Assembly: GCA_024643625.1 (NCBI GenBank)
Contig: JAHEMO010000002.1
Span: 5,561 to 50,867, forward strand
Direction of reading: 5' to 3'
Source of the DNA: Chitinophagaceae bacterium
GTDB taxonomy: Bacteria > Bacteroidota > Bacteroidia > Chitinophagales > Chitinophagaceae
Length of the DNA: 45,307 bases
The notes under the pieces: generated by a model
What the model saw: only the letters and a program-made list of their open reading frames with translations
Database searches by the model: none
Told to the model about the DNA's origin: nothing
Program-made: the position numbers and the translations under genes
In this document: piece after piece, positions 1 to 45,307 of the stretch
How positions within the stretch are numbered: position 1 is the first letter of the stretch
How the letters are laid out: every line of letters begins with the position of its first letter

Positions 1-27
1 TTTTGCAAAGGATTGCGGTGAATTACT

Positions 28-1299
28 ATGGAAACTTACGGAAAGATTTTACTGATTGCCATGCCGGCTTTTTTGCTGCTTGTACTGTTTGAAAAATGGT
101 ATGGCTGGCGAAAAGGCTTTGATACGGTGCGAACGATGGATATGCTCTCGAGCCTGAGTTCGGGCGTAACCAATGTGGTAAAAGATGTGTTGGGGCTTAG
201 CATTGGTCTCCTTAGCTACGGTTGGCTATTAGAGCATCTTGCCATAACTGAAATAAAGGCCACCTGGCTGGTATACCTTGTGGCGTTTATTGTACTCGAC
301 TTTCAGGGCTATTGGGTGCATCGTTGGAGCCATCATATCAATATTTTCTGGAACCGGCATATCATCCATCACAGCAGCGAAGAATTCAATCTTGCCTGCG
401 CCTTACGGCAAAGCATATCAAGCGTGTTGCAGTTATTTACTTTCTTACTTATACCGGCGGCCATTTTGGGCGTGCCCGAAAAGGTGATTGCCGTAATTGC
501 ACCACTGCATTTGTTTGCGCAATTTTGGTACCATACCCGTCATATTGGAAAAATGGGTATACTCGAAAAAATTATTGTTACGCCAAGCCACCACCGTGTA
601 CATCATGCCATCAACCCTGAATACCTCGATAAGAACCTCTCACAGATTTTTATATGGTGGGACAAATGGTTTGGTACGTTTCAGGAAGAATTGGATGATG
701 TGCCATGTGTGTACGGTATCACCAGACCAGCGGCCACCTGGAATCCTGTAAAAATTAATTTTCAGCATGTATGGTTGCTGATGAAAGATGCCTGGCGCAC
801 CAGCAGTTGGTGGGATAAGTTGCGTATATGGTTTATGCCTACCGGTTGGCGCCCGGCCGACGTAGAGGCAAACTTTCCGGTACCTAAAATTGACGATGTA
901 TATCATTTTGAGAAATACAATCCGGCGCATCACAGGCTATTACCGGCATGGAGTTGGTTTCAGATGCTTGTTATTTTAGCGTTTATCAGTTATTTTTTTG
1001 CCAGCATAGCTGCTATTGGCTCACCCCAAATTTTCATATACGGAGCCTTTGTTTTTGCATCCATTTATGCGCTTACGGAATTGATGGATGGCAACCCTTA
1101 TGCAATTTTATTTGAAAGCATCAAGAACATTTTTGGAATTGTTTGGCTGCTGCAAACAAATGATTGGTTTGGGGCTGTGGGGGCGTTTCCTGTTGTCCGA
1201 TGGATATTGATCATCTACTTTATAGGCGCTACTTTAATAGTGGGATGGTTTTGCCGGGAATTGATAACAACTGATGCTACCGTGAGTGTTGCCACCTGA
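28..1299 (+). CDS. Sterol desaturase / fatty acid hydroxylase superfamily membrane protein
   Basis: 423-aa ORF with hydrophobic segments and His-cluster motifs (HRWSHH, NRHIIHHSSEEFN, HHRVHH) typical of the fatty acid hydroxylase superfamily. Confidence 0.9.
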   Translation: METYGKILLIAMPAFLLLVLFEKWYGWRKGFDTVRTMDMLSSLSSGVTNVVKDVLGLSIGLLSYGWLLEHLAITEIKATWLVYLVAFIVLDFQGYWVHRWSHHINIFWNRHIIHHSSEEFNLACALRQSISSVLQLFTFLLIPAAILGVPEKVIAVIAPLHLFAQFWYHTRHIGKMGILEKIIVTPSHHRVHHAINPEYLDKNLSQIFIWWDKWFGTFQEELDDVPCVYGITRPAATWNPVKINFQHVWLLMKDAWRTSSWWDKLRIWFMPTGWRPADVEANFPVPKIDDVYHFEKYNPAHHRLLPAWSWFQMLVILAFISYFFASIAAIGSPQIFIYGAFVFASIYALTELMDGNPYAILFESIKNIFGIVWLLQTNDWFGAVGAFPVVRWILIIYFIGATLIVGWFCRELITTDATVSVAT

Positions 1300-1347
1300 T
1301 GCATGGCATAGTTGTGAGGGCTACATTTGTTTAGCTGAATTGTTGCT

Positions 1348-1839
1348 ATGCCTAATATTCGCATATTTATTACGGGTGGTACTTTTGATAAAGAATACAA
1401 TGAGATAAATGGTGAATTGTATTTTAAGGATACACATTTGCCAGAGATGCTTAAGCTTGGCAGATGCAGATTGCCTGTGGATGTGCGCACGCTGATGATG
1501 ATTGACAGTTTGCAGATGAGCGAACAGGATCGGGAAATTATTGCGGACAATTGCAGCAATGCACATGCCGATAAAATTATCATCACCCACGGTACAGATA
1601 CCATGGTGGAAACCGCAAAGCTTCTTGCATCCAAGGTGATTCCAAAAACGGTTGTGCTTACGGGTGCCATGATTCCTTATAAGTTTGGTTCCTCCGACGG
1701 GCTGTTTAATTTGGGCAGCGCTCTGGCCTTTGTACAGGCCTTACCCCACGGTGTGTATGTATGTATGAATGGCCGCTGCTTTAATTGGAATAATGTTTGG
1801 AAGAATAAAGAAAGCGGTGTTTTTGAAGAGCTTCCTTAG
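1348..1839 (+). CDS. Single-domain asparaginase (N-terminal asparaginase domain only)
   Basis: 163 aa; ITGGTFDKEYNE and ITHGTDTMVETAKLLASK motifs of the L-asparaginase catalytic domain; no C-terminal domain. Confidence 0.85.
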   Translation: MPNIRIFITGGTFDKEYNEINGELYFKDTHLPEMLKLGRCRLPVDVRTLMMIDSLQMSEQDREIIADNCSNAHADKIIITHGTDTMVETAKLLASKVIPKTVVLTGAMIPYKFGSSDGLFNLGSALAFVQALPHGVYVCMNGRCFNWNNVWKNKESGVFEELP

Positions 1840-1904
1840 CAAAGGCCGTCGCTGTAAGCAGCACCGAATATTATCAGCAGCCCAAATTTTACCGGCGTTT
1901 TTTT

Positions 1905-3230
1905 ATGATGATTGTAAAAGAGTTACGGGGCACGCTCCGAATTTCTGTTCCCCTTATTATTGGCAACCTCAGTCAGATTGCATTAGGCTTAATTGATTCG
2001 GCTATGGTGGGTGCTATCAGCTATATTCAGTTGGCTGCTGCATCATTGGCTACCAATCTGATCTCTATTCCTTTTACGCTTTTGTTAGGCATTCCTATTG
2101 CTACGTCTATTCTCACGGGAATTGAGCGGGGCCGTGGTAATCAGCGTGCTATTTGCCGGCAATTGTTTACCGGACTTTGGGTAAGCCTTGTGCTTGCCAT
2201 CATAGTTTTTGGTATTTGCTGGTGGCTGTCTCCGCTGGCATGGCGCCTTGGTCAGGACGATGCAGTAACTGAGCAGGCCATCCCGTATTTCCGCATTATG
2301 GCGCTCAGCCTCATACCCAATGCCATCTATCGTGCTTTTACAGCCTTTAGTGATGGCCTATCGTTCACCCGCACAGGCATGTTGCTTTCATTGGTTTCGC
2401 TGCCGCTCAATGCATGGCTCAATTACATATTTATTTATGGGCACTGGGGTGCACCCAGACTGGAATTGTATGGTGCGGGCCTTGCTACATTTTTGGCCAG
2501 GGTTATTATTATGCTGGCTATGCTATGGATTGTTTTTAATCATCATGCGTATAGGCCCTATATCCGTCATTGGCGATTGTCCATTATGGTGCGGTGGGGG
2601 CTTGTGAAGGAAACCCTGCGCATTGGTGTGCCCAGCAGTTTACAAATGATGCTGGAGGGTGGTGCTTTTGCGGTTAGCGGCATCATGATTGGCTGGTTGG
2701 GCGCTACTACGCAAGCGGCGCATCAAATCGTGCTCAATTGTGCCAGCACCACGTTTATGGCGGCGCTAGGCCTGTCGTTGGGTGCCAGCATTAGGGTAGG
2801 GCATGCCCATGGTTTAGGTAGCAGGGCTTTGCAACGTAGTATTGGGTTAGGGGCCATTATTGCGGGTATTGGCTGGGGCTTTTTGTGCCTGTTGTTCTTT
2901 ATTGCTTTCCGGCATCAGCTACCCTATATTTTTAATAATGAACCGCAGGTGGTGCAATTGGCTGCCGGCTTATTTATAGTTGCTGCTATTTTTCAGGTGT
3001 CCGATAGCCTGCAAGCCATTGGTGCAGGATTGCTCCGTGGCACTAAAGATGTAAATAAGCCTACGATACTTATAGCCATTGCCTATTGGGTAGTTGGTAT
3101 ACCCGTAGGGTATTGGCTGGCTTTTAAGGCAGGGTACGGGGCCTATGGTATTTGGTGGGGTTTTGTAGCCGGTTTAAGTATGAGCGCCTTGCTGCTTAAC
3201 CTGCGTTTTTTGCGCAAAGTGGGTGGCTAA
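1905..3230 (+). CDS. MATE family efflux transporter
   Basis: 441-aa polytopic protein; N-terminal LRISVPLIIGNLSQIALGLIDSAMVG and repeated halves typical of MATE/NorM. Confidence 0.92.
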   Translation: MMIVKELRGTLRISVPLIIGNLSQIALGLIDSAMVGAISYIQLAAASLATNLISIPFTLLLGIPIATSILTGIERGRGNQRAICRQLFTGLWVSLVLAIIVFGICWWLSPLAWRLGQDDAVTEQAIPYFRIMALSLIPNAIYRAFTAFSDGLSFTRTGMLLSLVSLPLNAWLNYIFIYGHWGAPRLELYGAGLATFLARVIIMLAMLWIVFNHHAYRPYIRHWRLSIMVRWGLVKETLRIGVPSSLQMMLEGGAFAVSGIMIGWLGATTQAAHQIVLNCASTTFMAALGLSLGASIRVGHAHGLGSRALQRSIGLGAIIAGIGWGFLCLLFFIAFRHQLPYIFNNEPQVVQLAAGLFIVAAIFQVSDSLQAIGAGLLRGTKDVNKPTILIAIAYWVVGIPVGYWLAFKAGYGAYGIWWGFVAGLSMSALLLNLRFLRKVGG

Positions 3231-3241
3231 CGGGTATAAAA

Positions 3242-3267
3242 AAAGCCCGCGCTTTAGCGCAGGCTTT
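3242..3267 (-). terminator. Intrinsic terminator downstream of rplI
   Basis: AAAGCC-C-GCGC-TTTA-GCGC-A-GGCTTT stem; on the minus strand it is followed by TTTTTTTAT. Confidence 0.8.
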
Positions 3268-3287
3268 CAATATCTTGTATTCACTGA

Positions 3288-3734
3288 TTATTCAGCTACT
3301 ACATCAAAACTCAACTCTGTTGCATGGCCACCGCCAAAATCGATTTTGGCTTTGTAAGAACCGAGTTCCTTAACGTCGTCAAGAATCTCAATTTTACGGC
3401 GGTCAATTTCATAGCCCTTTTGCTCACGGATAGCCCGGCTGATAAGCACGCTGGTAACGGCACCAAAAATCTTGCCTGATGTACCAACTTTAGCGCCTAC
3501 AGTAACGCTGCCGTCGTTAAGCTTAGCTACTACTTCGTTCAGTTCAGCCAGCATTTTGGCTTCTTTCTTAGCACGAACTTTTTCCTTTTCGGCCAGCATT
3601 TTAAGGTTACTGGAAGAAGCTTCGACAGCAAAGCCTTGCGGAATAAGGTAGTTACGGGCGTAGCCATTTTTCACGGTTACCAGTTCATTGGTTCCGCCGA
3701 GGTTGTCTACCTCTTTAATCAGAATTACTTGCAT
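3288..3734 (-). CDS. rplI: 50S ribosomal protein L9
   Basis: 148 aa; MQVILIKEVDNLGGTNELVTVKNGYARNYLIPQGFA is the L9 signature. Confidence 0.98.
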   Translation of the reverse strand: MQVILIKEVDNLGGTNELVTVKNGYARNYLIPQGFAVEASSSNLKMLAEKEKVRAKKEAKMLAELNEVVAKLNDGSVTVGAKVGTSGKIFGAVTSVLISRAIREQKGYEIDRRKIEILDDVKELGSYKAKIDFGGGHATELSFDVVAE

Positions 3735-3832
3735 GTTATTATGTGTTTGTTTCCCAGAGCCCAGTGTTTTGCACTGTCTCCCGCAAACCGGGATTAGGGA
3801 ATGGTTACAAAATGATCGGTGTACGACCCTTT

Positions 3833-4096
3833 TTATTTCATCAAATCAGTTACATAGGGCAACAATGCCATTTGGCGTGCACGCTTAATAGCTTCTGCTA
3901 CTTTGCGCTGATACTTAAGGCTGTTACCGGTAAGACGACGGGGAAGAATTTTGCCTTGTTCGTTAAGGAACTTTTTCAAAAAATCGGCGTCTTTGTAATC
4001 GATGTACTTAATGCCCAATTTCTTAAAGCGGCAATACTTCTTAGGGCGTTGCTGTGCTTTGTGGGCGGTCAGGTATTTAATGTCGTTTCTTGCCAT
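3833..4096 (-). CDS. rpsR: 30S ribosomal protein S18
   Basis: 87 aa; [18 protein letters not shown]...[32 protein letters not shown] is S18. Confidence 0.98.
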
Positions 4097-4099
4097 TGC

Positions 4100-4462
4100 T
4101 TAGTCCTCCACTTTTTCTGTTGATTCTTTAAGAGTAATGCCATTGCGCTTGCGCTCGTTGTAGCTAACGGCGTGCTTGTCCAGCGCAAATACCTGGAAAC
4201 GCATTACAGATTCGTCGCGAAGCATTTGGATTTTCAATTTCTCATTGAAAGTTGCATCGGCAGTAAATTCAAGTACCCAATAAAGACCGGTAGTCTTTTT
4301 TTCGATTGAGTAAGCCAGTGACTTCAGGCCCCATGGGTTGCTGTTGACAACAGCACCGCCATTTTCCTGTAAAAAGCTGATGTACTTTTTTTGCTCAGCG
4401 CCAAAATCGTCATCGCTCAAAACGGGCGTGAAGATCACCATCAATTCATAATTTTTGGTCAT
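4100..4462 (-). CDS. rpsF: 30S ribosomal protein S6
   Basis: 120 aa; NYELMVIFTPVLSDDD...NPWGLKSLAYSIEKKTTGLYWVLEFTA is S6; first gene of rpsF-rpsR-rplI. Confidence 0.97.
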   Translation of the reverse strand: MTKNYELMVIFTPVLSDDDFGAEQKKYISFLQENGGAVVNSNPWGLKSLAYSIEKKTTGLYWVLEFTADATFNEKLKIQMLRDESVMRFQVFALDKHAVSYNERKRNGITLKESTEKVED

Positions 4463-4492
4463 CCCTTTAACTTTTTAGTTTAATAATGGACA

Positions 4493-4539
4493 CCTTTTCC
4501 GATCGCCGGAAAAGGCGAATCAGGTCTTTTCGCCTGATT
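4493..4539 (-). promoter_or_regulatory. Structured 5' leader of rpsF (candidate autoregulatory leader)
   Basis: Two hairpins between the putative promoter and the rpsF ATG: AATCAGG/CCTGATT (7 bp) and CCTTTTCCG-GCGAT-CGGAAAAGG (9 bp). An alternative GGCGAA/TTCGCC pairing would be mutually exclusive with the first. Confidence 0.55.
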
Positions 4540-4547
4540 TGGGGCGG

Positions 4548-4555
4548 CAAAAGTA
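4548..4555 (-). promoter_or_regulatory. Bacteroidota -7 promoter element (TACTTTTG) of rpsF-rpsR-rplI
   Basis: Exact TAnnTTTG match on the minus strand, upstream of the structured leader. Confidence 0.6.
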
Positions 4556-4703
4556 GGGGAAATGGTGTTTTGATGCTTGCCAGCTGACCAATCTAATTGA
4601 CAAAAACCTGCAAATATTATGGCTTCCACGGTATTGGCATGCGCCGGCTTAACGGCTAAGCCTTCGTGAAAATGCCTGTAAGGCTGCAAACTTCAACGAA
4701 TCC

Positions 4704-5702
4704 CTAGCCTGCCTGAAGGGTGCAAATGCGTTCTTCAACCACAAGCCGGTGCCGGGCGCCTAATTGCATAGCCATATTTAAGGTTTGGTGTCCGGCAGGG
4801 AAATTAAAGCATACAGGATAGGGGTATGCAGCCACTTTCTCCATAATAATTTCGCCGATATTCATGGCAAAATCGTCGCCGTTGTCTTCCCGCAAACGGG
4901 TGAAGCCCCCAAGCAACAAACCGGCAAGTTGATCCAGTTTGCCGGCACGTTTCAGCGTCATCAGCATGCGGTCGATGGTGTATTTGTATTCCCGCACATC
5001 TTCCAGAAACAAAATTTTACCGGCTGTATCCAATTCTCCGGTACTCCCCATCATGGCAACCACCATGCTCAGGTTGCCGCCTACCAGCAGGCCATCAGCC
5101 CGGCCCGTCCTGTTGTAGCCCGATGGAGGAATGGTGTAAACGGCTTTGCTTCCGGTGAGTATTTCGTATAAGGTATAGGCCGAAGAATCAAGGGTTTCGT
5201 TCAGGCCGCTTGCCATATCGGCATGTATGGTAGGCAGGCCAAATTGCTGATGCAAATGACAATGCAGGGCTGTAATATCGCTGAAGCCAATCATCCATTT
5301 GGGATTGGATTTGAGTGGCGAAAAGTCAATACGATCAAGTATACGCATCACGCCGTAACCACCCCTTCCACTAATGATGGCCTTTATTTCCGGATTGTTG
5401 ATAAGCGCCTGCAAATCTGCAGCTCGTTCCTCATCTGTGCCCCCAAATACCATCCATTGCTTGCCTATTGTGCTGCCCATTACCGTCCGGAAGCCCCATC
5501 TTGCTAACAGCGATTGGCAGGCAATAGCCTCCTGTTGCTGAATGGCACCGGCGGGACAGGTAATGCCAATGCTATCGCCGGGATAAAGAAATGGTGGAGC
5601 TGCCGCGTCCCGTATCGTTTGCTGCTGCGCCAATAAGGACGAACCGGCAACTGTTGCCAATGTGGTAGGCAGGATATTTTTTAAGAAAGTGGAGCGGTTC
5701 AT
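4704..5702 (-). CDS. LD-carboxypeptidase (peptidase S66 family), probably exported
   Basis: 332 aa; LYPGDSIGITCPAGAI, ISGRGGYGVMRILDRIDF, GFSDITALHCHLHQQFGLPTIHADM and GGNLSMV motifs; N-terminal signal-like segment. Confidence 0.9.
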   Translation of the reverse strand: MNRSTFLKNILPTTLATVAGSSLLAQQQTIRDAAAPPFLYPGDSIGITCPAGAIQQQEAIACQSLLARWGFRTVMGSTIGKQWMVFGGTDEERAADLQALINNPEIKAIISGRGGYGVMRILDRIDFSPLKSNPKWMIGFSDITALHCHLHQQFGLPTIHADMASGLNETLDSSAYTLYEILTGSKAVYTIPPSGYNRTGRADGLLVGGNLSMVVAMMGSTGELDTAGKILFLEDVREYKYTIDRMLMTLKRAGKLDQLAGLLLGGFTRLREDNGDDFAMNIGEIIMEKVAAYPYPVCFNFPAGHQTLNMAMQLGARHRLVVEERICTLQAG

Positions 5703-5772
5703 GAATTCGGATGCAAATTAGCGAATCAGTTTTCTTGTTGCATACCCTTTGTGCAGTATAATTTTTTAGTAA

Positions 5773-8700
5773 CTATTCGCCGACGTTTACCCTTATGCCC
5801 TGACTATGAGTGCTGAATTCCGGCGCATACATGCATTGCAGGGTTGTAATACCATTGGTAAAATTGCCATCTATTGTGGCCACCATATCGTATTCAAAAA
5901 CATAAGTGCCTTTGGGTAAATAGCCAATGAAAAAATTGGTAGCCACATCGCCCGGTGCTTCGTAATAACCCAACCCACCCTGGTAACGATATCCGCTCAA
6001 TTGCATTTTGGGTTCAAAAGTGGCGGCACGCATATCTTTCAGATGCACGTATTCCAATGTACGGTCCGATTTAATAACCAGCCTCACCGTAACAGTACTG
6101 CCTTTTTTTATGGTTTTGCCATCCGAAATGGTGGTTAGCACAGGACCTTTTTGGGAATTGGTTTTCAGGTAAAGTTGTTTTTCCATTTGCACTCCTGTGG
6201 CAGCCGTAGTAATGTTTTCCAACTTTTCGTAATACTGCCAATATACGGCGCCCCAACCCGGCGGAACTTCCGTTGCCGAAGTACTGATGCTATTGGTGGT
6301 GCGTACTGTTATCTTACCCATCTCGGACTTCACAGCTTCGCCATCAAATCGTTGCTTGATATAACCTGTACCGGGTTCGGCTTTTTGCGATACTTGCGCT
6401 TTACCTAAAGAGATATTCACAATTGGAGTGGCATTTATCCAGTTACTACCCGTTGCCAGCAAGGCATAGCAGGCATCGGCCGTGGCTTTTGTGGTTTTCC
6501 AGTGTTGGGTTTGTTTTTGCCTCAGCAGCCATGTTTTTAATTCATAAACGGTTTGGCGATCCTGTTCTATTTCATGAAAGGCAATGGTAAGCAAGGCATG
6601 GCTTTCCACAGGTGCCTGCCACCAATAGTATGATGGGTTATTAAACTCCTTCCAGTACCGGCCAAACTCATCCTGCGTGATGCTGTATTGTTTAAGCGAA
6701 GCGATGATTTCTTTAGCTTTTGCAGTGGCATTGGTACGGTGCGCATATAAGGCTATCATGCCTTGTTGGTATTTACTGTGCTGCAGCCAATATTGCAAGG
6801 CCTGCTTGCGATAAAAATCAATGGCCTGTTGCAGTTCGGTACTGTTTTGCTGTGCCGGAAAATGACTGATGGCAAAGAGGTATTGAATATCGATGGCCCG
6901 CAACAAATGTTTGTTGAGATCTTTTTCCCGCTTTATCAGGGCTTTATAATCCTCTACCGCGAGGTTATTCAAATAATTAAGTGCTCTGCTCTGCAATTGT
7001 TGCAACAACTGCATTTCATTGCCGTTGGCAGGCCATGCATTCAATTGCTTAAGCTGCGCCATTGCTGTTACAATATACTGCGTCATGTACCGGTCGTCGG
7101 GACCGCCTTTAAACCAAACAAAACCTCCGTTAGGTGACTGCAATTCGCGCAGCTTATTCAGGGCTTTCAGGCTTTCTGCCTGCATACGATCTGCCTGCAT
7201 CAGCATGGCAAGTTGTTGCTTTTGTTCGCTTTCTGTTTTGCCTGCCAGTAGCCATGGTGTTTCAGCCAGCAGTAGTTGTTTTAGTTCTTCATTTTTCTGC
7301 AGATTACTGACCAACGCTTCAGCATTATTATTACGCCATTGCTGCACTACTGTAGCAATAGCGGGATTGCTGTTAAGTATATAGGCAGCAAGCCTGTTGG
7401 CATAGTATCGGTTCCAGGTTTGCTCGGCACAATCGTATGGATATTCCATGAGGTAAGGCAGCGACTGTACCGCATACCAAACCGGATTGCTACTGTACTC
7501 AACGGTTACCGATTGGTGCTGCAATGTGGGCGATTCGTTGCTTTGCAGCAGTTTGGCAAAATCCATTTGCTTAGTGCCTGCACCATTCATGTATATCGGC
7601 ATCGATTCGGTTACCAGCAACCTATCCGGTAATACCGGAATAATGAGTTCCTCACCATCGCTATTGCCATTATTAGCTTTTGCTATTACACGATATACCA
7701 GGCCGCCATCATATTGTGCGGGCGCTTCAATGGGAAAGCGTAAGGCAATGCTGCCCTTTGCCGATGCTGTAAAATATTGATTGGGAAATACATTTTTAAA
7801 ATAACCATCAACAGGCTTGAGCGTAGCAGCATCCAGCAATTCGAGCGTAGCAGAACCAGTGGTTTCTTTGTCGGTGAGATTCACAATTTTAACCATCAGT
7901 TCCATGGCATCGCCCTGCCGCATAAAGCGGGGTGTAAAAGGCTGCACCATAAGTTCTTTTTGTGTAACTACCGAGCCCTGCCATTTGCCAAAAGCCAGTT
8001 CGCGGGTATGCGCCAGCAATTGAATTTTCCATTCCGTAAGTGCTTCAGGCATGGTGAATGAAAAACTTATGCGGCCCTTATCATCCGTTTTTAAATCCGG
8101 GAAAAAGAAGGCTGTTTCATTAAAGTTTTTACGTACCTGAATATTGCCGGGGTTGGTTGCATCAATTGGATTTTCTTCGGATTTATTTTCCTGCCCGGGC
8201 GGCGGTGCTGCTGCTTTGTTCATCGTGGCGCCATATCCTATAACTACTACCTCCTGCAATGCGCCATCGGAGGCCATTTCTGCTTGCATAAGTTGAACAC
8301 CTGCGGCGCGGTGGGACACTTCCCCGGAAAAAACTTTATTGTAGTCTGCCTCCATTACGCTGCCGTATCTATTGCCATACACTCCTCTTAAACGGGCATA
8401 TATTTTGTTATACTCCTTGTAGGTATTGGCCGGTACTTTTTGGTTGCCGGCAATGGATTGAAAATTGTTATTGCTTTGAAACTGATGGCCAAAATATCGG
8501 TTGGACCAAACGTTGGGTATGGCCCAGTTAAAAGGTTTTATCTGATCGAGCGAAGCATCGTACATGCCTGCAAGCGCTTCGGCAGCCACCATCTCTCCAG
8601 CCATACCTTCAATAGTTGCTGTCCATGTTTCCTGAGCGCCCGGCAGCAATTTATCTCTGAATGTTTGCCAGCTAATCTTGAGTTGTTTGTTGGTATAGGG

Positions 8701-11700
8701 TACGCTTATGTAATAGTTGGTTTGGTAAAAGCGGTTATTATATACAAACATCCGGGCTACATTAAAACCTCCACGGTCTGCTTCCCCTACCGCATACTTT
8801 GTGCTGTGCATTGTACCTGTAAGGTGGTGGTAGCGGAAAGGCTGCGGCACCATCTCGTCTTTTTCTTGTCTTGCTTCCTGTTCTATCACAAATAATGCGG
8901 GTGCAGATGTTGCCTGCACTATTGTTGCCTGCATACCGGGCTGCGCAGTAATTGTAGTTTGTGGCGTATAGTGTGCCAAAAATCCTGGTAACTTTTTGTT
9001 GGCTTCATCAATCATCGCAAAACGCTGCGCCGCCTGTACTGGTAAGCCATCTTTATCTTTTGCTTCGGCTACTATTTCGTACCAACCTACGGCTAGCGCG
9101 GGCAGATTGACGCTGTGCGCATGATTGGTGTCGGGTAGTGAAATGGTTTGTACTAATGCACCTCGTTCCCATTGTTGTTTGTCATCTTCATTGCGATAGG
9201 GGTCGGCAGGAAAAAAACTTTTAAATGTTTTGCTGTCCATTACCACAGTATCCGGAGCATCCCAATAGCGTTCCCGTATTTCGCTATCAGGATATTGCAG
9301 TGCATAAATCTTTAGCTGCACGGGTGTTTGTACAGCGCTGCCATTGAGTGTGGTTGCGGTAACGCTGATCGGTTTATTACGCTGCACATCATTATACTCT
9401 TGCAAGCCATTTATCGTTAGCGATAGCGATCGGTATCCCGCGGTAATGGATTGAGAAACCTCATGGGTTTCACCATTAATATCTGTTACAGTTGCTTCAA
9501 TAGTATAGGTATAATTGGGCAAAAATGTTTTGTCGATAGCCAGATCGGCCATGGCTGTGAATGCAATGTTGTAATTGCCTTGGGCATCCGTTGTAGTATT
9601 GCCTGAGGTAATTTCCTGTCTGCTATCATTCATCCACGGCGGCATTATTCTGCCATAGCCTCGAAATAGCCATGGATAATCGAAACGGGCATTTCTATAC
9701 ACACGATATGCTACCGCCGCACCATCCAAAGCGTTGCCGGCAAAGGCTTTTGCCAAGCCGGTAACCCTAATACTATCGCCCACTTTATACTCTTCTTCAG
9801 GTGGCGCAAGAGTGGTGTAAAATTTAGGTCGTTTGTATTCTTCTACTGTAAAATTAGCACTGATGGCGCTGTAGGGTGTCACGGCAAGTCTGAAATTGCC
9901 GGTAAGTACCTGTGCCGGTAGTTTGAAGGAACCATTGATGCTGCCAAATTGATTAACCGTTAGCGTGACGCTATCTATTTTTCTGTTGTTAGCATCGTAT
10001 AATAATACCGCTACTGGTTTTTGCGGCATAAATACAGTCGATGCCATAGTTTCCGGATTGCGGGTAATAGCTATAGCTTTGAAAAATACCTGTTGCCCCG
10101 GTCGGTATAATCCGCGGTCGAGGAAAAAGAAGAACCTTGCATTTTCGTCCTTAAATTTTTGCTGCCCGCTGTTGGTATTAAGATTGTAGCCTCTTCCACC
10201 GTTGTTGCCGGAGTAATACACAGGAAAGGCATTTACTTCCGACCGGATATACAGTTTATCGTCACCATAGCTTACGTCAAAACTGAGCCCACCTTGTCTC
10301 TTCTCATCAATATCAATACTTATATGGCCGTTGGCATCGCTTACTGATGTTTGCCGCAGTTTGGTGCTGCGTTTGCGATCGTCGTAGTCGTAATAACTTT
10401 CATACACTTTCACTTCTGCATCTGCCAACGGCTTTCCGGTGCTGCGGTTGAGTATAAAATGATCCTGGCCCATGCCCGCATGGCTGATATTGCTTACATG
10501 AAATAAGGTATACGACAGACTATTTTCACTGAGTGAGAAATCCTCAGTCACAGAAGCAATCACCGCATATTGACCGATGGGAAGCGCATCTATTTTTATT
10601 TCAGCACTATGTGTGCGCATATCGGTAATAGCCGGAAATGACTGCTGCCATTGCTTTTGCGGCGTTGCTTGCACTAAGGCGTTCCATAGTTTTGTTTCCC
10701 GTTCATTGTCATAATTGTGTATGAGCTGCTCCAGCTTTTTATCTATTTGCACCACCCGCAGCCAAACCTGGTTTGTGTTTTTCCAGTCGGCCTTTGCTCT
10801 AAAGGGTAGGCCGGGTACATTGACCAATTCTGTTGTTAGTCCTATCTGTTTTTCGGTTAATTCATGCAGGAGATTTTGCGCTTGCTTACCGCCTTCACTG
10901 TCAGGAAATTTAGCTATCACATCTCTGCAATATTCTGTAGCAATGGTGTAGCCATTTGCCGCTTCCGGGTCATTGGAGTGCGGCAAATATGCCAATGCTT
11001 GTTCCTGCCACCAAACGGCCAGCAAATACCCCGCCTGCATACCATATTTATTACTGGCATATTGCGTATAAATATGATCGAGTGCTTCTTTGTATTGCCG
11101 CTTTTTGTATTCGCCTTTATAGTTTTCATAGGCAAATTGTACGCGTTCGGTCTCAATGTCTATCAACGCATTTTGCTGTCCGCTTTTTAAATGGAATGCT
11201 GTAAGCTGCTGGTAAATACGCAAAGCTTCCAGTACATGGTTACTGCTATCGGTGCTGGAAAAAGTATGCCTGATAAACAGGCGGCCCGGCGCAAAGCTTG
11301 CAGCATCCTCCAATTCGAAGGCATCTGCTGGTTTGGTATTGTCTATTTCATTTTGCTTGAAGAACTCGAGCGCATTGTGTGCGAGCAAATCGTAAAGTGT
11401 TGGCCGAAGGCCGGGTTCATTGCCTTCAATAATCATAGGAGAAAAGGCAGAAAGTTTTGTTTGTTGCGCTATGCCCGCATCCTCCAGCGACGCTTTAAAA
11501 TGGAATGCAATAAATTCCTGAAAGTCGCTGGCCGTCCATGTTTCAGGGTCGTCGTTTTTCCTTTCTGCCACTGCCGTGCGGTTGTATATCTTCCAGCGTT
11601 GGGCACTAAAAAACTGCCAATAGGTTTGGGCCAGCAGGCCATGCGCTACTTGTTTGGCCGGTGCTTTCAGGGTGGTAATTTCTTGTTGCAGCAGTGCCAT

Positions 11701-11979
11701 GTTTTCAAGCGTTGCATTTTCGGCTATACTTTCCGTAATGGCCATGCGATACAGCAAAGCCCGCAATTGCTCCGGGGCCTTATTGTTTTTGGCCGCAAGG
11801 CTATAAGCCGCATTCGCCTGTTTCAAAGCATCTGCGGGTCTGCCATTGACTATCAGGCTGTCAATGGCTTTCCATCGGCTATCAAAATCGTTGAATTGTT
11901 GCGTCATAATGGGGAAGGCGAGTAATAGTGTCAACAAGCCTATGGAGAAACTAATGAGAATGAAATATGCTTTGCTCAA
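5773..11979 (-). CDS. Alpha-2-macroglobulin family protein
   Basis: 2068 aa; YPYDCAEQTWNRYYANR thioester motif (CxEQ), MG-type beta domains (PGQQVFFKAIAI..., PFTPRFMRQGD), PEALTEWKIQLLAHT; N-terminal signal/anchor segment. Confidence 0.92.
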   Translation of the reverse strand: MSKAYFILISFSIGLLTLLLAFPIMTQQFNDFDSRWKAIDSLIVNGRPADALKQANAAYSLAAKNNKAPEQLRALLYRMAITESIAENATLENMALLQQEITTLKAPAKQVAHGLLAQTYWQFFSAQRWKIYNRTAVAERKNDDPETWTASDFQEFIAFHFKASLEDAGIAQQTKLSAFSPMIIEGNEPGLRPTLYDLLAHNALEFFKQNEIDNTKPADAFELEDAASFAPGRLFIRHTFSSTDSSNHVLEALRIYQQLTAFHLKSGQQNALIDIETERVQFAYENYKGEYKKRQYKEALDHIYTQYASNKYGMQAGYLLAVWWQEQALAYLPHSNDPEAANGYTIATEYCRDVIAKFPDSEGGKQAQNLLHELTEKQIGLTTELVNVPGLPFRAKADWKNTNQVWLRVVQIDKKLEQLIHNYDNERETKLWNALVQATPQKQWQQSFPAITDMRTHSAEIKIDALPIGQYAVIASVTEDFSLSENSLSYTLFHVSNISHAGMGQDHFILNRSTGKPLADAEVKVYESYYDYDDRKRSTKLRQTSVSDANGHISIDIDEKRQGGLSFDVSYGDDKLYIRSEVNAFPVYYSGNNGGRGYNLNTNSGQQKFKDENARFFFFLDRGLYRPGQQVFFKAIAITRNPETMASTVFMPQKPVAVLLYDANNRKIDSVTLTVNQFGSINGSFKLPAQVLTGNFRLAVTPYSAISANFTVEEYKRPKFYTTLAPPEEEYKVGDSIRVTGLAKAFAGNALDGAAVAYRVYRNARFDYPWLFRGYGRIMPPWMNDSRQEITSGNTTTDAQGNYNIAFTAMADLAIDKTFLPNYTYTIEATVTDINGETHEVSQSITAGYRSLSLTINGLQEYNDVQRNKPISVTATTLNGSAVQTPVQLKIYALQYPDSEIRERYWDAPDTVVMDSKTFKSFFPADPYRNEDDKQQWERGALVQTISLPDTNHAHSVNLPALAVGWYEIVAEAKDKDGLPVQAAQRFAMIDEANKKLPGFLAHYTPQTTITAQPGMQATIVQATSAPALFVIEQEARQEKDEMVPQPFRYHHLTGTMHSTKYAVGEADRGGFNVARMFVYNNRFYQTNYYISVPYTNKQLKISWQTFRDKLLPGAQETWTATIEGMAGEMVAAEALAGMYDASLDQIKPFNWAIPNVWSNRYFGHQFQSNNNFQSIAGNQKVPANTYKEYNKIYARLRGVYGNRYGSVMEADYNKVFSGEVSHRAAGVQLMQAEMASDGALQEVVVIGYGATMNKAAAPPPGQENKSEENPIDATNPGNIQVRKNFNETAFFFPDLKTDDKGRISFSFTMPEALTEWKIQLLAHTRELAFGKWQGSVVTQKELMVQPFTPRFMRQGDAMELMVKIVNLTDKETTGSATLELLDAATLKPVDGYFKNVFPNQYFTASAKGSIALRFPIEAPAQYDGGLVYRVIAKANNGNSDGEELIIPVLPDRLLVTESMPIYMNGAGTKQMDFAKLLQSNESPTLQHQSVTVEYSSNPVWYAVQSLPYLMEYPYDCAEQTWNRYYANRLAAYILNSNPAIATVVQQWRNNNAEALVSNLQKNEELKQLLLAETPWLLAGKTESEQKQQLAMLMQADRMQAESLKALNKLRELQSPNGGFVWFKGGPDDRYMTQYIVTAMAQLKQLNAWPANGNEMQLLQQLQSRALNYLNNLAVEDYKALIKREKDLNKHLLRAIDIQYLFAISHFPAQQNSTELQQAIDFYRKQALQYWLQHSKYQQGMIALYAHRTNATAKAKEIIASLKQYSITQDEFGRYWKEFNNPSYYWWQAPVESHALLTIAFHEIEQDRQTVYELKTWLLRQKQTQHWKTTKATADACYALLATGSNWINATPIVNISLGKAQVSQKAEPGTGYIKQRFDGEAVKSEMGKITVRTTNSISTSATEVPPGWGAVYWQYYEKLENITTAATGVQMEKQLYLKTNSQKGPVLTTISDGKTIKKGSTVTVRLVIKSDRTLEYVHLKDMRAATFEPKMQLSGYRYQGGLGYYEAPGDVATNFFIGYLPKGTYVFEYDMVATIDGNFTNGITTLQCMYAPEFSTHSQGIRVNVGE

Positions 11980-12047
11980 GGGAATGTTTTATGATGGAGA
12001 TGCATGCCTCTGCCAAATTACACAAATGCTTTACCGCAAATAAAAAA

Positions 12048-12075
12048 GAGGCTGTTGCAATTAGCAGACAGCCTC
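12048..12075 (-). terminator. Intrinsic terminator downstream of sucD
   Basis: GAGGCTGT...ACAGCCTC 8-bp stem, followed on the minus strand by TTTTTTA. Confidence 0.75.
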
Positions 12076-12097
12076 CTATTTTATCAGAACCTTGTAA

Positions 12098-12970
12098 TTA
12101 TTTTTTTAATGATTGGGCCATCATTTTCCCAATATCTGCGGGGCTGGCCACTACTGCAATGCCGCATTCTTCCATTATTTTCATTTTGGCTGCCGCAGTA
12201 TCGTCTGCACCACCTACAATGGCTCCCGCATGACCCATGCGGCGGCCCGGAGGAGCAGTTTGACCGGCAATAAAGCCGACAACCGGCTTGGTGCCATTTT
12301 CCTTAATCCAGCGCGCAGCTTCGGCTTCCATGCCACCACCTATTTCGCCAATCATTACAATGCCTTCGGTAGCAGGATCGTTCATCAGTAATTCTACCGC
12401 TTCTTTGGTGGTGGTACCAATAATGGGGTCTCCACCAATGCCAATTGCAGTGGTAATGCCCAATCCGGCTTTGGCTACCTGATCGGCGGCTTCGTAGGTG
12501 AGCGTACCGCTTTTAGAAACTATGCCTATGCTGCCATTCTTGAAAATGAAGCCTGGCATGATACCCACTTTACACTCGCCGGCGGTAATTACACCGGGGC
12601 AGTTAGGCCCTATGAGTCGGGTATTTTTCCCCTGCAGATAATGCTTCACTTTTACCATGTCCTGCACGGGAATGCCTTCAGTTATGCAAACCACAAGCGC
12701 AATGCCTCCGTCAGCGGCCTCCATAATAGCATCGGCGGCAAAAGCAGGGGGCACAAAAATGATGCTTACATCGGCAGCGGTTGATTTTACAGCGTCGGCT
12801 ACGGTGTTGAATACCGGCCGGTCCAAATGGGTGGAGCCACCTTTTCCGGGCGTAACACCACCTACTACTTTGGTTCCGTATTCAATCATTTGGGAGGCAT
12901 GAAATGTGCCTTCGGAGCCCGTAAATCCCTGCACTAAAACCTTGCTGTTCTTATTGACAAGTACACTCAT
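12098..12970 (-). CDS. sucD: Succinate-CoA ligase subunit alpha
   Basis: [45 protein letters not shown]... and [20 protein letters not shown] are diagnostic. The listed ORF start (13006) is 12 codons upstream and overlaps the promoter; the ATG at 12970 is preferred. Confidence 0.96.
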
Positions 12971-13003
12971 CGGTTCAACCGTTTTTGTTTTTAAGTAGAG
13001 GCG

Positions 13004-13011
13004 CAAAAGTA
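13004..13011 (-). promoter_or_regulatory. Bacteroidota -7 promoter element (TACTTTTG) of sucD
   Basis: Exact TAnnTTTG on the minus strand, about 33 nt upstream of the preferred sucD ATG. Confidence 0.55.
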
Positions 13012-13057
13012 GGGGAGTGAGCCTAAAGTAATGGGTTAAATGCCCCGGGTTGAAATA

Positions 13058-13834
13058 TCAGCCTTTGCTCCTTAGGTCCCGCATGCGCTGTTCTTTGGCA
13101 TCCTGCAGAAACTCGCTGGCAAAAATGAACTCGTTAAGCCGCTTATTATCACTAAATATGATTTCTTCCCGATTACCCTCCCATTCTTTATAGCCCTGGT
13201 ACATGTAGATAATATGGTCACCAATTTCCATCACGCTATTCATATCGTGCGTGTTAACGATGGTGGTTATATTAAATTCGGTGGTAATGTCTTTGATCAG
13301 TTTATCAATGAGCAAACTGGTTTGGGGGTCGAGGCCGCTGTTTGGTTCATCGCAAAAAAGGTAACGGGGATTGAGTACAATGGCCCGGGCAATACCTACC
13401 CGCTTTTTCATACCGCCGCTCAGTTCGGCGGGATATTTTTTGTTGCTGCCGGTAAGATTTACTTTTTCCAAAACCTCATTTACACGATCGAGTCTTTTGC
13501 GCTGGGGTTCGTTGGTAAGCATTTCGAGCGGAAAAAGTATATTTTGCTCCACCGTCATACTGTCAAACAGCGCAGAACCCTGAAACAGCATGCCTATTTC
13601 CTGACGGAGTTTCTTCCGTTCCTCGGTAGACATGGTGTGCATGTTCTGATCTTCATATAGTACTTCGCCGCTATCGGGGGTAAAGAGCCCAACAATACAT
13701 TTTTGAAATACTGTTTTGCCACTACCCGATGAGCCGATAATCAGGTTGCATTTACCCGGTAAAAAATCGGCTGATATATCGAACAATACCGTCTTTTCGC
13801 CAAATGACTTCTTGATATTTCTTGCTGTAATCAT
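13058..13834 (-). CDS. ABC transporter ATP-binding protein, MlaF/Mkl type
   Basis: Walker A (GSSGSGKTV), signature (LSGGMKKRVGIARAI), Walker B (YLFCDEPNSGLDP); overlaps the upstream MlaE-type gene by 4 bp. Confidence 0.9.
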   Translation of the reverse strand: MITARNIKKSFGEKTVLFDISADFLPGKCNLIIGSSGSGKTVFQKCIVGLFTPDSGEVLYEDQNMHTMSTEERKKLRQEIGMLFQGSALFDSMTVEQNILFPLEMLTNEPQRKRLDRVNEVLEKVNLTGSNKKYPAELSGGMKKRVGIARAIVLNPRYLFCDEPNSGLDPQTSLLIDKLIKDITTEFNITTIVNTHDMNSVMEIGDHIIYMYQGYKEWEGNREEIIFSDNKRLNEFIFASEFLQDAKEQRMRDLRSKG

Positions 13835-14574
13835 GGATTGAGCATGAGGAGGGTGAGTACATAATCGGCCAGTAATATCAATATGCAGCTTACCACCACT
13901 GCCCGGGTACTACTGCGGCCTATTTCGAAAGCACCTCCGCGTACGTGGTAGCCAAAAAAAGCAGAAACACTGGATAGCAAGAAGGCAAATACAAAGGCCT
14001 TGGTCATAGCTACGGTAACATTAAAGGGTATAAATTCTTCCCGAAGCCCTCTGTCGTAACTATCCGTATCAATAACGCCAGCCAAATCGCCCACAACCCG
14101 ACCACCCCAAATGGCAACAATTATACTGAGGGAGATTAGCATGGGTACGGTGATAAGCGAAGCCAGAATTTTTGGAGCTATCAGATAAGTTTTAGTGTTA
14201 ATACCCATGATTTCGAGGGCATCTATTTGCTCTGAAATGCGCATATTACCCAGTTCGCTTGCAATTTTGCTGCCCACTACACCGGCAAGTACCACGCTAA
14301 TTACGGTGGGGCTAAGTTCAAGCAGGAGGCTATCGCGCACCACAACTGCAATGGTAGATTTCGGTATCAAATTACTTACCAGCTGATAGGAGGTTTGCAC
14401 CGTCATTACTGCGCCGAGAAATGCGGAAATAATCAGTACAATGGGAAGTGAGCCAATGCCAATTTCAACGCATTGATGCATAAACTCACGCCAGTACATT
14501 TTCGGATTTTCAGGCCGGGCAAACATGCCTTTGAGCGTAAGCATGTAGCGGCCAAGATGTGTGAAGATGCTCAT
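13831..14574 (-). CDS. MlaE family ABC transporter permease
   Basis: 247 aa; AVMTVQTSYQLVSNLIPKSTIAVVVRDSLLLELSPTVISVVLAGVVGSKIASELGNMRISEQIDALEIMGINTKTYLIAPKI is the MlaE signature. Confidence 0.93.
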   Translation of the reverse strand: MSIFTHLGRYMLTLKGMFARPENPKMYWREFMHQCVEIGIGSLPIVLIISAFLGAVMTVQTSYQLVSNLIPKSTIAVVVRDSLLLELSPTVISVVLAGVVGSKIASELGNMRISEQIDALEIMGINTKTYLIAPKILASLITVPMLISLSIIVAIWGGRVVGDLAGVIDTDSYDRGLREEFIPFNVTVAMTKAFVFAFLLSSVSAFFGYHVRGGAFEIGRSSTRAVVVSCILILLADYVLTLLMLNP

Positions 14575-14588
14575 ATTTCGCTTGCAAT

Positions 14589-16937
14589 TTAAGCTTTGGC
14601 AGCCTTTCTACGTTTCCACCATTGTCTTTTTGTTATTACTGTCTCGGCCTCCTGCTTGCGCGGGCACTTGGTTTGCGCATCTAAAACGGCAATTATGGTC
14701 ATATTAATAATGGAGCGAATAGAACTGCCTAATTGCAAAGCATGCACAGGCTTGCGCATGCCCAATAGTACTGGTCCAATGGCATCGGCGCCGCCGACTT
14801 CGCGCAGCAGGTTATAGGCAATATTGCCACTACTCAGGTTGGGGAAAATGAGCGTGTTTACATCCTGCCCCACCAATTCACTAAAAGGATAGTTCTCTTT
14901 CAGAATATCCTTGTTGAAGGCCAGAATGCCTTGCAATTCGCCGTCAATTACCAGATCAGGGTCGCGTTTCTTCACCAATTCCCGCACTTTGGCCATCATG
15001 GTTGCCTCGGGAGTTGGGCTGCTGCCAAAATTTGAATAGCTGAGCAAGGCTATTTTGGGCTTAAGGTTAAAGCTTTTCACTTCCTTGGCTGCCAATAGGG
15101 ATATCTCAGCCAATTGTTCTGCGGTTGGATTTAAATTAATAGTGGCATCTGCCAGAAACAAAGGTCCTTTTTTAGTTTGCAGAATATACATACCAGCAAT
15201 CCTGTTTACCCCGGGCTCCACGCCTATAGTGCGCAGTGCCGGTCTTATCAGTTCGGGATAGTCGCGTCCGGGCCCGCTAATAAAGGCATCTACTGACCCC
15301 TGATGCAGCATCATGCAGCCAAAATAGTTGCGGTCTTTCATGGCTTTTACTGCTTCGTAGTGGTTAAAGCCTTTCCGACCCCGCATGGCAAAAAAGGTTT
15401 CTCCATATTCCTGCCGCACATCGGAAAACTCATCCTTTTTAGGGTCAATAATGGTTATACCCTCAAGGTTGAGACCAGCTTCTTCGGCAATACGGATGAT
15501 TTTTCGCTCTTCGCCCAGCAAAATGGGGAAGCAAATACCTTCCTCCATACAGATATGGGCAGCCTTTACCACTTTAGGATTGTCGCCTTCAGCAAAAGCC
15601 ACATGCCTCGGATCTTTTCGGGCCTTGAGTCCCATGATTCGGAACAACTGATTGTCCAGGCCCAGGCGGTGGTTTAGTTCAACCTCATATTTTTCCCAAT
15701 CTACAATGGGATCGCGGGCAACACCACTATCCATAGCCGCACGGGCTACGGCAGGAGCCACAGCGGCCAAAAGGCGCGGGTCCAGGGGCTTGGGAATGAT
15801 ATAATTAGCGCCAAAACTGATGTTTTTTTGATTGTAGGCAAGCGTTACAATTTCCGGTACCGGCGTTTTTGCCAGACCTGCCAATGCCTTAACGGCCGCC
15901 ATTTTCATCTCCTCATTGATTTGAACACTCCGCACATCCAGTGCTCCCCGGAATATGTACGGGAACCCCAGTACATTGTTAACCTGGTTGGGAGTGTCGC
16001 TGCGGCCAGTGGCTACAATAACGTCGGGCCGGGCCTGATGCGCCAGGTCGTAGTTAATTTCCGGATCGGGATTGGCCAGTGCGAATACAATTGGGTTCTT
16101 GGCCATGGCTTTTATCATGTCCGGTGTTACAATATTGCCTACACTCAAACCCAGAAATACATCGGCATCCTTAAAAGCCTGGGCAAAACTGATGCCGGCT
16201 TTGTTCTGATCAACAGAAAAGCGCTGCCGTATAGGGTCAAGGTCATTCCGACCCTGATGCAAAACGCCATTTACATCAAAAAGGGTGAAGTTTTTAGGAT
16301 TGGCTCCCAAAGCGGCATACAACTGCACACAAGCCAGTGCTGCCGCTCCGGCGCCGCTTACGACAAACTTCACTTTGGAAATATTTTTCCTTTGAATTTC
16401 CAATGCATTGAGCAAGGCGGCACTGCTGATAATAGCCGTGCCATGCTGGTCATCATGCATTACCGGGATATTCATTTCTTCCCTCAATCGCTTCTCAATA
16501 TGAAAACACTCCGGCGCTTTAATGTCTTCCAGATTAATACCGCCAAAAGTGGGCTCAAGTGCCTTTACAATTTCCACAAACTTGTCCGGGTCAGTTTCGG
16601 CAATTTCAATGTCAAACACATCAATATCAGCGAATATTTTGAACAAAACACCCTTGCCTTCCATCACCGGCTTGCTGGCTTCAGGGCCAATATTGCCAAG
16701 GCCTAAAACTGCCGTGCCGTTTGATATTACGCCTACAAGATTGCCTTTGGCGGTGTACTTGTAAATATTGGCGCTGTCGCGGCTAATTTCTTTGCAGGGC
16801 TCCGCTACACCCGGGCTGTAGGCAAGACTTAAATCGCGTTGTGTTTTTGCTTCTTTTGTAGGTATTACTTCAATCTTTCCCGGACGGCCATTGGCATGAT
16901 ATTCAAGCGCTTGCTGGCGCTGCAATTCGTTAAGCAT
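14589..16937 (-). CDS. maeB: NADP-dependent malic enzyme with C-terminal phosphotransacetylase-like domain
   Basis: Malic enzyme domain ([36 protein letters not shown]) plus PTA domain. The listed start at 16946 is a TTG within the promoter; the ATG at 16937 is preferred. Confidence 0.93.
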
Positions 16938-16943
16938 AGGTGG

Positions 16944-16951
16944 CAAAAGTA
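16944..16951 (-). promoter_or_regulatory. Bacteroidota -7 promoter element (TACTTTTG) directly abutting maeB
   Basis: Exact TAnnTTTG on the minus strand; only six nucleotides (CCACCT) separate it from the ATG. Confidence 0.55.
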
Positions 16952-16975
16952 ATGGCCTGCGCCCTGCAATGGCTA

Positions 16976-17009
16976 ATAAAAAAAATAGCCCGGAGTGGAC
17001 ACTCCAGGC
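16976..17009 (-). terminator. Strong intrinsic terminator upstream of maeB
   Basis: Minus strand GCCTGGAGT-GTCC-ACTCCGGGC (9-bp stem including one T.G) followed by TATTTTTTTTATT. Confidence 0.8.
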
Positions 17010-17328
17010 GTTTTCAAAACCCTAAACCCTTAAACGTGCCGTAAAGGTAGCCTTGCTTTATTATGAAACAAAACTTTCCTGTTTTTTTTTGAAAAATATT
17101 TTCTGCAAAGTGATTAACTCATCACACTCAATTAGCCAAACCCTTGCCAATCAAGGCTTTGCCTAATGCTTTGTTCCAGAAGTGGAATGGAAGAAAATTG
17201 CAATAAGTGTCATATAAACACTTGTTAGTGTTATTGACGTGGCTCCCAACCCGCACTAATTGTTCATCAATATAATTGGCTTATGAGCGTTGGTTCACAA
17301 ATGGCTGAGGCCTCCCTATCGTGTGTGC

Positions 17329-18687
17329 TTATTGCGCCATGCTTTTCAAAATATCGTATTTGGTAACAATGTGGAAGTTGCCCGATTCGTCCTTTGCCAG
17401 CACTGCACCATTTTGCTTATCCATTAGTTTGCTGAGTTTCTCTACAGTAGTGTCAAATGCTACAACCGGATAAGCGGCTTCCAGCACCTCGGCTATTGGT
17501 TTACTCCTGAGCTCCGGGTCTTTAAACAGCTTGGCAAACAAACCAGCCTGACTAATGGCCCCAAGTGGTTGGCCATCAGCAAATACGGGAATATGTTCTA
17601 TGTCGTATTTATCCATCAACGCAACGGCATCAGCCACCGTTTGGGTGGTGGTAAGTGTAACTAGTTTTTGGGCTTTTCGTGCGCCTACCAATTGTTTGAA
17701 ATTTTTGGGTTCCAAAAATCCGCGCTCCATCATCCATTGGTCGTTATACATCTTGGCGACATAGCGACTGCCATGGTCGTGGAATATTACCACCACTACA
17801 TCATTTTTGGAAAGCCTGTCCTGTAGTTGCAGCAGACCCTGAATAGCTGCTCCGCAACTATTGCCGGCAAATATGCCTTCCTCTTTGGCCACCCGCCGGG
17901 CCATTATGGCACTTTCTTTATCTGCTACCTGCTCAAAATGATCGATCCATTGCATATCATAATTCGCAGGCACAAAATCTTCTCCTATTCCTTCGGTGAT
18001 ATAGGGATGTACCTCATTGGTATCAAGTTCTCCGGTATTAAAGTATTTGGTAAGCAGGCTACCATAAGCATCAATAGCCCAAACCTTGATATCAGGATTT
18101 TTTTCTTTCAGGTATTTGCCTGCTCCGGTTACGGTTCCTCCGGTGCCGGTAGCCACGACAAGGTGTGTAATTTTGCCTTCTGTTTGTTCCCAAATTTCCG
18201 GTCCTGTAGTCTCGTAATGCGCAATACGGTTGGCCAGATTGTCGTATTGATTTACATACCAACTATTGGGAATTTCGGTGGCGAGTCTCTTGCTTACGCT
18301 GTAATAACTTCTGGGGTCTTCGGGCTCCACATTGGTAGGACATACAATTACTTCAGCACCTACAGCCTTCAGGATATCAACTTTTTCTTTGGATTGTTTG
18401 TCGGTGGTGGTAAATATGCATTTGTAGCCCTTGATAATGGCTGCGAGTGCCAGGCCCATGCCGGTATTACCGCTTGTACCTTCTATGATGGTACCCCCGG
18501 GTTTCAGCCAGCCATTTTCTTCGGCAACTGCCACCATTTTTACCGCCATGCGGTCTTTTATGCTGTTGCCCGGATTAAAATACTCCACTTTGGCCAGCAC
18601 AGTGCAGGGCAGAGAAGCAGTAACGCTGTTCAGTTGAATAAGAGGGGTATTGCCAATAGTTTCGAGTATATTTTTCTTCCAGGCCAT
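17329..18687 (-). CDS. Cystathionine beta-synthase-like PLP enzyme with C-terminal CBS domains
   Basis: MAWKKNILETIGNTPLIQLNSV..., NPGNSIKDRMAVKM, EGTSGNTGMGLA, GTGGTVTGAGKYLKEKNP; C-terminal CBS pair. The upstream 51 codons of the listed ORF are probably not translated; the ATG at 18687 is preferred. Confidence 0.92.
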   Translation of the reverse strand: MAWKKNILETIGNTPLIQLNSVTASLPCTVLAKVEYFNPGNSIKDRMAVKMVAVAEENGWLKPGGTIIEGTSGNTGMGLALAAIIKGYKCIFTTTDKQSKEKVDILKAVGAEVIVCPTNVEPEDPRSYYSVSKRLATEIPNSWYVNQYDNLANRIAHYETTGPEIWEQTEGKITHLVVATGTGGTVTGAGKYLKEKNPDIKVWAIDAYGSLLTKYFNTGELDTNEVHPYITEGIGEDFVPANYDMQWIDHFEQVADKESAIMARRVAKEEGIFAGNSCGAAIQGLLQLQDRLSKNDVVVVIFHDHGSRYVAKMYNDQWMMERGFLEPKNFKQLVGARKAQKLVTLTTTQTVADAVALMDKYDIEHIPVFADGQPLGAISQAGLFAKLFKDPELRSKPIAEVLEAAYPVVAFDTTVEKLSKLMDKQNGAVLAKDESGNFHIVTKYDILKSMAQ

Positions 18688-18821
18688 AAAATGATAGTTA
18701 GTGCAGGTTAGTGACAAATGTGCAGGTAAAAGGCCATGCAAACCAAGCCCTGCGGCTAAAGTTATGTGAACCTTACGCACGTAAAGGATACAGCAGTAGG
18801 CCGCCATTATATTGCAGCCGC

Positions 18822-20669
18822 ATGAAAGAACTTGCTGCACTAAACAAATATTTCTATAAATACCGAAAACGCTATCTGGCTGGATTGTTGTTTGTGGTTA
18901 TCAGCAATTATTTTGCCATTCTGGCCCCACAGATTACGGCTTATGTGGTTGATAAAGTGCAGCAAGTGCTGCCGGGCTACGTGCCAAGACCGCTGGCTCC
19001 CCAGATAGATCCCCTGGTACGAGCATTTGTTAATTGGGTGGAAACCTCTGGGTTTAGCTTCAACGCCATCATTGCCCTCTGCGGCGTCAGCATATTAGTG
19101 CTTGCCCTTATACGCGGATTATTTATGTTCCTCATGCGGCAAACCATTATTGTAGCAAGCCGCTATATTGAGTATGAGCAGAAGAACGAAATTTTTGGTC
19201 ATTATCAAAACCTGGATGCCGTTTTCTACAAGCGCAATAATACCGGTGATCTCATGAATCGCATATCGGAAGATGTAGGCCGGGTGCGCATGTACACAGG
19301 TCCGAGCATCATGTATCTCGCTAATCTGATTACCATGATCGTGCTCTCGCTCTACTTTATGGTAAAGAAAGATCCGCTGCTTACCCTTTATGTGCTGGCC
19401 CCGCTGCCCATACTTTCCGTTACTATTTATATCGTCAACAATATCATCCATAAACGCAGCCGAAAAATTCAGGCCATACTGAGTGACCTTACAACAGATG
19501 CCCAGCAAACTTATAGTGGCATTAGAGTGGTAAAGAGCTATGCACAGGAAGAGGCCATGTTGCGTGCTTATGCGCAAAGGAGCGACGACTATCGAAAGGA
19601 GTCAATTGGTTTGGCAAAAGTGGAAGCTTTCTATTCTCCGGCTATGTGGTTGCTCATTGGATTAAGCACACTGAGTACCATAATGATTGGCGGCATCTAT
19701 TATCTCGATGGCAGAATAACGGAGGTAGGGGTCCTGGTAGAATTTGTGATGTATATCAACATGCTTATGTTTCCGGTAATGGCCATTGGTTGGGTTGCAG
19801 GTATGATACAAAGAGCCAAGGCATCTCAGGGCAGACTGAACGAATTGTTGGTGACCAAAGCCGAAGTGCATGATGAAGCAGCAACAATGCCAAAGGAAAG
19901 CCTTGACAGTTGGAACGGGTCTGTGTCTTTTAAAGAAATCAGTTTTACCTATCCTAACACAGGGATTACAGCTATCAAAAATTTCAATCTAACAATTACC
20001 CCCGGTGAAAAAATTGCCATTATTGGCAGAACGGGTAGTGGCAAAAGCACCATAGCCCAACTCTTGTTGCGAATGTACGATTTGCAGGAAGGTAACATAC
20101 TCATTAATAATCATCCAATTGAACACTACGCGGTTGATACCTTACGCAGCCGCATTTCGTATGTGCCGCAGGATGTGTTTTTATTTAGCGATACTATCGG
20201 CCATAATATCAGCTTTGGTAAAGACGATGCATCCGAAACTGAAATTGAAGAGGCGGCCAGGATGGCTTCGGTTGCCGGTGAAATTGAATCTTTTGAAAAA
20301 GGATATGAAACCGTAGTAGGAGAGCGGGGCATTACGCTGAGTGGTGGCCAGAAACAACGGGTATCTATTGCCAGGGCATTATTGAAACCCGCAGGCCTAA
20401 TTATTTTCGATGACTGCCTGAGCGCGGTGGACGCCGCAACAGAAAAGGCGGTACTTGGCGAACTTGGCAAGTACTTGCAGGATAAAACTGCCATTGTGAT
20501 TACCCATCGCATATTTGCCTTGATGGACTTTGACACCATTATTGTGATGGAAAATGGCAGCATTGCAGAGCGTGGCCGACATGCAGACCTTATGGAGAAA
20601 GACGGTGTTTATGCAGAATTATTTCGCCGTCAGCAATACGAAACCACAGTACCGGCGACAGACGCTTAA
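18822..20669 (+). CDS. ABC exporter, fused permease/ATPase (MsbA/MdlB-like)
   Basis: Six-TM ABC membrane domain followed by Walker A (GRTGSGKST), LSGGQKQRVSIARAL, Walker B (LIIFDDCLSAVD). The ATG at 18822 (MKELAALNKYFYKYRKRY) is preferred over 18711. Confidence 0.92.
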   Translation: MKELAALNKYFYKYRKRYLAGLLFVVISNYFAILAPQITAYVVDKVQQVLPGYVPRPLAPQIDPLVRAFVNWVETSGFSFNAIIALCGVSILVLALIRGLFMFLMRQTIIVASRYIEYEQKNEIFGHYQNLDAVFYKRNNTGDLMNRISEDVGRVRMYTGPSIMYLANLITMIVLSLYFMVKKDPLLTLYVLAPLPILSVTIYIVNNIIHKRSRKIQAILSDLTTDAQQTYSGIRVVKSYAQEEAMLRAYAQRSDDYRKESIGLAKVEAFYSPAMWLLIGLSTLSTIMIGGIYYLDGRITEVGVLVEFVMYINMLMFPVMAIGWVAGMIQRAKASQGRLNELLVTKAEVHDEAATMPKESLDSWNGSVSFKEISFTYPNTGITAIKNFNLTITPGEKIAIIGRTGSGKSTIAQLLLRMYDLQEGNILINNHPIEHYAVDTLRSRISYVPQDVFLFSDTIGHNISFGKDDASETEIEEAARMASVAGEIESFEKGYETVVGERGITLSGGQKQRVSIARALLKPAGLIIFDDCLSAVDAATEKAVLGELGKYLQDKTAIVITHRIFALMDFDTIIVMENGSIAERGRHADLMEKDGVYAELFRRQQYETTVPATDA

Positions 20670-20672
20670 TTA

Positions 20673-20736
20673 TGTGCGAAACAGCAGCAATAATGTGCAG
20701 AACCCCGCACAAAATGTGCTAAAATCTGTGCTAAAC
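20673..20736 (+). repeat. Four direct repeats of TGTGCnnAAM (candidate operator array)
   Basis: TGTGCGAAAC at 20673, TGTGCAGAAC at 20694, TGTGCTAAAA at 20715, TGTGCTAAAC at 20727; spacing 21, 21, 12 bp. Confidence 0.6.
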
Positions 20737-20762
20737 AGGTTTATATCAAAGGGCCTTTTTTT

Positions 20763-20794
20763 TTGGCTGCAATACCATTGAAGCGCTACTTTTA
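20763..20794 (+). promoter_or_regulatory. Putative Bacteroidota promoter (TTG ... TACTTTTA) of the candidate ncRNA
   Basis: TACTTTTA (7/8 of TAnnTTTG) at 20787-20794 with TTG at 20763, spacing of about 21 bp. Confidence 0.4.
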
Positions 20795-20795
20795 T

Positions 20796-21166
20796 GTTGT
20801 CAATGAGTTCTTTAACACCACGGCCAAAAATTGCTGAAGCAGCGACTAAAGTCTTCGGACTGAAACAAAGCAACGGCGAAACAGAACCAAACTGGTTCCG
20901 GTCAAGATCCAATAGCGACGTAACAGAAGCAGAAAGGAACTGAGATCGCAGTTGTTCGGTTATGTTTAATGTTTGCAAGTTCAAACTGTCAAAGGGGAGG
21001 AGTGCATTTATTAGGTATAAAAGAATGCCTGAATTGGCCATTCAATAGTGTATCGGTAAAACGGTGCCGAATGGTTAGGCTTTTGGGGTTAAATGAATGA
21101 ATTGATACAACTAGAACACATCAGCGGGATACGCAAGTATCACTAACCGCTGATGTTTCTTTTTTT
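20796..21166 (+). ncRNA. Candidate structured non-coding RNA, family not recognised
   Basis: Long-range closing helix (20796-20816 with 21088-21111; 19 pairs plus tandem G.A mismatch), six or more internal hairpins, and a strong terminator at the 3' end. No convincing ORF over 50 codons. Confidence 0.6.
21118..21166 (+). terminator. Intrinsic terminator ending the candidate ncRNA
   Basis: ACATCAGCGG ... CCGCTGATGT (10 bp), inner GATAC-GCAA-GTATC (5 bp, GNRA loop), then TTTCTTTTTTT. Confidence 0.85.
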
Positions 21167-21177
21167 AGTAAAAACGA

Positions 21178-21207
21178 CAAACCCCGATGCAGTTGCACCG
21201 GGGTTTG
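21178..21207 (-). terminator. Intrinsic terminator downstream of ahcY
   Basis: CAAACCCCG ... CGGGGTTTG 9-bp stem, followed on the minus strand by TCGTTTTTAC. Confidence 0.8.
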
Positions 21208-21228
21208 TTTATGAAAAAACCTACTTAA

Positions 21229-22557
21229 TTAGTAGCGGTAAAGGTCAGATTTGAAAGGTCCATTTTTACCAATACCTAGGTAAGAAGACTGTTCTTCGGT
21301 AAGTTCATCAAGTACCACACCAATTTTAGACAAGTGCAGGCGGGCTACTTTCTCATCGAGGTGCTTGGGTAATACATACACCTGGTTTTCGTAGTTCTCA
21401 TGAAATTTCCACAGCTCAATTTGTGCAAGCACCTGATTGGTAAAGGAATTACTCATTACAAAGCTGGGGTGGCCCGTAGCGCATCCCAAATTCACCAAAC
21501 GACCTTCGGCAAGCAAAATTATTTCTTTGCCATCAATGTTGTACAAATCAACCTGCGGCTTAATAGTGTCTTTGGTATGACCGTAATTGGTATTTAACCA
21601 TGCCACATCAATTTCAATATCAAAGTGTCCAATATTGCATACAATAGCTTTGTCCTTCATCAGGCGGAAATGTGTTCCGGTAATCAAATCGCGGCAGCCG
21701 GATGCGGTTACCACAATATCTGCTTCCTGAACAGCGTCAATCATTTTCTTTACTTCAAAACCGTCCATAGCAGCCTGCAACGCACAAATTGGATCAATCT
21801 CGGTAACGATTACCCGGCAACCTGCGCCCTGCAATGAAGCAGCTGAGCCTTTGCCAACATCGCCATAGCCACCAACAACGGCTACCTTACCGGCAAGCAT
21901 TACATCTGTGGCGCGTCGTATACTATCTACCAGACTTTCCTTGCAACCATATTTATTATCAAACTTGCTCTTGGTAACACTATCATTTACATTGATAGCA
22001 GGCATGGGTAAGGTACCTTTAGCCATACGCTCATACAGGCGATGTACGCCGGTAGTAGTTTCTTCACTAAGGCCTTTGATATGATGAACCAACTCGGGAT
22101 ACTTGTCGAAAACCATGTTCGTCAAGTCGCCACCGTCATCGAGAATCATATTGAGGGTGCGATCGGCACCTCCAAAAAACAAAGTTTGTTCAATACACCA
22201 ATCGGCTTCTTCCTGCGACTGACCTTTCCATGCAAACACACCAATACCGGCTGCAGCAATAGCAGCGGCAGCATGGTCCTGAGTGGAAAAAATATTACAG
22301 CTGCTCCATTTGACCTCAGCTCCCAGGGCCACCAATGTTTCAATGAGAACAGCAGTTTGGATTGTCATGTGCAGACATCCTGCAATGCGGGCACCTTTTA
22401 AAGGTTGATTGCTGCCATACTCTTCACGCAGGGCCATCAAACCCGGCATTTCGGCTTCGGCCAAACGAATTTCTTTGCGGCCCCAATCGGCCAGGCTAAT
22501 ATCCTTCACTTTGTGTTGCAGGCTGAAGTCAATCCTGTTGGTAAGCGTTGCTGACAT
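21229..22557 (-). CDS. ahcY: Adenosylhomocysteinase
   Basis: 442 aa; [49 protein letters not shown] motif; C-terminal KSDLYRY. Confidence 0.98.
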
Positions 22558-22586
22558 ATAAATTGTTTTTTGTTTTAAACTTGCCG

Positions 22587-22594
22587 CAAAGCTA
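22587..22594 (-). promoter_or_regulatory. Bacteroidota -7 promoter element (TAGCTTTG) of ahcY
   Basis: Exact TAnnTTTG on the minus strand, about 30 nt upstream of the ahcY ATG. Confidence 0.5.
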
Positions 22595-22684
22595 TAGTTC
22601 CAGCATAAAATACTATGTGAAAAGGATATTTTAGGATGAAATACACATATTGGCTATATTGTCAGGATAAAATATAAGTAATAG

Positions 22685-23179
22685 ATGGCGGTAAGCACAA
22701 ATTCAGGAAAAACGGCTAAGGTCTGGACAGCAGATGAAACGGACATTTCAATTTTGCGGCTTTTGCAGGACAATGCACGAATAACAGTAAAGGAAGTTGC
22801 GGAGCAGGTAAATCTCAGCACCAGCCCGGTGCATGAACGCATAAAACGAATGGAAGAGTCGGGCGTAATTAAACAGTATGCCACATTGCTGGATGCAGCA
22901 AGCGTAAACAAAAGTCTTACCGTAATCTGCTTTTTATCGCTAAAAGAGCATAACAAAACAGCGGGAGCACATTTTATTGAAGCCATCGGCCATATGCCCG
23001 AAGTAGTGGAGTGTTTTAATATTTCCGGTGAATTCGACTTTATGCTAAAAATTGTGGCCAGCGATATGGATGCTTATTACAATTTTCATGTCAATAAACT
23101 TGGCGCACTCGATAACCTTGGGCACGTGCAAAGCATTTTTGTTATGGGTGTACTCAAGCAAACCCATAAGCTTGTGTAG
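22685..23179 (+). CDS. Lrp/AsnC family transcriptional regulator
   Basis: 164 aa; ETDISILRLLQDNARITVKEVAEQVNLSTSPVHERIKRMEESGVIKQY HTH plus C-terminal RAM-like domain. Confidence 0.95.
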   Translation: MAVSTNSGKTAKVWTADETDISILRLLQDNARITVKEVAEQVNLSTSPVHERIKRMEESGVIKQYATLLDAASVNKSLTVICFLSLKEHNKTAGAHFIEAIGHMPEVVECFNISGEFDFMLKIVASDMDAYYNFHVNKLGALDNLGHVQSIFVMGVLKQTHKLV

Positions 23180-23202
23180 GTGAAGAAATGGCCGGCCCAA
23201 CA

Positions 23203-25881
23203 TTATTCTTTGTTGGTGCTAGAAATATATTGTTGCAAACGCATGTGATCAATGAGGGCGGTATTTACCAGCACGTTCATATTGTTATTCCATGCTTCGA
23301 ATTGCACTACCAACCTGTTTGCCCCTTTTTTAAGCTGTAATTTTTTTGCATTGCTATAGCCCCAATCGCTCCACTCGTCGGTACCGCGTTGGGGCATTAC
23401 CAACACGCCGGCATAATTATCATTGACAAAAAGCGATCGGATGGCACATTTGTTTTCGGTATTCCATGGCCCGCTTCCATTGGCATATCGCAGATCAACA
23501 AAGTATTCGCCATCAGCCGGCAATGTTATTTTAAAGGTGATGGTTCTATTTGCCGTTGTAGTGGTCTCGATGTAGCCTTTACCACTATAATTGGTCGATG
23601 TTTTTTTGACAGGTGCAGCAAATGTTTCGGCCTCCACAACAATTGTTTTTGTGCTAAAATTCAACGGCTCACTTATAAAAGATTCGAATCCCTTGTTATC
23701 AATGGCTGAAACACTATACTCAGCAGGCGAAGCGTCGAATTTTGCCAAAGCGTTGGCGCTTGTTGTTTTAAACAATGTGCCATTCTGGTATACACGGTAT
23801 TCCTTTGCCCCACTAACTTTCGGCCAGTTCAGGTTGCCAAGTGAATCAATTAAAAGCTGTGGAGTGGCCAGGCTGAAATGATTGTCCGTAAGATTAATAT
23901 CTGATGGTGTAAATCCACTGTTATCCATCGTTATATCGATAGTATGATTGCCTGTTATTTCGGCCGGCACAAAACCATTTTGAAGCGGTTGTCCATCCAT
24001 GGTAATCTTACTGATATTTTTACCATAGCCCGATATATTTATTTGCAGTATTGCGGCCCTGTAACGGAAGTTTTTTAATGATCTGTTCCCGCCGAAGGAC
24101 CTGGGAATAGCGGGGTTAAAGTAAAGCCCGTTTGTTTCGAAAGACATACCCATAAATACACGATGCACCATGGCAAGGTTACCCGCCATACTCCACAGCA
24201 TGCGGTCGCTGTTTATTTCAGTACCTAAAAAGTCGCCGGACTCTGCTACAAAATTTTCATAGTTGGTAAGAAATAATGCGGCCGCACGATACATGGCGCC
24301 AAGGCCATGTGTCAGTGCTTTTTCATTTCCTGCTTTTGCTGCGGCGAGATTCCAATAGGCTTGCACAAAAGGCCATATGCCATTGTTGTGATACGGCGGA
24401 ATACCCGGAATTTGCGGATAAATGCAGGTAGCTCCAAAAGGTGTGAGTGGTGAAGATTGCATAATTGATTGCGCCTTGTCGGCACCGGCAACATCAAATA
24501 ATATACTGAGGGCTTCACCCAAAGCTTCAAATCTTGGAGAAGCTACCAGGTGTTGCCGGCCATACAGATATTGGTGGTAGTAACCCTTTTCGGACGACCA
24601 CAAAAATTTGTTCATGCCTTCCTTGATAGCCGTGGCTCTGTTCTGGTATAAATCAAACGGTTCGCCTATTAGTTGAGCCATTTGCGCCAGTATGCGATGT
24701 GCTTGATAATGTACGGCATTGGTGCCAAGATTTTGCGAAACATAGATGTCCATATTGTTCATCCATTTGGGATAGGTTTGTTCGCGCCAGTCAAGAAAAG
24801 ATGATTCACCGCTAAACAATCCGGTAGAGGGATCGAAAACGGTTTTGTAATCGTCTTCCAGCGTGTTTTTGACAATAGGGTACACTTCCTGCAACCATGC
24901 TTTGTCGCCGGTTACTTTGAATATTTCCCAGGCGGCCAATACCCATGTGGTACGGTCGCTCGACACCGGCCATGCACCGCCGCTTCCCGTGTCCTGCACT
25001 ATGCGTCCGCGGTTCACTTTTTTTCGTAAACTAATTTTTGCAATATCGGGCTGATGATAGGCAAAAGCCAGCAGAATGGAATAGCTAATATCACGGGTCC
25101 ATACACCTCCCCATTTGGCACCTGTACGAAATGTGCTGTCGGGTTCAATATTTTTTAAGGCTTCTTCAAGCGATAAGTTGAATAGTGCATCCACAATGGG
25201 TTGTTCCGATTGGTATTGGGGCTTGTTGCTAACATCAAGTGTTGGCTTCCATTCACGCTTCCGCGTGGCAGGTGCTTCATAGGGATTGAGTGTAACTGTA
25301 ATAGCATAAATGCCGGGTTCATCTGTAGCTTCCAGTTTAAGTCCTTTGTTGTCAAGATTGACAAAATCCCATGACAGGGGTAGTGACCCGCCGGCCAGAT
25401 ATATGCCTTTAAAATCGGCTTTGGCAATGCGGGAACCATCATATGCTTCATAGTATCCGAGTGAATCCAGCTGACGCAAAACAGTGGACACATCAAAGCG
25501 AAAAGTGTATGAATAATTAGCCGGCAAATAGCCGAAACTACTGTCGGGTATGGCTTTGGGCATGGCACCAAAAGGTATTACAGGCGAAACGGAGTCGTTG
25601 CCAATCACCAGCCAGTGATTACTGCCTACCGGTAATTCATTGTCTTTTTCATTTATGCTTAGTTTAAACGCTACCAGTCTTGAATAACTTTCGCTTGCAG
25701 GGCTTATATAGTTGCTCAATAAATGCGTGGACGACAATGCTTCTGCTTCGTTTGTGCCTTGTACTACTTTGTCTGCGTATAGCGTATATGCATCATTACT
25801 GTACAATACAGTATCTTCATCTGAAGATCGGCAACCGAAAAGCAGCATAGCCATAATCAAACCATGTATTAATCTTTCCAT
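23203..25881 (-). CDS. Lipoprotein glycoside hydrolase, MGH1/GH63-like (alpha/alpha)6 barrel with C-terminal CBM6/CBM35-like domain
   Basis: 892 aa; lipobox MAMLLFGC; GAKWGGVWTRDISYSILL and GIPPYHNNGIWPFVQAYWN barrel motifs; C-terminal VVEAETFAAPVKK...YFVDLRYANGSG...LIDHMRLQQ typical of carbohydrate-binding modules. Confidence 0.75.
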   Translation of the reverse strand: MERLIHGLIMAMLLFGCRSSDEDTVLYSNDAYTLYADKVVQGTNEAEALSSTHLLSNYISPASESYSRLVAFKLSINEKDNELPVGSNHWLVIGNDSVSPVIPFGAMPKAIPDSSFGYLPANYSYTFRFDVSTVLRQLDSLGYYEAYDGSRIAKADFKGIYLAGGSLPLSWDFVNLDNKGLKLEATDEPGIYAITVTLNPYEAPATRKREWKPTLDVSNKPQYQSEQPIVDALFNLSLEEALKNIEPDSTFRTGAKWGGVWTRDISYSILLAFAYHQPDIAKISLRKKVNRGRIVQDTGSGGAWPVSSDRTTWVLAAWEIFKVTGDKAWLQEVYPIVKNTLEDDYKTVFDPSTGLFSGESSFLDWREQTYPKWMNNMDIYVSQNLGTNAVHYQAHRILAQMAQLIGEPFDLYQNRATAIKEGMNKFLWSSEKGYYHQYLYGRQHLVASPRFEALGEALSILFDVAGADKAQSIMQSSPLTPFGATCIYPQIPGIPPYHNNGIWPFVQAYWNLAAAKAGNEKALTHGLGAMYRAAALFLTNYENFVAESGDFLGTEINSDRMLWSMAGNLAMVHRVFMGMSFETNGLYFNPAIPRSFGGNRSLKNFRYRAAILQINISGYGKNISKITMDGQPLQNGFVPAEITGNHTIDITMDNSGFTPSDINLTDNHFSLATPQLLIDSLGNLNWPKVSGAKEYRVYQNGTLFKTTSANALAKFDASPAEYSVSAIDNKGFESFISEPLNFSTKTIVVEAETFAAPVKKTSTNYSGKGYIETTTTANRTITFKITLPADGEYFVDLRYANGSGPWNTENKCAIRSLFVNDNYAGVLVMPQRGTDEWSDWGYSNAKKLQLKKGANRLVVQFEAWNNNMNVLVNTALIDHMRLQQYISSTNKE

Positions 25882-25916
25882 GAAAATTGAAAATGAAATG
25901 GACCAGTGTAAATGCC

Positions 25917-26711
25917 TCAGTTATTATTATTGTCGAGCGTTAGATTACCCTTAAAGACAAAAGTGGCGGGACCGCATAACCATACATCAGTGTATTTGTT
26001 TTCGTCAGCGCGGTCGTATTCCACATAAAGCTTTCCGCCAATTGTATTAATGTCAATATGATTGAATCCCCGCTCATTATGAGCGCTCATTAAGGCAGCA
26101 GCAGTAACACCTGTGCCACAGCTGAAGGTTTCGTCCTCTACGCCACGCTCGTAGGTGCGGACAAAAATCGAAGACTGCCCGGTGGTTTCTACAAAGTTTA
26201 CATTGACTCCTTGCTCTTTAAAACGATCACTGTTTCTTATATCGCGTCCTTCGGATGCTACATTAAATGTCTCCAGGTCAGTCACCTGTTTTACAAAATG
26301 TGGAGAGCCCGTATCCAGCAAGTCATAGCTGCTATGGCGTTCTACGTTTTCTACATCTTTCATCTTCAACCTTATCCAACCATTCCGTTCCACGGTGGCT
26401 TCATGGGGGCCATCCGATGCCATGAAACGATAAGGATTGGCTAGTAATCCTCTATCGTATGCAAACTTTACCAGACATCTGCCGCCATTGCCACACATTG
26501 ATCCTTCGCGTCCGTCAGCATTGTAATACACCATTTTAAAATCGAACCCTTCCTGCAATCGCAGTTCCATCAATCCATCTGCACCAATCCCAAATCGCCT
26601 GTCACACAGACTTTTAATTTGAGATGTACTCAGTTCAATTTTTTCGTCGCGGTTATCTATTACTATAAAATCATTTCCGGTACCCTGATACTTAAAAAAA
26701 CTAAGTTCCAT
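25917..26711 (-). CDS. dapF: Diaminopimelate epimerase
   Basis: 264 aa; YQGTGNDFIVID, YYNADGREGSMCGNGGRC and ETFSCGTGVTAAAL catalytic motifs. Confidence 0.97.
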   Translation of the reverse strand: MELSFFKYQGTGNDFIVIDNRDEKIELSTSQIKSLCDRRFGIGADGLMELRLQEGFDFKMVYYNADGREGSMCGNGGRCLVKFAYDRGLLANPYRFMASDGPHEATVERNGWIRLKMKDVENVERHSSYDLLDTGSPHFVKQVTDLETFNVASEGRDIRNSDRFKEQGVNVNFVETTGQSSIFVRTYERGVEDETFSCGTGVTAAALMSAHNERGFNHIDINTIGGKLYVEYDRADENKYTDVWLCGPATFVFKGNLTLDNNNN

Positions 26712-26717
26712 TTGCTT

Positions 26718-27599
26718 CTAATCTTCTATCTGTTCAATAATGGTTAATGCGTTGTCTATAAGATTTTCTACTGCCTTTTTACCATCAGCAGAAAACTGTT
26801 TTACTACCCGGTTGGCCACCACCACATTCAGGCTAAGGCACTGATGGCCAAGCAGATGTCCCAATCCATAAATGGCGCTGGTCTCCATCTCAAAATTAGC
26901 AATGCGATGTGGGCCGTATTTAAAATGCGTAAGCATATCCACAAGTTCCGGCTGCCGGAGGCCCAACCGTAATACTCTGCCCTGCGGACCATAAAAGCCC
27001 GGGCAAGTAACTGTGATGCCTTTGTGATATTGCGGGCCAAAATGCTTTAGCAGCTGCATACTTCCGGGAACGAGGTAGGGGCGTGAAAATGTTTCATGAA
27101 ATTGCGTTTGGGTAATAAACTCCTTCATGATTTCGCTTTCTGCCGCGGCCATCTCAAAACGATAATAATGCATCAGATTGTCGAGGCCAAGGCCATGTGT
27201 GCCTGCCACCCACTCATCTACACCTATATCGCCCTGCAGGCTTCCACAGGTACCAAGCCGCATTATTTTTAGCGATTTTAGGGTTGGGTTCACCTCTCTG
27301 GTATTGAGGTTAATATTCGCCAGCGCGTCCAACTCATTCATCACAATATCAATATTATCGGTGCCGATGCCCGAACTCATTACGGTGAGCCGCTTGCGGC
27401 CAATTTGGCCGGTATGGGTTACAAATTCACGATGTTGGCGCCTGCATTCAATGCTGTCAAAGCGCTCACTAACCACAGCCACGCGGTCCGGATCACCTAC
27501 AGTTATAATGGTATCTGCCAGTTCCTCCGGCCTAACATCGAGGTGGTACACGGCGCCACGGTCGTTAATAATGAGCTCCGATGGGGCAATTGGTGTCAT
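26718..27599 (-). CDS. Nucleoside phosphorylase (uridine phosphorylase-like)
   Basis: GAVYHLDVRPEELADTIITVGDPDRV, VMSSGIGTDNIDIVMNELDAL, LGTCGSLQGDIGV, FEMETSAIYGL. The listed ORF start overlaps the tRNA; the ATG at 27599 is preferred. Confidence 0.9.
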   Translation of the reverse strand: MTPIAPSELIINDRGAVYHLDVRPEELADTIITVGDPDRVAVVSERFDSIECRRQHREFVTHTGQIGRKRLTVMSSGIGTDNIDIVMNELDALANINLNTREVNPTLKSLKIMRLGTCGSLQGDIGVDEWVAGTHGLGLDNLMHYYRFEMAAAESEIMKEFITQTQFHETFSRPYLVPGSMQLLKHFGPQYHKGITVTCPGFYGPQGRVLRLGLRQPELVDMLTHFKYGPHRIANFEMETSAIYGLGHLLGHQCLSLNVVVANRVVKQFSADGKKAVENLIDNALTIIEQIED

Positions 27600-27679
27600 A
27601 GTAAAAAATTCCAATGCCTGCAATTTCAGGATTAGCAATCGTTTTTGAACTGCTAATTTTACAGAAACATGGTTTCCCC

Positions 27680-27687
27680 TATTTTTG
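27680..27687 (+). promoter_or_regulatory. Bacteroidota -7 element (TATTTTTG) of tRNA-Cys
   Basis: Exact TAnnTTTG, 15 nt upstream of the mature tRNA 5' end. Confidence 0.5.
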
Positions 27688-27702
27688 CCCGCCCCTAAAA
27701 AA

Positions 27703-27773
27703 GGTACCGTGGCCGAGTGGCTAGGCAGAGGTCTGCAAAACCTCGTACAGCGGTTCGACTCCGCTCGGTACCT
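27703..27773 (+). tRNA. tRNA-Cys (anticodon GCA), CCA not encoded
   Basis: GGTACCG...CGGTACC acceptor stem, discriminator T, D-arm GGCCGAGTGGCTAGGC, anticodon loop CTGCAAA, T-arm GCGGTTCGACTCCGC. Confidence 0.93.
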
Positions 27774-27787
27774 CAAAACATCAATCA

Positions 27788-27815
27788 TGGATTACCTTTC
27801 GGGTAGTCCATTTTT
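27788..27815 (+). terminator. Intrinsic terminator downstream of tRNA-Cys
   Basis: TGGATTACC-TTTCG-GGTAGTCCA (9 pairs including one T.G) followed by TTTTTG. Confidence 0.7.
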
Positions 27816-27838
27816 GATTTTATAAATCACTTTTACTT

Positions 27839-28243
27839 ATGCGTTGGAGAATATTTGCAGGAATTCTGGCTTGTGCTTTAATCATTATTGCCAGCTTTTT
27901 GCATTGGGCCTGGTATCCCGATATTGACCAGTATTTTACCGGCTGGCACTCAGAACAGAATTACTATGGCAAGCCCGCTAAAGTGATGACATTTTTTGCA
28001 GCAGCGGGCATAGTATTTTTTGCGGTAAATAAGATGTGGAGCAAACGCCTGAATTTATTTTTTGCTGCATTGAATATGGGATACGCCATCAAATCGTATA
28101 TCCTGTTTACCTCAAGCTACAGTGGCTTTGTACCCAAACCGCAACCAGGTATTTTCCTGATGATGGCGGCTTCAATTGCCTTTGTGGTGATGGCGGTTAT
28201 GGTTTTTGGGTCACGTATGGTTGGAGCAAAGCCCGTTGCTTAA
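27839..28243 (+). CDS. Small membrane protein of unknown function
   Basis: 134 aa with about four hydrophobic segments; typical start context; sense strand between tRNA-Cys and the GNAT gene. Confidence 0.75.
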   Translation: MRWRIFAGILACALIIIASFLHWAWYPDIDQYFTGWHSEQNYYGKPAKVMTFFAAAGIVFFAVNKMWSKRLNLFFAALNMGYAIKSYILFTSSYSGFVPKPQPGIFLMMAASIAFVVMAVMVFGSRMVGAKPVA

Positions 28244-28743
28244 ATCAGATATTTGCTCATCACATAATCCTGCATAAGAAAGCCTGCCCCTATATCAAAA
28301 TCATCCTGATACAGAACCGTGTATCCGTTTTGTTCGTAAAATGTTTTTGCCTTGTTGTTCCTGTTTACCTGTAATTCCATGGTCTTGCTCCCAAGGCTAA
28401 GCGCAAGTTCCTCCGCATGCTGCAGGAGTTTTAGCCCCAGCTTTTTGCCATGCATGTTTGGCTGCAGGTAAATCTTATTCAGTTTACATGTGCCCGGCGT
28501 TTCAATGTTTTGATTGATATGGAAAAAGCCCACTGCATCATCTGCCCGATGGTACAACAGGCTGAAATAATGACCCTTGGATTTAATTTGGTCTTGTAAT
28601 ACAGCATGGCTATACATCATATGCATCATATAGCTTATCTGCCTGGCAGTGAGTATATCGGCATAAGCAATGGGCCATGTACTTGCTGCTATCTGTTGTA
28701 TAACGGGAATATGGGCTATAGTGGCCGCTGAAAATTGCACCAT
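28240..28743 (-). CDS. GNAT family N-acetyltransferase
   Basis: 167 aa; LNKIYLQPNMHGKKLGLKLLQHAEELALSLGSKTMELQVNRNNKAKTFYEQNGY acetyl-CoA binding motif. Confidence 0.92.
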   Translation of the reverse strand: MVQFSAATIAHIPVIQQIAASTWPIAYADILTARQISYMMHMMYSHAVLQDQIKSKGHYFSLLYHRADDAVGFFHINQNIETPGTCKLNKIYLQPNMHGKKLGLKLLQHAEELALSLGSKTMELQVNRNNKAKTFYEQNGYTVLYQDDFDIGAGFLMQDYVMSKYLI

Positions 28744-28745
28744 AC

Positions 28746-29207
28746 TTACATGATTTTAATTGCCACAGGCTTGGCACGGCGTATTTTCCCTGCTTTCTGA
28801 TTTTTCACAATGATATCTTCAAACAGTATGGTTTCGCCACTTTGCAGGCTTTCTTTCAACTGCGATTGCCAAAAAACGGTAAGCCTTGTTGAGTCCTCAA
28901 TGGTTTCGGCATTAAAAGTGAAAATAGTTTTGGCAACCCCCGTTTTTATGTCGCGGCTTTCTTCTTTTCTGCGCCAGCCAACGCGGTACTGCATTATTTG
29001 CCAACGGGTGCCCGACGAGTCTGTAATGATCAACTCTGTATTCAGTAATTTTTTAAAATCCTCCGCCATGGCTGTTGCTTTATCGCGATAGGGGCCAAAG
29101 CGAACATCCAGCGCAATACTATCGGCAAGCGAAGGTTTTTCCTGAGCGGAAAGAAAGGAAGCCGTGCCAACGCATAGCACTATTAAAAACAATTGCCGGA
29201 TATTCAT
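28746..29207 (-). CDS. Secreted protein of unknown function
   Basis: MNIRQLFLIVLCVGTASFLSAQEKPS signal peptide; the listed upstream extension is unlikely. Family not recognised. Confidence 0.7.
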   Translation of the reverse strand: MNIRQLFLIVLCVGTASFLSAQEKPSLADSIALDVRFGPYRDKATAMAEDFKKLLNTELIITDSSGTRWQIMQYRVGWRRKEESRDIKTGVAKTIFTFNAETIEDSTRLTVFWQSQLKESLQSGETILFEDIIVKNQKAGKIRRAKPVAIKIM

Positions 29208-29265
29208 ACTGCAAATTAACGAACCACGCAAAGGCAAATTGCATGCTGAGGCCGAAGCTCCATAA

Positions 29266-30639
29266 TTAAAAGAAAGTTTTATACACCGTGGTAAAAAATA
29301 CAAACAACAGAATGAAAGGAATAATATAAGGCAGGGCAATACGCATATAGCGCTGCAGCAAGGAACCCTGATAAGTGGGATTTCCCAGCGCCAATTCAGC
29401 ATCCATATTTTTCATGCGCCAGATATGCGAGGCAAAAATTACAATGAGCGATCCGCAAAGCGGAAGCATAGAATCGTTGGCTACATTGGCGACAAAACTT
29501 AGAAAATCTGTGTGTTTTTCGTGGTTGGGATATCTTATAAAATTTGTCAGGTTCGCTGAATAGCCTGCGCTAAGTAAAGAAGGTATTCCCATTACAAATA
29601 TTACAGCGGCTACCAGCCATGTAGCGGAGCGCCGTTTTAGTTTCCAATCGTCTACCAGATAACTTACAGGAACCTCCAGCAAACTAACCGTGGAGGTGAG
29701 TGCAGCAAAGCAAAGCAACAAAAAGAAGCAAGTGCCAAAAATGGTGCCATATGGCTCACCCATACTGGCAAACACATGGGGAAGGGTTACAAAAACCAAT
29801 TCCGGACCCTGCGGAATATCATTCATGGTGCCATTGGTAATAAAGCCAAGCAGCGGGAAAATCATAAATCCTGCCAGGATCGCAATTGTTATATCAGCCA
29901 ATGTAATAATAACGGCGCTCGATACTATATTTTCCTGCTTGCCTACATAACTGCCAAACGTAATAAGAGCACCCATGCCCAGCGATAGGGAAAAGAAAGC
30001 CTGACCCATAGCGCCCATAATTACTTTGCCATTCAATTTTGAAAAATCGGGTAGCAGGTAAAAACGAATGCCTTCCATGGCATGTGGAAGTGTAAGTGCA
30101 TATATGGCCAGCGCCACTATCATTACCAATAAGGCAGGCATTAATAACTTGGACGCTTTTTCTATTCCGCCGCTCACACCCTGGGTTACAATTAATGCTG
30201 TAATCAGCATAAACACTGCACCATAGATGCCAATCTTCACCACATTGCTGGTAAATGCACCAAAGGAGTCGGCTATGCCAAAGTTGCCATTGGCCATTTC
30301 GAGCGTATAGCCAAAAGCCCATCCTGCTATTACATTGTAAAAAGAAAAAATAAGTAAGCCGGCTATTATGCCCAGCATACCAATTCCCCGCCATTTGCGA
30401 AAGCCTAATTTGGCGAATGCACCTACTGAATTGCTCCCGCTTGCCCGGCCAATAGCAATTTCGGCAAGCATAACAGGCAGGCAAAAGGCAAAGCAGATAA
30501 TCAGGTAAACCAAAACAAATATGGCACCACCACCGTTGCTTACTTTGTACGGGAAGCCCCAAATATTACCCAATCCAACGGCAGACCCTGCGGCCGCGGC
30601 AATAAATCCAATACGACCGCTAAAACTTCCTCTTTGCAT
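29266..30639 (-). CDS. Sodium-dependent transporter, neurotransmitter:sodium symporter (NSS/SNF) family
   Basis: 457 aa; GFIAAAAGSAVGLGNIWGFPYKVSNGGGAIFVLVYL is the NSS N-terminal signature. Confidence 0.95.
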   Translation of the reverse strand: MQRGSFSGRIGFIAAAAGSAVGLGNIWGFPYKVSNGGGAIFVLVYLIICFAFCLPVMLAEIAIGRASGSNSVGAFAKLGFRKWRGIGMLGIIAGLLIFSFYNVIAGWAFGYTLEMANGNFGIADSFGAFTSNVVKIGIYGAVFMLITALIVTQGVSGGIEKASKLLMPALLVMIVALAIYALTLPHAMEGIRFYLLPDFSKLNGKVIMGAMGQAFFSLSLGMGALITFGSYVGKQENIVSSAVIITLADITIAILAGFMIFPLLGFITNGTMNDIPQGPELVFVTLPHVFASMGEPYGTIFGTCFFLLLCFAALTSTVSLLEVPVSYLVDDWKLKRRSATWLVAAVIFVMGIPSLLSAGYSANLTNFIRYPNHEKHTDFLSFVANVANDSMLPLCGSLIVIFASHIWRMKNMDAELALGNPTYQGSLLQRYMRIALPYIIPFILLFVFFTTVYKTFF

Positions 30640-30695
30640 AGTAATTTTTCATTTCGTGTAGGTACTATTCTAATGCCTTACGGGCTAAGTTGTCC

Positions 30696-31991
30696 TTATC
30701 TCCCCGGATTGGTAAAGCGAAGACTGTTCACCTGGCTCCAGCCAATAAGTTGATCTGCACGTCCACCAAAATCGCGGTAATAAAAGAAGGCGATGTATTG
30801 ATTTTCGGCCTGCCACACACTGCCCTCCGTGTGCAAAATAGTTAAGGGCGTTTTGGCTGCTCGCTTGGGTTGAGTGGCGTAGTAATAATTATAGTATGCA
30901 TTCTTCAGCATCAGCGTTGTTTCATATACTTTCAGGTTGGGGTTCCATTCCATTTTTGCGGCTGCATCTGCGGTGTAACCCGTCATTTCGCCGGTTATAT
31001 ATAAGTCATCATCCTGAAACTGATCGTAATTTCCAATGGGCATATAGGTGAAATGTACTTTGGCGTAATCCGTTTGCCACCAGGGATTAATGTTTTCAAT
31101 ACTTTCCACTACATACATGCCGTTAATATCCCTGAAATATATATAGCTCTGCAACGGTCGCAGCGAGTCAGGTCGCATATATACTTCGTATGATTTTGGC
31201 TGGTAATCTACACTGCCAACGCGGTCGGACTGGAAACGAAAGCTCCTGAGATCGGCCCATCGCCATTCTTTTCCGCCTTCAAAAATAAATTTGTCTTCAA
31301 AATTATATTCAAAAGCTCGGTCGCGGATAAAGGTTGGCACATCGGCCATTTGGGCATTATCCCATCGGTTGTTTTGTATTACAACAAGTTTTACCTGCTG
31401 TGCAGGATTAAATACATCAAGTTTGCCAAGTGCTACATTGGCAATTATTTTTTGATGTGTGGTATAATGTTGCGATGCAAATGGCTGACGTACGTCAAGT
31501 GCAATATTTATGCGGTCTTCCACTACCATCATACGCTTTACAAAAAGCAGCTTACTGGTATCGCCGTTTTCAAATACCTTAAGCAAATAGTTTCCGGACC
31601 GGCTGGGCATGCAATTGCTGGTGGGCAGATTGGTTTGGTAATGCACATATTTAGTGAATGTGCCGCTGGCTAACCGATATTGATTAATTCGATTCTGCGT
31701 AAAGCCTTTGATGTAGTCCATCTGGCTAAGATTTACGGCCGACCAATCTGCATTTCTCAGTTCGTAGGTGTAAAAATAATTCATCGGTCTGCCACCGAGA
31801 TCATCAAAATGTAATTCCAGTTCTTCCATGCCACCAAGCCGTACTACAGCTACCGATGTTTGGTCACCTTTTCTGAAAAGCTTTATAGACTTAATGGTTT
31901 CCTTCAAAACTTTTTCCGATTGGGATTTACCCTTGTCTGGCATAGCAAGCAGAAGCAAGGGCAGCATTAATGATAGTAATCCAATTCGCAT
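30696..31991 (-). CDS. Type IX secretion plug-family protein (DUF5103-like)
   Basis: MRIGLLSLMLPLLLLAMPDKGKSQ signal; LHFDDLGGRPMNYFYTYELRNADWSAVNLSQMDYIKGF and GNYLLKVFENGDTSKLLFVKRMMVVE match the family pattern. The ATG at 31991 is preferred. Confidence 0.85.
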   Translation of the reverse strand: MRIGLLSLMLPLLLLAMPDKGKSQSEKVLKETIKSIKLFRKGDQTSVAVVRLGGMEELELHFDDLGGRPMNYFYTYELRNADWSAVNLSQMDYIKGFTQNRINQYRLASGTFTKYVHYQTNLPTSNCMPSRSGNYLLKVFENGDTSKLLFVKRMMVVEDRINIALDVRQPFASQHYTTHQKIIANVALGKLDVFNPAQQVKLVVIQNNRWDNAQMADVPTFIRDRAFEYNFEDKFIFEGGKEWRWADLRSFRFQSDRVGSVDYQPKSYEVYMRPDSLRPLQSYIYFRDINGMYVVESIENINPWWQTDYAKVHFTYMPIGNYDQFQDDDLYITGEMTGYTADAAAKMEWNPNLKVYETTLMLKNAYYNYYYATQPKRAAKTPLTILHTEGSVWQAENQYIAFFYYRDFGGRADQLIGWSQVNSLRFTNPGR

Positions 31992-32100
31992 GTATAGAAC
32001 AGGGTGGTGAATAGAAGCGAGGAAGGTAAGTAATTGCCGGTAAAACGAAATGTGGGCAGTCGTTGGTATCATTGCGCTTTATATAACCTGATCCTGCCAG

Positions 32101-33333
32101 TTGAATACCCCTTACTATATCGCCCGAAAAATAATTGGGAATGACGAGCCTCGATTTTCAGGGTTCATCATCAGGCTGGCTATAGCGGCTACTGCACTAA
32201 GTGTGGCTACCATGGTCATAACACTCGGTTTGGTAAATGGATTTCAGCAAACGGTAGCGTCCAAAGTGTATAGTTTTTGGGGTGATGCACGGGTGCAAAG
32301 CATTGCACCGCCACGTTCGCAGCTTGCTGAAGACCTTGTGATGACTACGGATGACAGTCTTGAGCTAATCTTGCGTCAGGAGCCGGCGATAGCGGGGTTT
32401 TTTCCCTACCTCAGCAAATCGGTGGTTTTGAAAACCGGTAGTCAGTTTGAGGGTGTTATGATTAAAGGCGTTGACAAACGCTTTAACAGCGAGGCGTTTG
32501 GCGTATTTCTAACCGGCGGCCGTATGCCCGCATTCCCCGATACGGGATACACCGATGAATTACTGATAAGTGAATTTACCGCAGGTATGTTGCAGGTGAA
32601 AGCGGGGGACAAACTCAGTTGTTTTTACATCAAAAATGGCAGCGAAATCCGGTCAAGGCTCATGACAGTGGCAGGCCTGTACAAAACCGGTGTGGAAGAG
32701 TACGATAAGGCCTTTGCTATAGCCGATATCAGATTTATGCAGCGACTGCAGCAAGTGCCCGGCAATACCATTACTGGGTATCAAATTACCATGGGTGGCA
32801 ATAGAAATCAGCATGCTGCCCAATGCAAAACGATCAGTGACAAATTGCCGCAGGGAATAGTATGTAATCCTGTACGCGAATTGTATGGCAATATTTTTGA
32901 CTGGCTGGAAATACAAGATCAAACCAAACAGATTGTGGTAGGTATTATGATGGCCGTGGCGGCTATAAATCTCATTACCTGTTTATTGATTTTGGTTATT
33001 GAACGCACCCGCATGGTGGGTGTACTTAAAGCTGTAGGCATGGACAATGCCCGCATCAAACAAGTGTTTTGGTACTATGCATTGTATATATCCCTAATGG
33101 GTATTGGCATTGGTCTTGCCATATCCTTACTGCTATTATGGTTGCAATATCAATTCGGTTTTATTCAAATGGACGAATCCACCTATTATGTTGCTGTGCT
33201 CCCCGTAAAGATTATCTGGTGGCAGGTAGCAGCTATTGTGGTGGGTACATTTACCGTTTGCGCCGTCACACTTCGCCTTCCATTGGTCTACGTGACCAAG
33301 ACTAATATTGTAAAGGCCTTGCGCTTTAGCTAG
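32101..33333 (+). CDS. ABC transporter permease, FtsX/LolC-like
   Basis: 410 aa; N-terminal TM, large periplasmic domain, MVGVLKAVGMDNARIKQVFWYYALYISLMGIGIGLAI FtsX-domain motif. Confidence 0.88.
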   Translation: MNTPYYIARKIIGNDEPRFSGFIIRLAIAATALSVATMVITLGLVNGFQQTVASKVYSFWGDARVQSIAPPRSQLAEDLVMTTDDSLELILRQEPAIAGFFPYLSKSVVLKTGSQFEGVMIKGVDKRFNSEAFGVFLTGGRMPAFPDTGYTDELLISEFTAGMLQVKAGDKLSCFYIKNGSEIRSRLMTVAGLYKTGVEEYDKAFAIADIRFMQRLQQVPGNTITGYQITMGGNRNQHAAQCKTISDKLPQGIVCNPVRELYGNIFDWLEIQDQTKQIVVGIMMAVAAINLITCLLILVIERTRMVGVLKAVGMDNARIKQVFWYYALYISLMGIGIGLAISLLLLWLQYQFGFIQMDESTYYVAVLPVKIIWWQVAAIVVGTFTVCAVTLRLPLVYVTKTNIVKALRFS

Positions 33334-34063
33334 TGCGGCATATATGCGAGCAAAGGATACCGGTAGCTACAGCAGCATTCAGGCTTTCAGCTGCACCAAC
33401 CCTTGGTATGGTAAGTGCATGCGTTATTAGCTGCTTCACTTCCGGCGATATGCCTGCTCCCTCACCGCCAATAACTAACGGCCCGGGTTTGACGGTTGCG
33501 GTTTCCCAAACAGATTGTCCGGATAATAGGGCACCATAAATGACAGGAGCACCGCCTAGCCAGCCGCTTAGGTTGGTTTGCAAGGTTTTTACCCGAAAAA
33601 TACTTCCCATGGATGCCTGAACAGTTTTAGGATTGTAAGCATCTGCAGAGCCTTCTCCGCAAATTACCTGAGGTATGCCAAACCAATCGGCAATGCGAAT
33701 GATAGTACCAACATTGCCAGGGTCCTGCACGCCATCGAGACATAAGGACCACTGATGATCCTCTCTTTTTTCGGTGGAATAGTCTGGCATTTGGAGCATC
33801 AGCAGCACGGGGCCTGGGGTGGATAGCAAAGTAATACGCTCCATGTCAGTAGTACTTACTTCTACGGCTGATAGTGCGCCAATCCGATCTTTATTTGCTG
33901 CTATCCAATGGGGTACCGCGTATATCTTAAGGATGTTTTGTGCAAAAGATTGTAAGGCCTCCAAAGCCATGTGATTACCTTCGGCCACAAATTGCCGCTG
34001 CGCTTTCCGGTGCTTTCCGGCGTGCAAACTTTGGATATATTTGATTTCACTTCGTGTTACCAT
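33326..34063 (-). CDS. SpoU/TrmH family RNA 2'-O-methyltransferase
   Basis: 245 aa; LDGVQDPGNVGTIIRIADWFGI, LVIGGEGAGISPEV and IPRVGAAESLNAAVATGI motifs. Confidence 0.95.
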   Translation of the reverse strand: MVTRSEIKYIQSLHAGKHRKAQRQFVAEGNHMALEALQSFAQNILKIYAVPHWIAANKDRIGALSAVEVSTTDMERITLLSTPGPVLLMLQMPDYSTEKREDHQWSLCLDGVQDPGNVGTIIRIADWFGIPQVICGEGSADAYNPKTVQASMGSIFRVKTLQTNLSGWLGGAPVIYGALLSGQSVWETATVKPGPLVIGGEGAGISPEVKQLITHALTIPRVGAAESLNAAVATGILCSHICRTS

Positions 34064-34073
34064 AACTCACTAA

Positions 34074-36485
34074 ATGTTTTTTCGCAGGCCTGACAAACAT
34101 ACGTTTCCGCAACTAACCTTACCGTTATGCTGTTTTCTGGTGCTGGTTTTTGTTTCTGCCTGCGTTGAAGTAAAGAATATGCCCGCAAGCGGGGTGTACA
34201 CCCGAAACAATGAAGTGGACATTGTAAACAACAAGGTACTTTCCCGACAGGATGAGCGCGATGCAGAGGAGTTATTGTCCGAGTATGTAGATGATTCTAT
34301 CAAAACGGCATCAACGGGCTTTTTTGGTATCTACAAAAAAATTATTGCCGCCGGTGAGTTTGATTCCACTTATCTGGAAAGCAGTAAGCGATTTTTTCGC
34401 GGATACCTGAATGCGGAAGGCTTTTATAATGCCAGCATGGATACCGTGATCATCACCTACGATACTACCATGCGCCGAACCAGTTTTTTTGGCAAGGAAA
34501 GGGAAGTGGTTGAAGTAAAAAATAAGTTTATCATTAATCTCGGTCCCCCGTTAAGGATTGATACTATTACTTACACATTTCGCGATTCTGCCCTGCAGCA
34601 ATTGGTGGAACAAAATAGTAACAAGTCTTTTCTGGCAAAAGGAAACCGATACAAGAAGGCCGATGTAGCGGCCGAAATGGATAGGCTATCCAATATTTTC
34701 CGTAACCAGGGGTATTTCAAAATGTCGCGGTCCGCATTGCTTACAGAAGCCGATACTACAGATCCAGCCCTGGTGAGTACTGAAATATTGGATCCATTTG
34801 AAACCATTCGTGCGGCGCAGCGCAGGCTGGAAAGTCCCACCGTTAAATTGCGCATTTTTCAACGCCCCGGTACCGACCCTGAAGCCTACAAAACATTTAA
34901 AGTAGATTCTGTTTTTATCTATCCCGATACAAGGGTTCGCGATAATCCAGACTCGCTCATTGGTACGGAATTTGCGTATGTCGACAGTCCTACCCGTGGT
35001 CCTATTTATGTGCTGGAAAATAGTCAGGCATTTTTTGGCAGAATAGTGCGAAGGCAAAATTTTATTTACCCCGGCAGACTGTATAACGACAGTTCATATT
35101 TCCGCACCATTAATAATTACACAGGGTTGGGGCCATGGCAGCAGATAGATTTACGCACCAAAACCAGTATGACGGACTCAACGGGACTGATTAATTTCCA
35201 CCTGTTCCTTATTCCTGCAAAGCGCAAAAGCCTGCAGTTTGATATTGAAGGAAGTCAGAATAATAACATATCAGTCAGCAATGCATTGGCGGGTAGATTT
35301 TTGGCGCTGTCCTTCAACGTTTCACACAGAAATCGCAATACTTTCCATCGCGCTATTCAAAGCAATACTATAGCAAGGGCGGGCTTCGAATTGAATAATT
35401 CCCGCGATGGTGTTAATAGCGGATTGTTTCAGACCTTTTTAATAAACCTTAACCATAGCTATACTTTTCCCCGATTGGTTTGGCCCTTTGCCTTTGTTGA
35501 TAAAAAGCAATATTTGCTTAGTCGCACTAAATTTTCCGCAGACTGGCTGTACACGGATAGAATCGATTTTTTCCAGCAATCGGCAGTCGGTGCCCGCATG
35601 CAATATACCTGGCGAAAGAAAGTAGTTACGCATACCGTAACCATTCCCAACTTCGAAACAGTTTACCTAACGGTGACGGATAGTCTTATTAAGGTAATTC
35701 AGCAAAATCCATCCCTACTATTGTCGTTCAGGCAGGGTACTATATTTAGTACGGGCTATACCTATTTCAGACCAATAACTTACAAAAGCGATAAACATTC
35801 AAGCCTCGTACGAATAAATGCCGAGGTGACTTTTCCCGGCCCCGACTTACTTTTCGACAGAGCATACTTTCAGTTCTTTAAGATTGATGGGCAAATTCAG
35901 CATCAGATAAAGACATCGCTCACTAGTTCATGGAATTTCAGGTTGTTTGGCGGTGTTGGTTGGGAATATGCATCTATAGGACAAGTGCAGCGCACTTTGC
36001 CTTATTACCGGCAATTTGTGGCGGGCGGTGCCAATAGCATGCGGGCATGGCCACTGCGACAACTTGGTTTGGGTAGAAGCATTGTAAGTGATACATCCTC
36101 ATTCTTCGATCGCTTTGGCGATATACAGCTGGAAGCAAATGCTGAGTATCGGTTTAAGCTCTTCAGGTTATTTGGTTTTGATATTAATGGGGTTGCTTTT
36201 GCCGATATTGGTAATGTTTGGAACCATTTTGACAATGCCGATGGTGAAGGCGAGCTGCGGTTTGACCGATTGTATAAGGACCTGGCAGTTGCCACAGGAA
36301 CAGGAATGCGTTTCGACCTGCAATTTTTAATTCTTCGACTCGATTTTGGTATCAAGCTCAAAGATCCTGTAAGGGATGGGGCAGGATGGATGCGTGATTT
36401 TACATGGAAAGGCACCAACCGAATACCGGGCAGTGCTGAGAAGCCAAATTATGCATTACAATTTGGCATTGGTTATCCCTTCTAA
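34074..36485 (+). CDS. BamA/TamA family outer membrane lipoprotein (TamL-like)
   Basis: 803 aa; lipobox LVFVSAC; C-terminal Omp85 barrel with YRQFVAGGANSMRAWPLRQLGLG and LALQFGIGYPF-type end. Confidence 0.88.
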   Translation: MFFRRPDKHTFPQLTLPLCCFLVLVFVSACVEVKNMPASGVYTRNNEVDIVNNKVLSRQDERDAEELLSEYVDDSIKTASTGFFGIYKKIIAAGEFDSTYLESSKRFFRGYLNAEGFYNASMDTVIITYDTTMRRTSFFGKEREVVEVKNKFIINLGPPLRIDTITYTFRDSALQQLVEQNSNKSFLAKGNRYKKADVAAEMDRLSNIFRNQGYFKMSRSALLTEADTTDPALVSTEILDPFETIRAAQRRLESPTVKLRIFQRPGTDPEAYKTFKVDSVFIYPDTRVRDNPDSLIGTEFAYVDSPTRGPIYVLENSQAFFGRIVRRQNFIYPGRLYNDSSYFRTINNYTGLGPWQQIDLRTKTSMTDSTGLINFHLFLIPAKRKSLQFDIEGSQNNNISVSNALAGRFLALSFNVSHRNRNTFHRAIQSNTIARAGFELNNSRDGVNSGLFQTFLINLNHSYTFPRLVWPFAFVDKKQYLLSRTKFSADWLYTDRIDFFQQSAVGARMQYTWRKKVVTHTVTIPNFETVYLTVTDSLIKVIQQNPSLLLSFRQGTIFSTGYTYFRPITYKSDKHSSLVRINAEVTFPGPDLLFDRAYFQFFKIDGQIQHQIKTSLTSSWNFRLFGGVGWEYASIGQVQRTLPYYRQFVAGGANSMRAWPLRQLGLGRSIVSDTSSFFDRFGDIQLEANAEYRFKLFRLFGFDINGVAFADIGNVWNHFDNADGEGELRFDRLYKDLAVATGTGMRFDLQFLILRLDFGIKLKDPVRDGAGWMRDFTWKGTNRIPGSAEKPNYALQFGIGYPF

Positions 36486-36500
36486 ATACCAGAAGAAACA

Positions 36501-37229
36501 TCACACTGTGTGATCCGTGTTTTTAAACGCTTTGTATTGTGCTGCAATTTCATCCGGCGTAAGGGCACCCTTAATGTGGTATTGGCCAATACGGGTACGC
36601 ACCAATCTGCTGAGGTGGCCTCCTGTGCCCAATGCTGCGCCAAAATCGTGGGCAAGGCTCCTGATATAAGTGCCTGTGCTGCAAACTACTTTGAAGTCAA
36701 CCCGTGGCAATTCAACACTAATGATATCAAATTTGGTGATGGTGATTTTACGAGGTTGTATTATCACTTCCTCGCCGCGTCTTGCTTTTTCATATACCCT
36801 TTCCCCTTGTTGCTTGATGGCGGAATGAGCTGGTGGCACCTGCATGATTTCCCCGGTAAATTTTTCCGCTGCCTCGGTCAGTTCCTGTGCTGTAAGGTGC
36901 AGGAAAGGCCGCGGGTTTTGTGGTTCGCTTTCCAAATCATAGGTGGGTGTAGTATGGCCAAGCGTAATGGTTCCTTCATATTCTTTTTCCATCCCCATAT
37001 AGTTATTAATGAGTTTGGTATGCTTGCCGGTACATACAATAAGCAGGCCGGTAGCCAGCGGATCCAGCGTGCCTGCATGTCCAATTTTTTTGATGTTGAA
37101 TATGCTGCGGAGTTTGCCGATTACATTAAAACTTGTCCATGTAAGCGGTTTGTCTACCAACAGCGTTGCGCCGGCCAGCAGATCATCTTTGGAATATTGC
37201 CAATTAGCCATAGGTATGTGAGGTTGCAC
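36501..37229 (-). CDS. truB: tRNA pseudouridine(55) synthase
   Basis: KIGHAGTLDPLATGLLIVCTGKHTKL catalytic motif and CSTGTYIRSLAHDFGAALGTGGHLSRLVRTRIG. Confidence 0.97.
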   Translation of the reverse strand: MQPHIPMANWQYSKDDLLAGATLLVDKPLTWTSFNVIGKLRSIFNIKKIGHAGTLDPLATGLLIVCTGKHTKLINNYMGMEKEYEGTITLGHTTPTYDLESEPQNPRPFLHLTAQELTEAAEKFTGEIMQVPPAHSAIKQQGERVYEKARRGEEVIIQPRKITITKFDIISVELPRVDFKVVCSTGTYIRSLAHDFGAALGTGGHLSRLVRTRIGQYHIKGALTPDEIAAQYKAFKNTDHTV

Positions 37230-37247
37230 GACAGATCGTTCGTTGCT

Positions 37248-38591
37248 TTAAAGGGCCTGTCTGCTTTTTATTTCTACGTATTTGTTAATGGCATTAATGG
37301 TAGTTTGCTGCGGAGTGCTTAGCATGGCCATTATGCCCTGTTGCTGCAATTCGCGTACCATCAGCCGTTTGTCGTGCAAAAATTTTTCTGCAATTGTTTT
37401 GCGATAAACATCTTCTACATTGTCAATCGGTTTTGCTGCCAAATCAATTAATTCTGTGTTCTCAAAAATGATGACTAATATAAGATGATGTTTTGCCATT
37501 TGTTTCAAATAGGGCATCTGCCTGCGCAGGCCTGTGGTTGATTCAAAGTTGGTAAACAGAATAAGCAAACTTCTATGCCTGATATGGGTTCTTATTTGCA
37601 AATACAATCGCTCAAAGTCACTTTCCAAAAACGCGGTATCCTGTTTGTATAACGCTTCCAGCGTATGGCTAAGCTGCATTGGTTTTCTATCTGCTGCCAA
37701 TACCGTCCCATGCTCATGCGAAAAAGTAATGAGTCCGAACCGATCCTGACGGTGCAAACAAATATTGCACAATGCAAGCGAAGCATTAATAGCATAGTCC
37801 AGCAGCGTAAGTCCTTCAAAAGGCATTTTCATAAGCCTTCCTTTATCTACAATTGCATACACCTGCTGGCTTTTTTCATCCGTATAATGGTTTACCATCA
37901 ATTGGTTTTTGCGCGCCGTAGCACGCCAGTTTATGGTGCGCCTGTCATCCCCCGATACGTATTCTTTAATTTGCTCAAACTCAAGGCTATGGCCAATCTT
38001 GCGAATTTTCCGATTGCCGGGTTCGTTGATTTGTAATGGTTGTGCGATTAATCTTTGCTGCCGCAGGTAATGAAAGGAGGGATATACTTTTATCGTTTGT
38101 GCATTGGGACATACCCATCTTCGACGGACTAATTTTAATCTGCTGGCAATAAATATGATGGTTTCGCCAAAATGATAACTGCCGCGCTGTGTAGGTAAGA
38201 GGCGGTACGAAATATGCTGTTTTTGCAGGGGTGCAAGTTTTAAGCTAACCCAATTTTTCCGCATTTGCAATTGTTCCGGAAGCTCTTCAATAATTTCAAG
38301 ATGGCTGATGAAATTCATCCTGCTTTGCAAGTGCAGCGTTATAGCGTTATTATCTCCGTTGCTAAAGCGATCAGCCATTTCTCGTTTTGCTGCAATGGGT
38401 CGGGCTATGCGAAACAAACCAATGGTGTCCACAACAATTAAGAGTACAACAATACCCAGTGCAATTTTACCCGGAAGAATGGGGGCATTGTACAACCATA
38501 TGAAAAGAAAGCAGGCAACAACAAAGCCAAGCAACAGGTACGCCCTTGCAGAAAGATAAAATTGCTTGAAAAATGTACCCGTTGTGCTCAT
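37248..38591 (-). CDS. DUF58 domain-containing protein
   Basis: 447 aa; two N-terminal TMs; EFEQIKEYVSGDDRRTINWRATARKNQLMVNHYTDEKSQQVYAIVDKGRLM is the DUF58 core. Confidence 0.92.
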   Translation of the reverse strand: MSTTGTFFKQFYLSARAYLLLGFVVACFLFIWLYNAPILPGKIALGIVVLLIVVDTIGLFRIARPIAAKREMADRFSNGDNNAITLHLQSRMNFISHLEIIEELPEQLQMRKNWVSLKLAPLQKQHISYRLLPTQRGSYHFGETIIFIASRLKLVRRRWVCPNAQTIKVYPSFHYLRQQRLIAQPLQINEPGNRKIRKIGHSLEFEQIKEYVSGDDRRTINWRATARKNQLMVNHYTDEKSQQVYAIVDKGRLMKMPFEGLTLLDYAINASLALCNICLHRQDRFGLITFSHEHGTVLAADRKPMQLSHTLEALYKQDTAFLESDFERLYLQIRTHIRHRSLLILFTNFESTTGLRRQMPYLKQMAKHHLILVIIFENTELIDLAAKPIDNVEDVYRKTIAEKFLHDKRLMVRELQQQGIMAMLSTPQQTTINAINKYVEIKSRQAL

Positions 38592-38656
38592 AGGTTATCG
38601 CCTTCAAACCAACAATATTTTTGCCAAAGCAGCTAAAATATTGCAGCCGATGGCAG

Positions 38657-39805
38657 CTATGGTTGGTATCTGAAACGGATTACCGCATTCTTTTCATCGG
38701 AGCTTGAAATACGGATATTGTAGCGTTCTGTACCCGCCTGCACAATTACAAGTGCTGTATTTGGCGGAATGCTGCCCTGGTTTTCAGCAACCACTAATAT
38801 TTCATGATCGGGTTCGTCTTCGCTTAGCTTAATGGTATAAACCAATGGCTTGGCACTAAGCAGTTGGCCCGACGACAGCATTTTATTGTTGTGAAATACC
38901 GAAATGATATCGCCATCTACTTCGCCATTATCGTACATGCTAATGGTAATTTCTTTGGCGCGGGTGGTAATCACGTCAAACACTTCGTTTTTGCGCTTGC
39001 GCACTTCCTGAGGTAATTCGGGTTTGGGAATTGTCTTTTCCGGTGTAGCCGGTGCCGGCTTTTGCTCGGTTTTTTGTTGGGCCACCACAGGTGGTATTTC
39101 TTTAGCCGGGGGCTTGGTGGCCGGAGGTTTTGTAGCCGGGGGAGGAGTGGTTTTCTTTACGGGGGGCGGTGTAGTTTTTACAACGGGCGGAGTGGTTTTT
39201 GCCGGCGCGGAATCTTTTTTTACCAAAAACTCTTCCTGACCCGGTTTTATAGTGGGGCCTGTAGCTTTTGGTGCCGTATTGCGTTTAGCCTCATGTTCCA
39301 CCAAAAAATCTTCTTTCCCAAATTCGGAATCTGGTACTTTTTCCAACCGGACGCGGCCACCGCCACAGCCGGCTTCCTTGTTGTTCATGTTTACACTGGT
39401 GTATGTACCTTCTAAAATCTCTACACCATCTTCTTTGCGGTACTCCAGATAGCAGGTCATCAGGCATCCGTCGCCACCACCTTCAATTTTAAGGTCCAGC
39501 ATTTTATCCTCCATCAGGGTAAGCACTTTGCTCTCCGGATTCCAAATGCCCATGCAACTGGCTTTACCGTAAAAGCGCTTATCCTGATAACTGTAAGTGA
39601 CACCTTGTGCACCTTTCATGCCCGAAAAGGCTTTATCGGCACTTACAAATTGTAGCTCGTAACGGTACTTGCTGCCGAAATACATCAGTTCCCGCAGGTT
39701 GTAAAATTCGCCTCTCCATACGCCCGACAAATCCTGGGACTGTCCTTGCAGTGAAAAAAGAACAAAAGCGAACAGCAACTTCAAGTATGTATGCAAAACC
39801 TTCAT
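38657..39805 (-). CDS. Secreted modular protein of unknown function with Pro/Lys/Thr-rich linker
   Basis: 382 aa; signal peptide MKVLHTYLKLLFAFVLFSLQGQSQ; linker TTPPVVKTTPPPVKKTTPPPATKPPATKPPAKEIPP between N-terminal Cys-containing and C-terminal beta-rich domains. Confidence 0.8.
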   Translation of the reverse strand: MKVLHTYLKLLFAFVLFSLQGQSQDLSGVWRGEFYNLRELMYFGSKYRYELQFVSADKAFSGMKGAQGVTYSYQDKRFYGKASCMGIWNPESKVLTLMEDKMLDLKIEGGGDGCLMTCYLEYRKEDGVEILEGTYTSVNMNNKEAGCGGGRVRLEKVPDSEFGKEDFLVEHEAKRNTAPKATGPTIKPGQEEFLVKKDSAPAKTTPPVVKTTPPPVKKTTPPPATKPPATKPPAKEIPPVVAQQKTEQKPAPATPEKTIPKPELPQEVRKRKNEVFDVITTRAKEITISMYDNGEVDGDIISVFHNNKMLSSGQLLSAKPLVYTIKLSEDEPDHEILVVAENQGSIPPNTALVIVQAGTERYNIRISSSDEKNAVIRFRYQP

Positions 39806-39913
39806 TATTGCGTGAAAAGTAAAAATATATTGAAGGTTAGGGGAGAGCCTTACCGTCTGCGTAATTGTTTGTTAATTTGCCGCCCTTTTAACAGCACATT
39901 TAATTAGCTATAC

Positions 39914-41845
39914 ATGAGTATTTCAATGCAGTTTCCTGATGGTTCGGTGCGTGGTTTTAATGAAGGCGTTACTGCCATGGACGTGGCCAAATCCATTAGC
40001 GAAGGCTTAGCACGCAATGTGTTGGCGGCTCGTGTTAATGGCAAAGTCGTCGACCTTAGCAGACCACTTAGCCATGATGCTTCAATTGAGTTTTTAAAGT
40101 TTGATGATGCCGACGGCAAATCTACATTTTGGCATAGCACGGCGCACTTAATGGCAGAAGCTATTGAAGCCATGTTTCCGGGTGTAAAATTTTGGGTTGG
40201 GCCACCTGTTGATAATGGCTTCTATTATGATATTGATTTAGGCGATAGAAAACTTACAGAAGAAGACCTGGGTAAGTTAGAAAAGCGCATGACTGAATTA
40301 GCAAGGCAGAAAAATGTTTATGAAAGAAAAGAAATTTCAAAAGCGGATGCCATTCAATATTTCACAGATAAAAACGATGAGTATAAACTTGACTTATTGC
40401 AAAACCTTGCGGATGGAGAAATAACGCTTTACTCACAGGGTAATTTTACTGACCTCTGCCGTGGGCCACATATACCGCATACCGGTTTTATTAAAGCTAT
40501 TAAGCTTACCAATATTGCAGGAGCCTACTGGAAAGGCGATGAGAAAAATAAGATGCTGACACGCGTGTATGGTGTAAGTTTTCCGTCGCAAAAAGAGTTG
40601 GACGAATATGTTGCCTTATTGGAAGAAGCTAAAAAACGCGACCATCGGAAATTGGGCAAAGAACTCAGCATCTACACCATGGATGATGATGTAGGGCCGG
40701 GCTTAATTATGTGGCTCCCCAATGGTACTATCATCATTGAAGAGCTGGAAAAATTAGCCAAAGAAACGGAGGAAGATGCAGGCTACCACAGGGTTGTAAC
40801 GCCGCATATTGCCAAAGAGAGTATGTATGTTACCAGTGGACACCTTCCATACTATAAAGACAGTATGTATCCGCCCATGCAGCTGGATGGTGAGACCTAT
40901 TATTTGCGCAGCATGAACTGTCCGCATCATCACAAAGTTTTTGCAGCATTGCCTAAAAGCTATCGCGACTTACCTTATCGCATTGCCGAATATGGCACCG
41001 TATATCGCTATGAGCAAAGCGGCGAATTGTTTGGCCTGATGCGTGTGCGTTGCCTGCATATGAACGATGCACATATTTATTGCACGCGGGATCAGTTTGA
41101 AACGGAGTTCAGGGCAGTAAATGACATGTATCTGAAGTACTTCAAAATATTTGGAGTTGATAAATATGTGATGCGTTTATCGTTGCATTCGCCTGATAAA
41201 CTGGGCATAAAATATGTGGACGAACCTGAACTGTGGAAGGAAACCGAAGAGATGGTAAGACAGGTGCTTATTAACAGCAATATCCCTTATATAGAAGTGC
41301 AGGATGAAGCTGCCTTTTACGGACCTAAAATTGATGTGCAGATATACAGCGTAATCGGGCGTGAATTCACCCTCGCTACCAATCAGGTAGATTTTGCACA
41401 AGGGAGCCGATTTAAATTATCTTATACCACGGCTGATAATAGTACGGACACCCCGCTCATTATTCACCGTGCGCCGCTGGGTACACACGAGCGTTTTATT
41501 GGTTTTCTGCTGGAACATTATGCCGGCAGGTTGCCGCTATGGCTTAGCCCGGTTCAGGTAAAAGTGTTGCCCATTAGCGATAAAGTACACGACTATGCCG
41601 AAGCAGTGGAAGTTGCTATGCGCAAAGCCGGCATTCGCTGTCAGCTAGACGACCGGCAGGAAAAAATAGGTCGTAAAATCAGGGATGCCGAGTTACAAAA
41701 AATACCGGTGATGCTGGTTTTGGGCGAAAAAGAGGCCGTAGACGGCATGCTTTCGCTACGCCGGCATGGTGTTGAGGGGTCAGAATCCGTAAAAACGGAA
41801 GATCTTATTGCTGCGCTTCGGCAGGAAATTGACAACCGTTTATAA
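39914..41845 (+). CDS. thrS: Threonyl-tRNA synthetase
   Basis: 643 aa; TGS domain, HSTAHLMAEAIEAMFPGVKFWVGPP, MNCPHHHKVF, LPYRIAEYGTVYRYEQSGELFGLMRVR. Confidence 0.98.
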   Translation: MSISMQFPDGSVRGFNEGVTAMDVAKSISEGLARNVLAARVNGKVVDLSRPLSHDASIEFLKFDDADGKSTFWHSTAHLMAEAIEAMFPGVKFWVGPPVDNGFYYDIDLGDRKLTEEDLGKLEKRMTELARQKNVYERKEISKADAIQYFTDKNDEYKLDLLQNLADGEITLYSQGNFTDLCRGPHIPHTGFIKAIKLTNIAGAYWKGDEKNKMLTRVYGVSFPSQKELDEYVALLEEAKKRDHRKLGKELSIYTMDDDVGPGLIMWLPNGTIIIEELEKLAKETEEDAGYHRVVTPHIAKESMYVTSGHLPYYKDSMYPPMQLDGETYYLRSMNCPHHHKVFAALPKSYRDLPYRIAEYGTVYRYEQSGELFGLMRVRCLHMNDAHIYCTRDQFETEFRAVNDMYLKYFKIFGVDKYVMRLSLHSPDKLGIKYVDEPELWKETEEMVRQVLINSNIPYIEVQDEAAFYGPKIDVQIYSVIGREFTLATNQVDFAQGSRFKLSYTTADNSTDTPLIIHRAPLGTHERFIGFLLEHYAGRLPLWLSPVQVKVLPISDKVHDYAEAVEVAMRKAGIRCQLDDRQEKIGRKIRDAELQKIPVMLVLGEKEAVDGMLSLRRHGVEGSESVKTEDLIAALRQEIDNRL

Positions 41846-41922
41846 CCCTGATTTTGTAATTGATAAATTTCTTTTCCTTTGCAGCTCCCAAAAGGGCTTT
41901 ATTTCTTAACTAAAATATCTGA

Positions 41923-42513
41923 ATGGCTTTTCCCCCTAGAAGAAACCAAAATCGGCCAAGGTTCCGCCAACCCGAGCCTGAGCACCGCATTAATGAGAGG
42001 ATCCGCGTTCCCGAAGTAAGACTGGTAGGCGACAATGTAGAGCAGGGTGTATGCCCTACAGCGAAAGCGCTGCAAATAGCCCGCGACCTGGAACTTGACC
42101 TTGTAGAAATTTCTCCCAACGCCACGCCCCCTGTGGCCAAGGTTATTGATTACAAGAAATTTCTGTACGAGAAAAAGAAGAAGGAAAAGGAAATGAAGGC
42201 AAATGCCAAGCAAAGTGAGGTGAAAGAAATTCGCTTTACGCCTGGCACCGACGATCATGATTTTGACTTCAAGAGTAAGCATGCGCAAAAGTTTTTAGAG
42301 GAGGGAAATAAGGTAAAATGCTACGTTCAGTTCAAAGGGCGTGCCATTGTGTTTAAAGACAGGGGAGAAGTGCTCCTGCTAAAATTTGCCGAAAGACTTG
42401 CAGATTATGGGTCGCTGGAAAGCATGCCCAAGATGGAGGGCCGAAGGATGATAGCCATCTTTACCCCGAAAACAGGAAAGAAGCCAGGTGCAAAAAAGCC
42501 TGAGAAAGTATAA
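41923..42513 (+). CDS. infC: Translation initiation factor IF-3
   Basis: 196 aa; INERIRVPEVRLVGDNVEQGVCPTAKALQIARDLELDLVEISPNATPPVAKVIDYKKFLYEKKKKEKE; ATG start. Confidence 0.98.
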   Translation: MAFPPRRNQNRPRFRQPEPEHRINERIRVPEVRLVGDNVEQGVCPTAKALQIARDLELDLVEISPNATPPVAKVIDYKKFLYEKKKKEKEMKANAKQSEVKEIRFTPGTDDHDFDFKSKHAQKFLEEGNKVKCYVQFKGRAIVFKDRGEVLLLKFAERLADYGSLESMPKMEGRRMIAIFTPKTGKKPGAKKPEKV

Positions 42514-42521
42514 ATCGAAAC

Positions 42522-42546
42522 CGGTGCATTGCACCGTTTTTTTTTG
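42522..42546 (+). terminator. Intrinsic terminator directly after infC
   Basis: CGGTGC-ATT-GCACCG followed by a run of T, 9 nt after the stop. Confidence 0.85.
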
Positions 42547-42550
42547 TCTG

Positions 42551-43054
42551 CTAACCAACCGCTTTCAGCAAATCTGCCAGATCCAGCGGTTTAGTGTACA
42601 TCGTCAATTGTCCATCTTCCGTTTGTGGCCAATCCTGCCTGGGCTTGTCCCAGTACAATTCCACACCGTTGCCATCAGGATCATCGAGATAAAAAGCCAG
42701 CGACACACCGTGGTCCGAAGCACCTGTAAATGGATAGCCTGCCGATGTAACGCGTTTGTAAATAGTAGCCAAATCGGCTTTGGCCGGATAACGGATAGCT
42801 GTATGAAAGAGCCCCGCTGACCTGATGGGGGCGGGTGGCGCATCTTTACTATACCAGGTATTTAGCCCGATATGGTGATGATAGCCGCCAGCTGAAACAA
42901 AGGCTGCCTGATCACCGTACAGCGTCGTAATTTCAAAGCCAAGCAGATCGCAATAAAATGCCAGCGAACGATTGAGGTCAGCCACTTTGAGGTGCACGTG
43001 GCCGATACCGGCGCCGGCAGGGATTGTATATTCCTTTGTTTCGGCCATAATCAA
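42551..43054 (-). CDS. VOC family protein (glyoxalase / extradiol dioxygenase-like)
   Basis: GIGHVHLKVADLNRSLAFYCDLLGFEITTLYGDQAAFVSAGGYHHHIGLNTW and VSLAFYLDDPDGNGVELYWDKPR. Confidence 0.93.
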   Translation of the reverse strand: MIMAETKEYTIPAGAGIGHVHLKVADLNRSLAFYCDLLGFEITTLYGDQAAFVSAGGYHHHIGLNTWYSKDAPPAPIRSAGLFHTAIRYPAKADLATIYKRVTSAGYPFTGASDHGVSLAFYLDDPDGNGVELYWDKPRQDWPQTEDGQLTMYTKPLDLADLLKAVG

Positions 43055-43523
43055 CTGAATTTACGTGGCAATTTGAATGATTGTTGGCAAGATATCAAAA
43101 AGCAAACTGGTAAAAGGCTTCTTTCTCCCGGTGCTAAAATTGCTGAAATCCGCTTTAATCATCGCCTGACGAAGCGGCAAGGTCCCCATATTTTATGTCC
43201 CTAAATATCAATGCTTTGCGCATCATATCATTATTTGCCCTAATTTACACAAGGATTTGATGAAGCCTGTTGGTCTTTTGTCAGCCGAATAACTAACCCA
43301 GCCAGGATATACCCTTTCTTGAAACCAGCAGGCGATAAATTTTTTCACGCCCATTCAAACACCATTTTTCCCTTCAGGTGCCTTTTGACCTGTCCCAAAA
43401 GGTTATACTGTGTCAAGCCTCTATCATACAAGGCTAACCCACTTACTACTCTCCACCCACGCAGCATTTTGTTTTCGTTCATGTACGGGCTTCCGTAGTA
43501 GGTTGGTTAAATGGGCCATCACG

Positions 43524-45307
43524 ATGTTTGTGATGGCAATAGTTGGCTTGTTGCCTGCCACAAAGGCACATGCCAGAGAGTCCCATGCCATTTCTTCTTC
43601 TGATTTATTTCCCGGTAGCACAGCAAAAGACACTGAAAAGCCGAATGGAAATCTCTTCTTCAATGCCGGAAGCAATAGCCCGGTATGCGTCGGCGGCACG
43701 CTAAATCTAACCGGCTCGGGTGGTGTGAGCTATGCCTGGACGGGACCGAACGGTTTTACTTCTTCTCAACAGAATCCTTCCCTATCAAATGTTACTGCTG
43801 CAAATGCAGGAACATACACCTTAGCGGTAACCGATGCAGGGGGTATTACCACCGTATTTACCACCAATGTAGTGGTAGGAGCAAAGCCGGCTATCACCCT
43901 TGGGCCGCAGGAGATAAGAACCTGTAAGGATGTAGTCAAAACATTTTTTTCGCAGGGGTCAGGTAACCCCTCTCCATCGGTACAATGGCAGCTAAGCACC
44001 ACAGCTGGATCGTCCTGGTCGAACATTTCCGGTGCTACTAATCCCAATTACACCTTTACTGCAAATTCTAATCAGGATGGAGAATACTACAGGGTAATTT
44101 ACAGCAATGCATGCGGAGCAGATACTTCTGCCGGAGTAAAGCTATTGGTCTCTTCACCGTTGCAAGTGAGCAACCCTTGCCAGCCCACTGATCAAACGGC
44201 TTGCGCCGGTTCTCCCGTCACATTTGCCACCTGTGGCAATGGTGGCCAGGACACGCTGATTGCTTTTTGGAATTATAGCACAGATGGGGGAACCACCTGG
44301 ATTGAAATTCCCTCTACCCGCGACACGGTTTTTAATGGCGTTATATATCCCAGCTACACTTTTATTCCAACGCCTGGTCAGGCCAACTGGATATTTCGTG
44401 CCCAGTTTTTAAATGGCCCTTGTGCCGAAAGCTATACTAATACAGTCGGACTAACTATCAATCCTCGTCCGGTAATGACTCTGCCCGCCAATCAGGTGTT
44501 GTGTAACGGGCAACAAACCAATACCGTAACTTTTAATAGCAGCGTGACTGGTTCAACCTTCTCATGGACTAACAGCAATACGAGTATTGGCCTTGCCGCC
44601 AACGGATCAGGTGCAGGTATTCCGGCATTTACAGCTATAAATAATGGCAATTCGCCTCAAACGGCAACCATTACCGTAACACCCACCTTTACCCAAAACG
44701 GGGTAAGCTGTCCGGGTTCGCCCGTTTCATTTACTATTACTGTAAACCCGACACCCTCTGCGCCGACAACACAACCGGTTACTTATTGCCTGGGTGCTAC
44801 GGCCATGGCACTTATGGCCACACCACTGCCGGGGCATACGCTCTTATGGTATAATACGCCAACCGGCGGAACCGGCAGCACAGTGGCGCCTACACCGCCT
44901 ACAAATGTGGCGGGAACGTTCACTTATTACGTGAGTCAGGTAAATGGAGCTAATGGCTGCGAAGGTCCGCGGGCTCCACTTGTGGTAACCATTAATCCCA
45001 TTCCCACAGTTACAGCGCCGCCCAATCTTTTGCTATGCAATGGAGCCAATACCGGCAACATTAATTTTACTGGCACGCCCTCCGGCAATGTCAGTTTCAC
45101 CTGGGCCAATAATAATCCTGCCATAGGATTGCCTGCTTCCGGCAGTGGCAACATAGCCGGCTTTAATGTGGTGAATGCGGGTAGCAGCCCTGTAACAGCA
45201 ACCATTACGGTGACACCCACTTATACGCTCAATAGTGTACCATGTCCGGGTTCGCCCCAGTCTTTCACCATTACGGTTAATCCCTCTACAGCAATTGTTA
45301 CGCCTCC
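43524..45307 (+). CDS. Large secreted/surface protein with Ig-like and PKD-like repeats (3' truncated by window end)
   Basis: Frame is open from 43389 to the window end, so it is absent from the ORF track because it has no stop. Signal-like MFVMAIVGLLPATKAHA; SPVCVGGTLNLTGSGGVSYAWTGPNGFTSSQQNP; two PKD-like units (IGLAANGSGAGIPAFTAINNGNSPQTATITVTPT and IGLPASGSGNIAGFNVVNAGSSPVTATITVTPT). Start uncertain (upstream TTG 43503 or GTG 43410 possible). Confidence 0.85.
   Translation, partial: MFVMAIVGLLPATKAHARESHAISSSDLFPGSTAKDTEKPNGNLFFNAGSNSPVCVGGTLNLTGSGGVSYAWTGPNGFTSSQQNPSLSNVTAANAGTYTLAVTDAGGITTVFTTNVVVGAKPAITLGPQEIRTCKDVVKTFFSQGSGNPSPSVQWQLSTTAGSSWSNISGATNPNYTFTANSNQDGEYYRVIYSNACGADTSAGVKLLVSSPLQVSNPCQPTDQTACAGSPVTFATCGNGGQDTLIAFWNYSTDGGTTWIEIPSTRDTVFNGVIYPSYTFIPTPGQANWIFRAQFLNGPCAESYTNTVGLTINPRPVMTLPANQVLCNGQQTNTVTFNSSVTGSTFSWTNSNTSIGLAANGSGAGIPAFTAINNGNSPQTATITVTPTFTQNGVSCPGSPVSFTITVNPTPSAPTTQPVTYCLGATAMALMATPLPGHTLLWYNTPTGGTGSTVAPTPPTNVAGTFTYYVSQVNGANGCEGPRAPLVVTINPIPTVTAPPNLLLCNGANTGNINFTGTPSGNVSFTWANNNPAIGLPASGSGNIAGFNVVNAGSSPVTATITVTPTYTLNSVPCPGSPQSFTITVNPSTAIVTP

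Follow-up and report, generated by a model that had tools for sequence, protein, structure and literature searches.

Among known free-standing bacterial RNAs, CsrB, CsrC, and RsmZ, the CsrA-sequestering sRNAs, end in an intrinsic terminator and carry a variable count of similar hairpins. Within Bacteroidota, the closest described counterparts are the FopS/GibS sRNAs of Bacteroides thetaiotaomicron, intergenic RNAs with sigma-ABfr-type promoters and Rho-independent terminators that have been linked to the RNA-binding protein RbpB (PMC11697453). The promoter form of sigma-ABfr, the primary sigma factor of Bacteroidota, is TTTG / TAnnTTTG (PMC7366714). Other points of comparison are the widely distributed, free-standing 6S RNA, and tmRNA and RNase P RNA, which are near 365 nt in size and have a closing stem.

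A locus that combines several of these traits lies in the 45,307-nt stretch of Chitinophagaceae DNA analyzed here in its entirety (the window), flanked by an ABC exporter gene on one side and ahcY on the other. We are confident, short of certainty, that positions 20715-21166 constitute a free-standing gene for a structured ncRNA of about 365 nt, a divergent and enlarged member of an unrecorded, Chitinophagaceae-wide family; its transcription is inferred, there being no expression data. Its features are as follows:

20715-20746, plus strand: operator of three direct repeats, TGTGCTAAA, TGTGCTAAA, and AGGTTTATA, with periods of 12 and 11 bp
20762-20766, plus strand: -33 element TTTGG, its spacing from the operator being that fixed throughout the family
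20787-20794, plus strand: -7 element TACTTTTA, 20 nt past TTTGG as in nearly all members
20796-21166, plus strand: predicted ncRNA of about 365-370 nt (fold z -3.9; family context), its 5' end, at about 20796-20801, inferred from the promoter
20796-20827, plus strand: closing stem, 5' strand, pairing with 21080-21111 (-25.9 kcal/mol, reached by 0/500 shuffles)
20850-20861, plus strand: hairpin AGUC-UUCG-GACU within the multibranched body, in the minimum-energy fold
20884-20898, plus strand: hairpin GAACCA-AAC-UGGUUC, in the minimum-energy fold
20986-20997, plus strand: apical loop CUGUCAAAGG, its letters identical to the repeated loops of a 14-hairpin relative (L236)
21053-21066, plus strand: apical loop AUCGGUAAAACGGU, resembling GACGGUAAAACGGA of another relative (L230)
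21080-21111, plus strand: closing stem, 3' strand, in the minimum-energy fold
21114-21166, plus strand: intrinsic terminator with stem CAUCAGCGG/CCGCUGAUG, GCAA loop, and T tract

The segment 20790-21170 folds better than its dinucleotide shuffles (z -3.9; 0/100 shuffles as good), and the signal persists when the terminator is removed (z -3.4). The earlier note, made from the sequence alone, had placed a structured RNA at 20796-21166, and its sequence and coordinates agree with the letters. The long closing stem, the cUUCGg hairpin, the GAACCA/UGGUUC hairpin, and the strong GCAA-loop terminator that it described are all present in the minimum-energy fold, and the TAnnTTTG-like element that it saw ahead of the closing stem is the -7 element listed above. 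Some of its small hairpins (AACUG/CAGUU and the local UUGCUG/CAGCGA) are missing from the minimum-energy fold, which gives these segments other partners. It also overlooked the upstream three-box operator, such that the start of the element should be moved to about 20715. The single window copy of the CUGUCAAAGG loop motif is not above chance.

The identity of this RNA was assessed against known classes. No Rfam 15 covariance model (6S, SRP, SAM/SAH riboswitch, FopS, and others) matched the window RNA at its gathering score, and a permissive search with E up to 5 returned only weak chance matches, none covering the RNA body. The CsrB/RsmZ models matched neither the window RNA nor the family members, and the tmRNA and RNase P RNA models had no match at this locus. 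The earlier note could not match the RNA to RNase P, tmRNA, 6S, SRP, or a SAM/SAH riboswitch, and Rfam gave no such match either; two outcomes that it had named as fatal to its proposal, membership in a known Rfam family (even at permissive thresholds) and protein-coding character, did not occur. The RNA contains no plus-strand ORF of at least 60 aa, and a 123-aa ORF antisense to it (window 20670-21041, minus strand) belongs to no Pfam family and is probably a chance frame. A second hairpin, AAACCCCGATGCA..TGCACCGGGGTTT, at window 21175-21215, where most of the weak chance Rfam matches near the element fall, is likely to be the terminator of the convergent ahcY gene. The sole gathering-level Rfam match in the window is a tRNA-Cys (gca) at 27703-27774.

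By analogy, the three-box family, as we term it for its operator, shares with CsrB/CsrC/RsmZ the free-standing gene, the terminator, the variable hairpin count, and purine-rich, GGA-containing unpaired parts; however, its GGA lies in internal loops, its apical loops are of the GNRA or GUCAAA type, and it is without an Rfam match. Like the FopS/GibS RNAs, its members are intergenic Bacteroidota RNAs with a sigma-ABfr-type promoter and a terminator, but FopS is multicopy and made up of a single-stranded 5' stretch and a terminator, whereas the three-box RNAs are mostly single-copy and highly structured. The 6S RNA is comparable as a free-standing structured RNA of wide distribution but is one long bulged hairpin, in contrast to the three side-by-side hairpins or multibranched body seen here. 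The resemblance to tmRNA and RNase P RNA in size and closing stem is countered by the presence of both of those genes elsewhere in the window's genome.

Direct searches with the window RNA recovered no relatives: blastn against 200 relatives found only its own copy, blastn against plasmids and phages nothing beyond that copy, and nhmmer and word-7 blastn against 111 exporter and ahcY loci only chance matches; ten weak blastn matches within the genus, when examined, had no paired ends and were mostly coding by eye. The lack of homologs, a further outcome that would have refuted the earlier proposal, thus appeared to be true by blastn but was overturned via synteny, operator/promoter, and terminator. 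Across 80 genomes examined for the ahcY neighborhood, the exporter ortholog never adjoins ahcY elsewhere and, therefore, the ahcY side yields no synteny. On the exporter side, a genome of the same genus (G008) has a different RNA of about 415 nt in the corresponding position, following the same ABC exporter (about 60% identical to that of the window), with a divergent cbs-like gene also present. The promoter TTTGG-N20-TACATTTA and a terminator both lie within the 600-bp intergenic stretch at this G008 locus. In three further genomes of the genus (G006, G002, and G009), another gene occupies the place behind the exporter, and the complete genomes G006 and G009 show no element.

Some side observations pertain to the exporter loci. 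The gene occupying this place in the three RNA-lacking congeners (L003, L004, and L021) is convergent and GMC-oxidoreductase-like by eye. In most of the family (L006-L016), the region past the exporter holds a sigma-ABfr-type promoter and a small, conserved gene, the latter coding for a protein of about 120-135 aa (MESxYSKRI-AGKRRTYFFDV) that is PUR-domain-like by eye. Immediately ahead of the RNA locus, the reading frame of the G008 exporter (L018, contig C4) is broken near codon 490 by a frameshift or a stop.

The placement of the segment directly behind the exporter in both the window's genome and G008 raises the alternative that it is a long 3' UTR or attenuator of the exporter, or acts as antisense control of ahcY. 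We give this reading very little credence because a promoter and an operator of its own precede the segment, the family is found elsewhere behind unrelated genes (yajQ and others), and the other exporter orthologs are without the element.

When the G008 stretch was used as a query against 399 Chitinophagaceae genomes, many were matched through a 3' motif, GAAAGCATCGGGTTAGTAAGTA, the matches sharing a common terminator hairpin with a promoter located 73 to several hundred bases upstream. Three direct repeats, TGTGNATAAC / GGTGCANAAC / GGTGCATATC, stand ahead of this promoter, recurring with periods of 12 and 11 bp and at a constant distance from TTTGG; the -7 element follows 19-20 nt past TTTGG in nearly all members. 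The window operator fits this pattern with one mismatch (0 expected in the window) and is the sole such site in its genome. A position weight matrix built from 80 other members, with the window and G008 excluded to avoid circularity, scores the window site at 31.0, the runner-up within the window reaching -15.4 and the maximum in 814 kb of background being -6.4. The members score between 43.8 and 90.5 and G008 scores 70.9; the window is hence the weakest of the set, yet far above background.

A 52-nt operator probe, comprising the three boxes and TTTGG and allowing at most two mismatches, was found in 89 of the 399 Chitinophagaceae genomes, usually in one copy, as against about a dozen matches for a reversed-pattern control, and the terminator model R1 matched 98 of the 399. 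A family-form terminator follows the operator in 79/81 loci, compared with 33/810 shuffles and 0/6 chance operators; both this gene layout and the usually single copy are shown computationally. The family spans at least 37 genera of Chitinophagaceae. It looks confined to that group because a class-wide search of 395 genomes, allowing one mismatch in the operator pattern, matched the window's own genome alone. In each of four genomes (G331, G214, G232, and G314), the terminator model or the operator matches twice, pointing to possible paralogous RNA genes. Neither compact nor long members matched Rfam, and no report of the family was found in the literature searched, with most subscription journals and all supplements out of reach.

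The operator allows for another interpretation, namely, that the locus is a DNA site whose boxes are the DnaA boxes of an origin or of a DnaA-titrating site. In its favor, box 1 is the exact DnaA consensus TTATNCACA in 41/81 members. Against it, boxes 2 and 3 usually misfit the consensus, as does box 1 of the window, and the promoter spacing is fixed, while an RNA fold that covaries and a terminator lie downstream. An origin of replication is excluded in G411, where the GC-skew curve puts the element toward the terminus; the element of G032 is nearer the minimum. The DNA-site explanation is hence very improbable, and control of the operator by DnaA is no more than a lead, albeit a possible one.

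The evidence that the three-box loci specify a structured RNA comes from the 22 compact members, which were aligned by sequence alone. They display three hairpins in which 26 of 35 pairs have compensatory changes and 93.8% of the cells pair, and 0/500 shuffles reach any of five measures of this fold; when the partner is displaced by one to three columns, the pairing falls to 37-46%. This three-hairpin covariation shows computationally that the family is a structured RNA family. Compensatory changes, which the earlier note had wanted tested in the closing stem, are thus strong in the compact members; for the window's own closing stem, their only support is that two same-genus RNAs, which cannot be aligned, both form the stem. 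As a family-wide feature, the closing stem was rejected, medium-size members carrying side-by-side hairpins.

The predicted lengths range from about 106 to 730 nt; the shorter members cluster near 106-116, 137-158, or 178-214 nt, and the long ones span 297-730 nt. In the recurring hairpin unit, a purine-rich internal loop separates an outer stem from a short inner stem, which is capped by an apical loop of the GNRA, UUCG, or GUCAAA/GUAAAA type. One or two such units plus the terminator make up the compact forms, L237-L239 have three, and L236 (G026) has about fourteen in a row; this difference in hairpin number among relatives, from one to about fourteen, is also directly shown by computation. 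The loop motif occurs 51 times in compact members against an expectation of 9 and is also enriched in L236 and L229. The most conserved letters of the family are those of the 5' arm of the terminator, which remain constant while the 3' arm toggles between GAUGC and GGUGC; the UUAGUAAGUAUA part is wholly different in several clades.

The assignment of the window RNA as a divergent, enlarged member rests on its operator/promoter layout, its position, and its exporter synteny with G008, and not on the RNA sequence. Of the features that mark membership, the operator, the fixed spacing to TTTGG, and the -7 element 20 nt further on are all met. The terminator with the GAAAGCAYYGGG 5' arm (model R1) has no match in 20700-21200; in the expected place lies a strong terminator of other sequence, which gives only a loose match to the family motif with 6 mismatches. 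The body has a significant fold, with loops that are family-like by eye only, and is not alignable with the family. A third member from the genus, L188 in G005, combines a weaker operator (17.0) with the family terminator and an RNA of about 590 nt. It forms a closing stem positioned as in the window (-26.9 kcal/mol, 0/500 shuffles), although the RNAs are not alignable in sequence.

The lack of an R1 match, the unalignable body, and the absence of the element from the complete same-genus genomes G006 and G009 could be taken as signs of decay, the window copy then being a relict in which the promoter and operator survive and the RNA function is lost. However, the copy retains a fold far better than that of shuffles, an intact closing stem, and a strong terminator, the very features that a relict should lose first; we consider this explanation unlikely. 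The best-supported reading is that the window RNA is an independently transcribed, lineage-specific, unrecorded structured RNA, even though its transcription has not been shown. The suggestion in the earlier note of an uncharacterized, possibly lineage-specific RNA class is thus supported but incomplete, the window holding just one divergent, enlarged representative of a family found across Chitinophagaceae.

Gene neighborhoods offer a hint regarding function. The yajQ gene (PF04461) lies directly upstream on the same strand in 54/82 loci, and in 49 of these 54 the L31 gene rpmE2 (PF01197) lies downstream, whereby yajQ - RNA - rpmE2 is likely to be the ancestral arrangement. About a third of the members sit away from yajQ, with unrelated genes upstream; the window copy is likewise not at this locus, which is not required for membership. 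The YajQ family has been described as nucleic-acid binding, and E. coli YajQ binds GTP and tRNA (PMC4199771).

We infer a protein-binding role because the stems covary, the purines of the loops and internal loops are kept, and whole units are gained or lost, much as in sponge or scaffold RNAs like CsrB. Under this proposal, a regulator (itself inferred) acting on the three direct repeats would set the transcription of the RNA gene, and the RNA would act in trans as a multivalent protein-binding RNA. Its docking sites would be the repeated hairpins, each with a stem, a purine-rich internal loop, a short stem, and a GNRA- or GUCAAA-type loop, through which it would sequester or scaffold one RNA-binding protein. 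As partner, YajQ would be the first candidate, given the ancestral neighborhood and the nucleic-acid-binding description of its family. The trans action, the protein binding, and the identities of the partner and regulator are all inferences. In the absence of binding data, multivalent protein binding with any partner remains a tentative idea that we would not yet favor over its negation, and is more doubtful still with YajQ; the statement as a whole, joining family identity to this mechanism, is likewise one that we would sooner question than assert. Speaking against it, the adjacency to yajQ may be incidental; the members that exceed 250 nt and have a confirmed terminator, the window and G008 included, are all away from yajQ, and the conserved 5' arm of the terminator is also compatible with a base-pairing seed. 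A bolder version, with an expandable class of multivalent RNAs, a single gene in each genome, a dedicated three-box operator possibly linked to DnaA, one to about fourteen docking hairpins, and the widespread protein YajQ as the one bound, appears unlikely.

The main rival to this mechanism is a trans-acting base-pairing sRNA, the seed of which would be the 5' arm of the terminator with the internal loop (AAAGCAUCGGGUUAGUAAGUA) or a loop, and whose variable hairpins would merely stabilize the molecule. The constancy of the 5' arm in the face of a toggling 3' arm, which is not demanded by structure alone, and the organization of the FopS sRNAs of Bacteroides as a 5' seed plus a terminator (PMC11697453) both favor it. 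On the other hand, UUAGUAAGUAUA is wholly changed in several clades, the window is without the motif, and base-pairing has no need of an expansion to 14 similar hairpins. This rival remains possible.

What is new here is a covariation-supported RNA family absent from Rfam 15 and from the literature searched. The novelty sits at the level of the RNA family, and the mechanism may prove to follow an established principle. It is unusual for a regulatory RNA to evolve as this one does, with a hairpin number that runs from one in some relatives to about fourteen in another. The defined operator, promoter, and ends, together with a conserved neighbor, yajQ, of poorly understood role, provide experimental handles. 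With about a quarter of the genomes examined carrying the family, an unknown layer of gene regulation in Chitinophagaceae becomes testable.
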